The notes below the pieces were generated by a model that saw nothing but the letters and a program-made list of their open reading frames with translations, ran no database searches and was not told the origin of the DNA. From Yoonia maricola (GTDB lineage: Bacteria; Pseudomonadota; Alphaproteobacteria; Rhodobacterales; Rhodobacteraceae), in the NCBI RefSeq assembly GCF_002797915.1, contig NZ_PGTY01000001.1, forward strand, positions 992,001 through 1,056,000: DNA of 64,000 nucleotides. Reading direction: 5' to 3'. Positions within the stretch are counted from its first letter, which is position 1. Each line of letters starts with the position of its first letter. The position numbers and the translations under genes were made by a program. Shown one piece after another: positions 1 through 64,000 of the stretch.

Positions 1-258
1 GACAACAAACCCATCCCCACCATTATTCCCCGGCCCGCACAGCACCACGGCACGGTGCCCCTCTTCATCTTGGCCGGAAAACTCCGGGGGTTTGGGGGCT
101 GGCCCCCAAGACGGCGCTAACTCTGGCCATTCCTCGAAAATAGCCTCCACCACCCCCCTGCCCGCGCGTTCCATCAACTCCAGCCCGGTCACTTCGCCGG
201 ATGCAATCGCGGCCTGTTCAATAGCGCGCATTTGGGCAGCGGTCAGCAGTTCAGTCAT
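1..258 (-). CDS. nnr: NAD(P)H-hydrate epimerase (YjeF N-terminal domain), partial
   Basis: The gene begins at ATG 256-258 on the minus strand and runs off the left edge, so only the first 86 residues are visible. It starts [17 protein letters not shown] and reaches the nucleotide-binding motif GPGNNGGDG near the edge, which is diagnostic of the YjeF N-terminal fold. This enzyme epimerises damaged (R)-NAD(P)H hydrate so that the partner dehydratase can repair it. Many bacteria fuse both activities in one protein (Nnr). Whether the dehydratase half follows cannot be seen. It is divergent from glnB, and the gap of about 170 bp holds the glnB control region. Confidence 0.9.
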
Positions 259-304
259 GGTTTTAGCACCCAGAGTTCTCAATTTGCCCACCAAACGGAC
301 AAGT

Positions 305-321
305 TGCACAAAATTTGAGCA
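305..321. promoter_or_regulatory. NtrC-like binding site upstream of glnB
   Basis: The sequence TGCACAAAATTTGAGCA is a 17-bp near-dyad with an A/T core. It matches the known NtrC pattern TGCAC-N7-GTGCA with one mismatch. It lies about 110 bp before the glnB start, where nitrogen-regulated activation of glnB-glnA would be expected. No convincing sigma-54 -24/-12 box was found between it and glnB. In Rhodobacter relatives NtrC is known to act on sigma-70 promoters. The site is inferred from pattern only. Confidence 0.45.
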
Positions 322-341
322 ACGCGTAGTCTTTCGTCTGA

Positions 342-770
<429 letters not shown>

Positions 771-802
771 TCCAAAACGACTGTAAAAAAGGGACATCAT
801 CG

Positions 803-2209
803 ATGGACAATAAAGCTGTTCTGAAACTAATCAAAGACGAGGAAGCCGATTACGTCGACATCCGCTTCACTGATCCACGCGGCAAGCTGCAACACGTCAC
901 TGTTGTGGCTGATCTGGTCGACGAAGACTTCCTCGAAGAAGGCTTCATGTTCGACGGATCTTCAATCGCTGGCTGGAAATCGATTGATCAATCCGACATG
1001 AAACTGATGCCCCAGGCCGAAAGCGCCTATGTCGATCCGTTCTATGCGGAAAAAACAGTCTGCATTAACTGTAACATCGTTGAGCCCGACACAATGGAAG
1101 CTTACGATCGTGACCCACGCGGCACAGCCGTGAAGGCAGAGGAATACCTCAAGTCCTCTGGCATCGGCGACGTCGCCTATTTCGGCCCGGAAGCTGAATT
1201 CTTCGTCTTTGATGACGTGCGTTTCAGCGTGTCCATGAATAAAGTGTCCTACGAAGTCGATGCACTTGACGGCGCATGGAACACAGACACCGAATACGAG
1301 ATGGGCAACACCGGCCACCGTCCCGGCGTCAAAGGCGGCTACTTCCCCGTCAACCCGATCGACGATGCGCAGGAAATGCGCTCTGAAATGCTGTCGACCA
1401 TGAAGCGCATGGGCATGAAGGTCGATAAGCACCACCACGAAGTGGCGTCTTGCCAGCACGAGCTGGGTCTCATCTTTGGCTCGCTGACCCATCAGGCGGA
1501 TGAACTGCAGAAATACAAATACGTGATCCACAACGTCGCACAAGCCTACGGCAAGTCCGCCACATTCATGCCCAAGCCGATCGCCGGCGACAACGGCACC
1601 GGCATGCACGTGAACATGTCGATCTGGAAAGACGGCAAGCCGCTCTTTGCAGGCGACAAATACGCTGATCTGTCGCAGGAAGCGCTCTACTTCATCGGCG
1701 GTATCCTCAAGCACGCCAAAGCGCTGAACGCGATCACCAACCCATCTACAAACAGCTACAAGCGTCTGATCCCAGGCTTTGAAGCCCCCGTTCTGCGCGC
1801 CTACTCTGCCCGTAACCGTTCGGGTTGTGTACGTATCCCATGGGCCGAAAGCCCCAAGGCCAAGCGCGTCGAGGCTCGCTTCCCCGATCCGGCCGCAAAC
1901 CCATATCTGTGCTTTGCAGCCCTGTTGATGGCTGGCCTTGACGGTATCAAGAACAAGATCGACCCCGGTGCGTCTTCGGACAAAGACCTTTACGATTTGC
2001 CGCCGGAAGAGCTGGCGGCGATCCCAACGGTCTGTGGTTCCCTGCGCGAAGCGCTCGAAGCATTGGAAGCAGACCACGACTTCCTGCTGGCCGGTGACGT
2101 CTTCACCAAAGATCAGCTGGAAGGCTACATGGAGCTGAAGTGGGAAGAGGTTTACGCCTACGAGCACACACCGCACCCAATGGAATATAAGCTGTACTAC
2201 AGCTGCTAA
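803..2209 (+). CDS. glnA: Glutamine synthetase, type I
   Basis: A 468-residue type I (GSI-beta) glutamine synthetase making glutamine from glutamate, ammonia and ATP as a cytoplasmic dodecamer. Visible family features are [11 protein letters not shown] near residue 50, the metal-binding FGPEAEFF, the ATP-site stretch [15 protein letters not shown], and NRSGCVRIP. Tyr397 in DLYDLPPEE is the adenylylation site, so activity is probably controlled by GlnE together with P-II. It is cotranscribed with glnB and followed by a strong hairpin terminator. Length and motifs are full and intact. Confidence 0.98.
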
Positions 2210-2230
2210 ATTCCTCCGAATAACACTTGT

Positions 2231-2265
2231 AATGAGGCGTCTGACAAGGGCGCCTCATTTTTTTT
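2231..2265 (+). terminator. Rho-independent terminator of glnBA
   Basis: A perfect 9-bp stem (AATGAGGCG pairing with CGCCTCATT) with an 11-nt loop is followed by a run of eight T residues, about 20 bp after the glnA stop codon. Confidence 0.9.
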
Positions 2266-2358
2266 GCCAGATGGTTAATTTTCTTGAGAATAGTTCCCAG
2301 ACCCAGCGCGTAGATGATGTGAACAAGCATAGTTCATGTATTCAAACTGGAGTTCCGA

Positions 2359-3576
2359 ATGACCAATCAAGCCAAATTTTCAACATTAGGATTAGCCGCT
2401 GTTGCTGCACTTTGCATCAACGCGCCATTTGCGGCCCAAGCGCAGACACTCGGCGTTACCTGCAATACGGATGACGGCGGTGCTGTTACAAATCTTTGTG
2501 ACGACGGCGATATGACAGCAGTCGAAACCGTAGTAAATGCGCACGATGGGCGCCTCACAACAGCAGAAGGTGCAATCGCGTCCAACGACACGGATATTCA
2601 GACAAACGCCGATAACATCGCGTCAAACGACACCGATATCCAAACAAACGCTGACAACATCACAGCCAACGACACCGATATCCAAACAAACGCCGATAAC
2701 ATCGCGTCAAACGACACCGATATCCAGACAAACGCGGACAACATCGCAGCCAACGACACCGATATTCAAACAAACGCTGACAACATCGCGGCCAACGACA
2801 CCGATATCCAGACAAACGCCGATAACATCGCGTCAAACGACACCGATATCCAAACAAACGCTGACAACATCGCGTCAAACGACACCGATATCCAAACAAA
2901 CGCTGACAACATCGCGTCCAACGACACCGATATCCAGACAAACGCCGACAACATCGCGTCAAACGACACCGATATCCAAACAAACGCGGACAACATTGCG
3001 GCCAACGACACCGATATCCAAACAAACGCGGACAACATTGAGGCCAACGACACCGATATCCAGACAAACGCTGACAACATCGCGTCAAACGACACGGATA
3101 TTCAAACGAATGCGGACAACATCGCAACCAACGTGACAGACATCCAAACCAACGCCGACAACATCCAAACCAACGCCGACAATATCGCGACCAACGTCAC
3201 CAACATCCAGACAAACGCCGATAACATTGCAACCAACGTCACCAACATCCAGACCAACGCTGATAACATCGCGACGAACACCGCCGACATCGCGACCAAT
3301 GCGGCAGATATTGTTGACCTTCAGGATGGTTTGTCTGAATTGCGCGGCGATCTGAACAAAGGTCTGGCCATGTCGAACGCGATGGAGGTCTTTGCACCCG
3401 ATCCAGGCTCTAACTTCCGCTTGAACGTCGGCACGGGTTTCCACGATGGCGAAGGTGCCTTCGCTGTGACAGGCGCTGGCCGTGTCGGTGAAACCGGCAG
3501 CACAATCGTCTACCTCGGCATTGCTGCGGCAGACGGCACAGCAGGCGGAAAAGCAGGCGTTTCCTTCCAGTGGTAA
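2359..3576 (+). CDS. Stalk-only trimeric autotransporter adhesin (YadA-type anchor)
   Basis: A 405-residue surface protein. Residues 1-28 are a signal peptide ending AQA. A short N-terminal part (29-72) has two cysteines (C35, C47) and no recognisable head domain. Residues 73-317 are a regular coiled coil with isoleucine every seven residues and asparagine three residues later, built mainly from 13 near-identical 14-residue units starting at D77, then degenerate units. The C-terminal ~85 residues (from about 320) match the YadA anchor: a helix (LSELRGDLNKGLAMSNAM), then four beta strands ending in aromatic FQW. Such proteins trimerise in the outer membrane (type Vc secretion) and usually mediate adhesion. 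It stands alone between two terminators. The adhesin role is inferred; no ligand-binding head is visible. Confidence 0.85.
   Translation: MTNQAKFSTLGLAAVAALCINAPFAAQAQTLGVTCNTDDGGAVTNLCDDGDMTAVETVVNAHDGRLTTAEGAIASNDTDIQTNADNIASNDTDIQTNADNITANDTDIQTNADNIASNDTDIQTNADNIAANDTDIQTNADNIAANDTDIQTNADNIASNDTDIQTNADNIASNDTDIQTNADNIASNDTDIQTNADNIASNDTDIQTNADNIAANDTDIQTNADNIEANDTDIQTNADNIASNDTDIQTNADNIATNVTDIQTNADNIQTNADNIATNVTNIQTNADNIATNVTNIQTNADNIATNTADIATNAADIVDLQDGLSELRGDLNKGLAMSNAMEVFAPDPGSNFRLNVGTGFHDGEGAFAVTGAGRVGETGSTIVYLGIAAADGTAGGKAGVSFQW
2587..3279 (+). repeat. 42-bp tandem repeat encoding adhesin stalk
   Basis: Thirteen units of 42 bp (2587-3132), each coding for DTDIQTNADNI plus three variable residues, are followed by three related units, one carrying an extra 21 bp (half unit, one heptad), up to about 3279. 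Differences between units are mostly synonymous or affect the second and third residues before the closing Asn. Every visible length change is a multiple of 7 codons, so the heptad register is kept. The array is likely to change copy number by slippage or recombination. Confidence 0.95.
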
Positions 3577-3596
3577 GCCGCACCAGTTTAGCATTT

Positions 3597-3631
3597 GAAT
3601 TGGCGGGCATCTGCCCGCCAATTCTGTTTTT
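3597..3631 (+). terminator. Rho-independent terminator of adhesin gene
   Basis: A perfect 13-bp inverted repeat (GAATTGGCGGGCA and its complement) with a 2-nt centre is followed by TGTTTTTG, about 20 bp after the stop codon of the trimeric autotransporter gene. Confidence 0.88.
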
Positions 3632-3741
3632 GCACGGCTCAACCGGACACATGAGACCACCGACAAAGCGATGTTGAAGCATTCGGCAGAAGCGCTACCA
3701 TCTGGTAATGCCCACCGGTTTCACGCTATCGAAAGCACGCT

Positions 3742-5592
3742 ATGCACCCTCGTCTTGCCCTCGTCCTGCCCTTTGTGGCGCTCGCCATCCCTGCCTTCGC
3801 CGATGTCACCATCAGCCACGGCTATTCCACCTTTGGCGATCTGAAGTATGGGCCGGATTTTACGCATTTCGACTACGCCAACCCTGACGCACCCCAAGGC
3901 GGCACACTCAGCCAGCGACAGTTGTTCGGTTACGATACCTTCGACAGTCTGAACGCCTTCATCATCAAAGGTGACAGTGCACCGGAGGTGAGCGTGCATC
4001 TATATGACAGCCTGATGGTGCGGGCGAATGATGAACCCGACGCGCTTTATGGGCTGATTGCGGAAACGATCGAATACCCCGAAGATCTATCCTACGTCAC
4101 TTTCAACATGCGGCCAGAGGCACGCTTTCATGACGGGGAACCAGTGACGGCCCAAGACGTGGTCTTTACGCTCAACGCGCTGCGGACCGAAGGGCATCCG
4201 CTTTACCGCAACCGCTTTGCAGATGTCCTGAACGTCGAAGCCGAAACCGATCTGCGCGTGCGTTTTGATCTGGCAGGGAACGCAGGCAGCGGACTCTTGG
4301 GGGCAATTGCAGAGCTACCGGTTTTGCCTGAACACTTCTATGATACCGTCCCGTTTGCTGACAGCTGGATGGATACCCCCCTCGGCTCGGGGGCTTATGA
4401 GCTGACAAACGTTAACGCGCCGCGCACGCTCACCTTCTGCAAGCACGCGGATTACTGGGCCGCAAACTTGCCCGTGAACGTCGGTCGCAATAATTTTGAC
4501 TGCTTCAATTACGAATACTTCGCCGACGACACCGTAGGACTAGAGGCCTTCGCCGCCGGTGAATACCACATGCGGGTCGAATACCGCTCGTCCTCCTGGG
4601 CGACCGGATATGACTTCCCGGCAGCGCGAGCCGGCTTTGTCAAACAAATGCTGATCCCCGACGGAAGCCCCGGCAGCGCGCAGGGGATATGGCTGAACAT
4701 GCGCAACCCCGTGCTGCAAGACATTCGCGTTCGTCAGGCGCTCGATTATGCGTTCAACTTTGAATGGACGAATGAGACGATTTTTTACGGCGCATACTAT
4801 CGCACAGATAGCTTCTTTGAGAACACCGACATGCAGGCGAGCGGCCTGCCCGAAGGCGCCGAACTTGCTTTGCTGGAAGAGTTCCGCGATCAGCTACCAC
4901 CCGAAATCTTTACGGAACCCGCCTTTGTTCCCAATGTCAGTGGCAACCGCCCACGTGACCGGGCCGCATTACGCAAAGCGGGCGAGTTGCTGGACGCCGC
5001 TGGTTGGGTTGTGGGCGATGACGGGGTCCGCCGCAATGCCGCAGGCGAGCCGATGCAACTGGATTTCCCTGACAGCAGCCGTGGCCTTGAACGCATCATG
5101 ATCCCGTACACGGAAAACCTGAAAGCGCTGGGTATCGATGTGGAGTTCGATATCATTGACCCAAGTTCATGGACACAACGCAGGCAGGCTTTCGATTTTG
5201 ATCTCTCCTCCACCGCATGGCAGGTTGCTGTAACGCCAAGCACCGAACTGCGCGCCTTCTACGGCTCGGCCGCCGCAGATGCCGAAGGCAGCAACAACCT
5301 GACAGGGATCGCAGACCCCGTTGTCGATGCATTGATCGAACGTGTGGTCATCGCTGAGTCACGAGAGGAGCTGAACACCACCGCCCGTGCGCTGGACCGT
5401 GTGCTGCGGTCCAAACATATCTGGGTGCCGGGTTGGTCGATTGACAATCACCGCGTGGCCGTGTGGGACATCTTCGGCATCCCCGAAGAACCCGCGCCTT
5501 ACGATTTCTTCCGCAATATGGATTTCTGGTGGTTTGACCGCGAGAAATACGATGCTTTGGTAGCGCAAGGTGCTCTGGACCCCGGTCTATAG
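3742..5592 (+). CDS. Peptide/microcin C-type ABC transporter substrate-binding protein
   Basis: A 616-residue periplasmic solute-binding protein of family 5 (oligopeptide/dipeptide, YejA-like). Residues 1-20 are a signal peptide ending IPAFA. The mature protein begins with the YejA-type DVTISHGYSTFGDLKYG, followed by the family core VTFNMRPEARFHDGEPVTAQDVVF and the late block AFDFDLSSTAWQ. Such proteins capture peptides or other small organic solutes for an ABC importer. No permease or ATPase gene is adjacent, so it is an orphan here. It is followed 91 bp downstream by dddP in the same orientation; a shared role is possible but not shown. The ribosome site before ATG 3742 is weak. Confidence 0.88.
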   Translation: MHPRLALVLPFVALAIPAFADVTISHGYSTFGDLKYGPDFTHFDYANPDAPQGGTLSQRQLFGYDTFDSLNAFIIKGDSAPEVSVHLYDSLMVRANDEPDALYGLIAETIEYPEDLSYVTFNMRPEARFHDGEPVTAQDVVFTLNALRTEGHPLYRNRFADVLNVEAETDLRVRFDLAGNAGSGLLGAIAELPVLPEHFYDTVPFADSWMDTPLGSGAYELTNVNAPRTLTFCKHADYWAANLPVNVGRNNFDCFNYEYFADDTVGLEAFAAGEYHMRVEYRSSSWATGYDFPAARAGFVKQMLIPDGSPGSAQGIWLNMRNPVLQDIRVRQALDYAFNFEWTNETIFYGAYYRTDSFFENTDMQASGLPEGAELALLEEFRDQLPPEIFTEPAFVPNVSGNRPRDRAALRKAGELLDAAGWVVGDDGVRRNAAGEPMQLDFPDSSRGLERIMIPYTENLKALGIDVEFDIIDPSSWTQRRQAFDFDLSSTAWQVAVTPSTELRAFYGSAAADAEGSNNLTGIADPVVDALIERVVIAESREELNTTARALDRVLRSKHIWVPGWSIDNHRVAVWDIFGIPEEPAPYDFFRNMDFWWFDREKYDALVAQGALDPGL

Positions 5593-5653
5593 CCTGCTGC
5601 AAAGACCGGGAAATGTCGAAAACAGACATGATCTGAAGGGGAACGCCCGCATA

Positions 5654-5673
5654 CTTGGCCTCACAAGGCCAAG
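5654..5673 (+). promoter_or_regulatory. Inverted repeat overlapping the dddP ribosome site
   Basis: CTTGGCCT-CACA-AGGCCAAG is a perfect dyad with 8-bp arms and a 4-nt centre, ending 10 bp before the dddP ATG. Its 3' arm shares bases with the only plausible Shine-Dalgarno (AAGGA, 5671-5675). It could be a repressor operator or an mRNA hairpin limiting ribosome access. No T run follows, so it is not a terminator. Confidence 0.5.
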
Positions 5674-5683
5674 GACAATCCCG

Positions 5684-7024
5684 ATGAACACCCACTACCG
5701 CGACACCCGCAAGATCGACCCGACGCGCGGTGCAACACTCGGCGATGGCACACCCAACGATCAGGACAGAGTCGAAATTGGACCAACCCAACTGGCCTTT
5801 CACGAATGGGCCGCGGCGGGTTTGAAACTGCCCAATCTGCCCGCAATGCGCGCCTGGCGGCACAAGCGCTTGGTCGATGCGGTCAACGCCCGCGATTATG
5901 GCGGCATCCTGATGTTCGACCCGCTCAACATCCGTTATGCGACCGACAGCACCAATATGCAGCTATGGAACAGCCACAACCCGTTCCGCGCCTGTATCGT
6001 CTGCGCCGACGGTTACATGGTGATGTGGGACTACAAGAACGGGATGTTCCTCAGCAAGTTCAACCCGCTGGTTAATGAACAACGCACCGGGGCTGACTTG
6101 TTCTATTTCGACCGTGGCGACAAACTGGAACCCGCCGCTGATAATTTCGCGGGTGAAGTCCGCGACCTGATCATCGAACACGGCGGCGGCAACATGGCAC
6201 TGGGCGTAGATAAACCCATGCTCCATGGCCTGCGCGCGCTAGAGGCGGTCGGTTTCACCGTCTACCCCGGCGAAGAACTGACCGAGAAAGCCCGCAGCAT
6301 CAAAGGCCCCGATGAAATCCGCGCCATGCGCTGCGCCAGCCATGCCTGCGAAGCCGCATGCTATGCCATGGAAGACGCAGCCCGCGTGGGCGTACCCCAA
6401 GGCAATATGTCAGAGGACGACATCTGGGCGGTCCTGCACGCCGAAAACATCAAACGCGGCGGTGAATGGATCGAAACCCGCCTGCTCTCATCCGGCCCGC
6501 GCACGAACCCATGGTTTCAGGAATGCGGCGGGCGGATCGTGCAAAACAATGAAATCGTGGCCTTTGATACGGATCTTGTGGGCGCTTACGGCATCTGTGT
6601 GGACATCAGCCGGACATGGTGGATCGGGGATCAAAAGCCGCGCCTGGATATGATCGAGGCGATGAAAACAGGCGTCGAACACATCCGCTACAACATGGAT
6701 ATGCTCAAACCCGGCGTGAATATCCAAGACTTAAGCCGCAACACCCATGTGCTGCCAGACAAGTACCAGAAACTTAAATACGGCTGTCTGATGCATGGTG
6801 TCGGCCTGTGCGATGAATGGCCCTTGGTCGCCTACCCTGACAAGATGGTGCCGGGTGCCTTTGACTATGAACTTGAGGCAGGCATGACGCTTTGTGTCGA
6901 AGCGCTGATCAGCCCAGAAGGTGGCGACTTTTCCATCAAGCTGGAAGATCAGGTTCTGATCACCGAAGACGGCTACGAGAACCTGACCAAATATCCACAT
7001 GATCCGGCATTGATGGGGCTTTAG
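5684..7024 (+). CDS. dddP: DMSP lyase DddP (M24 metallopeptidase fold)
   Basis: A 446-residue protein of the creatinase/M24 fold with the DddP-specific N-terminus (RKIDPTRGATLGD, then VEIGPTQLAF). DddP cleaves dimethylsulfoniopropionate to dimethyl sulfide and acrylate in the cytoplasm. Counting from ATG 5684, the six metal ligands known from DddP crystal structures fall at exactly the published numbers: D295, D297, D307, H371, E406 and E421. The proposed catalytic base D377 (in GLCDEW) is also present. This agreement fixes the start codon; a longer reading frame from 5570 is open but overlaps the upstream gene. The start is preceded by an AAGGA ribosome site inside a hairpin. The stop overlaps the convergent downstream gene by four bases. 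Function is by family knowledge. Confidence 0.93.
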   Translation: MNTHYRDTRKIDPTRGATLGDGTPNDQDRVEIGPTQLAFHEWAAAGLKLPNLPAMRAWRHKRLVDAVNARDYGGILMFDPLNIRYATDSTNMQLWNSHNPFRACIVCADGYMVMWDYKNGMFLSKFNPLVNEQRTGADLFYFDRGDKLEPAADNFAGEVRDLIIEHGGGNMALGVDKPMLHGLRALEAVGFTVYPGEELTEKARSIKGPDEIRAMRCASHACEAACYAMEDAARVGVPQGNMSEDDIWAVLHAENIKRGGEWIETRLLSSGPRTNPWFQECGGRIVQNNEIVAFDTDLVGAYGICVDISRTWWIGDQKPRLDMIEAMKTGVEHIRYNMDMLKPGVNIQDLSRNTHVLPDKYQKLKYGCLMHGVGLCDEWPLVAYPDKMVPGAFDYELEAGMTLCVEALISPEGGDFSIKLEDQVLITEDGYENLTKYPHDPALMGL

Positions 7025-7884
7025 CGCGTCAAAGATACATTCGCCAGCACACCAAGGTGGTCGGACCCAAGCAGGCCACGATACTGCGCCGTCCCACCCC
7101 CCGGCGCATGGACGTGATCCAGCAACAAAGGCATGCCGCGCAGATCAAATGTCGGGCGCACAGGTTGCGCTACCTGCAACCGGGCCGCCCTTTGCATATC
7201 GTGCACACTGTTGGCCCAAGGAAAGATGTTGAAATCGCCCGCCATCACAACAGGCCCGTCCAACGCCTCCAACAGCCGCGTGGCAGACCGCGCAGAGGTC
7301 GCATTGCTATAAGGGAACGGCCAACGCAGATGCACCGCAACCACCCAAACTGGCCCTTGGTCATTTTGCACCTGCGCGGCGGCGGCTGCACGTCTGTCGG
7401 AACATTTGTTTTGCAAGATTGGTGTGCGCGACAACACCGCAATCCCACTCCATCCCGAAAATGTGCAGATATGCTGATACGGATAGATATCGCGTAGGTC
7501 TGCCATCATTGCGCGGTTGGACAGGGATACCTCTTGCAAAGCCACCACATCCGCACCGCTGTTGCGAATATCAGCAGCCAGTGCGACCAATTCGCGGTTC
7601 CCGAACCACATGTTCTTGGAATAGATCCGCAGATCATCCGCCCGTTGTGCGCCAAAAAACATCGGCACGGTCGTCCCTGCCCCCAGCATCACCGCTGCCA
7701 CCAACATCAGCTGCAAGCGCGCGCCCATCGGAAAGACCAGCACCAGCAGACAGATGATCGCCAATGGCAGGCGCAACAAGGCCAGACTATCAAACGCAGG
7801 ATGCAGACCACCCGCAAAGCCAAAGAACACGGCAAGCAGCAAGCAAACCGCCCCCGCACGCATCATTAAAACCAAGACCTTCAT
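7021..7884 (-). CDS. Endonuclease/exonuclease/phosphatase family membrane protein
   Basis: A 287-residue protein with two or three hydrophobic segments in residues 1-75 followed by an endonuclease/exonuclease/phosphatase (DNase I-like) domain. Visible metal and catalytic motifs are SKNMWFGN, ALQEVS (catalytic Glu), AVHLRWP, GDFNIFPW, LLDHVHA and GSDHLG. The substrate cannot be told; members hydrolyse phosphodiesters in nucleic acids, lipids or inositol phosphates, and the membrane leader places the domain outside the cytoplasm. ATG 7884 (MKVLVLMM) is preferred for a GAGAG ribosome site, but ATG 7929 is possible and would add 15 residues. It is convergent with dddP. Confidence 0.82.
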   Translation of the reverse strand: MKVLVLMMRAGAVCLLLAVFFGFAGGLHPAFDSLALLRLPLAIICLLVLVFPMGARLQLMLVAAVMLGAGTTVPMFFGAQRADDLRIYSKNMWFGNRELVALAADIRNSGADVVALQEVSLSNRAMMADLRDIYPYQHICTFSGWSGIAVLSRTPILQNKCSDRRAAAAAQVQNDQGPVWVVAVHLRWPFPYSNATSARSATRLLEALDGPVVMAGDFNIFPWANSVHDMQRAARLQVAQPVRPTFDLRGMPLLLDHVHAPGGGTAQYRGLLGSDHLGVLANVSLTR

Positions 7885-7999
7885 TGTCGTAACATCTCTC
7901 ACCTTGCCGCGATTGTGGCCAATAAACATTGCCGCATGCGCATCTTACGCCCATCTCTTGCGCAGTTTTTACGCAGACCGCCACGGAAAGGGTCCGTTC

Positions 8000-9208
8000 A
8001 TGCCAACCGAAAAGCTCACCTTCACCGGGCATTCAGGCCACACGCTCGCCGCACGCCTTGATACGCCCAATGGGCCGCATCAGGCGACAGCGCTTTTTGC
8101 GCATTGCTTTACGTGCTCCAAAGACATCACCGCTGCCCGACGGATTGCAGCGCGCCTGTCTTCGATGGGGATCGCGGTCTTACGGTTCGATTTCACCGGG
8201 TTGGGCCATTCTGAAGGTGAGTTCGAAAACACCAGCTTTACCTCCAACGTCAATGATCTGATCGCGGCCAGCAAAGCGCTGGACGCGCGCGGCTTGGCGC
8301 CCTCATTGATCATTGGGCACTCGCTGGGCGGTGCCGCTGTGCTAAAAGCTGCACCCATGATGGACAGCGTCAAGGCCGTCGTCACGATCGGCGCGCCCTT
8401 CGATCCTGAACATGTGACCCACAATTTTGCCGATGCCATCCCGCAGATTGTGGATCACGGCGTCGCCGAAGTTTCGCTGGGTGGTCGCCCCTTCCGCATC
8501 AGCAAAGACTTTGTCGAGGATGTCAGCCAGGCCAACCTCAAGTCCTCCATCGCCAAGCTAGGTGCTGCCCTGCTCGTCCTGCACGCCCCCCGCGATGCGA
8601 CAGTGGGGGTTGAGAACGCCTCTGACATCTTCCTCGCGGCCAAACACCCCAAAAGCTTTGTCACCTTGGATGACGCTGATCACCTGATCACAAGGCCCGC
8701 AGACGCCGAATACGCCGCAGACGTGATCGCAGCGTGGTCCAAACGCTACCTCAAACTAGAAGAACCCAAAGCCATTGCTGCCGTCCCCGAAGGCATCATG
8801 CGGGTGACAGAGGCCGACGCGAATGGTTTCCTGCAAGATGTACAATCCGGGCCGCATCATATGCTGGCCGATGAACCAGCCAAATACGGCGGCACCAATA
8901 AAGGGCTGACACCCTATGGCTTGGTCTCTGCAGGTCTGGGTGCCTGCACATCAATGACCATCCGTATGTACGCAAGGCGTAAAGGCTGGCCGCTAACTGG
9001 GGTCAGCGTCGATATCACCCACGCCAAGGAACACGCCGCCGATGCCGCCGCCCAGACAGGCGCAAAGGTAGACCACTTTGATCGGTCCATCAGGCTCGAA
9101 GGCGACCTGACCGATGAACAACGCGAAAGGCTGCTTGAGATCGCGGACAAGTGCCCTGTTCATCGCACGCTAGAACGCGCCTCTACAGTCTCAACCCATC
9201 TGGCATGA
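8000..9208 (+). CDS. Alpha/beta hydrolase fused to OsmC-family domain
   Basis: A 402-residue two-domain protein. Residues 1-250 form an alpha/beta hydrolase with nucleophile Ser108 in GHSLGG, FDFTGLGHSEG before it, and a C-terminal DADH region. Residues 265-402 are an OsmC/Ohr-type domain with two conserved cysteines, C316 (GLGACTSMT) and C385 (DKCPVHRTL), the pair that reduces organic hydroperoxides in this family. The fusion suggests hydrolysis of esters coupled to peroxide detoxification, but the substrate is unknown. ATG 8000 follows a GGAAAGGG ribosome site; the open frame extends upstream without homology. A bidirectional terminator follows. Confidence 0.9.
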   Translation: MPTEKLTFTGHSGHTLAARLDTPNGPHQATALFAHCFTCSKDITAARRIAARLSSMGIAVLRFDFTGLGHSEGEFENTSFTSNVNDLIAASKALDARGLAPSLIIGHSLGGAAVLKAAPMMDSVKAVVTIGAPFDPEHVTHNFADAIPQIVDHGVAEVSLGGRPFRISKDFVEDVSQANLKSSIAKLGAALLVLHAPRDATVGVENASDIFLAAKHPKSFVTLDDADHLITRPADAEYAADVIAAWSKRYLKLEEPKAIAAVPEGIMRVTEADANGFLQDVQSGPHHMLADEPAKYGGTNKGLTPYGLVSAGLGACTSMTIRMYARRKGWPLTGVSVDITHAKEHAADAAAQTGAKVDHFDRSIRLEGDLTDEQRERLLEIADKCPVHRTLERASTVSTHLA

Positions 9209-9239
9209 AAAAAGGCGCTGCGTGATGCAGCGCCTTTTT
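9208..9239. terminator. Bidirectional terminator
   Basis: An inverted repeat with the core GGCGCTGC, flanked by six A residues on one side and five T residues on the other, sits between two convergent genes (hydrolase-OsmC and bioY) and can serve both strands. Confidence 0.88.
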
Positions 9240-9260
9240 GCGTCGTTCAATTTCAAACGC

Positions 9261-9872
9261 CTAAGTGCGCGCGTCGCCGATCAGCTTCCACAAACCCGGT
9301 ACAAGCAGTGCCGCAAGACCCAGCTTAAGCGCGTCACCGATAACAAACGGTGTCAAACCAACCTCAATGGCCCAAGCCAACCCTTTGCCTTCATAAAGCA
9401 CGGTCAACCAGGCAACGCCGGGGACATAGATCAACACGTTTGCCACCAGCAGCGCAACGGCCATCAGGACAACCGACCGATCCCAACCAGCACGCGCCGC
9501 AAATCCCAGCGCCAAAGTGGCCAGAACATAGCCCACAAGATAGCCGCCAGTGCCGCCCATCATATACTCCAGACCATTCAACTCGGCTGTTGAGCTTTGG
9601 AAAATATCAAAGCCCAACATGCCGATAATCATGTAGCCGATGATCGTCGCAAGACCCAGACGTGGGCCGTAGGCTGCACCAATCATGAGCACAGCAAATG
9701 TCCCCATGCTGATGTAAATGGGGCTGCCCGGTACGGCGACCTTAACTTTGGCCAAGATCGCGAGGGCCATGATCCCCAAAACCACCATCACGGCCTGTTT
9801 GACGCGCAATGCGGTCCCCTCGGATGGGCCAAAAGCCTCTGTCAGAACTTTGTCGTTGAGTGCGAGGGCCAT
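9261..9872 (-). CDS. bioY: Biotin transporter S component BioY
   Basis: A 203-residue integral membrane protein with about six hydrophobic segments. It matches BioY, the biotin-binding S component of ECF or stand-alone transporters: early VPGSPIYISMGTFAVLMIGAAYGPRLG, then MMGGTGGYLVGYV, then FVIGDALKLGLAA. BioY imports biotin across the inner membrane. No bioM/bioN energising genes are nearby, so it may act alone or with shared modules. ATG 9872 is chosen over an in-frame ATG 18 bases upstream because a GGGAGAG ribosome site lies just before it. Confidence 0.93.
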   Translation of the reverse strand: MALALNDKVLTEAFGPSEGTALRVKQAVMVVLGIMALAILAKVKVAVPGSPIYISMGTFAVLMIGAAYGPRLGLATIIGYMIIGMLGFDIFQSSTAELNGLEYMMGGTGGYLVGYVLATLALGFAARAGWDRSVVLMAVALLVANVLIYVPGVAWLTVLYEGKGLAWAIEVGLTPFVIGDALKLGLAALLVPGLWKLIGDART

Positions 9873-9965
9873 CTGCCGCTCTCCCATATTGTTTATGTCG
9901 TTGGAGGTTTTATTGCCGATGCCGCGAGGCGGCGCAAGTAGAACGAAGCGCAACACTGCCCCGGA

Positions 9966-10394
9966 TCAGGTCCGGGACGGCGCTGGCGTGTAAAGCGACG
10001 TCGATACATAATTCTTGCGCGGGCCTTTGACTGTCCAGACGGCCCGCCACTGTGGCCAAGCGGTGAAGTCATAACGAACAGTATAGAAATCGTCACCGCA
10101 AGGGTGATCAGTCCCCACAGCATGGCCGACGGGCGTAAACTGATGAAACGGACGCCCGTCTTCAAAAGTAACGATCACAATGTCGGGCGTGAACGCCCAG
10201 AAATAACGACGCTTGGCTTCCAGTTGCGCGCCGCTCTCTAGCGTCAGCGTCCCGATTTCTTCATAGCTCAGATGCATCGAGCCGGTTGCCGTAAAGATCG
10301 CCTGCCCTTGCAGCGTGCCATGTTGACCATGCAAGTGATCCCGGATCGTGCGTTGCAACGCCCACGGCCCGACAAATGCTGCCGCTGTCACCAT
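9966..10394 (-). CDS. DUF6314 family protein
   Basis: A 142-residue cytoplasmic protein resembling the DUF6314 family, with an early GPWALQRTI, the central RRYFWAF and FEDGRPFHQF, and late YDFTAWPQWR plus VKGPRKNY. Its function is unknown; the pattern of Trp/Arg-rich strands suggests a small beta-barrel that binds a ligand. ATG 10394 is a likely start; upstream in-frame codons are open to 10508 but would overlap the divergent purB start. It is divergent from purB. Confidence 0.7.
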   Translation of the reverse strand: MVTAAAFVGPWALQRTIRDHLHGQHGTLQGQAIFTATGSMHLSYEEIGTLTLESGAQLEAKRRYFWAFTPDIVIVTFEDGRPFHQFTPVGHAVGTDHPCGDDFYTVRYDFTAWPQWRAVWTVKGPRKNYVSTSLYTPAPSRT

Positions 10395-10506
10395 CAGACC
10401 CCCACCAATGTCCACAACATACGCATCTCTCCCTTGAGGGTTCTGCCCCGGCCCCTTATGACGCGTCGGGAATCCTCTGCCCACCCCCGACATAAGGTGC
10501 TTGCCC

Positions 10507-11814
10507 ATGATCCCTCGCTATTCTCGCCCGGAAATGACTGCAATCTGGGAGCCGGCCACGAAATTTCGCATCTGGTACGAGATCGAGGCCCATGCATGTG
10601 ACGCGCAAGCAGCGCTCGGCGTGATCCCGAAAGAGAACGCCGAAGCAGTATGGAAAGCCAAGGATGTTGAATTCGACGTCGCCCGCATTGATGAAATCGA
10701 AGCAGTCACCAAACACGACGTCATCGCATTTCTAACGCACCTCGCCGAACATATCGGATCAGACGACGCCCGTTTCGTGCATCAGGGCATGACATCGTCA
10801 GACGTGCTCGATACAACACTGAATGTCCAACTGGTCCGTGCCGCTGACCTGTTGATCGCAGATATGGACCGCGTGCTCGCGGCTCTAAAGACCCGCGCTT
10901 ACGAACACAAAGACACCGTCCGCATTGGGCGCAGCCACGGAATTCACGCCGAACCAACAACAATGGGCCTGACCTTCGCCCGTTTCTACGCAGAGATGGA
11001 CCGGGGCCGTGCGCGCCTGGTGAACGCCCGCGAAGAAATCGCCACCGGTGCCATCTCTGGTGCCGTCGGTACCTTCGCCAATATCGACCCATCAGTCGAA
11101 GAACACGTCTGCGCGCAACTGGGCCTCTCGCCCGAGCCGATCAGCACGCAGGTTATCCCCCGCGACCGCCATGCGATGTTCTTTGCGACATTAGGTGTCA
11201 TCGCCTCCAGCATTGAAAACATCGCGACCGAAATCCGGCATATGCAACGGACCGAAGTGCTGGAAGCGGAAGAGTTCTTCTCTAAAGGCCAAAAGGGGTC
11301 GTCTGCTATGCCGCACAAACGCAACCCTGTGCTGACCGAAAACCTGACCGGTCTTGCCCGTCTGGTTCGCATGTCCGTGGTGCCCGCGATGGAAAACGTA
11401 GCCCTCTGGCACGAGCGTGACATCAGCCACTCATCTGTCGAACGCGCGATTGGCCCGGATACGACCGTCACACTGGACTTTGCCTTGAACCGCCTTGCAG
11501 GCGTTGTCGAAAAATTAGTAATTTACCCCGATAACATGCTGGCAAACATGAATAAATTCCGTGGGCTAATCATGTCCCAGCGGGTTCTCTTGGCCCTGAC
11601 CCAAGCAGGCGTCAGCCGCGAAGATGCCTATAAACTGGTGCAACGCAACGCAATGAAAGTCTGGGAACAAGGAGCCGATTTTAAAACCGAGCTCCTTGCT
11701 GATGGGGATGTTTTAGACGCACTTTCCCCGGCAGAGATCGAGGAAAAATTCGATCTCGGGTATCACATGAAAAACGTTGATACGATTTTTGCGCGCGTCT
11801 TTAAGACACACTAG
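10507..11814 (+). CDS. purB: Adenylosuccinate lyase
   Basis: A 435-residue enzyme of the fumarase/aspartase superfamily. PurB performs two steps of purine synthesis: cleavage of SAICAR to AICAR and of adenylosuccinate to AMP, each releasing fumarate. The superfamily signature GSSAMPHKRNP is intact, as are HQGMTSSDVLDT and GRSHGIHAEPTT, which carry catalytic His and substrate contacts. The start MIPRYSRPEM at ATG 10507 is the usual N-terminus of this enzyme. Confidence 0.97.
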   Translation: MIPRYSRPEMTAIWEPATKFRIWYEIEAHACDAQAALGVIPKENAEAVWKAKDVEFDVARIDEIEAVTKHDVIAFLTHLAEHIGSDDARFVHQGMTSSDVLDTTLNVQLVRAADLLIADMDRVLAALKTRAYEHKDTVRIGRSHGIHAEPTTMGLTFARFYAEMDRGRARLVNAREEIATGAISGAVGTFANIDPSVEEHVCAQLGLSPEPISTQVIPRDRHAMFFATLGVIASSIENIATEIRHMQRTEVLEAEEFFSKGQKGSSAMPHKRNPVLTENLTGLARLVRMSVVPAMENVALWHERDISHSSVERAIGPDTTVTLDFALNRLAGVVEKLVIYPDNMLANMNKFRGLIMSQRVLLALTQAGVSREDAYKLVQRNAMKVWEQGADFKTELLADGDVLDALSPAEIEEKFDLGYHMKNVDTIFARVFKTH

Positions 11815-11865
11815 GATTAGCTACCCGGCACAATCAATGCTGCGCTGGCTGCTGTGATGCCGATG

Positions 11866-12561
11866 TTAGATCTTTGACGGCGCATGCACAGCGTTTTGCT
11901 GCACCACATATGTGGGCCGAGACAGACTAGCGGCCTGATTCGTTGCGGCATCTGTTTGATCTGACGTTTTTGCACGGATGCCAGCAATCTTACCCTTCAT
12001 CGCGACATACTTACGATTGTCATGCGCGTTAATGTAAGGTTCGCCGATCGGATAAACCGGGTAGCCAAGCTGGCGCATCGTCCGCGCGAACACCGGTGGA
12101 CATAGCGCCATAATCTCGGTCCCGCCATGTTCACGTGCCTGCGACACCACACCATCCAGCAGCATGCCCAAACATGCCGACCGTTCCGCATGCGTTTTGA
12201 TATCTTCAGAGATAACGATACGCGTCGCTTCCCAGACTGTCGGTGTCACTTCCGCCGCTGGCAGAATATCGGCTGGAATGCCGATCAGTTTCCCATCAAC
12301 CGCATCACGCAACATATAGGTATGTGAGCCCCATTGCGCTGTTGTGGCCATCGTACGCATGCCGCCAACGACCTTTCCGTCCTTCACAACAAGCGAGTAA
12401 TACGCCTTTGGGTTGTCATATTGATCCATCTCGACATCATCATCATGCGGAATGTCCCAACCAAGCTGATCCACAAAAAATTGTTTGCGCAGTGCAAGAA
12501 ATTCAAAGAACGCAGATCCATGCTTGTGAAGCTCTGTCAGGTTAAAAGTGATATTCTCCAT
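11866..12561 (-). CDS. luxI: Acyl-homoserine lactone synthase, LuxI family
   Basis: A 231-residue LuxI-type synthase making an N-acyl-homoserine lactone from S-adenosylmethionine and an acyl carrier (acyl-ACP or acyl-CoA). All the family invariant residues can be placed: R25, F29, W35, E44, D46, D49, R69, and later E111 and R114 in WEATRIVI. The C-terminal ~35 residues beyond the fold are unconserved. ATG 12561 follows AGAGGGAAC. The gene lies downstream of luxR on the same strand, separated by 123 bp with a hairpin. Acyl-chain length cannot be predicted. Confidence 0.93.
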   Translation of the reverse strand: MENITFNLTELHKHGSAFFEFLALRKQFFVDQLGWDIPHDDDVEMDQYDNPKAYYSLVVKDGKVVGGMRTMATTAQWGSHTYMLRDAVDGKLIGIPADILPAAEVTPTVWEATRIVISEDIKTHAERSACLGMLLDGVVSQAREHGGTEIMALCPPVFARTMRQLGYPVYPIGEPYINAHDNRKYVAMKGKIAGIRAKTSDQTDAATNQAASLSRPTYVVQQNAVHAPSKI

Positions 12562-12615
12562 AGTGTTCCCTCTGGTTGTAGCGTGAGTAATGGCGGCCCC
12601 CGTCGCCGAAAAAGC

Positions 12616-12634
12616 CGACGGTACCGCACCGTCG
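12616..12634. promoter_or_regulatory. Hairpin/dyad between luxR and luxI
   Basis: CGACGGT-ACCGC-ACCGTCG is a 19-bp dyad with perfect 7-bp arms. Read on the minus strand it is followed by GGCTTTTTC, so it could terminate or attenuate luxR transcription before luxI. Its size and position about 55-75 bp upstream of the luxI ATG would equally suit a lux-box-like LuxR operator. The two readings cannot be separated here. Confidence 0.5.
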
Positions 12635-12684
12635 ACAATTTAGCTCTAATTGTTCAGAAGAAAGAAAAAAAGGCTTATGTTTTC

Positions 12685-13293
12685 TCAGATTAAGCCGTAC
12701 TGATTCGCCAGCGTAGCAGCTTGAGTGCTCGTTTTTGCGGCAAGTTTTAACTTAGCATTCCTAAGGCGCTGCTTGACCGCCCCCTCGCTAACGCTCAACT
12801 CAAAGGCGATTTGCTTGAGACGCTTGCCGTCTTTCACCATGCCCAAAGCCTCTAGTTCCGCCTTGGTCAAATTGGTGGGTGGTGCCGTATCATTGTGGCG
12901 GCGAGTGAGATAGGCTTGAAACAGCTTGATTTCCAGAGCGGTGTATTCACGGTCTGATCGCGTAAAAGATGCAAATGACCTCTGCGCGTCCGCGCTGCTG
13001 TCGAAGACCGAAACTGATACGCCATATGCCATGCCAAACGTCTTGGCTTGGGCAAGAATACCCTTTGGATCATCCACTGGAAACTCACTCCAGCGTACTG
13101 CACCGACGTTCGCATAAGACCATCTAAGCACCGGGTCAAAAAGGGCAAACCGCTGCTTTGTATAGTGGCTTACCCAATCAGGACGTAGCTCGTTGATTTC
13201 TTCCATGGGGAAGGCAAACCCTATGCGCAACGCAATATAGTGGCCTGACGGGGCAAGTTGCCCTATCTCATCCAGACCAAGAAGTTTCGACAT
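12685..13293 (-). CDS. luxR: LuxR-family quorum-sensing transcriptional regulator
   Basis: A 202-residue regulator with an N-terminal autoinducer-binding domain (residues ~10-130, with the spaced W/Y/D/P/W residues of the family in RPDWVSHY, LFDPVLRW and VRWSEF) and a C-terminal LuxR-type helix-turn-helix (residues ~140-200, KAELEAL...LKQIAFELSVSEGAVKQRL). It is expected to bind the signal made by the adjacent luxI product and control luxI. ATG 13293 has a GAGGA ribosome site. It is slightly shorter than typical LuxR proteins (about 240), mainly at the N-terminus. Divergent from the HTH-less homologue at 13434. Confidence 0.92.
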   Translation of the reverse strand: MSKLLGLDEIGQLAPSGHYIALRIGFAFPMEEINELRPDWVSHYTKQRFALFDPVLRWSYANVGAVRWSEFPVDDPKGILAQAKTFGMAYGVSVSVFDSSADAQRSFASFTRSDREYTALEIKLFQAYLTRRHNDTAPPTNLTKAELEALGMVKDGKRLKQIAFELSVSEGAVKQRLRNAKLKLAAKTSTQAATLANQYGLI

Positions 13294-13381
13294 TCAAAAT
13301 CCTCAAGAGAGCCTCCCTTCAGAAAAGCTCTTGTTAGCCCGACCTAGTTGCATTTAAACTTAGTCGACACATAGTCCCGCC

Positions 13382-13387
13382 TATAAT
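13382..13387 (+). promoter_or_regulatory. Perfect -10 box in the luxR / solo divergent region
   Basis: TATAAT stands 46 bp before the ATG of the HTH-less autoinducer-binding gene. The hexamer 17 bp upstream (CTTAGT) is a poor -35, which suits a promoter that needs an activator. The region upstream also holds GTCGAC. Confidence 0.4.
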
Positions 13388-13433
13388 ATTTGTTTATTAC
13401 GCAGCTTGGCAACCGGAAAGCGAGTTGGACGAT

Positions 13434-13922
13434 ATGAGTTCTGCACAATTTGAGATCAGCGAAGCACTTGGGCAACTACATGAGATCGCAAACGCGGGAT
13501 ACGCACTCGGCTTCCATATCGAGTACACGACCCCGAAATTTGTCTTTCAGACGTATCCCAAAGCATGGTTGGATTATTATTCCAGCAACGGATTGATCAT
13601 GAACGATCCGATGGTGGCATGGGGTTTTGAAAACACCGGCAACCAAAAATGGTCAGACCTGGAAGACCCTGCTGGCGTGCTGGAAAAGGCGACGGAATAC
13701 GGGATGAAGTTCGGGGTTGTGATTGCCGTGGCCTCTGGCGACAGCCGCAGCATTGGTGGTTTCGCTCACCCTGACCGCGAATTCACCCCAGAAGAGGTTG
13801 CGCAGATCGAAGCAATCACGACGCGCATTCACGAAAACACCGCCGAGACAGCCCGTCTTGAAGATGAAACTGTCGAGCAACTAAAAAAAATGTCTGTTAT
13901 GGTGACCCATCCGGGATCATAG
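13434..13922 (+). CDS. Stand-alone autoinducer-binding protein lacking DNA-binding domain
   Basis: A 162-residue protein consisting only of a LuxR-type autoinducer-binding domain. The signal-pocket pattern is preserved: W45, Y49, D58-P59, W73 and the FGMKF-GV stretch align with the neighbouring LuxR. After about residue 145 it ends in a charged helix where the HTH should begin; no frameshifted HTH was found downstream. Such truncated receptors can sequester signal or form inactive heterodimers with full-length LuxR (as known for TrlR versus TraR), but the role here is inferred. ATG 13434 is chosen; a TTG at 13425 is possible. It is followed 47 bp later by a FliG-like gene. Confidence 0.82.
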   Translation: MSSAQFEISEALGQLHEIANAGYALGFHIEYTTPKFVFQTYPKAWLDYYSSNGLIMNDPMVAWGFENTGNQKWSDLEDPAGVLEKATEYGMKFGVVIAVASGDSRSIGGFAHPDREFTPEEVAQIEAITTRIHENTAETARLEDETVEQLKKMSVMVTHPGS

Positions 13923-13969
13923 GCGATACAAGTAACCGATATTTAACATTATTTTATGCATGCTAGGGT

Positions 13970-15025
13970 ATGGATACACTGGCATCTTTATCCCCCGCAA
14001 CCACACTGACCCGCCGGCGTAAGGCCGCCATGGTTGTACAAATGCTGCTTGACGATGGCGGTTCACTTCCACTGGGGCAGCTTCCGGCGTCTTTGCAACT
14101 TCTCTTAACTGAAGAACTTGGATCGTTGCGGCTGATCGATAAAGGAACCGTATCAGCCGTTGCCGAAGAATTCACAGCCGAGCTTGAGGCGGTTGGCCTT
14201 ACCGCACCAGGCACACGCGATGGGGCGATCACCACGCTGGCCGATCATCTTAGCCCAGACATCGCAAGCAATTTGCGCAACCAACTGGCCAGCGTGCGCA
14301 ATGGCGACCATTGGCCCATCGTGGTTGAGTTAAGCATTGAGCGGATTACCGCCATCATGCTCGCCGAAAGCACGGCAATCTGTGCCGTAACCCTGTCAAA
14401 GCTTCCGGTTGCAAAAGCCGCAGAAGTGCTGTCGCACACACCCGGCGAACGCGCACGACGAATCACATATGCGATGTCCCAAACCGAAAGCATCCCACCC
14501 GATACCGTGCGACGGATCGGGGCCGCCTTGGCACAACAATACGGGCATCCTGCGGATCTGGCCTTTGAAAAGGCACCGGTCCAACGACTCGGCGCGATCC
14601 TGAACTCCACCATGACTGATACACGCGAAGATGTGCTGACCGGCCTGAACCAAGAGGACGCCGAATTCGCAACAGATGTGCGCAAGGCCATCTTCACTTT
14701 CAAAGATATCGCACCGCGGGTCAAACCAACCGACATTCCCAACACCATCCGCAACGTGGACGGTGATGTGCTGCTAACGGCCATAGCAGCCGCGCTGAAA
14801 GGGGATGACGCACTTGTGGCATCGGCCGAATTCATACTCAACAGTGTGTCTCAACGGATGGCAACCCAACTGCGCGAAGACGCGGAAGAGCGTGGGGCCA
14901 TCAAGAAAGCCGACGCCGAAAAGGCAATGGCCGCAATCACGACCGCCATTCGCGAAATGGCAGATGCTGGGGTGATCACACTGATCGACCCCGATGAGAC
15001 AGACGAGGACGACAGCGGGACCTAG
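13970..15025 (+). CDS. FliG-like flagellar motor switch homologue (orphan)
   Basis: A 351-residue protein that resembles FliG along its length. An N-terminal KAAMVVQMLLDDG block with alternating hydrophobic helices corresponds to FliG-N. The C-terminal half has LGAILNSTM, AIFTFKDIAPRV, DIPNTIRNVDGD and ALKGDD-like stretches matching the FliG middle/C domains and torque helix. Relative to FliG, a few residues appear inserted before ALKG. FliG couples MotA force to rotor rotation. No other flagellar gene is in the window, so this is an orphan copy beside quorum-sensing genes. It ends in an acidic tail (DPDETDEDDSGT). The ribosome site is poor. It may be a divergent paralogue rather than the motor FliG. 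Confidence 0.65.
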   Translation: MDTLASLSPATTLTRRRKAAMVVQMLLDDGGSLPLGQLPASLQLLLTEELGSLRLIDKGTVSAVAEEFTAELEAVGLTAPGTRDGAITTLADHLSPDIASNLRNQLASVRNGDHWPIVVELSIERITAIMLAESTAICAVTLSKLPVAKAAEVLSHTPGERARRITYAMSQTESIPPDTVRRIGAALAQQYGHPADLAFEKAPVQRLGAILNSTMTDTREDVLTGLNQEDAEFATDVRKAIFTFKDIAPRVKPTDIPNTIRNVDGDVLLTAIAAALKGDDALVASAEFILNSVSQRMATQLREDAEERGAIKKADAEKAMAAITTAIREMADAGVITLIDPDETDEDDSGT

Positions 15026-15044
15026 GAGGAGCCGGGGACATCAG

Positions 15045-15110
15045 ATGGCTTTGGCGTTTCCATTGAAACTCGACCAAAGCGGGGAGCGCAATCCTTGGGG
15101 CAACTTGTGA
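15045..15110 (+). CDS. Short ORF after the FliG-like gene, possible remnant
   Basis: A 21-codon frame beginning MALAFPLKLDQ follows GGGGAC at a good spacing, 19 bp after the FliG-like stop codon. It then meets TGA. It may be the start of a degraded downstream gene or a leader peptide; nothing recognisable continues in other frames. Confidence 0.2.
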   Translation: MALAFPLKLDQSGERNPWGNL

Positions 15111-15167
15111 CGAAAGTTGAGAGAACCCATATCGACAAGTGCTGCTGCATATCAAAAGGGCTGCTTT

Positions 15168-16163
15168 CTATTCGCGGGAAGAATTCAGTGGACCAATCAA
15201 TTCAATACGGTTTGTCCAAATGTATCCATCAAACGCCTCTGGCACCTCGCGAAAACTGTCTGCATCATCGATACCACTTGAGAATCCTGAACCATCATTG
15301 GCTCCGGCAAGAATGACATCTGTTCCGACGGATTTGAGACGACGCGTAAACCGGTGCGGCCATCCCCATAGGAATCTTGCATAGTTCTGAGGAATCAGAA
15401 CGATTGTGTTGTGACAGCTCTCTGGTACATACCCGCTCCAACCCAATGCGAGATAGCGGATCAGGCAGGCTTCCAACGACGATCGGTCAAAGCCTCGGAG
15501 ATCGGGCGTCGCTTCAATCGCGATGCGTGTTGGTCGCTGTCCACCGTAGACGCCATAGACTTTATCACGCACCTCTGAACGCTCCAGTATCGCGGCGAGC
15601 GCAGCACCTTCATCACGACGTCGACTCTTGAAATTGATAAGGAATTGACCTTCCATATTCTCTTCAAAGACGCTGTCCAGCGTGGGCATTAGCCCAACTG
15701 CCTGCCCCCTAAGTGGGTAAGCTTCTGTGCCATCATCAATCCAGTACCCAACATCAAGACTTTGCAACGTCGCAAGGTTTTTCTCGTTTGTGACGCCGGT
15801 CCCATCAGTGCGGCAGTCGAGGGTCCAATCATGGAAGACGACAAACACTGAGTCTGTCGTCAGATGAACATCAATCTCAACCACGTCTGCACCCAGGCGA
15901 AATGCCTCCCGCATGGAGGGGATCGTGTTTTCAATGAAGCTGTGTTTAACCGGCGCGACAGGAGATGCATGGCAGGCATCATTCGAACGGTCAGAACCAG
16001 TATAAACCTGATTGACACCACGATGCGCAATCAAGCGCGTCTCATGCCGCTCAAGGCCAGACACAAAAAGCGATGAATTGCCAAACCACAGGCCCGCTCC
16101 GACAAGCAGGACAGCAATAGAGAGCCTTTTCAGCGTTCCGCGCATGAAGTTCAAATAGACCAT
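15168..16163 (-). CDS. Glycerophosphodiester phosphodiesterase family protein
   Basis: A 331-residue protein with an N-terminal hydrophobic segment (residues 12-35, anchor or signal) and a GDPD-type TIM barrel. Catalytic and metal motifs are LIAHRGV (His47-Arg48), ENTIPS, VVEIDVHLT and FHDWTLDRT-like FHDWTLDCRTDG. The family hydrolyses glycerophosphodiesters to glycerol 3-phosphate and an alcohol. An extra loop with cysteine (RSNDACHASPV) lies between the first His and ENTIPS. The start is uncertain: ATG 16163 or ATG 16145; neither has a strong ribosome site. Divergent from the nitrile hydratase operon. Confidence 0.82.
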   Translation of the reverse strand: MVYLNFMRGTLKRLSIAVLLVGAGLWFGNSSLFVSGLERHETRLIAHRGVNQVYTGSDRSNDACHASPVAPVKHSFIENTIPSMREAFRLGADVVEIDVHLTTDSVFVVFHDWTLDCRTDGTGVTNEKNLATLQSLDVGYWIDDGTEAYPLRGQAVGLMPTLDSVFEENMEGQFLINFKSRRRDEGAALAAILERSEVRDKVYGVYGGQRPTRIAIEATPDLRGFDRSSLEACLIRYLALGWSGYVPESCHNTIVLIPQNYARFLWGWPHRFTRRLKSVGTDVILAGANDGSGFSSGIDDADSFREVPEAFDGYIWTNRIELIGPLNSSRE

Positions 16164-16304
16164 TTTAGCAATACTTAACAGCTACGCAGCCGACCCTCCT
16201 CCGCACACAGCAAAAGGGCAGCTTCCCCCCCACCAAGTCGAAGCTGACCTACTTGCTACATTTAGTGATTCATGTCCTCAACAGAATGGTCTAGACTTTG
16301 CGCT

Positions 16305-16652
16305 ATGAGGAAGGACACCACATTCGATGGCCGCCGCTGGCATGATATGGGCGGCACTGCGGCTGGCCCTGTTCCCACAGAGCAGCATGATTTTGCGCTT
16401 TGGGAAAAGCGCGTTGACGCATTGATGATCATTGCATCAGGCAAGGGCCATTTCACCGTTGATGGTTTGCGCCGCGTGCTTGAGGACATGGGCGAAGAGG
16501 CCTTTGAAACCATGACCTACTACGAACGCTGGATCGCATCGGTCAACCAGAACCTGATCGAGGCTGGCGTCTACACCACCGCCGAACTCGCCCAGCGTAT
16601 GTCAAAGGTCGCCGCGCGTGGCCCCACCTATGGTGAGGCAACCTGTGACTGA
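16305..16652 (+). CDS. Nitrile hydratase beta N-terminal-like subunit (thiocyanate hydrolase beta-like)
   Basis: A 115-residue helical protein aligning with the N-terminal half of nitrile hydratase beta: RWHDMGGTAAGPVP near the start, then FALWEKRVDAL, the LRRVLEDMG helix, and MTYYERWIASVNQNLIEAGV. In ordinary nitrile hydratase this is joined to the next gene's product; here it is a separate polypeptide, as in three-subunit thiocyanate hydrolase and some actinobacterial nitrile hydratases. ATG 16305 is used; ATG 16272 is possible and neither has a clear ribosome site. Its stop overlaps the following start by 8 bases. Confidence 0.82.
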   Translation: MRKDTTFDGRRWHDMGGTAAGPVPTEQHDFALWEKRVDALMIIASGKGHFTVDGLRRVLEDMGEEAFETMTYYERWIASVNQNLIEAGVYTTAELAQRMSKVAARGPTYGEATCD

Positions 16653-16932
16653 ACGCCGATATATGCGCGTGCGGGCCGATATGCCCCCCGGCCATGTGCG
16701 CACACCATCCTATTTGCGCGGCAAGGTGGGCTGGGTGGAACGCACTCTTGGCCCCTTTCCAAACCCCGAACAACTGGCCTATGGGCGCAATGCCACACCC
16801 CTGCCCCTGATGCGTATTCGCTTTTCTATGGCAGAGGTTTGGGGCAATGCCACTGACGCCCCGGATGACACGATAGATGCCGAAATCTACAGTCACTGGC
16901 TTGAACCGGCAGAGGCCCCTCATGCCCCATGA
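16645..16932 (+). CDS. Nitrile hydratase beta C-terminal-like subunit (SH3-like)
   Basis: A 95-residue SH3-like barrel corresponding to the C-terminal half of nitrile hydratase beta, with MPPGHVRTPSYLRGKVG, the middle FPNPEQLAYG, and FSMAEVWG followed by IDAEIYSHWLEPA. These are the residues that pack on the metal site of the alpha subunit. GTG 16645 is preferred because GTGAGG lies 6 bases upstream; ATG 16630 is the alternative. It overlaps both neighbours (8 and 11 bases), so the three subunits are almost certainly translated together. Confidence 0.85.
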   Translation: MTERRYMRVRADMPPGHVRTPSYLRGKVGWVERTLGPFPNPEQLAYGRNATPLPLMRIRFSMAEVWGNATDAPDDTIDAEIYSHWLEPAEAPHAP

Positions 16933-17566
16933 CCACCACGATCATATGTCCCCTTCTGGCCACCCGTATCGGCCCGACGATGACCACCCTTTGACCTATT
17001 GGCAACAAATGGAAATCGCCGTGCGCGAGTTGCTGATCGAAAAAGGCGTGACCACAGCGCAAGAGATCAGCGCGCAGATCGATGCGATGGATGCACGAAA
17101 CCCCGCGCAAGGGGCCGCCGTTGTGGCGCGCGCCTGGACAGATCCGGCATTTCGCGCCGATTTGCTGCAAGACGCCAGCGCAGCCACCCGCGAGATGGGC
17201 TTTGACATAGGCCCCATGCGTCTGATCGCATTGGAAAACACCGCTGATGAACATAACGTGGTCGTCTGCACCTTATGTTCCTGCTATCCGCGCAATCTGC
17301 TGGGCCTGCCGCCTGATTGGTACAAATCGCGTGCCTATCGGTCGCGCACCGTCAAGGAACCACGCAAGGTACTGGCCGAGTTCGGCGTCACCCTGCCCGA
17401 CACAACCACTGTACGCGTTCATGACAGTACCGCCGACATGCGTTATGTGGTAATCCCCGCACGGCCCGCAGGAACCGAAGGCTGGAGCGCCGATGCACTG
17501 GCCGCGCTCGTCACCCGCGACAGTATGATCGGCACCGGCCTGCCCAAATCACCGGATACTGCGTGA
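16922..17566 (+). CDS. Nitrile hydratase alpha / thiocyanate hydrolase gamma subunit, cobalt type
   Basis: A 214-residue catalytic subunit. The metal-binding motif is C116-T-L-C119-S-C121; Thr after the first Cys is typical of the cobalt-containing class, where two of the cysteines become sulfinic/sulfenic acids. Downstream SRTVKEPRKVLAEFG and VHDSTADMRYVVIPARP are family hallmarks. The N-terminus is rich in His and Asp (PHDHHDH). The reaction is hydration of a nitrile to an amide, or of thiocyanate to carbonyl sulfide and ammonia; the substrate cannot be assigned. No maturation or activator gene is visible nearby. Its stop codon overlaps the acyltransferase start (GTGA). Confidence 0.9.
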   Translation: MPHDHHDHMSPSGHPYRPDDDHPLTYWQQMEIAVRELLIEKGVTTAQEISAQIDAMDARNPAQGAAVVARAWTDPAFRADLLQDASAATREMGFDIGPMRLIALENTADEHNVVVCTLCSCYPRNLLGLPPDWYKSRAYRSRTVKEPRKVLAEFGVTLPDTTTVRVHDSTADMRYVVIPARPAGTEGWSADALAALVTRDSMIGTGLPKSPDTA

Positions 17567-18435
17567 GCGCGCAAAAGGTCCCTGACGGCACACGCGCCGA
17601 TTGGCTGGCCGACCGCGCCCTGCGCGGGCTGATCGCCACGTTGATGCGGCTGCCCTATGACACACGCGTCGCAATGATGGGCAGCGCGCTGCGCCGTGCC
17701 ATCGGCCCGCTAACCGGCTATCGCAAACGGGCCGAGGATAATCTGGCCCTCATTTATCCCGACATGGGTGTCATTGACCGGCGCCAGTTGGCAGAGAAAT
17801 GTTGCGAAAACTTCGGACGTACGATCATCGAAAACTATTCATGGGAAGAATTCGGCCAAAGGCTGTCAACGACCGAAGCGACCGGTGACGGGCTTTCGGC
17901 CCTTGCGCAGGCTGCCAAAACACAACGCCCCGTCATCTTTGTCACCGCTCATTTCGGCAACCACGAGGCTCCGCGCCATGTGCTAACCAGAATGGGCCAC
18001 ACAATCGGCGGGCTCTACCGCCCCATGCAGAACGCCTACTTCAATGATCACTATGCCAAGACCATGACATCATGGGGCGGCCCGGTTTTTGCCCAAGGGC
18101 GCCGGGGCACGATGGGCTTTGTCAGGCACCTGCGCAACGGCGGGTTCGGCACGCTGCTTTACGATGTCTCCGCCCCCGGTGCGCGGCTGCCCTTTCTGGG
18201 GCATCCGGCACGCACGTCACTGTCCGCCGCGGAGATCGCGCTGAAACTCGACGCGCTTGTCATCCCCTATTTCGGCATCAGACAGCCCGACGGGCTGTCG
18301 TTCGCGGTCAAGGTCGAGGCGCCGGTTAGACCTGCGTCACCAGAAGAGATGTTATTGGAAATGAATGCGCGGCTTGAGGCACATATCGCGCAACACCCGG
18401 AACAATGGTTCTGGGTGCATCGCCGCTGGAAGTAG
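17563..18435 (+). CDS. Lipid A acyltransferase-family protein (LpxL/HtrB-like)
   Basis: A 290-residue member of the lipid A biosynthesis acyltransferase family. The catalytic HX4E motif is H130-FGNH-E135, followed by GLYRPMQN and a C-terminal PEQWFWVHRRWK, the usual end of the family. These inner-membrane enzymes transfer an acyl chain from acyl-ACP to lipid A precursors or other lipids. An obvious membrane anchor is weak. The start is GTG 17563 inside the upstream stop codon, so it is translationally coupled to the nitrile hydratase alpha gene. The metabolic reason for this pairing is unknown. Confidence 0.88.
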   Translation: MSAQKVPDGTRADWLADRALRGLIATLMRLPYDTRVAMMGSALRRAIGPLTGYRKRAEDNLALIYPDMGVIDRRQLAEKCCENFGRTIIENYSWEEFGQRLSTTEATGDGLSALAQAAKTQRPVIFVTAHFGNHEAPRHVLTRMGHTIGGLYRPMQNAYFNDHYAKTMTSWGGPVFAQGRRGTMGFVRHLRNGGFGTLLYDVSAPGARLPFLGHPARTSLSAAEIALKLDALVIPYFGIRQPDGLSFAVKVEAPVRPASPEEMLLEMNARLEAHIAQHPEQWFWVHRRWK

Positions 18436-18441
18436 CTGGGT

Positions 18442-19134
18442 TCACTTCAGCTCTGCAGCACCAACAATGGGGCCATTCGTGGCGTGCTGCAAGATGACCA
18501 CAACCGGGCTATCACCCGGCGCGTCAGCCTCCAGCGCCAATGGCGCGCGCCCGTCCCAGCGCCCGATCACATCCCATGAGGTGACGATATTAGCATAGCT
18601 CAGCTCACGTCCCGCATTTTCACCGCGCCGGATCGAGACTGTTTCTTCCGGCGTATAGCGCACCAGTTGCACGACATAATCGCCACCATCACCCGGCACC
18701 GCTGTCACCAGCACCGACTCGCCACGCCGGGTCAAGCTGACATCAAATACGTTGCCCTCGCGGCTGCGCGCTTGCAATGCATCCATCACCTGCATGGGCC
18801 GCGATCCAATCACATGATCAACCCCACCAATCACCATCTGCGGGGTATAGACGGTCGGCGCATTCGCGGCGTTGGCATAGGCATGCTGACGTTCGGTGAA
18901 CTGGGGGTTGGCAAAGCTGTCTTTCCAGCCAATGTAGTCCCAATAGTCGACATGCAGCGCAAGCGCGATCACATCGTCGCGTTTGGCCAAATCATGCAAC
19001 ATTGCATCCGCAGGCGGGCAGGATGAACACCCTTGCGAGGTGTAAAGCTCAATCACGACGGGGCCGTCTTCTGCCATAGCCTGCGTTGCATTCAACACAC
19101 CGGCAAAAGACAATATCGCTAAAAGGGAACGCAT
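18442..19134 (-). CDS. DUF1223 thioredoxin-like periplasmic protein
   Basis: A 230-residue protein with a signal peptide (residues 1-21, ending AMA) and a DUF1223 thioredoxin-like fold. C36-S-S-C39 in YTSQGCSSCPPAD sits at the thioredoxin active-site position; YTPQMVIGG corresponds to the cis-proline loop. It is probably a periplasmic thiol-redox protein, but the substrate is not known for this family. It is convergent with the acyltransferase gene, six bases apart. Confidence 0.88.
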   Translation of the reverse strand: MRSLLAILSFAGVLNATQAMAEDGPVVIELYTSQGCSSCPPADAMLHDLAKRDDVIALALHVDYWDYIGWKDSFANPQFTERQHAYANAANAPTVYTPQMVIGGVDHVIGSRPMQVMDALQARSREGNVFDVSLTRRGESVLVTAVPGDGGDYVVQLVRYTPEETVSIRRGENAGRELSYANIVTSWDVIGRWDGRAPLALEADAPGDSPVVVILQHATNGPIVGAAELK

Positions 19135-19245
19135 GGCAGGCCTCGGGATTTATTATTCGCTCACTCGGTTTAATCAGCTATGACTGAAATAACCAATCAA
19201 TGAATTGCGAGTACAAAGTTAACTATGTTTCAGCGCCAAACGTCG

Positions 19246-19274
19246 TTGATCTTTATTGTGTGCAATAGTATACA
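19246..19274 (+). promoter_or_regulatory. Sigma-70 promoter of acnA
   Basis: TTGATC and TATACA hexamers are separated by exactly 17 bp and lie about 95 bp before the acnA ATG, in an otherwise gene-free 233-bp gap between divergent genes. The region just upstream is A/T rich. Confidence 0.55.
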
Positions 19275-19367
19275 ACGCGCGAAGGCGCCGCATTGCATGA
19301 CGAATCTACATGGTGCATCACCTATCACTATAGCCACGCTCGCGCATCAGCCACGAAAGGGAACGCC

Positions 19368-22058
19368 ATGACGATCACAGTCGGCAAAGATACCGCAAAC
19401 ACCCGTAAAACCCTGTCAGTCGGTGACCAGTCGGTCGCTTACTACTCTATTCCGGCGGCGGAAGCTGCGGGTTTGGGTGACTTTTCAAAGTTGCCAGCGG
19501 CCCTGAAGGTGGTTCTCGAAAACCTGCTGCGGTTCGAAGATGGCGGCTTTTCTGTCTCCGTGGACGACATCAAAGCCTTCTCTGCCTGGGCCGATCAGGG
19601 GGGCAAGAACCCCCGCGAAATCGCCTACCGCCCCGCCCGCGTGCTGATGCAGGATTTCACCGGCGTCCCTGCAGTGGTTGACCTTGCCGCCATGCGCGAC
19701 GGCATCGTGGCCTTGGGTGGCGACGCCCAGCAGATCAACCCGCTCAACCCTGTCGATCTGGTCATCGACCACTCGGTCATGATCGACGAATTCGGCAATC
19801 CCCGTGCATTCCAGATGAACGTGGACCGCGAATATGAGCGGAACATGGAACGCTACCAGTTCCTGAAATGGGGCCAAGGCGCGTTCAACAACTTCCGCGT
19901 GGTGCCACCGGGCACAGGCATCTGCCACCAGGTGAACCTCGAATACCTCGCCCAGACCGTCTGGACCGACAAAGACCAAAACGGCGAAGAAGTCGCCTAC
20001 CCTGACACGCTCGTCGGTACCGACAGCCACACAACCATGGTCAACGGCCTCGCCGTACTTGGCTGGGGCGTTGGCGGGATCGAGGCGGAAGCGGCCATGC
20101 TCGGCCAACCTGTGTCCATGCTGATCCCTGAAGTCGTGGGCTTTGAGCTGACGGGCAAAATGATGGAAGGCACCACGGGAACTGACCTTGTACTGAAAGT
20201 CGTCGAAATGCTGCGCGAACTCGGCGTTGTGGGCAAATTCGTTGAATTCTACGGTGCCGGGCTCGACGTCCTGCCACTGGCCGACCGTGCCACAATCGCC
20301 AACATGGCACCTGAATACGGCGCGACATGCGGCTTCTTCCCCATCGACAATGAAACCCTGCGCTACCTGCGTAACACAGGGCGTGACGAAGACCGCATCG
20401 CGTTGGTCGAAGCCTACGCCAAGGAAAACGGTTTCTGGCGTGGCGCGGATTACGCCCCCGTCTACACCAACACCCTGCACCTCGATATGGGCACCATCGT
20501 TCCTGCGATTTCGGGCCCCAAACGCCCGCAGGACTACGTGGCACTGACAAATGCCAAATCAGCTTTCACCAAGGAAATGGAAGAAACCTTCAAGCGCCCC
20601 ATGGGCAAAGAAGTGGCTGTCGCTGGCGAAGACTACACCATGGAAAGCGGCAAGGTCGTGATCGCCTCGATCACCTCCTGCACCAACACATCAAACCCCT
20701 ACGTGATGATCGGCGCGGGTCTTGTGGCACGTAAGGCCGCCGCACTTGGCTTGGACCGCAAGCCATGGGTAAAAACATCGCTCGCCCCCGGCTCGCAGGT
20801 TGTATCGGAATACCTTGAGGCCGCAGGCCTGCAAGATGACCTTGATAAGATTGGCTTCAACCTCGTGGGCTATGGCTGCACCACCTGCATCGGTAACTCT
20901 GGCCCGATCCAGAAAGAACTGTCTGACGCGATTGCCGAGGGCGATCTGGTAGCGACATCGGTCCTGTCGGGTAACCGGAACTTCGAAGGACGGATTTCAC
21001 CGGATGTACGCGCGAACTACCTCGCTTCGCCACCACTGGTCGTGGCCTACGCGCTGGCAGGTACGATGGACATTGACCTCTCAAGCGAACCGCTGGGTCA
21101 GGACCAGAACGGCAACGATGTATTCCTGAAAGACATCTGGCCCACCTCGGCCGAGATCAACGAACTCGTCGAAAAGACGGTGACCCGCGAAGCCTTCATC
21201 AGCAAATACGCTGACGTCTTCAAAGGCGACGAAAAGTGGCAAGCGGTCGAGACATCAACAGGCGAAACCTACGACTGGCCCGCCACGTCAACCTACGTTC
21301 AGAACCCGCCCTACTTCCAAGGCATGTCCAAAGACGCAGGTGAGATCAACGATGTGGTTGACGCCAAAGTCCTCGCCGTCCTCGGCGACATGGTCACAAC
21401 CGACCACATCAGCCCTGCCGGGTCTTTCAAAGACACCACCCCCGCGGGTCAATACCTGCTGGAACGTCAGGTGCCTGTCCGCGAATTCAACTCCTACGGC
21501 TCACGCCGCGGCAACCATGAAGTCATGATGCGCGGCACATTCGCCAACATCCGCATCAAGAACGAGATGCTGGATGGGGTCGAAGGTGGCTACACCAAAG
21601 GTCCGGATGGCGCACAGACGTCGATCTTCGACGCAGCCATGGCGCATCAGGCCGAAGGCACCCCGCTGGTCGTCTTTGCTGGCGAACAATACGGGGCTGG
21701 TTCCTCGCGCGACTGGGCGGCGAAAGGCACAGCGCTTTTAGGCGTAAAGGCTGTTATTGCTGAAAACTTCGAACGCATCCACCGCTCCAACCTTGTCGGC
21801 ATGGGCGTTGTACCTTTCGAATTCACCGGCGGCGATAACCGCAACTCACTCGGCCTGACTGGTGAGGAAACGGTGACCATTGAAGGGTTGTCAGAGGTCA
21901 AACCGCTGCAAGAGCTGACAGCAAAGATCACGATGGGCGATGGCACATTGAAAAAGATCACCGTGAAATGCCGCATCGATACAGCCGTTGAGATCGACTA
22001 CATCAAAAGCGGCGGCGTGCTGCACTATGTGCTGCAGAACTTGGCGAAAGCTGCTTGA
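19368..22058 (+). CDS. acnA: Aconitate hydratase A
   Basis: An 896-residue aconitase of the AcnA/IRP1 type that interconverts citrate and isocitrate in the TCA cycle through a [4Fe-4S] cluster. Cluster cysteines are visible in [10 protein letters not shown] and in [13 protein letters not shown]. The C-terminal swivel domain holds the substrate-binding [19 protein letters not shown] and [19 protein letters not shown] 19368 with an upstream GAAAGGGA is the right start; the reading frame is open further up but lacks homology. The adjacent minus-strand ccm genes are separated by a 40-bp palindrome. Confidence 0.98.
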
Positions 22059-22062
22059 TTTC

Positions 22063-22102
22063 GTGGGTTTCACCCACCCTACGTAGGGTGGGTGAAACCC
22101 AC
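22063..22102. repeat. 40-bp perfect palindrome (REP-like or terminator)
   Basis: A perfect 20+20 bp inverted repeat centred on CCTACGTAGG, starting GTGGGTTTCACCC, lies 5 bp after the acnA stop and 11 bp before the end of ccmG. It lacks a T run on either side. As a hairpin it may stop or protect both convergent transcripts. Its GTAGGGTGGG core resembles dispersed intergenic repeats of proteobacteria. Confidence 0.9.
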
Positions 22103-22113
22103 ACCCATGACGG

Positions 22114-22650
22114 TTACTCCACCGCCTTTACCAGTTCCGGCAAAAACCGCTGCTCATAATCCGACCCTACCAACGGCCCGACGAACCGGTACAGCACCGT
22201 CCCGTCTCCATCCACGATAAACGTCTCTGGCGGTGCCGTCACACCCCAGTCAATCGCGGTCCGGCCCCGCAAATCAAAAGCGGTGGCAAAGAACGGGTCG
22301 TCATAGTTCTCCAGATATTCAGACGCCATCGACTGCTGATCGCGAAAGTTGATGCCCGCAACGCGATATCCCTGCGCCTCCAGGTCCAGCAGATTCGGAT
22401 GCTCCGCCCGGCATGGCGGGCACCAGCTGGCCCAGAAATTCACCAATGTGATGTCACCTGCGCGCAGGTCGTCCGCCGTCAGCTGTACGGTTCCCTGTAC
22501 CGCCTCGGCCGGGATGGGGGGGGCTTGATTGCCCACGAATGTCGAAGGCAACTCATCGGGGTTATCCCGCAAAATCCCTGCCAGAGCGAGCCCGGCAAAA
22601 GCTGCGAAAATCACCGGCGGCATGATCATCAGGGGTGAGACTTTAGCCAT
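22114..22650 (-). CDS. ccmG: Cytochrome c maturation thiol:disulfide protein CcmG/DsbE
   Basis: A 178-residue thioredoxin-like protein anchored by an N-terminal hydrophobic segment (residues 6-26) with its domain in the periplasm. The active site is W-C77-P-P-C80 in NFWASWCPPC, followed by the family insert region and TAPPETFIVDGDG (cis-Pro). CcmG keeps the haem-binding cysteines of apocytochrome c (or CcmH) reduced. ATG 22650 overlaps the ccmD stop by eight bases. It is the last gene of the long sec-ccm run; ccmF, ccmH and ccmE are not here. Confidence 0.96.
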   Translation of the reverse strand: MAKVSPLMIMPPVIFAAFAGLALAGILRDNPDELPSTFVGNQAPPIPAEAVQGTVQLTADDLRAGDITLVNFWASWCPPCRAEHPNLLDLEAQGYRVAGINFRDQQSMASEYLENYDDPFFATAFDLRGRTAIDWGVTAPPETFIVDGDGTVLYRFVGPLVGSDYEQRFLPELVKAVE

Positions 22651-22786
22651 TCTTCTCAACCTTCTCCAAGGACGCGCGGACCTTCGCATAGCGGCGCCAA
22701 CTCAGCCAAATCAGCACACCGATCAGCAGGATACTGACCGCATAGGCCGACAGAACCTCAATCGCGTAGTCACCCAAATCAGGCAC
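22643..22786 (-). CDS. ccmD: Haem exporter protein CcmD
   Basis: A 47-residue single-span membrane protein read as MPDLGDYAIEVLSAYA, a hydrophobic helix, then basic RRYAKVRASLEKVEK. This is the standard CcmD layout. CcmD stabilises and releases holo-CcmE from the CcmABC complex. The start is GTG 22784-22786 inside the end of ccmC (8-base overlap) and its stop lies inside the ccmG start, so the three are tightly coupled. Confidence 0.9.
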   Translation of the reverse strand: MPDLGDYAIEVLSAYAVSILLIGVLIWLSWRRYAKVRASLEKVEKNG

Positions 22787-23507
22787 GGCGCGCCCTCGCT
22801 TCCAAGGCGCGGATACGGCGCGCGCGGATTTCGGTACGAGTGCGCATCAGTACCAATGCAACAAACAGCAACACAAAGCCCGCGATACAGACCAACAGTG
22901 GGAACCAGAACACGTCCGAGATATTCTCTTCTTTGTCCAGCGACAACGATGCTCCTTGGTGCAGCCCCTGATTCCAAAACAACACGGCATAGCGCGACAG
23001 GATCGCAAAAACCGATCCGACCATGCAAAGAACTGACGTCAAATCAGCGGCGGTGTCAGGGTCTTCAATCGCCTCCCACAGGGCGATGTAGCCAAGATAG
23101 AACAAAAACAGGATCAGGAAGGACGTCAGCCGCGGGTCCCATGCCCAATATGTTCCCCACATCGGCTGGCCCCAGATACCGCCAGTAAAGAGCGCAATCA
23201 ACGTGAACACGACGCCCACAGGGGCCGCAGCCCTTGCGGCAAGTGCCGACACATGGTGCCTGCGCACGACCCAGATCAACGAGGCGACCAGCATCATGAT
23301 CCATGCGTTGATCGCCATCAGTGCGGATGGCACATGCAGGTAGATGATCTTGACGGTCGATCCCTGGCGGAAGTCATCGGGTGTAAAGAAAAACCCCCAA
23401 ACGAGCCCCACCACAAGACAGACCCCGGCCGACGCAAACATCCATGGCAGGACCGGTCTGGTCCAGCCCATAAAAAGCTTTGGATTGGCATATTCCCACA
23501 TCGACAT
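22779..23507 (-). CDS. ccmC: Haem exporter protein CcmC
   Basis: A 242-residue inner-membrane protein with six predicted helices. The tryptophan-rich haem-handling loop is visible as WGTYWAWDPRLTS, with conserved His in IYLHVPSA and in the later periplasmic loop (QGLHQGAS). CcmC attaches haem to CcmE. The start MSMWEYANPKLF at ATG 23507 is usual; a second ATG two codons later is possible. Confidence 0.96.
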   Translation of the reverse strand: MSMWEYANPKLFMGWTRPVLPWMFASAGVCLVVGLVWGFFFTPDDFRQGSTVKIIYLHVPSALMAINAWIMMLVASLIWVVRRHHVSALAARAAAPVGVVFTLIALFTGGIWGQPMWGTYWAWDPRLTSFLILFLFYLGYIALWEAIEDPDTAADLTSVLCMVGSVFAILSRYAVLFWNQGLHQGASLSLDKEENISDVFWFPLLVCIAGFVLLFVALVLMRTRTEIRARRIRALEARARRA

Positions 23508-23549
23508 CGGCTTTATCTATCCTTCCTTATAGCAGCCCTCAATCCCTGA

Positions 23550-24206
23550 TCACCGCAGATTGATCCGTAACACAGCTGCAGTGGCAAAGGGCAACAAAGC
23601 GAATGACCCTGCGGTGATCCCGGCCATCAACATCAGCGCGCCAGTCGGATCCAGCCCTTCAGCGCCGCGGCGCACGGCCTCTGCCCCAAAAATGAGCGTA
23701 GGGACATAGAGCGGCAAAACCAGCAGTGATAGCAACAACCCACCACGCCGCAAGCCCACGGTGAGTGCCGCGCCAAAGGTGCCGATCATCGACAATGCCG
23801 GCGTGCCGATCATTAGCGAAACCAACAAATACGCGTAGGCCTCGGGCGCAAGGCTAAGCAAGAATCCCAGCGCAGGCGCTGCCAGTGTGAGCGGCAATCC
23901 AGTCGTAATCCAATGCGCCAGCGCCTTGACCATCGCCGCCCCTTCCAAAGGTAACGGCGAAGTAGCCAGCAATGCCAACGACCCATCCTCGTAGTCGAGT
24001 GCAAAAATCCGATCTAGCGACAAAAGCGCTGCCAAAAGCGAAGCGACCCAAAGTATCCCCGGCGCAATCCGCGACAACAGTTCTGTTTCTGGCCCCACCC
24101 CAAAAGGGACCAGCACGACAACGATCAGAAAGAATGCCAGCCCCAGTCCAAAGCCACCCCCTGCCCTGATCGCCAACCGCAGGTCACGCAGGAGCAGCGC
24201 AATCAC
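23550..24206 (-). CDS. ccmB: Haem exporter protein CcmB
   Basis: A 218-residue membrane protein with six hydrophobic segments, beginning [17 protein letters not shown] and containing the CcmB-specific [23 protein letters not shown] and [18 protein letters not shown]. It is the permease partner of CcmA. The start is GTG 24204-24206, overlapping the ccmA stop (GTGA), a sign of coupling. A 42-bp gap separates it from ccmC. Confidence 0.95.
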
Positions 24207-24817
24207 AAGAACGCCTCATCCGACCCGCCGCCTGCATCATCCGCAGCTTTGAACGGGGTCAGGTCCAGTTCGGGTGCATCCAGTCCCAAATCAATATGGG
24301 TCGCAATGACGGCAATACCGCCGGCCGCCAGATGCGCGTTTTGCAACCAGTCGGCAAATAGCTTCACCGAGAAGCCATCCAGCGACACCGTTGGTTCATC
24401 CAAAAACAAAACCTTGCGCCCGATCACCCCCAACCGTGCCAACCCAAGGCGGCGCTTTTGCCCTGCAGAGAGCGTCCCGCCCAAGCGGTCCCGCAGGTCA
24501 GCCAGATCAAAGGTTTCAAAGATACCATCAGGCAAAGGCGCGCCATGTACGTCAGCCCAAAAGCTGAGGTTCTCGGTCACGGTCAGTGCGGTCTTGATCC
24601 CGTCGGCGTGGCTGGCATATGCGCCTTCGTCCTCGGGGAATGTCACTTCCCCCCCGATAGCAGGCTGCAAACCGGCCAAGGTGCGCAACAGCGTTGTTTT
24701 CCCAATGCCATTCGGCCCGCGCAAGATCAGCGTCCGGCCTGCCTCAACTGCAAAGCTGACATCGGCCAGCACCGGCACACCGCCGCGCGCGCAGGTCAGG
24801 TTTTGAACGGTCAGCAT
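24203..24817 (-). CDS. ccmA: Haem exporter ATP-binding protein CcmA
   Basis: A 204-residue ABC ATPase. Walker A is GPNGIGKTT (34-42), the signature is [14 protein letters not shown], and Walker B is [12 protein letters not shown]. With CcmB and CcmC it uses ATP to release haem-loaded CcmE. It starts at the final base of the upstream Mth938-like stop (TAATG). Confidence 0.96.
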
Positions 24818-25170
24818 TAGACAGGCAGCAGGGCAACTGCCACGCGCCGCCCCTCTGACAAAAGCACGTTGTACGTGCGGCAGGCAGCGGGTGACGCCAT
24901 CGCCTCCACGCCGATACCTGCGTCTTCCAGCGTCATGCGGAAATCTTTGGGCGGGTGTGCGATCTCTGCCCCGGTCCCGACAAACAGCACATCAATATCA
25001 GCAACATGTTCCAACACGGCAGCGGTATCCTCGAACCCGCCCCAATTGCTCACACCAGTTGGCAATACCAGCAAGGCACCATCGTATTTCTTACCACCGA
25101 CCCGGAAGAACCCCGGACCATAGCCATCAATAGGCACCGCATCGTTATAGCTGATCTCGTTCAGGCGCAT
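24817..25170 (-). CDS. Mth938-like domain protein (NDUFAF3-related)
   Basis: A 117-residue Mth938/DUF498 protein with the family pattern [21 protein letters not shown] and [14 protein letters not shown]. The mitochondrial relative NDUFAF3 helps assemble complex I; bacterial function is unsettled. It lies between secF and ccmA, an arrangement common in alphaproteobacteria. ATG 25170 follows a GGGGG-rich ribosome site; the stop overlaps the ccmA ATG by one base. Confidence 0.9.
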
Positions 25171-25184
25171 GGGTTCCCCCCCGC

Positions 25185-26153
25185 TTAGGTGTCGATATGA
25201 CCGTATTTGGTGCCAGCGCTTGGGTCTTTCTTCGACCAATCGCGCTTGACGCCCAGCACCAACAGAATAGCAGAAGCCACGAAGATCGATGAATAGGTCC
25301 CGATCAAAACGCCCCACATCATCGCAAAGACAAAGCCGCGGATCACGTCGCCACCCAGAATGAACAGCGCCAGCAACGCCAGCATCGTGGTGACCGAGGT
25401 CATCAAGGTCCGGCTGAGCGTTTCATTGATCGAGATATTCAGAACCTCTTTGAGGTCCTTTTTCTTGTACTTGCGCAGGTTTTCCCGCACGCGGTCGAAC
25501 ACAATCACGGTGTCGTTGATCGAATAACCCACAATGGTAAGCAAGGCCGCGATAATCGCTAAATCAAACTTGATTTGGAGTTCCGAGAATATCCCGATCG
25601 TCAGGATCACATCGTGACTAAGCGCCAGCACAGCACCAACAGCAAACTGCCATTCAAAGCGTAGCCAGATATAAAGCAGGATCGCCACAACAGCCAAAGC
25701 CACCGCGATAATCGCTGTCTGGATCAGCTCGCCCGAAACCTTAGGGCCAACGGATTCGACAGATGGGAAGGTCATGTCAGGGTCGATTGTCTGCAACGCG
25801 CTCTGGATCGCTTCGATGGTCTGGGTCGCGATACGCTCATCACCCTCTTGGGCCTGCACACGTACCAATGCAACATGCTGATCCTCGTCAAACAGCGGAT
25901 CATCGACCTCTGCTATAGAGACATCACCCAGATTCAATCCTTCAAGCACTGTGCGATATTCCGCAACATCAACTGGCACAGAGCTATCCGTCCGGATGCT
26001 CGTCCCACCCTGAAAATCGATACCATAGTTCAGCCCTTGGATCAGGAACGACGCAAAGGCGATGACCATGGCAACCATCGAAATCCCCAGCCAAATCCGT
26101 GCCTTGCTGAAGAAATCAATCGACGTATTTTCGCGAACCAGTCTCAGACGCAT
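25185..26153 (-). CDS. secF: Protein translocase subunit SecF
   Basis: A 322-residue inner-membrane protein with six helices and one large periplasmic domain. Visible family motifs are GIDFQGGTSIR near the first helix, VGPKVSGELI before the second, and VGYSINDTVIVFDRVREN in the fourth/fifth region. SecF with SecD uses the proton gradient to help preproteins leave the SecYEG channel on the periplasmic side. Two bases follow the secD stop before its ATG. Confidence 0.97.
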   Translation of the reverse strand: MRLRLVRENTSIDFFSKARIWLGISMVAMVIAFASFLIQGLNYGIDFQGGTSIRTDSSVPVDVAEYRTVLEGLNLGDVSIAEVDDPLFDEDQHVALVRVQAQEGDERIATQTIEAIQSALQTIDPDMTFPSVESVGPKVSGELIQTAIIAVALAVVAILLYIWLRFEWQFAVGAVLALSHDVILTIGIFSELQIKFDLAIIAALLTIVGYSINDTVIVFDRVRENLRKYKKKDLKEVLNISINETLSRTLMTSVTTMLALLALFILGGDVIRGFVFAMMWGVLIGTYSSIFVASAILLVLGVKRDWSKKDPSAGTKYGHIDT

Positions 26154-26155
26154 GA

Positions 26156-27817
26156 TTAAACCTCGATTGTCTTGGGGCGGGTGCGCGCGAACCAGATCAC
26201 GATCAGTGACCGGGTGACGAAGATCGCAGTGAAGACGGACGTAATGATGCCAAAGCCCAAGGTCACAGCAAAGCCGCTGACCGGGCCAGAGCCCATAGTG
26301 AACAGGATGACGGCTGTAATGAACGTCGTGATATTGGCGTCAACAATCGACGACAGCGCCTTTTCATACCCCAGCTCAATCGCACGCGCGGGGCCTTTGG
26401 CGGTTTTGAGTTCCTCGCGTATCCGCTCAAACACAATCACGTTGGCGTCGACCGCCATACCAATCGTCAGGACGATGCCTGCGATGCCGGGCAGCGTCAG
26501 GGTTGCCCCGACAATACTCAGCAAGCCGAAGATCAGGCCCACGTTGATCACCAGCGCGATGTTGGCAAAGACGCCAAACAAACCGTAACTCAGGATCATA
26601 TAAACAAGAATTGCGATCCCTGCGACGATACAGGCAATCTGACCGGCGGCGATGCTGTCCGCACCCAATTCTGGCCCGATGGTTCGTTCTTCAAGAAAGG
26701 TCAGCTCGGCAGGCAACGCACCAGCGCGCAGCAACACGGCCAAATTCGTGGCCTCATCGACTGTAAAATTGCCGGTGATAATCCCTGATCCACCCGGAAT
26801 ATGGCTTTGGATCGTGGGGGCAGAGATCACCTCGTTATCCAGCACAATCGCAAAAGGGCTGCCGACATTTTCCAGCGTATAATCGCCAAATTCCCGCGCC
26901 GCCGAAGTGTTAAACCGGAAAGCAACCGCAGGCCGCCCGTTCTGATCAAAATCAAGCTGAGCGTTCTCAAGATCTTCGCCGGTCACGACAGGACGGCGCT
27001 CGACAATGTAATATTGCCCTGGCGTATCCAGCGACGGCAGAATCATGTTCCCAGTGCCGGGGTTCTGATCAGGGTTGGCCGTCGGAGCTTCAACCGGGTT
27101 GAACGTCAACTGTGCCGTCGTTCCAAGCAATTCGATAATCTCATTGGCAGATCCCACACCGGGCACCTGCACCAGAATACGCTCGGACCCCTGACGCTGG
27201 ATAGTGGGCTCTCGCGTGCCGACTTCATCAATCCGGCGGCGAATAATCTCAAGCGTTTGCAGGATCGTGCGCTCATTCATCGCAGCAATCTCAGCATCGC
27301 TCAGAGTGATGGTCAGCACCGGGCCATTGATACTGACGTCGATATTGGTCGCAGCTGCCCCGGTGAAAGAGGCCACAGGCGTGGCCAGCCCGCGTGCAAT
27401 CTCAAACGCGCGGGTTGCACCATCAGCTTGCGAAATACGGATGCGAAGTTCGGTTGCAGGGCTCTCGTCGCGGGTCACAAAACCGACGGTATCGCGCTCT
27501 GCCGCAAGCGCGTCACGGACCGTCGGCCAAAACCCTTCGAGGAAGGACGCATGCACATCCTCCACCTGCACTTCAACCAGCAAATGCGCACCACCGCGCA
27601 GATCAAGGCCAAGATTGACAAGGTTGGAAGGCAGGAAACTTGGCCATTGGGCTGCATCGGCCTCAAGCTCTGCATTAGTCTGACCCGTTTCAATGATCGC
27701 CATCGCGTCATTATGGGTCTCGACCCGGCCATAAAACCCGTTGGGCATCGCAAAGGTCAAACCAACCACGACTGTCAGCCAGATCAGCAGCAGCTTGGGA
27801 AACGAAATATTCAGCAT
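26156..27817 (-). CDS. secD: Protein translocase subunit SecD
   Basis: A 553-residue protein with an N-terminal helix (residues 7-26), a long periplasmic region with the LGLDLRGGAHLLVEV motif, the P1 head and base, IPGGSGIITGNFT, and five C-terminal helices starting after EERTIGPELG. The C-terminal FERIREELK is conserved. It pairs with SecF and YajC. A truncated paralogue lies at 28332-29363. Confidence 0.97.
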   Translation of the reverse strand: MLNISFPKLLLIWLTVVVGLTFAMPNGFYGRVETHNDAMAIIETGQTNAELEADAAQWPSFLPSNLVNLGLDLRGGAHLLVEVQVEDVHASFLEGFWPTVRDALAAERDTVGFVTRDESPATELRIRISQADGATRAFEIARGLATPVASFTGAAATNIDVSINGPVLTITLSDAEIAAMNERTILQTLEIIRRRIDEVGTREPTIQRQGSERILVQVPGVGSANEIIELLGTTAQLTFNPVEAPTANPDQNPGTGNMILPSLDTPGQYYIVERRPVVTGEDLENAQLDFDQNGRPAVAFRFNTSAAREFGDYTLENVGSPFAIVLDNEVISAPTIQSHIPGGSGIITGNFTVDEATNLAVLLRAGALPAELTFLEERTIGPELGADSIAAGQIACIVAGIAILVYMILSYGLFGVFANIALVINVGLIFGLLSIVGATLTLPGIAGIVLTIGMAVDANVIVFERIREELKTAKGPARAIELGYEKALSSIVDANITTFITAVILFTMGSGPVSGFAVTLGFGIITSVFTAIFVTRSLIVIWFARTRPKTIEV

Positions 27818-27841
27818 AAAGCGCGCCTCGCCGGCCAGTGA

Positions 27842-28126
27842 TTAGGTTTTTGCCGGTTCGGTCTTGTTGATCACGGTGGCGATGGTGGATTTTACCACGC
27901 GGACTTTGACATCCTTGGCAATCTCGACCTCAACTTCGTTGCTGTCGTCTTCCTTCACCTTCACGATCTTGCCAACAAGACCACCTTGCGTGATCACCTG
28001 ATCACCGCGGCGCAATGCGGCCAGCATGGCGGCGTGCTCTTTCATCTTTTTTTGCTGTGGACGGATCAACAAGAAGTACATGATCCCAAAGATCAGTAGC
28101 AACATAATCAGGTCGGCAGGTCTCAT
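27842..28126 (-). CDS. yajC: Preprotein translocase subunit YajC
   Basis: A 94-residue single-span protein with the YajC core: a helix (MLLLIFGIMYFLLIRPQQKK) then RRGDQVITQGGLVGKIVKV. It associates with SecDF. It is the first gene of the yajC-secD-secF-Mth938-ccm run, which continues with gaps of 24 bp or less down to ccmA. Confidence 0.96.
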   Translation of the reverse strand: MRPADLIMLLLIFGIMYFLLIRPQQKKMKEHAAMLAALRRGDQVITQGGLVGKIVKVKEDDSNEVEVEIAKDVKVRVVKSTIATVINKTEPAKT

Positions 28127-28331
28127 ATTCCATCCCTTTTGGTCGTGTGGCGCTTAGGCCTTGGAAACTCGCGGCACATTATGTCCGGCACCCATGATTG
28201 GCAACCGCGATTGGGCGGTTTTGATCGGGCTTTGGTGGCATATGGGGACAAGCTGGAAGGAAAGCAAACGGGAACCACTGTTTTGCTGCATCTGACCTGT
28301 AAAGATGCGTTAAGGCACTACAGTGCTTTGC

Positions 28332-29363
28332 CTATTCGCCCGCGACCACCGGCGGGCCGATAGGCCGTTCCGAAATAACAGTCAGCGCACCGGGCAATGG
28401 CCCCGCGCGCAGCATATTCACCAAGTTCACCGCCTCTGCGTGGGTAAAGTGCCCTGCGATAATGCCCGAACCACCGGGAATCTGGCTTTGTATGACTGGT
28501 GCGCTGATCACCTCATCGTTCAGGACGATTGCGAAAGGTGATCCAATGTTGTCCCCCGTATACTGCCCAAATCTTTGTGTGGCGAAGGCGTTCAACCTGA
28601 ACGTCACCGAGGAACTGCCGTTTTGTTCCGGCCTGACCTGCACATCAGCAAAATCCTTGCCAGTGACAACGGGTCTGCGCGCGATGATGTAAAACAGCGC
28701 AGGATCCTGTCGAGAGGGCACCAGCATGTTGCCAGTACCCGGATCACTGTCAGCATCGGCAGAGGTGCCTATGACGGTATGAAAGCCAAGCCGCGCCGTT
28801 GCACGCAATAACGATATGATTTCATCGCTTTGCATAGGACCTATGACCGCCACGCCAATGCGCGCCCCATCCTGATGCGCGACAAGAACATCACTTGCCC
28901 CTGCCTCATAAAGCCTTTGACGCAGAGCATCGACGGTATGCGATAGCGTCACCGCGTCAAGCGTTGCAATCTGCGCACTATTCAGCGTGATCATCAGCAT
29001 CGCCCCTTTGGTTTGCACGTCGATGTTTGTCTGTGCAGCGGCCACCGGTGCACCCAAGGCGCGCACAATCTCAGTCGCAGTTTCAATCCCTGCTTCATTG
29101 GTGATCGATACATGCAACTGGCCGGGTGGGCTGTCCTCGCGCACAACAAAGCCCACGTCATCGCGCGCGGCGGCCAATGCATCACGCACGCTGGGCCAAA
29201 AGTCATCCAGCGCGGCCGCATGCGCCTCGGCCAGATCAACCTCAAGCACCAGATGCAAACCATCTTGTGGCGGTGTATCTGCATAACTGTTCGTGGGCAT
29301 CGCAAAAGCCACGCACAGGACAACAGCAACACAAGCAAGAAATGAACGGCTGGCCCAGTTCAC
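28332..29363 (-). CDS. Soluble SecD periplasmic-domain paralogue
   Basis: A 343-residue protein homologous to the periplasmic part of the SecD encoded at 26156-27817. Shared stretches include FWPSVRDALAAARDDVGF, DPGTGNMLVPS, IIARRPVVTGKDF, NIGSPFAIVLNDEVISAP and IPGGSGIIAGHFT. It stops at ERPIGPPVVAGE, exactly where SecD enters its second membrane helix, so the five C-terminal helices are absent. The LDLRGG motif is also lost. The N-terminal SecD helix has become a plausible cleavable signal peptide (ending NSYA), so the product should be a soluble periplasmic protein. GTG 29363 abuts the stop of the Hint-domain gene. The reading frame is intact, so it is unlikely to be a decaying pseudogene. 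Confidence 0.85.
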   Translation of the reverse strand: MNWASRSFLACVAVVLCVAFAMPTNSYADTPPQDGLHLVLEVDLAEAHAAALDDFWPSVRDALAAARDDVGFVVREDSPPGQLHVSITNEAGIETATEIVRALGAPVAAAQTNIDVQTKGAMLMITLNSAQIATLDAVTLSHTVDALRQRLYEAGASDVLVAHQDGARIGVAVIGPMQSDEIISLLRATARLGFHTVIGTSADADSDPGTGNMLVPSRQDPALFYIIARRPVVTGKDFADVQVRPEQNGSSSVTFRLNAFATQRFGQYTGDNIGSPFAIVLNDEVISAPVIQSQIPGGSGIIAGHFTHAEAVNLVNMLRAGPLPGALTVISERPIGPPVVAGE

Positions 29364-30479
29364 CTATCTAACGGCCATGTGCATCGTTGGAGAAAGATCA
29401 TCCCAAGCAGCATGACCATGATCCTGCAATGCTTTGCGGTGGGCCCGCGCCAATGCGCGGCCTTCCTGCAATCGCAGGAAACGGGCTACGGGCGGGCCGT
29501 AAGCCTGCGGGCCAAGACGATCATAACCGGGGATAAGGTTGCGCACTTCGCGCCGCATGCCGCGTCCAATAATACGCATGGCATAAGGTCCGGGATAAAA
29601 GCTTTCGGTCAGCACACCTTCGGCCTTCATTAACGCATGCTGGTCCAGCAAAACCGAAACATAGGTGATCTGCCGCTTGCCTTCCATGATACGAACACCG
29701 GGCAGTGGCGTCATCCCGCGTGCGACAGGCAGGACATTTGGGGTACCAAACAACCGTTCAGACAATGGACCACTGAAATACATCCGATGACCCGGCGAAA
29801 CGACAAGATCGCGCCGGGGCAGATCTGGCCCAAGGCTCTCTTTGGCAAAACAGACCGGGCGTTGATCGGTTTGCTGATCGCCGAAGCGAAGCGTACGTAT
29901 ACCGACCCAGAGAACGGCGCGCGGCACATCACCATCGGTCATGACCTGCATACCCGGCAGCAGATCCTCAACCGTAATTAATCCGTCGGGCGTCTCGACC
30001 TGCGTTCCGGCAGCAAGGCACGGAAAAGACGAATTCGCGACCACCGCATCGAAATCCAGATTGCCGTCGTCGTCGTCGACACCTTCGACCGCGTTTTGAT
30101 CCACTTGACCATAGTCGACCGTTGTTGGCCCTTCAGGGACGCCACCTACATCGATAACAATATTCTGCTCACCGTTCTGACCGGGAATAATCAGATGCTC
30201 ATCACCTGACGCCATCCCCTGCTCCAGATCAGGCTGGATAGTTCTGTTGTCGACAATGACGTTGCCGTCTTGATCAGTAATGGTCACCCTTTGACCATTT
30301 TGAAATTGGTCAGCACCGTTCGTTTGAAAAACCTCAATGGTGTAGACGTCGCTACTTGACCCTAAAGCGGTCACATCGCTCAGCTCTACGACACGGTCCT
30401 CGTTATTGCCCGACGCGAACAAAGACGAATAAGAGCCGATTTGATCACCGCTAATGGTCAGTATTTCATCTGGCTCCAT
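29364..30479 (-). CDS. Hint (Hedgehog/intein) domain protein
   Basis: A 371-residue protein. Residues 1-150 are acidic, Gly/Asp-rich beta-type sequence with no signal peptide. A Hint_2-type domain starts at C154 in FPCLAAGTQVETPDG, followed by EDLLPGMQVMT and DLVVSPGHRMY (His231), the residues expected for autocatalytic thioester chemistry. The C-terminal ~100 residues are basic. Roseobacters carry many such proteins, often thought to be secreted by type I systems, but no T1SS gene is nearby. It is immediately upstream of the soluble SecD paralogue with no gap. Cleavage activity is inferred. Confidence 0.83.
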   Translation of the reverse strand: MEPDEILTISGDQIGSYSSLFASGNNEDRVVELSDVTALGSSSDVYTIEVFQTNGADQFQNGQRVTITDQDGNVIVDNRTIQPDLEQGMASGDEHLIIPGQNGEQNIVIDVGGVPEGPTTVDYGQVDQNAVEGVDDDDGNLDFDAVVANSSFPCLAAGTQVETPDGLITVEDLLPGMQVMTDGDVPRAVLWVGIRTLRFGDQQTDQRPVCFAKESLGPDLPRRDLVVSPGHRMYFSGPLSERLFGTPNVLPVARGMTPLPGVRIMEGKRQITYVSVLLDQHALMKAEGVLTESFYPGPYAMRIIGRGMRREVRNLIPGYDRLGPQAYGPPVARFLRLQEGRALARAHRKALQDHGHAAWDDLSPTMHMAVR

Positions 30480-30597
30480 TACGGCCTCCTTACATTTACA
30501 AAAACATCACTGCGATCTGACTGTGTTTCGCGGGTTCACTTGGCCTGCGCGATGAGGCATATCACCGTCACTGAAACGATGCAAAAGGAACGATGCC

Positions 30598-31890
30598 ATG
30601 CATGATATTCGCACCATCCGTGACAACCCCGCTGCCTTTGATGCGGCATTGTTTCGTCGTGGGATTGCGCCGGTATCGTCCCAAATCCTCGCCATGGATG
30701 AAGCGCGCCGCGCCAAGATTTTGGCCGCCGAGACAGCACAGGCCGAGGCCAACAAAGCCGCCAAGGAAGTGGGCGCCGCAAAGGGCCGCGGTGATGAAGC
30801 CGAATTCGAACGACTACGCGCATTGGTAGGTGAAAAAAAAGCCCAGGTTGCGGCTCTGAACGATGAGGCAAAGGCAGAGGATACCGCCCTGAAAGATATG
30901 CTCATGGGTATTCCAAACCTGCCCGATGACAGCATCCCTGATGGGGCCGACGAAGATGATAACGTCGAAATTCACCGTTTTGGCGCACCAAAGAACTTTG
31001 CGTTCGACCCGGTCGAACATTTTGACATCCCCGCCATCCGTCCTGGCATGGATTTTGAAACTGCGGCCAAACTCTCTGGAAGCCGCTTTGTTCTGCTTTC
31101 TGGCGCCGTCGCTCGTCTGCATCGCGCTTTAGCGCAGTTCATGCTGGATGTGCATGTAGAAGAACATGGGCTGACAGAAACAATGACACCTGTGCTGGTG
31201 CGTGAAGAAATGATGTATGGCACGGGCCAGTTGCCCAAGTTTGGTGAAGACAGCTATCAGACCACGAACGGCTGGTGGCTGATCCCTACGGCCGAGGTGA
31301 CGCTGACCAATATCGTCAACGGTCTGACGGTTGACGAAAGCTATCTGCCCCGCCGCTACGTGGCACATACACAATGCTTCCGCTCCGAAGCAGGGTCTGC
31401 CGGGCGCGACACATCCGGCATGCTGCGCCAGCACCAGTTCGAAAAGGTCGAAATGGTCAGCGTCACCAAGCCAGAGGATAGTGCCGCCGAACACGACCGG
31501 ATGACGGGCTGTGCCCAAGCGATCCTTGAAAAGCTGGAACTGCCTTACCGCACTGTGGTGCTCTGCACAGGTGACCTTGGCGCTGGGATGCGCAAGACCC
31601 ACGATATCGAAGTATGGCTGCCCGGTCAGAACACATACCGCGAGATCAGTTCTGTGTCTGTTGCAGGCGACTACCAAGCACGTCGCATGAACGCGCGCTA
31701 CAAGCCCGAAGGCGGTGGCAAACCGCAGTTTGTACATACGTTGAACGGCTCAGGGTTGGCCGTGGGCCGGGCGCTGATCGCTATTGTCGAAAACGGACAG
31801 CAAGCGGACGGATCGGTTGATCTGCCCGCCGCATTGCTCCCTTACTTACGGGGCAAGACCCGTATCAACGCAGACGGCCAGTTGGTCTAG
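30598..31890 (+). CDS. serS: Seryl-tRNA synthetase
   Basis: A 430-residue class II synthetase charging tRNA-Ser (and tRNA-Sec where present). The N-terminal coiled-coil arm (residues ~30-105) is followed by class II motifs: TAEVTLTNI, motif 2 [26 protein letters not shown] and motif 3 [21 protein letters not shown] 30598 is preceded by AAAGGAACG. Its stop overlaps the convergent DUF2235 gene by four bases. Confidence 0.98.
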
Positions 31891-33155
31891 TGATCTGATG
31901 GAAGCGCTGCATTCCGTGGCGCTTCCCACCCTCGTGGGCGCAGTGAGCTGTCTACTTCGTGGGTCGGCAGGCCGTCGCGGGCGACCAGAAAGTCACGCAG
32001 CGCATCCAGCTCTGATACAGCGCGGCCCTCCAAATCGTCTTTGACGAAGTTCAGCGTATCCGGACGATATCCTGCATCCGCCCGAAACCGATCCAGCGTC
32101 GCTACCGCAATGTCCTCAACCTCTTTCGGACCGCTGCGACAGGCCTGCAATCCATTTAACAAAAACCCGGATATGCCAACAGGGCCGAATTTATTGTCCA
32201 ATGCCTCTGTCACCGGGTCAAAGCGCACCGCCACCCGGTCAAATTCGCCCCAGTCGATGCGCAAACCAGCCTGTTCTGCCCCTTGCGTGACCCAGATCAA
32301 CGGGACGGATGACAGCCCTATGCGTGACCCACCCCCACCGACAGAGCCGTGATTGCCCGGAAACCATTGCTGCATATACAATGGGGTTTCGCGGGTATCA
32401 TCGTCGCTGTTCAAGCGATCTAGATTGGCCCATGGTGACGCGGGAAAGGTCTTGCGCCGTTCATCAATGGCAATGGCATGACGGGCAGCGCTGACAGAGC
32501 GGCTAAGGTCGGCATCATGGAATTGATATTTTGCATTAAACCTCTTGGCACCCGGCAAAAATGCCGGAATGCCAAGCGCCTTGACCGTATCCCAGACCCC
32601 CAGATAGGCAATTTTAAGGTTAATGGCCGCCGTATCACCCCGGTCCAAGCGCCATTTGAACTCGGATGCGCTGGTCGCCGTGTAGGGCGCAAAATCTTCG
32701 CGAAACAGATAGCTGGATGGATCATCTGGCTTTGTATCTTTGTCACGGCTGACGTAACGGGCAATCGCTTCTGGGATGCGCGCAACATGGCGGCGTGGCG
32801 GGATACCGCATGACCGGATCAAACCGGCTAAGGACCGCGCCGCGAAACCACCCCGCGAAAATCCGAAAATATAGACCTCATCGCCGGGCTGATAGGCAAA
32901 AACAAGGTCGCGGTAGACGTCCTCGATCAGGTTCAAAAGCCCCCACCCCAAAGCACCGCCAAAGACTGTGTCCATCTTCTTGCCCAGCCAGTTGTTTCCC
33001 GCACCAGAGCCCACGCCAGGTGAGTAAATCACTTGCTGGGTGTTGCCCTCATCGTCGCTGCCAAAAATGCAGCGTGACAGGCGCACAACATTCGTCGGGT
33101 GTTCCGCATCGGTCCGGTTCCACGTGCCATCAATAAAAATCGCAATACGTTTCAT
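31887..33155 (-). CDS. DUF2235 alpha/beta hydrolase
   Basis: A 422-residue protein of the DUF2235 family, beginning [15 protein letters not shown], with nucleophile Ser100 in [14 protein letters not shown], a conserved GVWDTV (Asp), and [12 protein letters not shown] supplying the His. The family includes type VI secreted phospholipases (Tle1) and solitary hydrolases. There is no vgrG, PAAR, chaperone or immunity gene alongside, so a stand-alone lipase/esterase role is as likely. No signal peptide. Confidence 0.85.
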
Positions 33156-33267
33156 GGTAATGTCCTTGGCTAAATGGCCAAAGTCTGACCCAACGTCAGC
33201 CCATCAACAAGTCGGCTTTTCCCGACCTTGGGATGGAACCGCATCAGACCGGTCTATGTTGGTAAAT

Positions 33268-33987
33268 ATGAAACAGATTTATGCCGCTCTGACGCTTCTC
33301 TTCACCGCCAGCTTTGTGCTGTCCCCCGCCCTGACCAGCCCCTTCACCGGGTTTCGCGCCGATCAACTGCCGATCCCACAGATTGACCCACCGATCCAGC
33401 CCGAAGGCTATGCCTTTGCGATCTGGGGACTGATCTATGCCTGGCTTGTCGCATCAGCGGTTTACGGCATGGTCAAACGGCTGCGGGACGCCGCATGGGA
33501 CTGGGCGCGCAAACCATTGATCCTGAGCCTCGCTGTTGGCACCCCATGGCTTGCCATTGCCAATGCAAGCGCGATTTGGGCCACCATATTGATCTTCGTG
33601 ATGGCCATCACCGCCGTGGCGGCGTTGCTACGTGCGCCTGACACAGATTACTGGGCCTTCAAAGCGCCGGTGGCCATCTATGCAGGTTGGCTGACGGCGG
33701 CCTCTTTTGTGTCGCTGGGCACGACCGCTGCAGGTTATGACGTGCTGACAGATGCGACAGGCTGGGCCTATATCGGCATCATCGGTGCCTTGGCTGTCTC
33801 AAGCACCGTGCTGCTACGCAGGCCCGCAGCGCCTTATGGATTAACAGTCATCTGGGCGCTGATCGGGATTATCGTGGCCAATGGCACGGGCGCATGGATC
33901 GTCAGCGCCCTCGCTGGCACCGGCATCGTCATCCTACTGACCCTGATCGCTGCGACACGCGCTAACGGTCGCTCGGCCCCTTCTTGA
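33268..33987 (+). CDS. TspO/MBR-like tryptophan-rich membrane protein
   Basis: A 239-residue protein with seven or eight hydrophobic helices. The pattern [18 protein letters not shown] matches the early part of tryptophan-rich sensory protein (TspO/MBR) relatives, though it is longer than TspO (about 160 residues, five helices). TspO proteins bind tetrapyrroles and affect stress and pigment control; assignment here is by weak resemblance. The start could be ATG 33268 or ATG 33256. The end overlaps the convergent der gene by 26 bases. Confidence 0.6.
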
Positions 33988-35419
33988 GATGCTTTGACAG
34001 GCGTGACGGCTGCGATGACTTTTTATCTTTATAAGGGTTCTTGTCACCCTGATCGCGCAGGAACAGCCGAATGGGTGTACCCGGCATATCAAAATCGGCG
34101 CGTAAACCATTGATAAGATAACGCTTATAGCTTTCAGGCATTTGATCGGGATGCGAGGTCATCACCACGAACGCAGGCGGACGCGTCTTCACTTGCGTCA
34201 TATACCGCATCTTGATGCGCTTGCCGCCGGGCGCAGGTGGCGGGTGCTGTTCCAGCATACCCGTCAACCACCGGTTCAGGTGCGCAGTCGATACACGGCG
34301 GTTCCAGACCTCATGCGCGCGCATGATGGCTTGCTGCAAACGGTCGAGCCCCTTGCCAGTCTTGGCAGAAACAGTCACCAAAGGCGCGCCGCGCAACTGC
34401 GGCAAAAGACGTTCAAAATCTTGACGTAACTCTTTGAGCTTACTTTGCTTTTCGCCTTCGACGTCCCACTTGTTTGCGGCCACGACAACAGCACGGCCCT
34501 CACGCTCGGCCAAATCAGCAATCCGCAAATCCTGCTGCTCAAACGGGATTTCCACGTCGAGCAGTACAACAACAACCTCGGCAAACTTCACCGCGCGCAG
34601 ACCATCAGATACAGACAGCTTTTCCAGCTTTTCCTGCACCTTGGCCTTTTTGCGCATGCCCGCCGTATCAAAGATACGCATCGGAACGCTGCCCCAGTCC
34701 TGCTGGACAGAAATTGCATCTCGGGTGATCCCAGCCTCTGGACCGGTCAGCAAACGCTCTTCTCCGATAATTTTGTTGATTAGCGTGGATTTACCAGCGT
34801 TCGGGCGCCCCACAACAGCGATCTGCAAAGGCTTAGCGCGCGTTGGCACACGCGCCGCATCCTCATCATCATCGCCAACATCAACATCGACCTCGGGTGC
34901 ATCAGCCGCCGCCTGCTCTGCGCGCGCGTCCGCAATCGGACGCAGCATGTCCATCAACTCGCCCATGCCTTCGCCATGTTCAGCAGACATGCGGATCGGC
35001 TCGCCCAGACCCAGTGAATAAGCCTCAAGGATAGAGGCATCGGCCGCTTTGCCTTCGCCTTTGTTCGCAGCCAAAATCACATTGGCGTTCTTCTTGCGTA
35101 GGATATCGGCAAAGACCTCATCCGCAGGCAGCACCCCTGCCCGCGCGTCAATCATAAACAAACAGACGTCAGCCATTTCAACCGCACGTTCCGTCAAACG
35201 ACGCATGCGGCCTTGCAGGCTGTCGTCGGTCGCCTCTTCCAAACCAGCGCTATCGATCACAGTAAAGCGCAGATCCGCAATGCGCCCTTCGCCTTCACGC
35301 AGGTCGCGCGTCACCCCCGGCTGGTCATCGACCAAGGCCAGTTTCTTGCCCACTAAACGGTTGAACAAGGTGGATTTGCCCACATTCGGGCGACCCACAA
35401 TTGCGAGGGTAAAGCTCAT
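33962..35419 (-). CDS. der: Ribosome-assembly GTPase Der (EngA)
   Basis: A 485-residue double GTPase. The first G domain starts at residue 3 ([16 protein letters not shown]) and the second near 205 ([16 protein letters not shown]), followed by the KH-like C-terminal domain and a basic tail ([18 protein letters not shown]). An acidic linker separates the two G domains. Der is needed for 50S ribosome assembly. It follows bamB and the YfgM-like gene, the usual order. Confidence 0.97.
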
Positions 35420-35468
35420 CTTAAGGCTCCTGACGGCATGTCTTCCGCGCAGCTACACCAGTTGCAGC

Positions 35469-36767
35469 TTAACGGAAAGCGTGCAATTGCCCGTTTTTGT
35501 TCAGGACGTAAAGGGTCTCACCTGCCACAACCGGGCCAGAGGCGGCACCACCGGGCAAATCAATTTCGCCAATCAATGCGCCAGAGGCGGGGTCAAATTG
35601 CCGGATGAACCCATCTGAAGAGGTCACGATCAAACGACCACCCGCCAAAACAGGGCCATAATGCGCAAAGATACGCCTTTGACGGCGCGTCCTTTCCTCA
35701 TCCTCAAAGGTTGGCAAGGCCGTCCGCCATACCGGGTTGCCGGTGTTCGCATCAAGCCGCACCAGCTCGCCCAGATCATTGATCAGAAACACGGCGTTGC
35801 CCACAGGCCAAACCGGGCCTAGGGCCCCTTCGGTCGCAGTCCACGCCCGCGTGCCATCATCCAGATTGATCGCAACGGTACGACCACCAAAGTTGCCAAT
35901 ATAAACACGGTCGCCGTCGATCACCGGATCGCCCGAAATGTCGCTGATGATACCCGCCGCATTCCCCAGACGTTCTCCGGACACGACGGTAGACCAACGC
36001 GTCAGCCCGCCGCGCGGGTATGTTGCCAGCACTTCGCCTGATGCGAAGGGGAAAACAACAAATTCGCCACTGACGGCAGGCGATGCCCCACCGGCGTAAT
36101 TCGCCGTCGATGGCGCACCAGAGCGCTGCCAGCGGATGCGTCCGTTCGTTGTATCAAGCGCCCAGGCTGTGCTGTCGCGCCCGACAACATAGACCAGATC
36201 ACCACGCAGCGTGGGGGCCGCGTTTGCAGGCGCATCAAGGTCCTGCACCCAGATTTCCGCACCAGTCGCAGCGTCAAGCGCTGCAATCTCGCCAAAACCG
36301 GTGGTTACATAAACCTGCCCACCGCCCACAGAGATACCACCGCCAGAGGCATCGCCTGCATTGTCGCGTGTGGGTGTCAGGTTACGGGTCCAGATGGTGG
36401 CGCCGTCAACAGAGGTCGCGGTCACCAGCGCGCTGGCATCAACGGTATAGATCACGCCCCCCGCAACAACCGGATGGGATGTGATGCGCGCACGGCTACT
36501 ATCGCCCGCGCCGATATCTGCGACAAACAAAGGGCTCAGATCAGCGCCAAGGGCGGGATGCGCAATGCTGTGACTTGGGTTGCCGTTGCGGTGTCCCCAG
36601 TCCGCGTTCGCGCGGGCTGCGGGGACATTGACCGGTAAGACCTGGTTCTCCGCAGCGGTCTGCGCACGGATATCAAACCGGTCGCCCGGCAAAATCACGT
36701 CTTCGTCCCCACAAGCGGCCAAGACAAAAAGGCTCAGAGCGACGGCGATGCTTACTTTTACTCTCAA
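35469..36767 (-). CDS. bamB: Outer-membrane assembly lipoprotein BamB
   Basis: A 432-residue PQQ-type beta-propeller lipoprotein. The signal ends in the lipobox LAAC (Cys19), and repeated propeller blades such as AWALDTTNGRIRW, RTVAINLDDGTRAW and LVRLDANTGNPVWR are seen. BamB assists the BamA complex in folding outer-membrane proteins. No ATG is available at the right place: an in-frame TAA lies just upstream, so the start is TTG 36765-36767, which keeps the lipoprotein signal. It is 21 bp downstream of the YfgM-like gene. Confidence 0.92.
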   Translation of the reverse strand: MRVKVSIAVALSLFVLAACGDEDVILPGDRFDIRAQTAAENQVLPVNVPAARANADWGHRNGNPSHSIAHPALGADLSPLFVADIGAGDSSRARITSHPVVAGGVIYTVDASALVTATSVDGATIWTRNLTPTRDNAGDASGGGISVGGGQVYVTTGFGEIAALDAATGAEIWVQDLDAPANAAPTLRGDLVYVVGRDSTAWALDTTNGRIRWQRSGAPSTANYAGGASPAVSGEFVVFPFASGEVLATYPRGGLTRWSTVVSGERLGNAAGIISDISGDPVIDGDRVYIGNFGGRTVAINLDDGTRAWTATEGALGPVWPVGNAVFLINDLGELVRLDANTGNPVWRTALPTFEDEERTRRQRRIFAHYGPVLAGGRLIVTSSDGFIRQFDPASGALIGEIDLPGGAASGPVVAGETLYVLNKNGQLHAFR

Positions 36768-36788
36768 GGGTCTGATCCAATCTGCGTT

Positions 36789-37445
36789 TTATTGGGTCAC
36801 AGGGTCGGGCAAAGGCTCGCCCAATGCCACCATGAGGGTCTGCACCCGCTCAAGCAAGCCACGTGATACGCCAGCGTCTTCCACGATCTGGCGCATGGTT
36901 ACAATCGCGCCGTCCGTATCACCCTCCGCCAGGGTCATATAGGCAATCTGCTCAAGCGCCAGCAGGCGAAACGGCTGGCCCGGCTGCGACAATGCATCAA
37001 GGTTTGCACGGCGCGCGGTTGCATCATCTGACGGCAGCATCGCCGCTTTGAGCGCAGCAACATCGCGGTACATTTCAGGAATGTCAGGGTTGATCGCAAC
37101 TTCGTTCAGCGTCTGCGCCGATGCGACAGTATCACCCGCTTCTTGCTGCGTCGCTGCGCGCAAAAGCAATGTCACCGCAGCGGCAGCCCCTTCACCCTCG
37201 ACCTGCGCCATGGCTGCGGCGCGGGCTGAAGGGTCTTGTTCGTCCAGGGCAGTCATCAATGCATCACCTGTGGCCTGGGCCGCATTGCGCGCCTGCGCAT
37301 TGCGATATTCGTTCCAAGCCGCCCCGCCGACCAGCACAAGAACCGCCGCAACTGCAATCCAGCCATAGCGACGCAAATAGCCATACAGCTTTTCACGGCG
37401 CACTTCTTCGGTGACTTCATTGATAAAACTGTCGGTGTCGCTCAC
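36789..37445 (-). CDS. YfgM-like TPR membrane protein
   Basis: A 218-residue protein with a cytoplasmic N-terminus (EVTEEVRREKLYGYLRRYG), one membrane helix (residues ~29-45) and periplasmic TPR-like helices rich in Ala. It matches the YfgM / TPR_21 family, an ancillary SecYEG-associated chaperone-like factor, and its position before bamB and der supports this. GTG 37445 with GGGGAC upstream is favoured; TTG 37457 is possible. Confidence 0.85.
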   Translation of the reverse strand: MSDTDSFINEVTEEVRREKLYGYLRRYGWIAVAAVLVLVGGAAWNEYRNAQARNAAQATGDALMTALDEQDPSARAAAMAQVEGEGAAAAVTLLLRAATQQEAGDTVASAQTLNEVAINPDIPEMYRDVAALKAAMLPSDDATARRANLDALSQPGQPFRLLALEQIAYMTLAEGDTDGAIVTMRQIVEDAGVSRGLLERVQTLMVALGEPLPDPVTQ

Positions 37446-37713
37446 CTTGGTCCCCAATTTCTCGCAGGTTTATAAAGGTCTTTGCGGGTACATATCGTGA
37501 AGCCAACACAATGAACAAGAGGCCAGCCGCAAATGGGCGGATGAATCCCGCCATCCACACGCAAAAGTGCGCTTGCCGTAACGGCATCTTATGTATAAAC
37601 TGAACTGAATGGTTTAGTATATTTTTGTGATCCACGTCCTAAGACGCGGCGTAAAAATAAGCAGACCAAGAGAATGGCTGTATGTCTGATATTCGGCCAA
37701 AGGGGACAACGAC

Positions 37714-38952
37714 ATGAAAATAATACCGGTGATCACCGCCGTTCTGGTTTTGGCTGGCCTTTATATGGTTGTATTTGAACGCGACACGCTGGTCGCATTT
37801 GCCCAAGGTCCTGCTGGCGAAGATATTATTGCGGTCGCACCGGATGAGACAGCGGCAGAAACAACAGAAAACGAAGCAGCCCTTGTCGGTGTCGTGGCCA
37901 CGCATTCGGTTGCTCAGACCATCGACAGTGCGGTCATCCTGCGCGGTCGGACAGAGGCAGCCCGCCAGGTAACCGTTGCGGCAGAAACCTCTGGTCTGGT
38001 GATTTCCGAACCGCGCCGTAAAGGGGCGTTCATCAACGAAGGTGAGATGCTGTGTAACCTTGACCCCGGCACACGCGAAGCGTCGCTGGCCGAAGCGCGC
38101 GCGCGGCTCGCCGAAGCGCAAAGTCGCGTCCCCGAAGCCGAAGCAGGCGTGATCGAGGCCGGCGCCCGCGTCCGCGAGGCTGAGATCAACCTCAATGCCG
38201 CCCAGCGCCTGTCCGTGGATGGCTTTGCGTCCGAGACGCAGCTTGTCAGCGCAGAAGCCGCCATGGAGGCGGCAACCGCCGGTATGCAGGCCGCCCGCTC
38301 TGCGGTGACCTCGGCTGAGGCTGGTATCGAAGCTGCGCAAGCGGCTGTCGCCACTGCCGCGCGAGAGATTGACAAATTGGCGATCACCGCCCCTTTCTCT
38401 GGCCTGTTGGAAACCGACACTGCGGAACTCGGCTCATTGATGCAAACCGGGTCGCCCTGTGCGACGATCATCCAACTCAACCCCATCAAACTGGTGGGCT
38501 TTGTGCCTGAAACCGATGTGTCTAAGGTCAGTGTCGGCGCGATGGCCGGTGCCCGCCTGACCAGCGGTGAACAAGTGGAAGGTCAGGTGACTTTCCTATC
38601 GCGCAGCGCTGATGAATTGACGCGCACCTTCCGAGTGGAAGTCACCGTCGAAAATGAAGACCTTGCAATCAGCGATGGTCAGACGGCTGAAATCCTGATC
38701 GCCTCTGACGGACGCACCGCACATCTGATCGCGCAATCATCACTGACGCTGGATGATGACGGGGTCTTGGGCGTGCGCACCGTAGCCGAAGGCAACCTGG
38801 CACAGTTCATGCCCGTCACCTTGCTGCGCGACACCGCCGAAGGCGTCTGGGTCACCGACCTACCTGAAACGGTTGATATCATCACGGTTGGACAGGAATT
38901 CGTGGTCGATGGCGTTCAGATCGCACCAACATTCACGGAGGCCAAAGGATGA
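37714..38952 (+). CDS. RND efflux periplasmic adaptor protein
   Basis: A 412-residue membrane-fusion protein. An N-terminal hydrophobic segment (residues 4-20) anchors it; a lipoyl half (VTVAAETSGLVIS), a long Ala/Glu-rich alpha hairpin (residues ~125-215), the second lipoyl half (KLAITAPFSGLLE) and beta-barrel (LVGFVPETDVSKVS) follow. It links the RND permease to an outer-membrane channel. Its stop overlaps the permease ATG (ATGA). No TolC-type gene is adjacent. Confidence 0.95.
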   Translation: MKIIPVITAVLVLAGLYMVVFERDTLVAFAQGPAGEDIIAVAPDETAAETTENEAALVGVVATHSVAQTIDSAVILRGRTEAARQVTVAAETSGLVISEPRRKGAFINEGEMLCNLDPGTREASLAEARARLAEAQSRVPEAEAGVIEAGARVREAEINLNAAQRLSVDGFASETQLVSAEAAMEAATAGMQAARSAVTSAEAGIEAAQAAVATAAREIDKLAITAPFSGLLETDTAELGSLMQTGSPCATIIQLNPIKLVGFVPETDVSKVSVGAMAGARLTSGEQVEGQVTFLSRSADELTRTFRVEVTVENEDLAISDGQTAEILIASDGRTAHLIAQSSLTLDDDGVLGVRTVAEGNLAQFMPVTLLRDTAEGVWVTDLPETVDIITVGQEFVVDGVQIAPTFTEAKG

Positions 38953-41900
38953 CTGGACTGGTTGACTGGGCCGCCTCGCGCGCCCGGATGGTTCTGGCCT
39001 TCATTGCCCTCTCGCTTCTGGCGGGGGGCATGGCCTATGTCGGCCTGCCCAAAGAGGGTGAGCCGGACATCGAAATCCCTGCGATCTTCGTATCGGTCCC
39101 CTTCCCCGGCATTTCCGCCGAAGACAGCGAAACCCTGTTAGTCAAACCGATGGAGTCCGAACTTTCCGATCTGGACGGCTTGAAAACCATGTCCGCGACG
39201 GCTGCCGAAGGCTATGCCGGCGTGGCACTTGAGTTTGAGTTTGGCTGGGATAAAACCAAGATCCTTGCCGATATCCGCTCGGCCATGAACAACGCAGAGG
39301 CGCAATTTCCAAGCGGTGCGGACCAGTATTCAATCAATGAAATCAACTTTTCTGAATTCCCCATCGTCATCGTCAACCTGACAGGTCAGGTTCCGGAACG
39401 CACACTGCTGCGCGTTGCCAAAGACTTGCAAGACCGCATCGAGGGGCTTGATGCCGTGCTCGAAGCGGGGCTTGCCGGGCAGCGTGACGAGATGCTGGAG
39501 GTGGTGATCGACCCTCTAAGGCTGGAGGCCTATAACGTTACCGCTGACGAATTGATCAATGTTGTCAGCAACAACAACTTGCTCATCGCGGCAGGTGAGG
39601 TCGAAACGGCGCAAGGGACATTTGCGGTCAAAATCCCATCATCTTTCGATGAACCGCAAGACATTTATAACCTGCCCGTCAAAACCAATGGTGACCGGGT
39701 GATCACACTTGGCGATCTGGCGCTGATCCGCCTGACGTTTGAAGATCGCGCTGGCACGGCGCGCTTTAACGGGGTGAATACGGTGGCCCTGCAAGTGGTC
39801 AAACGCAAAGGGTTCAACCTGATCGACACGGCTGCCCTCGTGAAAGAGGTGGTCGAGGAGGAGCGCGCAAGCTGGTCGCCCGAACTGCAATCGGCCATTC
39901 AGGTCGGCACCTCAAACGATCAGTCCCGCAACGTGGCCTCCATGGTCAGTCAGTTGGAAGGGTCGGTGCTGACCGCTATTGCGCTGGTGATGATCGTGGT
40001 GTTGGCAGCCTTAGGCACGCGTCCTGCGCTGCTGGTTGGCTTCGCGATCCCAACATCGTTCCTGTTATGCTTTGCCTTGCTGGCGGTGATGGAAATCACC
40101 ATCTCGAACATCGTTATGTTCGGCCTGATCCTTGCGGTGGGTATGCTGGTAGATGGGGCCATCGTCGTGGTCGAATATGCCGACAAGCGCATCAAAGAGG
40201 GCAGCGGCCCGATGCACGCCTATGTCGAAGCGGCCAAACGCATGTTCTGGCCGATCATCTCGTCCACCGCGACGACGCTCTGTGCCTTCCTGCCAATGCT
40301 TTTCTGGCCCGGCGTGCCGGGGCAATTCATGGGCATGCTCCCCGTCACACTGATCTTTGTTCTTTCGGCATCTCTGGTCGTTGCACTGGTCTACCTGCCC
40401 GTTATGGGCGGCGTGACAGGACGGATGAGCCGCTTGTTCGGCAACGCATCCGATGCGCTACGTGCGCGGCTGCCGTGGTTTGTACGCGCGCTCTTGGTGC
40501 TGCCGGCGATCATGGTGGTCTTTACTGGCGCCATGCTCACGCTCAACCCCGGTTATCTGACCGGTCAAGCGGTACAAACCAGCGGACTAAGTGACAGCTT
40601 GCCCGGTATGATCCTGTTCCTTATTGGCGCGTTTTTGTTGTCCATCACCATCGGTGCAGCCAAGATCGAACGCGAGGCAAAGACCATCAAGGCAGGCTAC
40701 CGCCGCACACCCTTTGGCCGTATCATGCACTTTATTGCAGGAAATCCGGTGATGCCGCTGGTCACCGTTGGGGCCGTGGTGTTCATCGTCATTTCGATCT
40801 TTGGCTACTATGGCAACAACAACAATGGCGTCGAATTCTTCGTGGAATCCGAACCAGAGCAAGCCATCGTCTACGTGCGCGCCCGTGGCAACCTGTCGCT
40901 TGAGGAAAAAGACGATCTGGTGCGGCAGGCCGAAGACATCGTGCTGGCTCACCCCGGTGTTATCACGGCATTTTCCTTCGCGGGCGACGGCGGGCTGAAC
41001 ACGGATGCCAGCGGGGCCAGCATCCCCGGCGATACGGTCGGTCAGGTCCAGCTTGAGACAATCCCTTGGGAAGACCGCGCCGGTATTGCCGAACTTGATG
41101 GCGATGTGGTTTTGGCCGAATTGCAAGAACAGCTCAACACGATCCCCGGCATCGAGACTGAAATTCTGGCCCAATCGCGCGGGCCTGCTTCGGCCAAACC
41201 GGTGCATCTGCGCTTGAAAAGCGACAACTTTGAAGAGCTGCGCGCGGCCACAAGCATTGCGCGCGCGCAATTCGACCAAACGCCCGGCCTGATCACAATT
41301 GAGGATTCGCTCCCCCTGCCCGGCATCGATTGGCAAATCGACGTCGATGTGGAAAAAGCAGGCCGCTACGGCGCGAATGTGGCCACCGTTGGTGCGATGG
41401 TACAGATGGTCACGCGGGGCATTCTGCTGGACACCATGCGCGTTGACAGCTCTGACGAAGAAATCGAAATCCGCGTCCGTTTGCCCGAACAAGACCGTGT
41501 GCTGTCCACACTTGATAATCTCAAGGTGCGCACAAATCAGGGGCAAATCCCGCTGTCGAACTTCATCACGCGGACGCCTGTTGAAAAGCTCGCCCAGATC
41601 GACCGGATCGAACAGAAGCGATATTTCGATGTAAAGGCAGGTGTCGCAACAGGGCTGACAAACCTGAGCGTTGATGGTGAAACCATCGCCGTGGTGCGTA
41701 TCATCAGCGAAGATGCTACCGGCATGGACCGCTATGATGTGGTGACGCTGCTGGATGACACAACCTTTGCCAGCCTGACGGAACATGTCAACAACGATGA
41801 TATCTCCGAGACGCCGCTCAACGCAAACGAACGGATCGCTGTACTGACAGAATGGCTTGAAACCACGCCCCTGCCCGCCTCAATCGAATGGGAATGGACC

Positions 41901-42641
41901 GGTGATCAAGAAGATCAGGCTGAATCAGGCGCCTTCCTGCAAACCGCCTTTGCAGGGGCCTTGGGTCTGATGTTCATCATCCTGCTGGCGCAGTTCAACA
42001 GCATCTACAACTCCATCCTTGTTTTGATGGCCGTGGTTATGTCCACAGCGGGTTCGCTGGTGGGGATGCTGGTGATGGATCAACCCTTCTCGATCATCAT
42101 GACGGGCACTGGGATCGTGGCACTCGCGGGTATCGTGGTGAACAACAACATCATTCTGATCGACACCTATCAGGAATACAGCAAATACATGCCGCGGACC
42201 GAGGCGATCACGCGCACAGCAGAGGCGCGTATCCGCCCCGTGTTACTGACCACAATTACGACGATGGCAGGTCTTGCGCCAATGATGTTCGGCCTCAGCC
42301 TTGATTTCATGAATGGCGGCTATTCGATCGACAGCCCGACAGCACTGTGGTGGAAACAACTGGCCACCGCCGTTGTCTTCGGGCTTGGGATCGCCACCAT
42401 GCTGACGCTGGTATTCACGCCATCTATGCTGGCCGTGCGCGTCTGGTTCGTCACTTATGTGCAATGGTTCGCGCAACTGCTCGCGAAACTCTCAATGGGC
42501 CGCAGCAGCAAAGCGGCACGCGACTGGGCACTGGCACGTCAGGCGAAACGGATCAAACACCCCGAGTTCATCTGGGACGATGGCGAACCGGCAAAAGCAC
42601 CGCCGCTTGAATTGAAAGCTGCGGTGCAAGCAGCAGAATAA
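38949..42641 (+). CDS. RND efflux permease with enlarged central linker
   Basis: A 1230-residue AcrB/MexF-type proton-driven pump. It has the first helix (MVLAFIALSLLAGGMAYVGLPKE), periplasmic porter domains, helix bundle one with MFGLILAVGMLVDGAIVVVEYADK (proton-relay Asp), and helix bundle two with GTGIVALAGIVVNNNIILIDTYQEY. It is about 180 residues longer than usual. Part of the excess is a region around residues 500-600 between the two halves with two extra hydrophobic stretches (LLVLPAIMVVFTGAM and MILFLIGAFLLSITIG). The substrate is unknown. A terminator follows directly. Confidence 0.94.
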   Translation: MTGLVDWAASRARMVLAFIALSLLAGGMAYVGLPKEGEPDIEIPAIFVSVPFPGISAEDSETLLVKPMESELSDLDGLKTMSATAAEGYAGVALEFEFGWDKTKILADIRSAMNNAEAQFPSGADQYSINEINFSEFPIVIVNLTGQVPERTLLRVAKDLQDRIEGLDAVLEAGLAGQRDEMLEVVIDPLRLEAYNVTADELINVVSNNNLLIAAGEVETAQGTFAVKIPSSFDEPQDIYNLPVKTNGDRVITLGDLALIRLTFEDRAGTARFNGVNTVALQVVKRKGFNLIDTAALVKEVVEEERASWSPELQSAIQVGTSNDQSRNVASMVSQLEGSVLTAIALVMIVVLAALGTRPALLVGFAIPTSFLLCFALLAVMEITISNIVMFGLILAVGMLVDGAIVVVEYADKRIKEGSGPMHAYVEAAKRMFWPIISSTATTLCAFLPMLFWPGVPGQFMGMLPVTLIFVLSASLVVALVYLPVMGGVTGRMSRLFGNASDALRARLPWFVRALLVLPAIMVVFTGAMLTLNPGYLTGQAVQTSGLSDSLPGMILFLIGAFLLSITIGAAKIEREAKTIKAGYRRTPFGRIMHFIAGNPVMPLVTVGAVVFIVISIFGYYGNNNNGVEFFVESEPEQAIVYVRARGNLSLEEKDDLVRQAEDIVLAHPGVITAFSFAGDGGLNTDASGASIPGDTVGQVQLETIPWEDRAGIAELDGDVVLAELQEQLNTIPGIETEILAQSRGPASAKPVHLRLKSDNFEELRAATSIARAQFDQTPGLITIEDSLPLPGIDWQIDVDVEKAGRYGANVATVGAMVQMVTRGILLDTMRVDSSDEEIEIRVRLPEQDRVLSTLDNLKVRTNQGQIPLSNFITRTPVEKLAQIDRIEQKRYFDVKAGVATGLTNLSVDGETIAVVRIISEDATGMDRYDVVTLLDDTTFASLTEHVNNDDISETPLNANERIAVLTEWLETTPLPASIEWEWTGDQEDQAESGAFLQTAFAGALGLMFIILLAQFNSIYNSILVLMAVVMSTAGSLVGMLVMDQPFSIIMTGTGIVALAGIVVNNNIILIDTYQEYSKYMPRTEAITRTAEARIRPVLLTTITTMAGLAPMMFGLSLDFMNGGYSIDSPTALWWKQLATAVVFGLGIATMLTLVFTPSMLAVRVWFVTYVQWFAQLLAKLSMGRSSKAARDWALARQAKRIKHPEFIWDDGEPAKAPPLELKAAVQAAE

Positions 42642-42676
42642 AGTAAAGGCCCGATATTATTCGGGCCCTTTACTTC
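42641..42676. terminator. Bidirectional terminator after RND operon
   Basis: AAGTAAAGGCCCGA pairs with TCGGGCCCTTTACTT, leaving one bulged G, with a 6-nt loop. It begins at the last base of the RND permease gene and separates it from the convergent unknown gene at 42698. Confidence 0.85.
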
Positions 42677-42697
42677 ATAAAAGTGATGGTTCACCGC

Positions 42698-43525
42698 TCA
42701 AAACGAACGATTTCTGTAAGCCTGCGAAATCTCATACTCGGCGATGCGGTTGTTCCAGATACGCGCATTGTCATTGAAACGATACCGCATGTAACGCGCG
42801 GTCGTGATTTCCTCATTCATGTTGCCACCATAGTCTAGCTTTAAGACACCCTGACAACTCGCATCCGCCGGACCATCAAGAATGCTGCCCATTGTCTGAT
42901 AACGCAGATGCAAACGGTCACATGCAACGTCGTGCGGCACATCTGCCAGCCCTTGCTCTGTCAGGACCCAAAAGGCGTAGGGGGCGCCAATGGACAGATC
43001 CGACGATGTCGGGACGCCGTATTTTGCGGTGAACCCAGCGTAAATGTCATCGTTTTCGGGCTCTTCTGTACTCTGATCAGCAAAGAAATAACTGACTTCT
43101 ATCGCCTCGACCTGATACCCGGTAACCGGCAAACCAATAGACAACTCCACCGTCGCCTGATGCATCTGCGATACACCCAGTGGCGTAGTTGGGGCCTCAA
43201 AAGTCATCTCTCTAACATAGCTCATGTCCTTGCTCGGTGATCCAAATGTGATCGGGCGCCTTTCGTGATCAACCAGTGCAAACCCCCGCTCGATCATCGC
43301 GCGACACGCAGCGTCCGCCGCCATACCGGTATGCAAACCGAGTATGTCGTCAAAGGGCGCCAATGGTTTCTCATCTGACGGGGACGCCTCTGTTTCGGGC
43401 CAAACGTTTGCCTGAAGAACAGCACACTCTACAGGCAGTGCCATCTCGGTCTTGCCTGTAGTCCACACAAAGAAAGCCCCTACACCAGCAACACAGACAA
43501 TCGTTGCCACGATCAAGATACGCAT
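42698..43525 (-). CDS. Unknown exported protein
   Basis: A 275-residue protein that I do not recognise. Residues 1-21 form a hydrophobic signal or anchor (MRILIVATIVCVAGVGAFFVW). The rest is soluble with several cysteines (C34, a pair around AACRAMIERGF, and later DVACDRL and DASCQGVL) that could form disulfides in the periplasm. The stretch ILGLHTGMAADAACRAMIERGF suggests a repeat-type ligand domain seen in small periplasmic proteins. It stands alone between a terminator and a divergent ArsR gene. Confidence 0.65.
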   Translation of the reverse strand: MRILIVATIVCVAGVGAFFVWTTGKTEMALPVECAVLQANVWPETEASPSDEKPLAPFDDILGLHTGMAADAACRAMIERGFALVDHERRPITFGSPSKDMSYVREMTFEAPTTPLGVSQMHQATVELSIGLPVTGYQVEAIEVSYFFADQSTEEPENDDIYAGFTAKYGVPTSSDLSIGAPYAFWVLTEQGLADVPHDVACDRLHLRYQTMGSILDGPADASCQGVLKLDYGGNMNEEITTARYMRYRFNDNARIWNNRIAEYEISQAYRNRSF

Positions 43526-43637
43526 AGTTAGAACTCCTAAAACATGTGTTTGCTAGCTAATATGAGGGGTGATGCAAAGCAAGCATTTGTAATAACGTGT
43601 TTTTTGCTTGATCGCGACAGCGCGCTTATTTTCCAAG

Positions 43638-43665
43638 TTGATTAATTAACTAATTGGTTTAATAG
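43638..43665 (+). promoter_or_regulatory. Promoter with internal dyad before arsR-type gene
   Basis: TTGATT and TAATAG are spaced by 16 bp. Between them lies AATTA-AC-TAATT, a small dyad suited to autoregulation. The predicted start of transcription is within a few bases of ATG 43673, so the mRNA would be leaderless or nearly so. Confidence 0.5.
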
Positions 43666-43672
43666 TAGCCCT

Positions 43673-44011
43673 ATGGACAGTTCAGATCAGCTCGACGCCA
43701 CATTCTCGGCCCTAGCCCACCCCACTCGACGTGCGATCCTTGCGCGTCTGGCCGAGGGCGAGGCAACCGTGAACACTTTGGCAGAGCCATTCGAGATGAG
43801 CTTGCCTGCGATCTCAAAACATATCCGCGTGCTTGAAAAGGCGGGGCTGATCAAACGGGGGCGCAATGCCCAGTTTCGCCCGTGCACACTTGATGCGCAG
43901 CCGCTTGCGGCTGTGGCGCTGTGGACCGACCAATACCGTCACATATGGGACGTAAGGTTCGATGCGATGGATCGCATACTCAATAACATGAAGGATGCAA
44001 AAGATGAGTGA
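43673..44011 (+). CDS. ArsR-family transcriptional regulator
   Basis: A 112-residue winged-helix regulator. The DNA-binding part is LAHPTRRAILARLAEGEATVNTLAEPFEMSLPAISKHIRVLEKAGL (residues 14-61). It lacks the metal-binding Cys motif ELCVCDL of arsenic sensors, and belongs to the ArsR group that is paired with SRPBCC proteins. The stop codon overlaps the next gene by eight bases. An A/T-rich dyad upstream is a likely operator. Confidence 0.92.
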   Translation: MDSSDQLDATFSALAHPTRRAILARLAEGEATVNTLAEPFEMSLPAISKHIRVLEKAGLIKRGRNAQFRPCTLDAQPLAAVALWTDQYRHIWDVRFDAMDRILNNMKDAKDE

Positions 44012-44489
44012 CCAACCAACTTGGGTGCGTTTGCAGCGCACATTCGATGCACCGATCGACAAGGTTTGGAACATGTGGACCGACCCCGACCTCTTTAAGC
44101 AATGGTACGGTCCCATGGGCATGCGCGTCCCGACCGCCGAAATGGACGTTCAGGTCGGCGGCACCCGCAAGGTCAACATGACAATGAAAACGCCCGAACG
44201 CGAGATGAGCATGTGGTTCATCGGCGTCTATAAAGAAATCAACGCACCACATCGCCTTGTCTACACCGAAAGCATGTGTGAACCCGACGGCACACTGATC
44301 CCACCGCAAAGCATGGGCATGCCCGAAGGCAGCCCGGACATCACCGAGGTCATTGTCGAACTCAGCGAGGAGAACGGCAAAACCCAGATGACCATGGTGC
44401 ACGTGGGCGTGCCCGCTGGCACGGCTGGCGAAGGCGGCTGGAACCAAGCACTGGATAAGCTGGGGGAGATGATCAACAGTCAGGGCTGA
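44004..44489 (+). CDS. SRPBCC/AHSA1 domain protein
   Basis: A 161-residue START-like (SRPBCC, activator of Hsp90 ATPase 1-like) protein with VRLQRTFDAPIDKVWNMWTDPDLFKQWYGP and a C-terminal GWNQALDKLGEMI helix that closes the cavity. These bind hydrophobic ligands. Together with the overlapping ArsR gene it forms a common two-gene cassette; the ligand and regulation are unknown. Confidence 0.9.
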   Translation: MSDQPTWVRLQRTFDAPIDKVWNMWTDPDLFKQWYGPMGMRVPTAEMDVQVGGTRKVNMTMKTPEREMSMWFIGVYKEINAPHRLVYTESMCEPDGTLIPPQSMGMPEGSPDITEVIVELSEENGKTQMTMVHVGVPAGTAGEGGWNQALDKLGEMINSQG

Positions 44490-44573
44490 GCGACACCATG
44501 AGGGGCTCAATTGATCGCAGAGCGCTCTTTAGTTTAACTTTCCGCGGCAGCGCGAATGCCCCCCTTTATGATA

Positions 44574-44594
44574 CTGTGTCACAGACACTGTGTC
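44574..44594. promoter_or_regulatory. Two abutting 11-bp palindromes before DUF523 gene
   Basis: CTGTG-T-CACAG (44574-44584) and GACAC-T-GTGTC (44584-44594) share one base and lie 35-55 bp before ATG 44630; ACTGTGTC also occurs as a direct repeat. A TAAAAT box at 44609-44614 follows. This is a candidate operator. Confidence 0.4.
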
Positions 44595-44629
44595 TTGGCG
44601 GGGTGACCTAAAATCTGTATCTAAGTGGT

Positions 44630-45154
44630 ATGGAGCGCATTCTTATCTCAGCTTGTCTTATTGGCCGTCCAGTACGCTATAATGGGACGGCCAAAGCATG
44701 CGGCAGCGACGACATCTTGGCCCGCTGGAAGACCGAACATCGGCTCGTATCAATCTGCCCGGAAATTTCCGTTGGCTTCCCGACGCCACGACCACCTGCC
44801 GAAATACGTGGGCCCATCAACGGGTCCATGGGTGATTTTCAGGGATCAGATGTGCTTGCAGGACATGCATCTATCGTTGAAGACACTGGCAGGGATGTAA
44901 CAGAGCTATATGTAAGAGCGGCCCACGAAACTGTTGTATTGGCGCAGGAAAAAGGTTGCCGTCACGCTGTTCTGACAGATGGCTCGCCGTCTTGCGGCTC
45001 AAGCTTCATTTACGACGGAACTTTCTTGGGAAAAACAAAACAAGGTAGTGGGGCCACGGCAGCAGCGCTAGGGCAGGCCGGTATTCAGGTCTGGGCAGAA
45101 ACAGATATTGAAGCTCTGGATGCAGTGCTAAAGGCGGCGTCTTTTACAGAGTAA
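44630..45154 (+). CDS. DUF523 family protein
   Basis: A 174-residue protein of the DUF523 family: ISACLIGRPVRYNGTAK at the start, ICPEISVGFPTPRPPAEI, and HAVLTDGSPSCGSSFIYDGTF. Conserved Cys in ACLIG, CPE and SCGS suggest a metal or thiol site. Function is unknown. The usual CPE.GG motif reads CPEISVG. No operon partner. Confidence 0.88.
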   Translation: MERILISACLIGRPVRYNGTAKACGSDDILARWKTEHRLVSICPEISVGFPTPRPPAEIRGPINGSMGDFQGSDVLAGHASIVEDTGRDVTELYVRAAHETVVLAQEKGCRHAVLTDGSPSCGSSFIYDGTFLGKTKQGSGATAAALGQAGIQVWAETDIEALDAVLKAASFTE

Positions 45155-45202
45155 AAAAACAAGATCACGATATGCTCCACGGGGGTCGTATAAAACCCGG
45201 TC

Positions 45203-47023
45203 CTAAGCCGTTTCCTCTTCAGACTGGCGGTTCCACAGGTTTGCATAGCGTCCTTGGCGCGCCAGCAGATCGTCGTGGCGACCTTCTTCGACGATCACGC
45301 CATCTTCCAGCACCACGATGCGGTCTGCATCCGCAATCGTGGACAGGCGGTGGGCAATCGTGATGACCGTGCGCCCCTGCCCCATGGCTTTCAATTCGGC
45401 CTGAATCTCCATCTCGGTCTCAGTATCCAAAGCGCTTGTCGCCTCGTCCAGTAGCAGGATCGGCGGGTTTTTCAGCAAGGTCCGCGCAATACCGACCCGC
45501 TGTTTTTCGCCGCCAGACAGCTTGAGCCCGCGTTCACCCACCGTCGTTTGATACCCATCCGGCAGGCTGGTGATAAAATCATGAATCTTGGCCGCCTTGG
45601 CCGCCGCGATGATCTCATCCTCTGATGCCCCCGGACGACCATAGGCGATGTTGTAGTGCACCGTATCGTTAAAGAGCACAGTATCCTGCGGGACAACGCC
45701 GATCTGCGCATGCAGACTGTCCTGTGTCACATCGCGCACGTCTTGTTCGTCAATCAACAGCGCCCCATCGCCCACATCATAAAATCGGAACAGCAAGCGC
45801 CCGATGGTCGATTTGCCGGACCCTGATGAACCGACAATGGCAACGGTCTGCCCCGGTAGCACATCAAGGCTGACACCCTTCAGGATGGGCCGGGCCGCAT
45901 CGTACCCAAAGGTCACACCCTGCAAGGCCACACGACCGCCATTCACCTCCAACGCCTTCGCGCCCGGCTTGTCCTTCACCTCGGCGGGCTGTTCAAGCAG
46001 ATCAAACATATCCCCCATATCAATCAATGCCTGCCGTATTTCCCGGTAAACGGTGCCAAGAAAGTTCAAGGGCATGGTGATCTGGATCATATAGGCGTTT
46101 ACCATCACGAAATCGCCCACTGTCAGATCGCCACGTTGCACGCCAAAGGCCGCCATCACCATGACAGCCACCAAGCCGCCCGTGATCAGGACCGATTGCC
46201 CGAAATTCAGGAAGGCCAGTGAATAATTCGTCCGGATCGCCGCGTTTTCGTAATTGGCCATCGCCACATCATAACGGTCCGCTTCCCATTGTTCGGCACC
46301 AAAGTACTTAACCGTTTCAAAGTTCAGCAGACTGTCGATGGCCTTCTGGTTGGCGTCCGTGTCTTGGTCATTCATCTCTTTGCGGATTTTAACCCGCCAT
46401 TCAGTCACCTTGAAAGTGAACCAGACATAAAGCGCGATCGTCAGAACAACGGTCGCTAAATACCAGACATCAAACAGAAAAAACAAAACGACCGAGATCA
46501 TCAACAACTCAAGCACCAGCGGTCCCATTGAGAACAGCAAAAAGCGCAGCAGGAAATCAACGCCCTTCACCCCGCGCTCGATAATCCGCGACAGTCCTCC
46601 GGTTTTGCGGGTGATGTGATAGCGCATCGACAGGCGGTGGATATGAGTGAATGTTTCAAGCGCCAGCTGACGCAGCGCACGTTGCCCCACCTTGGTAAAG
46701 ACGACATCGCGCAATTGTTGAAAACCCACGGTCATCAAACGCGCCAACCCATAGGCCAGTGTCAGACCAACAGCACCAAGACCAAGCACCGTAGCTGCAT
46801 CCGCCCCCTCAGGCGCCAGCGCATCCACGGCCTGCTTATAAAGAACCGGCGTGCCCACCGCGATCAGCTTGGATATCATCAAAACCGCCAAGGCGATGAT
46901 GACGCGCCGTTTAACCCAACCCTGCCCCTCTGGCCAAAGGTAGGGCACAACGCGGCGGATCACGCTCCAACCTTGGATTTGGGCGTCGTTCAGATTGGCT
47001 TCGGTTTTGGCTAGGCCACGCAT
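45203..47023 (-). CDS. Atm1-type ABC exporter (permease-ATPase)
   Basis: A 606-residue half-transporter of the Atm1/HMT1 family. Six membrane helices (residues ~40-330) precede the ATPase domain: Walker A VGSSGSGKST, signature LSGGEKQRVGIART, Walker B ILLLDEATSALD, H-loop ITIAHRL. The helical part has the Atm1-like RYHITRKTGGLSRIIERG and NFETVKYF. Atm1 exporters move glutathione-linked compounds and aid iron-sulfur cluster and metal homeostasis. It is unlinked to suf or isc genes here. Confidence 0.93.
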   Translation of the reverse strand: MRGLAKTEANLNDAQIQGWSVIRRVVPYLWPEGQGWVKRRVIIALAVLMISKLIAVGTPVLYKQAVDALAPEGADAATVLGLGAVGLTLAYGLARLMTVGFQQLRDVVFTKVGQRALRQLALETFTHIHRLSMRYHITRKTGGLSRIIERGVKGVDFLLRFLLFSMGPLVLELLMISVVLFFLFDVWYLATVVLTIALYVWFTFKVTEWRVKIRKEMNDQDTDANQKAIDSLLNFETVKYFGAEQWEADRYDVAMANYENAAIRTNYSLAFLNFGQSVLITGGLVAVMVMAAFGVQRGDLTVGDFVMVNAYMIQITMPLNFLGTVYREIRQALIDMGDMFDLLEQPAEVKDKPGAKALEVNGGRVALQGVTFGYDAARPILKGVSLDVLPGQTVAIVGSSGSGKSTIGRLLFRFYDVGDGALLIDEQDVRDVTQDSLHAQIGVVPQDTVLFNDTVHYNIAYGRPGASEDEIIAAAKAAKIHDFITSLPDGYQTTVGERGLKLSGGEKQRVGIARTLLKNPPILLLDEATSALDTETEMEIQAELKAMGQGRTVITIAHRLSTIADADRIVVLEDGVIVEEGRHDDLLARQGRYANLWNRQSEEETA

Positions 47024-47089
47024 AAAAACTCCACAACAGCGAACGTCCTACCTAGGGTCGGGGGACATGGATGACCAGAGGCAGGTGGC

Positions 47090-48226
47090 CTATTGCGTGA
47101 TCTCCGGCATACGAAAAATCTGGCCGGGGTAAATCAGGTCGGGGTCGCGGATCAGGTCGCTGTTGGCCTCGAAAACCTCGACAAAGAAAATGCCGTTGCC
47201 AAGGTTTTCCTCCGCAATGGCCCACAGCGTGGCGCCGGGTTGCACTGTGCGCACGGCAACCTCGAACCCTTCGACAGATGTTTCCTCTGCCAGGACGGCG
47301 GCGACATCATCGGGTTCTTCGCGTTTAAAGGGCGTCTCAAGACGCGATACAACGTCACCGGCGGTGTCAACCTCATCAATGCGCAGGGTGTAAACGCCCG
47401 TATCAATGTCGGGCAAATCAATGCGCCAATCACCACCTTCGGTGACAGGGGATGCCGTCAGCGGTTCATTATCAATATAGACCTGCACTGCACCATCACC
47501 GGTCGCGCGCCCTGAAAGCTGCACCTCGCCTTCCGGGTCATAGGTGATCGCATCAAGGGCGACATTGGCATCAACTTGCGGGCTTTCCAAAGTTGGCGCC
47601 CCCTGCACCACGCGGATCCCACCCGCATCGGCCTGCAATACGGTCGGCGGTGCCGGAGCAGCGACAGGAGCATCCACGACCGGGGCGGAAGGTGCCTCGG
47701 GGGCATCACCGACCGGGGTGTCTGTCGGTTCCTCAGGCGCGGGTGCGGCAGCCACAACCGCTGGCGCTGCAATCGGGGCCACAATATAGCTGGTCGTCGA
47801 TGCAACCGCAGCCCCCTCTGGATCAGCCAGCAAAGACAGGCGGCGCGGTTGATCAGAAGGGCCTGCAACCGGCAAAGACACAAAACTGCCAGAGCCATCC
47901 GCCTGCACCCGGTCAATCGCCGCACCGGCAAGCATCACATCGACGGTTTGTCCGGGTAATGCGCGCCCGGCGATAACGATACTCCCGTCAGTTTCGACAC
48001 GAAACGTATCAAAAGCAGGCGCTTGAGGTTCAGGCACCTCGGCAGCGACCTCTGTGGTGTCATCAGCCTCTATCGTGGTTTCGGCTGCGGCATCATCGCC
48101 TGCAGCTACCGGCGCATCGGCAATATCGGGCTGTGGCATCAGCACGAAAATAACCAGACCAATGACCGCAGCCGCGATCCCGCCCAAAACGACAGGCTTT
48201 GCGCCTGATTTCGCCTCTTCTGTCAC
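47090..48226 (-). CDS. LysM-domain membrane protein
   Basis: A 378-residue protein with one N-terminal helix (KPVVLGGIAAAVIGLVIFVLM), a long Ala/Pro-rich acidic region (residues ~35-220), Ig-like beta repeats (AFDTFRVETDGSIVIAGRALPGQTVDV and a later VQLSGRATGDGAVQVYIDN), and a C-terminal LysM domain (VQPGATLWAIAEENLG... DLIYPGQIFRMP). LysM binds peptidoglycan, so it is a membrane-anchored wall-binding protein. GTG 48226 follows GGGATAA. Confidence 0.87.
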   Translation of the reverse strand: MTEEAKSGAKPVVLGGIAAAVIGLVIFVLMPQPDIADAPVAAGDDAAAETTIEADDTTEVAAEVPEPQAPAFDTFRVETDGSIVIAGRALPGQTVDVMLAGAAIDRVQADGSGSFVSLPVAGPSDQPRRLSLLADPEGAAVASTTSYIVAPIAAPAVVAAAPAPEEPTDTPVGDAPEAPSAPVVDAPVAAPAPPTVLQADAGGIRVVQGAPTLESPQVDANVALDAITYDPEGEVQLSGRATGDGAVQVYIDNEPLTASPVTEGGDWRIDLPDIDTGVYTLRIDEVDTAGDVVSRLETPFKREEPDDVAAVLAEETSVEGFEVAVRTVQPGATLWAIAEENLGNGIFFVEVFEANSDLIRDPDLIYPGQIFRMPEITQ

Positions 48227-48337
48227 GTTTTATCCCTTTTGCAGCGCCAATCCATGGCCGACCCATCCGCGATGGTTGAGCCACCTTACCAACGCCGCTA
48301 TGACCGGTCAAAGTGAAGCTAGCCCAAAGGGATCAGA

Positions 48338-48892
48338 ATGTCTGAAAATCTAAAATCGGTTTGTGTCTATTGCGGGTCGCGCGACGGCAACGCGCCTGAA
48401 TACGCACAGGCTGCAACTGATACCGGACAGATGCTGGTCGCGAATGGCTGGCGTCTGGTCTATGGCGCAGGCGACGTCGGGCTGATGGGCCGCGTCGCCA
48501 ACGCAGTGCAAGACGCGGGCGGGCAGACCTTTGGCGTGATCCCAACCCACCTGTTGGATTGGGAAGTAGGCAAGCGCGACCTCGATCAGTTTGTCATCAC
48601 CGAGACGATGCACGAGCGCAAGAAGGTCATGTTCATGAACGCCGATGCGGTCGTCGTATTGCCCGGTGGTGCGGGATCACTGGATGAGTTTTTCGAAGCG
48701 CTGACATGGCGGCAGTTAAGATTGCACAACAAACCGCTGATCTTGCTAAATATCGACGGGTTCTGGGATCCGCTGTGCGATCTGCTGCAACATGTCGTCG
48801 ACAATGGCTTTGCAGGTGACGACATCCTTGGTTTTGTGCAAGTGGCTGAAGATGTGGACGATCTGCAAGAAAAGCTACGCAGCAGTTTTTAA
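48338..48892 (+). CDS. LOG-family protein (TIGR00730)
   Basis: A 184-residue Rossmann-fold protein of the LOG family, with VYCGSRDG, VYGAGDVGLMGRVANAV and the nucleotide-binding PGGAGSLDEFFEALTW. LOG enzymes release free cytokinin bases from their nucleotides; in bacteria they may act as general nucleotide 5'-monophosphate phosphoribohydrolases. The usual PGGxGT is PGGAGS here. Confidence 0.92.
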   Translation: MSENLKSVCVYCGSRDGNAPEYAQAATDTGQMLVANGWRLVYGAGDVGLMGRVANAVQDAGGQTFGVIPTHLLDWEVGKRDLDQFVITETMHERKKVMFMNADAVVVLPGGAGSLDEFFEALTWRQLRLHNKPLILLNIDGFWDPLCDLLQHVVDNGFAGDDILGFVQVAEDVDDLQEKLRSSF

Positions 48893-48962
48893 CAAATTTG
48901 AAGGCTTCCTCAGACATACGTTCGAGACAGCCACCCCTTGCCGCGCCTGATCGGCAAATAGT

Positions 48963-49358
48963 TCAAAACCACATATCCCGTACCGTACGGCCATCGCGCG
49001 GAAGGTCTTTGAAACTGTCGTACCCCTCGAAGTGACGGATCGGCAGCGCGTTGATTGATGCGGGCGCAGCCATCCGAACGTTTACAGCGGCCCGCTTGCG
49101 CCCGTTTTCGTCGGCGGCACAGCCCACGTAATGCGTCACACACCCGCAATTCATACAAAAGTGGAAATCAATGTCCCCGCTATCATCACGCCGATACGTC
49201 ATCGTCTGCCCGGTCGCTTCAATATCATCGCCCTCGTAGCCATAGGCCCACATGGCGCCATAGCGACGACAGATCGTGCAATTGCAGGTCGTCACCGACC
49301 TAGGCATCATACCCAGTGTCCAGCCAACCGCACCGCAATGGCATGTTCCTTTCAACAT
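48963..49358 (-). CDS. GFA-family protein (glutathione-dependent formaldehyde-activating type)
   Basis: A 131-residue zinc-binding protein with the GFA pattern GTCHCGAVGW, then CNCTICRRYGAMWAYG, and FHFCMNCGCVTHYVG. Members bind glutathione and small electrophiles. Full length and intact, unlike the frameshifted homologue at 53391. Confidence 0.9.
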   Translation of the reverse strand: MLKGTCHCGAVGWTLGMMPRSVTTCNCTICRRYGAMWAYGYEGDDIEATGQTMTYRRDDSGDIDFHFCMNCGCVTHYVGCAADENGRKRAAVNVRMAAPASINALPIRHFEGYDSFKDLPRDGRTVRDMWF

Positions 49359-49540
49359 ATATCGACCTCCGTTCTGAGCATTATCGATGATCCTGAAGAT
49401 GAATGCGATCCACCATATCGATAGTGCGTCGACGCTACCTCAGTCAGATCTGGCAATCCAGAACGCCATCAGGCGTTAGGGTCAGGACCCCGTTGTCGTT
49501 CCAAACTTCGTCCGGTTTTGACGAAAGGGCGCTTTCAACC

Positions 49541-50458
49541 TCAGGATCGCTGAACGGCCAGCACGCCAGCAATGACGATAAGAGCAATACCAGCCAGTGC
49601 CATATTGTCAGGCCGCTCAGCAAAAAACAAAGCCCCCCAGATCAGGGCGAACCCGACATAAGCGAAATCGAACGTACCGACTGTTGATGCGGGCGCCGCT
49701 TGGTAAGCCACAGCTGTTCCGACAGAAGCCATAAGGATCAGGATAGCCAGAATACCAGTCGTCAGCCACGCGTCTGATCCCATGGTGGTCCAATCTGGCG
49801 ATAGGAACCCTACCGCTCCAACAGGAAAGAGCCAACCGACCAGCAACCCTGTGAAACCGACAAGGACAAAAGCCGCATTAAGACCAAGGGCAAGCGTAGC
49901 AGGATTCTCATTACGGCACTTGGTGCGTGTCAGGATCATCGCCAAGGCATAGAGCACAGCCGACAAGATGGGGAGCAACGCGGACCAGACAAAAGCGTCA
50001 CTGCCGGGTCGCAAAACAAGAAGTATACCGATGAACCCGACTGCGACGCCCACCCATTGGGATCGCCCGACGGTTTCCCCACCAAACAACGCGGCAAAGG
50101 CCACGATGAAAAGCGGCAGAGTATAGTAAGCCGCCGCCGCAACAGCCAACGGAAGGAGCGGCAGCGCCAGATAATAAGCAATCCACATCGCAGTCAGCAA
50201 AAGAGATCGTATTGCGATCCAGCCAACCGATCTCGGAGCCAGACGAGTTCTGCTAAAGAAAACAAGTGCTGCGCCAAGAAGAACAGGAAAAGCCAACAAA
50301 GAGCGCACAAAAAAGAGTTGCCATAGCCCCATTCCACCGCCGCCACCGAGCGACTTGATCAGCGCGTCGCCCAAAGACAAAGCCAAAACCGTTCCGACAA
50401 TCGTCGCGACACCCAAAGGCACATTGTCGGGACGGTGGATTTCGGAATGACTGGCCAT
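49541..50458 (-). CDS. EamA/DMT-family transporter
   Basis: A 305-residue inner-membrane protein with ten hydrophobic helices in two EamA repeats; each half ends with the typical small-residue helix, e.g. VGVAVGFIGILLVLRPG and IALIVIAGVLAVQRS. The substrate (metabolite or drug) is unknown. The 180-bp gap before the GFA gene contains nothing recognised. Confidence 0.9.
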   Translation of the reverse strand: MASHSEIHRPDNVPLGVATIVGTVLALSLGDALIKSLGGGGGMGLWQLFFVRSLLAFPVLLGAALVFFSRTRLAPRSVGWIAIRSLLLTAMWIAYYLALPLLPLAVAAAAYYTLPLFIVAFAALFGGETVGRSQWVGVAVGFIGILLVLRPGSDAFVWSALLPILSAVLYALAMILTRTKCRNENPATLALGLNAAFVLVGFTGLLVGWLFPVGAVGFLSPDWTTMGSDAWLTTGILAILILMASVGTAVAYQAAPASTVGTFDFAYVGFALIWGALFFAERPDNMALAGIALIVIAGVLAVQRS

Positions 50459-50617
50459 AATGAAATGCTAGCCCGATGCGATCTGATTCACCATAGAATG
50501 CAGAAATCCGTTCACGTTACCGCATAGATGACCGCTGGTTCTTTCAGGCCTGTACTGCAAACAGCCCGAACACGAGCAATCATAAAACCCGCAACATGGC
50601 GGCCCAGTATTTGCGTC

Positions 50618-51589
50618 CTATAACGCAGACATCAGTTCAGCATAGCGGGTCAGGGAAATATTCGATCCGCATGCGATGATCCCCACATGTTGGCCTGCCA
50701 GATCATCCTTCAGCGGCCCGACGATAGCGGCAAGCGACGCCGCACAAGCGGGCTCTGCCGTGATCCGCAAGAGGTTTTGATAAATATCCATCGCCGCCAG
50801 CATCTCCCGGTCGTCGATCTTGACGATCCGGTCAACATGCGCCCGCGCCACACCATAGGTCAGCGGCATCGCCAAAGGCGCGCCAAGGCTGTCAGCAATG
50901 GTGGTTACTTTTTCAATCCGCACTGGCTCACCGGCGACAAAGCTTTGCGACATGCTATCTGCACCAAAAGGCTCCACCCCGATGACGCGCGCGTCCGGGT
51001 TCATCTGTTTGATCGCACACGCCATCCCACTGATCATCCCGCCACCACCAATGGGGATCACATAGGTCTGAATCTGTGGGACTTGCCGGGCATATTCATA
51101 ACCACAAGTGGCCGCACCCAGCACCATATGCTCTGCCTCAAAAGGATGCATCAAGCTCCGCCCGCTTTCGGCCGCTGCGTTCATCGCCGCAAAGGCTGCG
51201 GCCATATCATCATGCAAGGTCACAGTGGCCCCCAGCGCCTCGCAACCCGCTATACGCGCCGGGTCGGTCGCTTTGGGCATGGTGATCAGTGCATCGACGC
51301 CAGCCGCCCTTGCCGCCCAGGACACACCCAGCGCATGATTACCACCGCTGGCCGCAACGACGCCTGCAGCGCGCTGATCCGCCGTCAAACGGCGGATACC
51401 CAGCAAAGCGCCACGCGCCTTGAATGCCCCTGTCTGCTGAAAAAGCTCAAGCTTGACGGTGACACCAGCACATTGCGGTAAAACACCGTCCCAACGCGCC
51501 GCGGTCAGCGGTAGCACGGGCGTCTCGATCAGGTCCGCCTGCACCTCTGCTTTGGCCGCGATGATCTCATCCAAACTTGGTCCAGTCAT
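50618..51589 (-). CDS. Threonine/serine dehydratase (PLP fold type II)
   Basis: A 323-residue enzyme. PLP lysine is Lys57 in GAFKARGA, with the ASGGNHALG phosphate/substrate loop and the glycine loop IGGGGMISGMA. It lacks the ACT regulatory domain, so it is the short catabolic type: threonine or serine (or hydroxyaspartate) dehydratase. ATG 51589 follows GGGAGATTGGG; an upstream frame is open but is not homologous. Confidence 0.9.
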   Translation of the reverse strand: MTGPSLDEIIAAKAEVQADLIETPVLPLTAARWDGVLPQCAGVTVKLELFQQTGAFKARGALLGIRRLTADQRAAGVVAASGGNHALGVSWAARAAGVDALITMPKATDPARIAGCEALGATVTLHDDMAAAFAAMNAAAESGRSLMHPFEAEHMVLGAATCGYEYARQVPQIQTYVIPIGGGGMISGMACAIKQMNPDARVIGVEPFGADSMSQSFVAGEPVRIEKVTTIADSLGAPLAMPLTYGVARAHVDRIVKIDDREMLAAMDIYQNLLRITAEPACAASLAAIVGPLKDDLAGQHVGIIACGSNISLTRYAELMSAL

Positions 51590-51606
51590 CCCAATCTCCC
51601 ACGCAA

Positions 51607-51638
51607 AAGGCCCGTCAGACAGATGTCCCACGGGCCTT
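51607..51638 (-). terminator. Terminator of sodB
   Basis: AAGGCCCGT and ACGGGCCTT form a 9-bp stem with a 14-nt loop, closed on the minus-strand 3' side by TTTTGC. It lies 25 bp after the sodB stop codon. Confidence 0.8.
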
Positions 51639-51662
51639 GCAGATTGTCCAGATGATCGGGGA

Positions 51663-52262
51663 TTACATGCGCGAGGCGACGTTTTCCCAGTTCACCAGAT
51701 TATCAAGGAAGTTCGTTAGATAGACAGGACGCTTGTTGCGGAAATCAATGTAGTAGGAATGCTCCCACACGTCACAGCCCAACAGAGCGGTTTGGCCAAA
51801 GCAAAGCGGATTGACACCGTTTTCGGTCTTGGTCACGGCCAGCGATCCATCAGCGTTTTTGACCAGCCAGCACCAACCGGAACCAAACTGCCCGGCACCT
51901 GCGGCACTGAACTGCGATTTGAACTCATCGACAGAACCGAAGTTGTCCACCAACGCTTTTTCCAGTTCACCCGGCATCGCACTGTCGCCCGGTCCCATCA
52001 TTTCCCAAAACTGGTTGTGGTTCCAAAGCTGGCTGATGTTGTTGAAAATCCCATTCTGGGCAACAGCGGCCTTGTCATAGGTGCCGACGATGATGTCTTC
52101 GAGCGTTTTCTCTTCCCACTCAGTCCCCTCAATCGCCTTGTTGCCATTGGTGACATAGGCGTTGTGGTGCAGATCGTGGTGGAACTCGAGTGTTTCGGCT
52201 GACATGCCTTTGGACGCCAGCGCGTCATGTGCATAAGGAAGATCGGGGAGTGAGAATGCCAT
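51663..52262 (-). CDS. sodB: Superoxide dismutase, Fe type
   Basis: A 199-residue Fe/Mn-family dismutase. Metal ligands lie in LEFHHDLHH (His28), LWNHNQFW, and DVWEHSYY (Asp and His). The QNGIFNNISQLWNHNQFW and AAGAGQFGSGW context favours iron. It converts superoxide to hydrogen peroxide and oxygen in the cytoplasm. ATG 52262, monocistronic with its own terminator. Confidence 0.96.
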   Translation of the reverse strand: MAFSLPDLPYAHDALASKGMSAETLEFHHDLHHNAYVTNGNKAIEGTEWEEKTLEDIIVGTYDKAAVAQNGIFNNISQLWNHNQFWEMMGPGDSAMPGELEKALVDNFGSVDEFKSQFSAAGAGQFGSGWCWLVKNADGSLAVTKTENGVNPLCFGQTALLGCDVWEHSYYIDFRNKRPVYLTNFLDNLVNWENVASRM

Positions 52263-52456
52263 GTGATCGGTCTTTCTGTGTTGAGGAAAGTGATAAGGGT
52301 TTAGATGTCACATGCGACGCGAAGGTCAAGGGGGTGGTCGGACGCCGTGGGTCTTTGACGGCGTGAAAGGGAGCTACGCGGACGAAGTGAACTTTCGCTG
52401 CACCTGCGTCAATGTCTGCATTGGGAAATGACGGGCTAGTAAAGTATGAAGGGCGA

Positions 52457-53287
52457 ATGAACCTTGATCCATATCTGACCCTCTTCTCAGTCGAAAATCC
52501 TATCTCTTTGGCTGAAACCCCTCGTGCTAAGCTTTGGCGCGTTGAAAGACATGATGGACCCGCAGTCCTAAAGGTGTTTTCGGCAAGAGGTCTCAAGGTT
52601 GGCGATACCATTGGAACAAGGCTCTTGCGGCTCTGGGATGGTGACGGGGCCGTGCGTCTCATTGACGAAAGCGAAGATGCCATTCTCATAGAGTGGCTCG
52701 ATGGCAAGTCTCTAGCTGCGACAGTGAGAAAGGGACAAGACGCGATTGCGGCACAGGTCATCGCGGAGATATCGCTGAAGTTGCATCGTCCTCCAGCAGA
52801 CGGCTACATAGCTCTTGAAGATCATTTTGGAGGTGCGCTGTTATCTACCAAGATTGAAAGCTTCCCTAAGCAACAACAGCCCGCGTTCGCTCGGGCGCAG
52901 GCTTTGCTCAAATGGCTTCTGGTAACAACCGAAAGCCCAAAACTGATGCATGGCGATCTGAATTTCGACAACATTATTCAATCGGACCGTGGTTGGTTGG
53001 CTATCGATCCAAAAGGGATCATCGCTGACCCATGTTACGAATTCGCGGTGGTTTTTCGTAATCCCACCAACGAACCAGATCGCGTTGCCACGCCTGAACG
53101 GATGCTGGAACTTGCACGGCTATTCGCTTTGCACACCAACCTTAGCGAAGAACGCATCCTACAGTTCGGATTTGCGCATGTGGCTATGTCGCTCGCATAT
53201 CACTTTCGCCGCGCGTCAACACTTTCGAAAACGGACCTTGCAATTTTTACATCATTTGATGGTCTGTCACTTTCTCCGCCATCTTGA
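52457..53287 (+). CDS. Aminoglycoside/hydroxyurea kinase-like protein
   Basis: A 276-residue kinase-fold protein of the streptomycin 6-kinase (APH(6)) type. The N-terminal lobe has LWRVERHDGPAVLKVF (phosphate-binding Lys), and the catalytic loop is LMHGDLNFDNII with WLAIDPKGIIADPCYE (metal-binding Asp). Family members phosphorylate streptomycin or hydroxyurea, but chromosomal copies may have other substrates. ATG 52457 follows GAAGGG. Divergent from sodB. Confidence 0.85.
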   Translation: MNLDPYLTLFSVENPISLAETPRAKLWRVERHDGPAVLKVFSARGLKVGDTIGTRLLRLWDGDGAVRLIDESEDAILIEWLDGKSLAATVRKGQDAIAAQVIAEISLKLHRPPADGYIALEDHFGGALLSTKIESFPKQQQPAFARAQALLKWLLVTTESPKLMHGDLNFDNIIQSDRGWLAIDPKGIIADPCYEFAVVFRNPTNEPDRVATPERMLELARLFALHTNLSEERILQFGFAHVAMSLAYHFRRASTLSKTDLAIFTSFDGLSLSPPS

Positions 53288-53390
53288 ATGCAAGTGGACG
53301 GAGTGGACCTTGGCCAAGTCCCGCTGCCGGTAACATCGAAACGTCACAAACGGCGGCTGACTCCGATGACAGAGATTTATGAGTACACCC

Positions 53391-53796
53391 TTACTTCTTA
53401 TCTGTCAGAGGCAGTAGACTGATTTCTTGCGTCCAAGACTGTGATGATCCAATCCATTTCTGTTTCCTGGGAGCTATCTGATTTCGTTGATCGACTGTAC
53501 CGAGCCTAACTCCATATAGTTTTGGAACCTTCGCCGACAGAGGTAGAGTAAATTGGAGATCCGCAGTCCCCGCAGAAGGTTTGCTCGCGCTTTTTACCGC
53601 TATCTCCTGTTTTTACGTAAGTTTTGGGTTCACCTGTAAGAAACTTGAAGGCTCCCCTTTCGGTCATTGCAACAGTTCGAAATGCGGAGCCGGACAAACT
53701 CTGGCAGTCAGTGCAGTGACAGATCACCACGTTTTCAAGGTTTATCTCTCCCTCGTAGGTGATCTTTCCACAATGACAGCCACCAGTTATCTTCAT
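53391..53796 (-). pseudogene. GFA-family gene broken by a one-base frameshift
   Basis: ATG 53796 (after GCGGAGGTGGGA) begins ITGGCHCGKITYEG and runs through CHCTDCQSLSGSAF and FCGDCGSPIY, a normal GFA N-terminal two thirds, but stops early at 53506. In the next frame the family's C-terminal part continues without loss: KLYGVRLGTVDQR, then IAPRKQKWIG and SWTQEI, ending at 53391. Removing one base near 53524-53530 (the GGTTCC stretch on the minus strand) restores a 134-residue protein of normal size. It is either a recent pseudogene or a base-call error. Confidence 0.85.
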
Positions 53797-54129
53797 TCCC
53801 ACCTCCGCTTTTGTGGGCAAGGTTGTGCGAGTAGATCAGAAGCACAGCTCAGTTTCGCCAATTCGGGCGATATCTCTGCCAACAGCCATTACAACATCGC
53901 GAAGCATTTGTCGAAAACGGCTCGCATAACTTTTTCGCCGCGATCGGTGCGAATGGCTGGTTCGTGATCAGCAGACCTTCGTGACCTGCCGTCTGAAATG
54001 CTTAAAGGCGGGACGAAGTTACCATTGATCAGTTTCGTCTCAATGGCCGCTTCTGGAAACGTCGAGGTGTTCAGCAAGTTAGAACGTCGACGCCACACTG
54101 TCATTGCGTAATGTATTGATAGATCATTT
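53797..54129. other. 333 bp without a recognised gene
   Basis: No convincing gene is present. A minus-strand frame of 71 codons (53889-54104) has no ribosome site, unusual composition and no recognisable motif, and was not accepted. Confidence 0.6.
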
Positions 54130-54345
54130 CTAGGTTGCGTTGATGGCGATGCTGACGCTCGCCGCCAAGACCAAAAGGTTCAAAACGATAAGCAGCGCGG
54201 CCCCCACAATCGTGCGAAGTGGACTGTCTTTCTCACCAAACAAAAGGGCACCGGCCCGCAGGTATTCACGTTCGGAAATGTCCCCACGATCTCGCATAAA
54301 CCGCAGCTTTGCCACTTCTCGCGTCACATCATGGTCTTGCTCCAT
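54130..54345 (-). CDS. Small membrane protein
   Basis: A 71-residue protein, not recognised. A charged N-terminal half (EVAKLRFMRDRGDISEREYLRAG, resembling a short SHOCT-like helix pair) is followed by one membrane helix (IVGAALLIVLNLLVLAASVSIAI). It begins three bases after the stop of the neighbouring membrane-protein gene, so the two form an operon. Confidence 0.6.
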   Translation of the reverse strand: MEQDHDVTREVAKLRFMRDRGDISEREYLRAGALLFGEKDSPLRTIVGAALLIVLNLLVLAASVSIAINAT

Positions 54346-54348
54346 TGT

Positions 54349-54765
54349 CTAGTCCTTGCGGTTCTTGAAAATGCCAAGACTAGACCAACCGGTACTAGCG
54401 ACGTGTCGCATACCGTGATCCCAGTCGACCGCCCGCGAAGAGCCGCCACCACGCCTGCCTGCTGTTGCCACCTTCGATAGCAAATGCCCGCCCGCCAGCA
54501 GCAGATAGACAAAGACGATGAGTAGGGCTACCGCCACCATTTTTGCATATGTTGGAAAGGCAACAGCCAGCGCCAGAAGCACAAGATTGACAATAAGACA
54601 CGCCAACAGGTTTCTTATCACGCCGGGAATACGAGAACGCGGCAGTTTAAGAAGCCTACGTTTGCTTTCCTCAAATTCCCATTGTCCAATCTGGTTCGCG
54701 CGGCGCTCTTCGGCCAGAAGCAAAAGTTCATGTGCCAGAGCAAGTTGCGTGTTCACTGCGGTCAT
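54349..54765 (-). CDS. Small two-helix membrane protein
   Basis: A 138-residue protein, not recognised. Residues 8-40 are a charged helix (AHELLLLAEERRANQIGQWEFEESKRRLL), similar in style to the downstream partner's N-terminal half; two hydrophobic helices (residues ~50-72 and ~76-95) follow, then a Gly/Arg-rich soluble tail. First gene of a two-gene operon. Function unknown. Confidence 0.6.
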   Translation of the reverse strand: MTAVNTQLALAHELLLLAEERRANQIGQWEFEESKRRLLKLPRSRIPGVIRNLLACLIVNLVLLALAVAFPTYAKMVAVALLIVFVYLLLAGGHLLSKVATAGRRGGGSSRAVDWDHGMRHVASTGWSSLGIFKNRKD

Positions 54766-55032
54766 CCAAAAATATTTGAGACATGTGATCCTATCACGAT
54801 AAATGTGACCATTTTAGGACGCCTCCCAAAGAGACTGCGACTTCGCATATGAACAATCGATTGAAAACAGGGCACCCCAGTTGGATGCTCTTTGAAATTG
54901 TCTTGCAAAGGTCTTCTAAGCTTGTGGAAACGCGCGTCGGCCGTCCTGATGCAGGACTTTCGCTGCGCCGCGAAAAAATGGTGATATGGGCTTCAAGCAG
55001 ACATGAACCGATACTGTGATTGGCCGCTTTCG

Positions 55033-55599
55033 TTACCCCAAATGTCCAACCGCTCCCGCCTTGGCCGACGCCGCCAGCAAATCAAACGTATAGCCCGCAA
55101 CAGACCGAAAGCAGATCACCTCAAAGGTATCCTCGTCACGCATCCAAAAAGCTGCCGCCACCTGCCCTAAACGTGTCCGCCGGAAGTCACCCGGTTTGAA
55201 CGCATCAGGGTGCAAATCCACAGGGGCCAGCTTGGCGATCACTTCACGACAAAAGGTGCCTTCGACGATCAGCAAGGCGCGCGCGTCGGATACGTTTTCC
55301 GCCAGATAATGCTGACCAGCCAAAGCCGCATCAAGCTGCCCAACGGCCTGCGCCGCCTCCGGATAGGGCACCAGAACAAGCAACTCATCCGGCGACATCC
55401 AGCACAGCCCTTTGTCACCGTCGCAATTGGCCTGGCCCCGGTCGGGCATCTTCACCCCGGTTATATCAGCACAGACCTTGCGCAATTTCTTATCGCTCAG
55501 ATCACCGCGCAGGATGATCATACCGCGCAATCCCGCCTCGCGGATTGTGACCTCACCGGGGGCAATTTTGCCTTGCAGTGCGCTGACAGCATTAGACAT
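55033..55599 (-). CDS. soxG: Sarcosine oxidase gamma subunit
   Basis: A 188-residue SoxG protein with VTIREAGLRGMIILRGDL, CWMSPDELLVLVP, and CFRSVAGYTFDLLA late in the chain. It is the smallest-but-one structural subunit of heterotetrameric sarcosine oxidase. ATG 55599 overlaps the soxA stop by eight bases. Last gene of soxBDAG. Confidence 0.94.
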   Translation of the reverse strand: MSNAVSALQGKIAPGEVTIREAGLRGMIILRGDLSDKKLRKVCADITGVKMPDRGQANCDGDKGLCWMSPDELLVLVPYPEAAQAVGQLDAALAGQHYLAENVSDARALLIVEGTFCREVIAKLAPVDLHPDAFKPGDFRRTRLGQVAAAFWMRDEDTFEVICFRSVAGYTFDLLAASAKAGAVGHLG

Positions 55600-58500
55600 T
55601 CTGCTTCTCCCCGTCTTTGTCATAGAACACCGGATCGACGATCTTGGCACGCACCGTCGTCCCATCGACCTTATTGAACTCAATCACCTCGCCCATGCGT
55701 TCCGGTCCCTTATGAACCAGCCCCATCGCGATCCCGCGCTCAAGATTGGCAGAGTAATAGGTCGAGGTCACCCTGCCCTGCGTATTACGTTGCCCATTGG
55801 CGTTCTCGCCCTCGGCAATGGCGTAAGCCCCGTCTGGCAGAACGGAACCGTCCTCTGTTGCCAGCCCAACAAGTTTCCAGCGGTCGGGATCGGCCATATG
55901 GGACCGCTCATGTGCGCGCTTGCCAAGATAGTCCTCTTTCTTCTTCGACAACGCCCACTGCAGATTAAGGTCTTGTGGGATCACCGTGCCATCGGTTTCG
56001 TCCCCGATCATGATAAAGCCCTTCTCAGCCCGCAGGATGTGCAGTGTCTCGGTACCATAAGGCATGATCCCGAACTCCTCACCCGCTTCCATCAGCGCTT
56101 CCCAGAAGGCCGCACCCTGCCCCGCAGGCACGGCGATTTCGTAAGACAGCTCACCAGAGAAGGAGATACGGAAGACCCGTGCATCAAAATCACCGATCTT
56201 GCCCTCGCGCCATTGCATGAACGGCAGCGCTTCCGCGCTTACATCCATCCCGCCCAACTTGCGCAGCAGCTTGCGTGCATGAGGGCCCACAACGGCAATC
56301 TGCGCATATTGCTCGGTCACGTTGGCGACATAGACTTTCCAGTCCCACCACTCGCATTGCAGCCAGTCTTCCATATGTGCGTGGATATGTTCGGCCCCGC
56401 CCGTCGTGGTGTGGCACAGCCATGTATCCTCGGCCATGCGCACAACAACACCGTCATCAGACAGGAAGCCATTTTCAGAACACATCAGCCCGTAGCGGCA
56501 TTTGCCGACAGGCAGCGTCGACATCATGTTGGTGTACATCATATCCAGAAACTTACCTGCATCCGGCCCTTTGACGATCAGCTTGCCAAGGGTCGAAGCA
56601 TCCAGCAGCCCAAGGTTCTCACGCGTGTTCTTGACCTCGCGGTTGACGGCCGTCTGCACACTCTCGCCGGGACGCACATAGGCAAATGGCCTGCGCCATT
56701 GGCCAACAGGTTCGTTGTCGGCACCATTGTTGTTAGACCATTCCGAAACGGGCGTCATGCGAATGGGCTGGAACAGGTCGTCACGCGCGACACCCGCAAT
56801 CGAAGCCATAGAGATAGGCGTATACGGGGGGCGGAACGTGGTTGTACCCACGTTCGGAATATCGGCGTTCAATGACTGCGAAAGAATCGCGAGGCCATTG
56901 ATATTGCTCAACTTCCCTTGGTCAGTCGCCATACCTAGGGTCGTATAGCGCTTCGCGTGCTCAACACTCTCAAATCCCTCTTGCGCGGCCAGTTGCACGT
57001 CAGAGACTTTTACATCGTTTTGAAAATCCAACCACGCTTTCGCGCGCAATGCGTGGCGCGCGCCTTGCGGCATTAACCAAACCGGAGAAATCGGGCCCTC
57101 AGCCGCATCTTCACCCATCGGGGCCTGCGCACCGCGCTTGGTATATCCAGCAGCCTTCGCCGCGGCGCGACCAGCGGCCCAACCATCGCTGACCGCCTCT
57201 GCGGTAAACAGGTGGCCATTGGCGACACCGGCAGTGATAACAAAGGCTTGGCCATCTGCGCCGGTAGGCGCGCGTTCGGGGTCAGGGCGGAACATGACTT
57301 GATCCGCGTCCCAGTCCAATTTGCCACCGCAGTGCGACCAAAGGTGCACGACCGGGGACCAGCCGCCGGACATGGCCACACAATCGCAATCGATCTCTTC
57401 CAGCACAGCACCCTCACCCGCCTGCGCGCAAAGGGCCACGCCGGTCACGCGCTTGCCGCCTTTGACGGATGCAACGCCTTTGCCCATCTCAACGCGAATA
57501 CCCAGCGCACGGGCGCGATCGATCAATTCACCCTCTGCTTGCACGCGCGCATCGACGATGACAGGCACATCAAGACCAGCTTCCTTAAGAACAATCGCCG
57601 TGCGATAGGCATCGTCATTATTGGTGACGACAACAGTGCGATCACCGATGGACACACCAAAATTCACCGCATAGTCACGCACGGCAGAGGCCAAGAGAAC
57701 GCCCGGCAAGTCATTAGCGGCAAAGGACAGTGGCCGCTCAATCGCACCTGTCGCCGTCACGATCTGTTTGGCACGAATACACCACAGACGGTGGCGTGGG
57801 CCTTCGTCGCCGGGCGCGTGATCGGTCAAACGTTCATAGGCCAGCGTATATCCGTGATCATATACACCAGCACCCATACAGCGCAGGCGCATATCAACAT
57901 TATGCATATTTTCAAGTACTTGAATGGTGTTATTAATCCATTCTTGTGCAGGTATACCGTCAACCGTGGGCGTATCGACAACAGCGCGACCACCCCAATC
58001 GGCGGTCTGTTCTATGAGCAAAACACGCGCACCACGCTCGCCTGCTGCCTTCGCTGCGGCGAGGCCGGCAATCCCACCGCCAACAACCAGCACATCGACA
58101 TGTGTATGGAAGTGTTCGTAGGTATCGTGATCACGATCCTTGGGCGCTTTGCCCAAGCCAGCAGATTTGCGGATGATCGGTTCGTAGACATGTTTCCAGA
58201 ACGACCGCGGATACATGAACATCTTGTAGTAGAAACCGGCAGGCAAGAACCGCGACAACTGCGTATTGATCGCACCGACATCAAATTCCAACGTGGGCCA
58301 GTGGTTTTGCGACGTGGCGGTCAGCCCCTCAAACAGCTCGGTCGTGGTGACACGGGCGTTGGGTTCAAAGGACGCGCCCTTACCCAAATTAACCAACCCA
58401 TTAGGTTCTTCCGCGCCAGAAGCCACGACACCACGGGGGCGGTGGTACTTGAAGGAACGACCGATCAGCATCTGGTCATTAGCCAGCAAGGCAGAGGCAA

Positions 58501-58603
58501 GGGTGTCGCCCTCAAACCCCTGCAAGTGCTTGCCGTTAAAGGTAAAAGCGACGGCTTTGTCTTTGTTGATCAAACGGCCCTGACTGGCCAAACGGGTGCT
58601 CAT
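55592..58603 (-). CDS. soxA: Sarcosine oxidase alpha subunit
   Basis: A 1003-residue subunit. Residues ~15-100 are a ferredoxin-like domain that lacks cluster cysteines (FTFNGKHLQGFEGDTLASALLAN), residues ~165-450 bind a dinucleotide (VLVVGGGIAGLAAAKAAGERGARVLL), and the C-terminal ~400 residues are an aminomethyltransferase-like tetrahydrofolate-binding domain (MTPVSEWSNNNGA, FSGELSYEIAVPA). The enzyme oxidatively demethylates sarcosine to glycine, giving H2O2 and methylene-THF. ATG 58603 follows GGGGGACG and overlaps the soxD stop (ATGA). Confidence 0.97.
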   Translation of the reverse strand: MSTRLASQGRLINKDKAVAFTFNGKHLQGFEGDTLASALLANDQMLIGRSFKYHRPRGVVASGAEEPNGLVNLGKGASFEPNARVTTTELFEGLTATSQNHWPTLEFDVGAINTQLSRFLPAGFYYKMFMYPRSFWKHVYEPIIRKSAGLGKAPKDRDHDTYEHFHTHVDVLVVGGGIAGLAAAKAAGERGARVLLIEQTADWGGRAVVDTPTVDGIPAQEWINNTIQVLENMHNVDMRLRCMGAGVYDHGYTLAYERLTDHAPGDEGPRHRLWCIRAKQIVTATGAIERPLSFAANDLPGVLLASAVRDYAVNFGVSIGDRTVVVTNNDDAYRTAIVLKEAGLDVPVIVDARVQAEGELIDRARALGIRVEMGKGVASVKGGKRVTGVALCAQAGEGAVLEEIDCDCVAMSGGWSPVVHLWSHCGGKLDWDADQVMFRPDPERAPTGADGQAFVITAGVANGHLFTAEAVSDGWAAGRAAAKAAGYTKRGAQAPMGEDAAEGPISPVWLMPQGARHALRAKAWLDFQNDVKVSDVQLAAQEGFESVEHAKRYTTLGMATDQGKLSNINGLAILSQSLNADIPNVGTTTFRPPYTPISMASIAGVARDDLFQPIRMTPVSEWSNNNGADNEPVGQWRRPFAYVRPGESVQTAVNREVKNTRENLGLLDASTLGKLIVKGPDAGKFLDMMYTNMMSTLPVGKCRYGLMCSENGFLSDDGVVVRMAEDTWLCHTTTGGAEHIHAHMEDWLQCEWWDWKVYVANVTEQYAQIAVVGPHARKLLRKLGGMDVSAEALPFMQWREGKIGDFDARVFRISFSGELSYEIAVPAGQGAAFWEALMEAGEEFGIMPYGTETLHILRAEKGFIMIGDETDGTVIPQDLNLQWALSKKKEDYLGKRAHERSHMADPDRWKLVGLATEDGSVLPDGAYAIAEGENANGQRNTQGRVTSTYYSANLERGIAMGLVHKGPERMGEVIEFNKVDGTTVRAKIVDPVFYDKDGEKQNV

Positions 58604-58929
58604 TGGAACGTCCCCCATGACCAACCGGGGCGCTTGGCCGTGATTTTATCCTTGATCTCCTGCGGCGGTTCCAGCGTTTGGGCTGGATAGGTGCCGAAAA
58701 CTTCTAAGGTATTGGTGCAGCGGGCCGCCAGAAACCACTTGCCGCACCCATAAACATGACGCCAGCGTTCAAAATGCACGCCTTTGGGGTTTTCGCGCAT
58801 AAAAAGATAATCCTCAAAATCATCATCCGAGGACCCCGGCCCTTCGCGTTTCAGGTGGGCCTGACCGCCACCTTGCAAATCAGTTTCGTCCGTCTCGACG
58901 CCGCAATAGGGGCAACGCAAAATCAGCAT
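58600..58929 (-). CDS. soxD: Sarcosine oxidase delta subunit
   Basis: A 109-residue zinc-binding subunit. Ligand residues are in RCPYCGVE and the later HVYGCGKWF; the DDFEDYLFMRENPKG motif is family-specific. It begins at ATG 58929 and overlaps soxA by four bases. Unusually, about 650 bp with two small genes separate it from soxB. Confidence 0.95.
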   Translation of the reverse strand: MLILRCPYCGVETDETDLQGGGQAHLKREGPGSSDDDFEDYLFMRENPKGVHFERWRHVYGCGKWFLAARCTNTLEVFGTYPAQTLEPPQEIKDKITAKRPGWSWGTFQ

Positions 58930-59008
58930 GAGGCACCTTTAATACTGGAGGTATGCAAAGCGTACAAATAGCGTACACAGCCTGCACACGCAGATGTCAC
59001 AAACGCAC

Positions 59009-59040
59009 AAAAGGCGAGCGCATGACTGCGCCCGCCTTTC
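59009..59040 (-). terminator. Terminator of small membrane-protein gene
   Basis: On the minus strand, AAAGGCG-G-GCGCA pairs with TGCGC-T-CGCCTTT, with one mismatch, followed by TGTGCG. It lies about 30 bp after the stop codon of the gene at 59068. It would also limit readthrough from soxB into soxD unless a second promoter exists. Confidence 0.7.
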
Positions 59041-59067
59041 GTCGTTTTGGTATGAGTGGTGTTGGTG

Positions 59068-59292
59068 TTATTCGCCCGCTGTCGGGGCAACCGGTTGTGT
59101 AGGTGCCGTTTCTTCAATTGCTGGGGCGCCATCTTGGGCTGTGCCAACAGTCGCTGGATCAACGGTCGTACTGGCGCCGCCACCTGCGAACAGCGCGTAA
59201 AGCAGAACCAGAACAACAATGACGGCCGCCACAAGGAAACCGACCCCACTTCCACTCGAGGTATTGGAGTTTGTGTGACTGAATTCATCCAT
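59068..59292 (-). CDS. Small single-span membrane protein
   Basis: A 74-residue protein: a Ser/Thr/Asn-rich N-terminus, one helix (VGFLVAAVIVVLVLLYALFAGGG, residues 17-39), and an acidic Ala/Pro/Thr-rich tail. A strong AAGGAGGAGAA ribosome site precedes ATG 59292, and a terminator follows. Not recognised, but clearly expressed-looking. It sits inside the sox region. Confidence 0.75.
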   Translation of the reverse strand: MDEFSHTNSNTSSGSGVGFLVAAVIVVLVLLYALFAGGGASTTVDPATVGTAQDGAPAIEETAPTQPVAPTAGE

Positions 59293-59459
59293 GGTGTATT
59301 CTCCTCCTTAGATGCCACCAACATCGCAGCCCCATAAGAAAAAGGAACATAAGCGGAAATCCCCGGATGATTTGAGCAAACCGTAGCCATTTCCGCCGAT
59401 ATCCTTCGGCTGACCGCCGCCGGGGTCGCCGAACCAAATCCAGATGTTATCCTGTTGTC

Positions 59460-59573
59460 ATGGAACTTCTGCTGATCACACTCGGAGGCGTGCTCTCCAC
59501 TGCCATTGTTTTTATGGTCATCGACCGCATGCGCGGCGGACTGTCCGATGACGATGAGGATGGGTTCGAGTAG
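59460..59573 (+). CDS. Possible 37-residue membrane peptide
   Basis: ATG 59460 opens MELLLITLGGVLSTAIVFMV, a single hydrophobic helix, followed by IDRMRGGL and an acidic end (DDDEDGFE). The positive-inside arrangement is plausible. The ribosome site is weak, so this is tentative. Convergent with soxB, two bases apart. Confidence 0.4.
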   Translation: MELLLITLGGVLSTAIVFMVIDRMRGGLSDDDEDGFE

Positions 59574-59575
59574 CA

Positions 59576-60820
59576 TCAGTGCGCCACCCCTGCTGCCACG
59601 CTTTCATCAATGAACTTGCCTTCGCGAAAGCGGAACATGCTGAATTCATCCGTCAGCGGCGATTGCCCCTTGGCCATCAACTCGGCCATGGCCCAGCCTG
59701 ACCCCGGCGTTGCTTTGAACCCGCCGGTGCCCCAGCCACAGTTCACGAAAATACCCTCGACCGGTGTTTTTGACAGAATGGGAGAGCGATCCCCTGTCAC
59801 ATCCACAATCCCGCCCCATTGCCGCAACATCTTGAGCCGTGCCAACATCGGGAAGGTTTCGACCAAGGCGCGCACCGTTTCCTCGATATGGTGGAACGAC
59901 CCGCGCTGGGTGTAGTTATTAAAGCCATCGGTTCCGCCGCCAATGACCATCTCGCCTTTGTCGGACTGTGACAGATAGCCGTGCACGGTGTTGGCCATCA
60001 CAACAATATCCATCGCTGGCTTGATCGGCTCTGACACCAGCGCCTGCAGCGCGACACTTTCAACCGGCAGACGGAAGCCCGCCATCTGCGCCATCACACC
60101 AGAATGCCCGGCCACAACCATGCCAAGCTTGTCGCAATCAATCGGCCCTTTGGATGTATCGACGCCGACGACCTTGCCACCCTCTTGCCGCACCGCCTTG
60201 ACTTCGCATTGCTGGATCACATCCATGCCCATATCGGAACAGGCACGGGCATACCCCCAAGCGACCGCATCATGGCGCGCGGTGCCGCCACGCGCTTGCC
60301 ACAGCCCACCAAGAACCGGGTAACGCGGCCCGTCGATGTTCATGATCGGGCAAAGTTCCTTGACGCGCGCAGGCTCAATCCATTCGGTTGTGACACCCTG
60401 CAAGGCATTGGCATGGGCCGTGCGCTTGTACCCCCGCACCTCATGCTGTGTCTGAGCGAGCATGATCACACCGCGCGGGCTGAACATGACGTTGTAGTTA
60501 AGGTCCTGTGACATCGTCTCATAAAGCGAGCGGGACTTTTCATAGATCGCGGCAGAGGGGTCTTGCAAATAATTGGACCGGATGATCGTTGTATTCCGGC
60601 CCGTATTGCCACCACCAAGCCAACCTTTTTCCAGGATCGCCACATTGGTGATCCCGAAATTCTTGCCCAAAAAATACGCCGTGGCCAGACCATGCCCACC
60701 TGCCCCCACGATGATCACATCATATTTCTTCTTCGGCTCACGTTTGGCCCACGCCCGGTCCCAGCCGGTATGTTGGCGCATGGCTTCTTTAGCGATTGCA
60801 AAGGCGGAATAGCGTTTCAT
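59576..60820 (-). CDS. soxB: Sarcosine oxidase beta subunit
   Basis: A 414-residue FAD/FMN flavoprotein. The dinucleotide-binding motif is DVIIVGAGGHGLATAYFL (from residue 34), followed by GGGNTGRNTTIIRSNYL, and the C-terminal substrate/flavin region CGWGTGGFKATPGSGWAMAELM. With SoxA, D and G it forms heterotetrameric sarcosine oxidase. ATG 60820 (MKRYSAF) follows GGGACC. It is separated from soxD by two small genes and a terminator, so soxDAG may have its own promoter. Confidence 0.97.
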   Translation of the reverse strand: MKRYSAFAIAKEAMRQHTGWDRAWAKREPKKKYDVIIVGAGGHGLATAYFLGKNFGITNVAILEKGWLGGGNTGRNTTIIRSNYLQDPSAAIYEKSRSLYETMSQDLNYNVMFSPRGVIMLAQTQHEVRGYKRTAHANALQGVTTEWIEPARVKELCPIMNIDGPRYPVLGGLWQARGGTARHDAVAWGYARACSDMGMDVIQQCEVKAVRQEGGKVVGVDTSKGPIDCDKLGMVVAGHSGVMAQMAGFRLPVESVALQALVSEPIKPAMDIVVMANTVHGYLSQSDKGEMVIGGGTDGFNNYTQRGSFHHIEETVRALVETFPMLARLKMLRQWGGIVDVTGDRSPILSKTPVEGIFVNCGWGTGGFKATPGSGWAMAELMAKGQSPLTDEFSMFRFREGKFIDESVAAGVAH

Positions 60821-60869
60821 CGGGGTCCCAAATGCTTGTGGCAGGCATGCAGCGTCTACCCACTCTATC

Positions 60870-60888
60870 TGGACCTTGCACAGGTCCA
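60870..60888. promoter_or_regulatory. Dyad 1 upstream of soxB
   Basis: TGGACCT-TGCAC-AGGTCCA is a perfect inverted repeat with 7-bp arms, about 50 bp before the soxB ATG. It has the size of a dimeric regulator site. Confidence 0.5.
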
Positions 60889-60923
60889 AGTGGTTCCTCA
60901 CAGCGGCGTATATTTTGCATTTT

Positions 60924-60944
60924 ACGACATGCTGGCGATGTCGT
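60924..60944. promoter_or_regulatory. Dyad 2 upstream of soxB
   Basis: ACGACAT and ATGTCGT arms are separated by 7 bp, about 105-125 bp before soxB. It is distinct in sequence from dyad 1, so two different factors could bind the 204-bp gap between soxB and ccmI. Confidence 0.45.
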
Positions 60945-61024
60945 GAATTGTCACGGCGTCGCAGCCCCTTTTCACGCGGCCCCGCGGCGGTTATGTGACC
61001 TGCAAGGTAAGGGACGCAAAACTG

Positions 61025-62224
61025 ATGATGTTCTGGCTTGTTTGCGCTGTAATGACGCTCGCAGTGACAGCGGTGATGGTAACGCCTTTGTTGCGTCCCA
61101 AAGAGATGGGCGACGACAACCCCGATATCGCCATTTACCGCGCCCAACTGGCCGAAATTGACCGCGATCTGGAACGCGAGTTGCTGGCGACGGACGAGGC
61201 CAAGCGCGCGCGCACCGAAGTGGCACGCCGCCTGCTGGCGGCCAACAAAGCCGCTGTTGCGCCTGCCGGGATAACCACACCGACCCGTTGGTTGGCCGCT
61301 GCGATTGTTGCAGTGGTGCTCGCCCTTGGTTTTGGCACGTACTGGACGCTGGGCGCACCGGGGTACCCGGACTTGCCGTTGCAAGCACGGCTTGCCGCAA
61401 GCGAGGAGATGCGCGCCAACCGCCCCTCCCAAGCCGCGTTAGAGGCCGCAGCCCCCGCCCCGCCCCCTGTCGAAGTACCGGATGATTATCGCGAAGCGAT
61501 TGACCAGTTGCGCGTTATCGCCCCCACCCGCCCCAATGATCTGGAGGCATGGAGCAGGCTTGCCTATCACGAGGTTGAGTTGCGCAATTATGCCGGGGCC
61601 GCAGATGCGCAAGCGCAGGTCAATCTGATCAAAGGCGAGGCGACTGAGATTGCGGATCTGCAACGCCTACTGGACCTTCTGGTGGTTGCGGCGGGTGGTC
61701 TGGTCTCGCCCGAAGCCGAAGAGGTGATCCGCCAGATCTTTGACCGCGATGAGCAAAATACAGCGGCGCGTTATTATCTGGGCGCGCTTTATAACCAGAC
61801 CGACCGCCCAGATCTCGCACTGCGGCTTTGGCGCGACATCATCGAAACAGGTGACCCAAACAATTTCCATATCGCCAGTGCGCGGTCACAGGTCAGCGAT
61901 GCCGCCTTCCGCGCAGGCATTGAATATGCCGTACCAGAGGCGCGCGGTCCGTCGTTTGAACAGATGGATGCGGCCTCGGATATGTCGGCTGAGGACCGCG
62001 AAGCGATGATCGGCGGCATGGTCTCTGGCCTTGCCAGCAGGCTGGCCACCGAAGGCGGCCCTGCGCAGGACTGGGCTCGCCTGATCCGGGCCTACGGTGT
62101 TCTGGGCGATCAAGAGGCCGCGCGCATGGTCTGGACCGAAGCGCAGCAAGTCTTTGTCAGCAGCATGCGGGGCATGGAAATTCTGACCAACGCCGCCCGT
62201 GATGCAGGCGTATTAGAGGAATGA
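61025..62224 (+). CDS. ccmI: Cytochrome c biogenesis protein CcmI
   Basis: A 399-residue protein with two N-terminal membrane helices (residues ~1-20 and ~95-115) enclosing a cytoplasmic heptad-rich helix (IAIYRAQLAEIDRDLERELLATDEA), and a periplasmic TPR domain (NDLEAWSRLAYHEVELRNY onwards). CcmI chaperones apocytochrome c to CcmFH. It is far from the ccmABCDG cluster and precedes ruvX with an ATGA overlap. Confidence 0.93.
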   Translation: MMFWLVCAVMTLAVTAVMVTPLLRPKEMGDDNPDIAIYRAQLAEIDRDLERELLATDEAKRARTEVARRLLAANKAAVAPAGITTPTRWLAAAIVAVVLALGFGTYWTLGAPGYPDLPLQARLAASEEMRANRPSQAALEAAAPAPPPVEVPDDYREAIDQLRVIAPTRPNDLEAWSRLAYHEVELRNYAGAADAQAQVNLIKGEATEIADLQRLLDLLVVAAGGLVSPEAEEVIRQIFDRDEQNTAARYYLGALYNQTDRPDLALRLWRDIIETGDPNNFHIASARSQVSDAAFRAGIEYAVPEARGPSFEQMDAASDMSAEDREAMIGGMVSGLASRLATEGGPAQDWARLIRAYGVLGDQEAARMVWTEAQQVFVSSMRGMEILTNAARDAGVLEE

Positions 62225-62697
62225 TTTGCGACACGCCAGAAGCCTTTGTCGCTGAAATCCCTGACATGGGCGCACTGGCAGGGCTGGACCTTGGGACGGC
62301 GACGATCGGGGTGGCGGTCTCAGACGTCATGCGTTCGGTCGCGACCCCGCTTGAGACGATCAAACGCAAGAAATTCGGTGTCGATGCGACCAAACTGTTG
62401 GAGCTGACAACACACCGCTTGGTGACCGGGCTGGTGCTGGGACTGCCGATGAACATGGACGGGTCCGAGGGGCCACGCTGTCAGGCGACACGCGCCTTTG
62501 CGCGTAACTTGGAAAAACTGACCCCTCTACCAATCACCTTCTGGGACGAACGCCTATCCACGGTCGCCGCCGAACGCGCGCTGCTTGAGGCGGATACGTC
62601 ACGCAAACGTCGCGCAGAGGTCATTGACCACGTGGCCGCCGGCTATATCTTGCAAGGCATGCTGGACCGCATGGCGCATATAAGGACGCACTCGTGA
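62221..62697 (+). CDS. ruvX: Holliday junction resolvase-like protein RuvX (YqgF)
   Basis: A 158-residue RNase H-fold protein with LAGLDLGTATIGVAVSD (Asp23), LVLGLPMNMDGSEGPR, TFWDERLSTVAAER and the final Asp in EVIDHVAAGYILQ. RuvX/YqgF acts in 16S rRNA 5' processing and is reported as a junction nuclease. The ATG overlaps the ccmI stop and its own stop overlaps the next gene's GTG. Confidence 0.95.
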   Translation: MICDTPEAFVAEIPDMGALAGLDLGTATIGVAVSDVMRSVATPLETIKRKKFGVDATKLLELTTHRLVTGLVLGLPMNMDGSEGPRCQATRAFARNLEKLTPLPITFWDERLSTVAAERALLEADTSRKRRAEVIDHVAAGYILQGMLDRMAHIRTHS

Positions 62698-62936
62698 ACA
62701 TCCCTGAAAACACCGACGACATCTGGAAACGGGCCGAAATCGACAGCCCCTGCGTCAAGGTCTGCGTGATCGAACCAAAAAGCCGCCTGTGCACAGGGTG
62801 TTTACGGTCGATTGATGAAATCGGGGCATGGTCGGGGATGTCCGTGGAGGCACGCAAGGCGGTGATGGCGGAGTTACCAACGCGGGCAGGTCAGATCGCG
62901 AAGCGGCGCGGCGGACGGGCGGCAAAAGTAAAGTAG
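62694..62936 (+). CDS. DUF1289 protein
   Basis: An 80-residue protein with the DUF1289 core: DSPCVKVCVIEPKSRLCTGCLRS, then EIGAWSGM. Four cysteines suggest a small metal or iron-sulfur site. It starts at GTG 62694 within the ruvX stop codon. Function unknown. Confidence 0.9.
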   Translation: MNIPENTDDIWKRAEIDSPCVKVCVIEPKSRLCTGCLRSIDEIGAWSGMSVEARKAVMAELPTRAGQIAKRRGGRAAKVK

Positions 62937-62978
62937 CATCACACCCACCGTGGAACGCTGGATGCAGGAGAAAAATCT

Positions 62979-63158
62979 ATGCTGCAATATAAAGTGGTCT
63001 TCGCATTAACACTTGAAGAATTGGTAGATGACGTCACTACCAACTGTCGCGAAAACTGGGTGCCGCAAGGTGGCGTCAGCCGCGGACCTTTGGGCAATGG
63101 CCTGTTAGGTAAAAAGTACTTCTTTCAAGCGATGACAAAGACGATTTCTACAAATTAG
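62979..63158 (+). CDS. DUF1737 small protein
   Basis: A 59-residue protein read as YKVVFALTLEELVDDV, then NWVPQGGVSRG and YFFQAMTKT, the DUF1737 pattern. ATG 62979 has a clear GCAGGAG ribosome site. Function unknown. It follows the DUF1289 gene by 42 bp. Confidence 0.8.
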   Translation: MLQYKVVFALTLEELVDDVTTNCRENWVPQGGVSRGPLGNGLLGKKYFFQAMTKTISTN

Positions 63159-63172
63159 CAGTCGTTCTGTAT

Positions 63173-63742
63173 TCAGCCGTGTTCAGCGGCCATCATGCCT
63201 TTGAATTGCGTCACGGCTTCTTTCGGAAGGCCTGCAGCTTCAAAAACTGCCGCCGTGAAACTGGCAGGCGCGGTGCCGGGTGCCGTTATTATCCGATCCG
63301 CACCAATGGCAGATGCGCTTGCAAGATAATGCGCCTCTCCGTCGTAGTGCGCCGCATTCTTCTTGAGAAACTCTTTATCATTCGACGTATGTCGGACTTT
63401 GTCCAGCAGGCCTGCACGGGCCAATGCCAGAGTACCGCCACATATACCACCGATACAGGTACCAGCCTCATGAAGCGTATGAAGAACACCACTAATATCA
63501 GGTGCTTCTTCCGTTTCCCAAAGTGTCCCACCTACGACCACAACAACTTTCGGGTGCCACTCCACCATTTCGGCCAACCCCTGAGAAACAAGCACCCTGA
63601 GCCCACCCTGAGAGTCGAGTTCACCGCTATCAGGCGAAAAATATTGAACATCGAGACCATAAAAGGGGCCACCAGTCCCACCAATCAGCGCATATTCCCA
63701 ATCGGCAAAACCCTGCGTTAGGAGCACTGCGATTTTAGTCAT
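63173..63742 (-). CDS. DJ-1/PfpI family protein
   Basis: A 189-residue class I glutamine amidotransferase-like protein. The nucleophile is Cys101 at the elbow GGICGGTLALARAG, with Glu15 in ADWEYALIGG. The family includes chaperones, deglycases and proteases; the exact activity is unclear. Confidence 0.88.
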   Translation of the reverse strand: MTKIAVLLTQGFADWEYALIGGTGGPFYGLDVQYFSPDSGELDSQGGLRVLVSQGLAEMVEWHPKVVVVVGGTLWETEEAPDISGVLHTLHEAGTCIGGICGGTLALARAGLLDKVRHTSNDKEFLKKNAAHYDGEAHYLASASAIGADRIITAPGTAPASFTAAVFEAAGLPKEAVTQFKGMMAAEHG

Positions 63743-63847
63743 GCGATTTTCCTAGAGCTCAAGATTTAAGCAGAACATAAAGCGAACGTAGATACACCGC
63801 AATCAGCTTTTTATCATGTATCGGCTCTTCGAAGGCATTGAACGCCA

Positions 63848-64000
63848 TTACTCTTTCGCAAACACAAAACACCTGTCCCGCCGGATCATCAGCCACAGCG
63901 GCATCCCCGGTTTCGGCAGGAACACCGACGGCACCACAGCTTTCAAAATCGACCCGTCAAAATCCATGCGAAACTCGACCAGGCTTGATGCCCCCATGAA
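63848..64000 (-). CDS. ABC transporter ATP-binding protein, C-terminal end (partial)
   Basis: The last 50 residues before TAA at 63848-63850, reading SLVEFRMDFDGSILKAVVPS, then WLMIRRDRCFVFAKE. This resembles the C-terminal TOBE-type domain of PotA-like importer ATPases for polyamines or other solutes. Only this end is in the window, so the substrate and ATPase core cannot be checked. Confidence 0.6.
   Translation of the reverse strand, partial: FMGASSLVEFRMDFDGSILKAVVPSVFLPKPGMPLWLMIRRDRCFVFAKE

Follow-up and report, generated by a model that had tools for sequence, protein, structure and literature searches.

A conserved HTH-less relative of CerN encoded next to luxR in Yoonia maricola, a probable AHL-dependent antagonist of the adjacent LuxR

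Within the window, a stretch of 64,000 nucleotides from Yoonia maricola, a quorum-sensing cluster comprises a luxI-type gene, a luxR-type gene, a gene for an HTH-less autoinducer-binding protein (hereafter solo) that is divergent from luxR, and a fliG downstream of solo (Table 1). All four genes lie where a preliminary description had placed them. That solo is HTH-less was borne out by a Pfam search, in which Autoind_bind was the only domain found and no HTH family appeared up to E = 1. Two start codons are available for solo, TTG 13425 and ATG 13434, and we have adopted the ATG. Since only 47 bases separate its stop at 13922 from the start of fliG on the same strand, no HTH can follow downstream in any frame, and the earlier view that solo is not a frameshifted luxR holds. 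An Rfam scan of positions 11000-16000 returned a single match, under its gathering score and with an E-value of 0.36.

Table 1. Features of the cluster and its flank, in window coordinates.
Feature	Position	Strand	Domain or family match
purB, adenylosuccinate lyase; cluster flank, convergent with luxI	10501..11814	+	TIGR00928, 2.9e-151
luxI-type AHL synthase, 231 aa	11866..12561	-	Pfam Autoind_synth, 1.6e-17
luxR-type regulator, LBD and HTH, CerM-like	12685..13293	-	Autoind_bind, 4e-15; GerE, 2.5e-8
20-nt conserved block, luxR/solo intergenic region, 8 nt upstream of the solo ATG	13406..13425	+	
HTH-less autoinducer-binding protein (solo), 162 aa, putative CerN orthologue	13434..13922	+	Autoind_bind alone, 1e-14
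Rhodobacteraceae-type fliG, 351 aa	13970..15025	+	Pfam FliG_N, FliG_M, FliG_C

The full AHL pocket, W57, Y61, D70, P71, W85 and G113 in TraR numbering, is present in solo, and the four residues named in the preliminary description, W45, Y49, D58 and W73, were confirmed as the counterparts of W57, Y61, D70 and W85. Among 86 distinct whole HTH-less proteins the first five positions are kept in every one and G113 in 85; note that the protein of locus L113, 192 aa long, entered as a 132-aa piece. The AlphaFold model of solo has a mean pLDDT of 88, and its top structural matches in the PDB are LuxR-family receptors, with TM-scores of 0.50-0.68 by query length. When the solo profile was run against the PDB, LuxR-family receptors again came up; matches to a myosin fusion and to syntaxins, with E-values of 0.01 and above, were taken as chance hits. 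The profile alignment of solo with the adjacent LuxR spans residues 12-152 of solo, crossing the last long helix of the LBD and reaching the first part of the HTH domain.

The comparative set was reduced from 106 loci to 86 in which the core of the HTH-less protein differs; some of the loci L058-L085 coincide in contig with named loci. As this set is skewed to Yoonia and the best-scoring genomes, shares within it are not family-wide rates. A divergent luxR lies within 900 bases of solo at 84 of the 86 loci, and a luxI match is found upstream on the luxR side at 79. The fliG gene follows solo at only 62, and it was not found downstream at 21 of the 82 loci where 1.4 kb or more of sequence was available. 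In the order luxI-luxR-solo-fliG, luxR is the constant neighbour of solo and fliG a lineage-specific one. In the flank, purB is present at 24 of 27 named loci and at just 2 of 19 wide loci of other genera, three of which (L089, L105 and L106) lack a solo. Chance does not account for the arrangement: relatives whose identity is as low as 33-35% also have luxR next to an HTH-less solo, and in most of them luxI lies on the far side of luxR. At least 41 genera carry the pair, a hand count over the genera whose loci were retrieved, and this breadth is newly reported here. The solo profile matches 192 of 394 genomes of the family, a figure that gives no genus count for the HTH-less gene because the profile mixes HTH-less and full-length proteins.

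The layout itself is already in print, as the "topology D" luxRI layout of Roseobacter in 2013 (PMC3824088) and as the "group 4" layout fliG-[hp-abd]-luxR-asl in 2015 (PMC4338825). Both have the gene order of the Yoonia cluster, and an ABD-only protein is named at this place in the 2015 survey. Two strains in the table of PMC3824088, Roseobacter sp. CCS2 and Loktanella vestfoldensis SKA53, are our loci L032 and L041. In the portions of the two papers available to us these are descriptions of layout without a functional test, and they appeared before CerN was named.

We further compared the region between luxR and solo, using the 44 of 47 distinct intergenic regions that are 100-200 bases long. 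A 20-nt block recurs with at most five substitutions in 39 of them, 22 of these having none or one (raw counts), and an 18-nt version is found with at most four substitutions at 8 of 38 further HTH-less loci. The genome holds one copy of the block at up to three mismatches, as it does of a control pattern. The conserved 20-nt block before solo is new here. No match to the published pattern of CerM sites lies in the cluster; with one mismatch allowed, the 64-kb window has 9 matches against 6.7 expected, which is no excess. In 10 of 15 pairs the dN/dS ratio of solo lies at 0.03-0.16, a sign of purifying selection, and the remaining five pairs are saturated. The missing HTH might suggest a decaying luxR copy without function, but this is practically out of the question in view of 86 distinct loci, the strict pocket, the low dN/dS where computable and the conserved upstream block, which together also rule out a frameshifted copy.

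The closest characterized parallel is the cerN-cerM-cerR-cerI locus of Cereibacter sphaeroides, which we recognised by gene order and by Pfam scores close to those in Table 2 of PMC11655674, in a genome (G130) with a 100% identical reaction-centre L chain. There cerN is divergent from cerM as solo is from luxR, so that both loci pair an HTH-less LBD protein with a divergent full-length LuxR and have a synthase gene beyond. Solo and CerN share 33% identity (102 bits) and the same WYDPWG pocket. Trees were built from 74, and then 71, of 190 distinct proteins. In the first, with CerR as root, the HTH-less proteins formed no clade and the L113 copy fell among full-length regulators. Because the CerR branch is very long, CerR and the long-branched L119 copy were dropped and unrooted splits were used. 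In the resulting LBD tree of 71 sequences, 30 HTH-less proteins including CerN make up one split with a UFBoot value of 87, rising to 95 once the L113 copy is removed, and 30 neighbour LuxRs including CerM make up another with 100. Common descent of solo and CerN thus has moderate support, and the adjacent luxR is, judged by sequence, the orthologue of cerM. Solo is an old conserved relative of CerN and hence no new kind of system. The two loci do differ: C. sphaeroides has both cerM and cerR whereas the Yoonia cluster has one luxR, the Yoonia synthase scores 64 bits for Autoind_synth against 283 for CerI, and fliG adjoins solo but not cerN.

According to the available part of a 2024 study (PMC11655674), CerN binds CerM in pull-downs only when AHL is present, AHL-loaded CerN takes CerM off DNA and weakens its DNA binding in gel shifts, and this action relieves repression of the CtrA motility pathway, ctrA itself being affected; phenotypes of cerN and cerM mutants are on record there. 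By analogy, solo probably antagonises its neighbour LuxR in an AHL-dependent way, by pairing with it as CerN pairs with CerM. AHL made by LuxI would build up and be bound by solo, and the loaded protein would pair with LuxR through the ligand-domain dimer surface common to both. With one HTH only, such a heterodimer would leave DNA or be unable to hold it, so that the joint presence of signal, solo and LuxR would switch the genes under LuxR control. One output, as in C. sphaeroides, might be relief of the repression of the CckA/ChpT/CtrA motility pathway. Solo itself, like CerN, would be an AHL receptor whose DNA-binding domain disappeared early in its history. The earlier suggestion that solo poisons LuxR by heterodimer formation thus comes near the published action of CerN on CerM (PMC11655674), whereas for Y. 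maricola itself we infer AHL binding, the heterodimer, its dimer surface, the target genes and the direction of the effect.

The adjacent LuxR departs from CerM in its pocket. It has a tryptophan, W40, at the position of TraR W57, where CerM carries a phenylalanine. Among 84 neighbour LuxRs, W57 is kept in 83, and the single phenylalanine is that of CerM itself; Y61, D70 and P71 are kept in all 84, W85 in 83 and G113 in 82. In these alignments W57F is a mark of C. sphaeroides CerM and not of the CerM-type clade, a point new here, and the change, proposed to explain CerM, lacks generality. In most species the mechanism must therefore accommodate two seemingly AHL-competent pockets, and a neighbour LuxR that keeps W57 may itself bind AHL or even need it, more like TraR and TrlR. 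TrlR of Agrobacterium is likewise a LuxR-type protein without a DNA-binding domain that forms inactive heterodimers (PMC11655674, PMC13043044). A possible, if doubtful, variant of the antagonist reading follows this precedent: LuxR would need AHL to bind DNA and activate, and the dead heterodimer with AHL-loaded solo would cap the response, with the same chemistry as in CerM/CerN but the opposite sign. The intact LuxR pocket is in its favour. Read on the minus strand, moreover, the 20-nt block includes the -35-like TTGCCA of a promoter-like site for luxR, which would place the block at an activator-like position, although the promoter-like scan gave just 3 matches against 1.7 expected. Against the variant, LuxR groups with CerM, for which DNA binding has been reported in the absence of AHL (PMC11655674). 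TrlR is reported to be 88% identical to TraR (PMC11655674), whereas solo shares 29-32% identity with the adjacent LuxR (29% in the profile alignment) and is no near-identical copy.

The strictly kept pocket would equally suit a protein that merely titrates AHL and sets a threshold without any protein partner, an idea raised for ABD-only proteins in PMC4338825 and also in the preliminary description. We regard such a role as improbable, as it would require neither the constant pairing with luxR nor the shared last LBD helix, and CerN has a published protein partner (PMC11655674).

The remaining proposal, that solo passes the signal to the FliG-like neighbour, has been weakened. The label is apt, as the protein has three FliG domains yet scores below the NCBI equivalog cut-off (109.9 versus 226.7 bits). 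EHPQ is the FliM-binding motif of FliG; in alignments to solved FliGs the Yoonia protein keeps the E at this position and has STA for HPQ. Homologues occur in 332 of 394 genomes of the family (E <= 1e-20), and the one in C. sphaeroides lies about 1 Mb from cerN. With FlhA matched in 310 genomes, one below the Pfam cut-off, fliG is present in 42 of 83 FlhA-less genomes (hand count; one of 84 was not located), and in species without FlhA and FliF it is under purifying selection. This retention is new here and poses a question separate from the quorum module. In location the gene resembles other Rhodobacterales fliG genes away from the flagellar cluster (PMC12363192, PMC7277832), although, as far as the accessible text of these papers goes, it is unlike them in adjoining a quorum-sensing cluster and in persisting without FlhA and FliF in some species.

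A non-transcriptional output, with AHL-loaded solo acting on FliG, would fit the shared strand, the spacing of mostly 38-185 bases in Yoonia and near kin, and the selection on fliG in species without FlhA and FliF. It would also fit a mirror-tree analysis of 26 loci, in which solo correlated with fliG given LuxR (r = 0.43, p = 0.002) and with LuxR given fliG (r = 0.34, p = 0.018), and which did not single out LuxR as the partner of solo. We nevertheless consider it very unlikely. A direct signal is unsupported because luxR and not fliG is the constant neighbour and because the two genes are far apart in C. sphaeroides; fliG is also family-wide, and swimming of Phaeobacter inhibens depends on a fliG located away from its flagellar cluster (PMC12363192). 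The pairing of solo and fliG probably reflects shared position or expression. A long shot beyond even this is that the targets of loaded solo in Yoonia and its kin include FliG in addition to LuxR, and that FliG survives in flagellum-less species as a non-flagellar quorum effector through protein contact without transcription.

With solo read as a CerN-like antagonist, CerN and CerM turn from the case of a single species into an old module across dozens of genera of the Rhodobacteraceae, one that makes many natural variants available for testing the control that a receptor without an HTH exerts over its partner.

The protein encoded by the solo gene, an autoinducer-binding protein without a helix-turn-helix (HTH) domain, matches the Pfam family Autoind_bind at 1e-14, and the profile search found no DNA-binding family in it; the neighboring LuxR has both the ligand-binding and the HTH domain. 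Among PDB structures, the AlphaFold model of the solo (mean pLDDT 88) best matched RhlR, CviR, TraR, SdiA and QscR. As the profile match to LuxR stops at residue 152, where the HTH domain begins, the truncation took away nearly the whole of this domain. Judged from the solo protein, the strain is related most closely, among named organisms, to Yoonia sp., Roseobacter sp. CCS2 and Loktanella sp.

Features of the cluster, in gene order (window positions, except in the first row)
Feature	Position	Strand	Remark
window	G000:C1:992001-1056000		genome size 3.8 Mb
purB		+	
luxI	11866-12561	-	
luxR	12685-13293	-	
20-nt block	13406-13425		just 5' of solo, recurs in intergenic regions
solo	13434-13922	+	162 aa, divergent from luxR
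fliG	13970-15025	+	

The alternative that this gene is a broken luxR is rejected; the preliminary description had already dismissed a frameshift. A first search of 36 genomes from the genus, Y. maricola counted, gave a solo-type match in 35, the pocket residues W57, Y61, D70, P71 and W85 (TraR numbering) are kept in all 86 HTH-less proteins and G113 in 85, and Nei-Gojobori dN/dS was 0.03-0.16 in 10 of 15 solo pairs, with dS saturated in the remaining five. By these sequence measures the gene is conserved and not broken. Thirty of the 35 matches were taken as loci, named genomes when scanned contributed 27 (in Yoonia, Flavimaricola, Octadecabacter, Salibaculum, Pseudooctadecabacter and others), and a family sample, with each genome represented once, supplied a further 28 that scored best; in all of these 28 the solo adjoins a divergent luxR, with luxI in 27 and fliG in 19 (inside the 1.5-kb flank). 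Over the 86 distinct loci, luxR is divergent and within 900 bases in 84, luxI lies on the luxR side in 79, and fliG lies downstream in 62; where the available sequence leaves room of 1.4 kb or more (82 loci), fliG is there in 61. The two loci without a divergent luxR at this distance, L024 and L125, have a luxR further off.

The 20-nt block occurs in 39 of 44 intergenic regions at up to five substitutions (22 of these at 0 or 1), and is the sole copy in the Y. maricola genome at up to three mismatches. Read on the minus strand, the block overlaps with the -35-like hexamer in a predicted promoter-like site of luxR, a position typical of a lux box, yet it is no palindrome.

The preliminary description had further proposed that the solo might pass its signal to the FliG-like protein. 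Family-wide, 332 of 394 genomes have a fliG homologue (E <= 1e-20) and 310 have FlhA; since by hand count fliG is found in 290 of 310 FlhA-positive and in 42 of 83 FlhA-negative genomes, it is tied to flagella, though not fully. According to PMC12363192, swimming of Phaeobacter inhibens needs a fliG outside the flagellar cluster, a possible orthologue of the window fliG. FlhA and FliF are both missing in 19 of 55 genus genomes. Sixteen of these (ten assemblies 99-100% complete, six less complete) match fliG over nearly the whole protein, one of them, G072, with a flagged stop; the other three have a partial copy, a fragment and none. With dN/dS at 0.045-0.13 in five of seven pairs of species without FlhA and FliF, and at 0.045-0.14 among seven flagellate pairs, fliG is by this measure under purifying selection in the former as in the latter. 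FliM (PF02154) was detected in only 3 of 55 genus genomes, the same three that have a second, canonical FliG; Pfam may miss a divergent FliM in the others. In the window-type fliG the HPQ of the FliM-binding EHPQ motif is replaced. A non-flagellar role of fliG is possible on these sequence grounds; retention, dN/dS, FliM and motif do not connect such a role to the solo. A mirror-tree test gave a signal for both candidate partners, LuxR and FliG. Between loci L006 and L008, from one FlhA-less and one FlhA-bearing species, fliG is 96% identical (dS 0.28), and the adjoining solo (dS 0.85) and luxR (dS 2.95) lie far above it, as if recombination had swapped the signaling genes or fliG.

In PMC3824088, topology D comprises fliG, luxRI and adenylosuccinate lyase, the table adding extra luxR genes; PMC4338825 gives the arrangement fliG-[hp-abd]-luxR solo-asl and proposes that proteins with only the autoinducer-binding domain (ABD) may sequester ligand or interact with LuxRs. 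A search of the open-access literature returned no titles or abstracts linking topology D or the ABD-only layout to the mechanism worked out in Cereibacter sphaeroides for CerN, an HTH-less LuxR homologue, and its partner CerM (PMC11655674). We recognized the C. sphaeroides genome by its reaction-centre L chain (100% identity), and the cer locus by gene order and Pfam scores near those in Table 2 of that paper: 65.7 here and 66.1 there for CerN, 46.2/40.2 and 47.5/42.9 for CerM, 128.9/61.8 and 128.1/63.4 for CerR, and 282.8 and 281.5 for CerI. In a ligand-domain tree of 71 sequences, the HTH-less proteins sampled (30, with CerN among them) fall into one split (support 87) and the neighbor LuxRs sampled (30, with CerM among them) into another (support 100); an HTH-less clade was not seen in the first tree, which included CerR as root. 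Because the two groups split separately, with CerN and CerM within them, the solo and the adjacent LuxR both seem to go back to a single ancient pair. PMC11655674 itself reports no conserved synteny of cerN and cerM in the three genomes compared there. The synthases differ in their Autoind_synth score, 283 bits for CerI of the cer locus (L088) versus 64 bits for LuxI of the window. In L088 and a further locus, L057, an additional luxR of the CerR type stands between the synthase gene and the CerM-type luxR. At 1405-1983, locus L113 codes for an HTH-less protein of 192 aa whose gene diverges from a CerM-type luxR, beyond which lies luxI; the ligand domain of this protein falls among full-length regulators in the CerR-rooted tree and joins the HTH-less proteins in the 71-sequence tree.

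According to PMC11655674, CerN pulls down CerM only when acyl-homoserine lactone (AHL) is present, CerN-AHL hinders DNA binding by CerM, and mutants without cerN show a severe drop in CtrA and in Fla2 swimming, except when cerM is lost too. By analogy we infer this mode of action for the Yoonia solo, which would bind LuxR in an AHL-dependent manner and interfere with its binding to DNA. CerM carries F at W57, which its authors consider could matter for a weaker AHL affinity (PMC11655674); the LuxR of the window, unlike CerM, keeps W, as do 83 of 84 neighbor LuxRs, CerM being the lone exception. In most loci the solo and LuxR thus both look AHL-competent from their residues, and for this reason the solo effect could have either sign: a CerM-like release of a LuxR that binds DNA without AHL, or a block of an AHL-activated LuxR like that by TrlR, the Agrobacterium LuxR-type protein without DNA-binding domain that forms inactive heterodimers.
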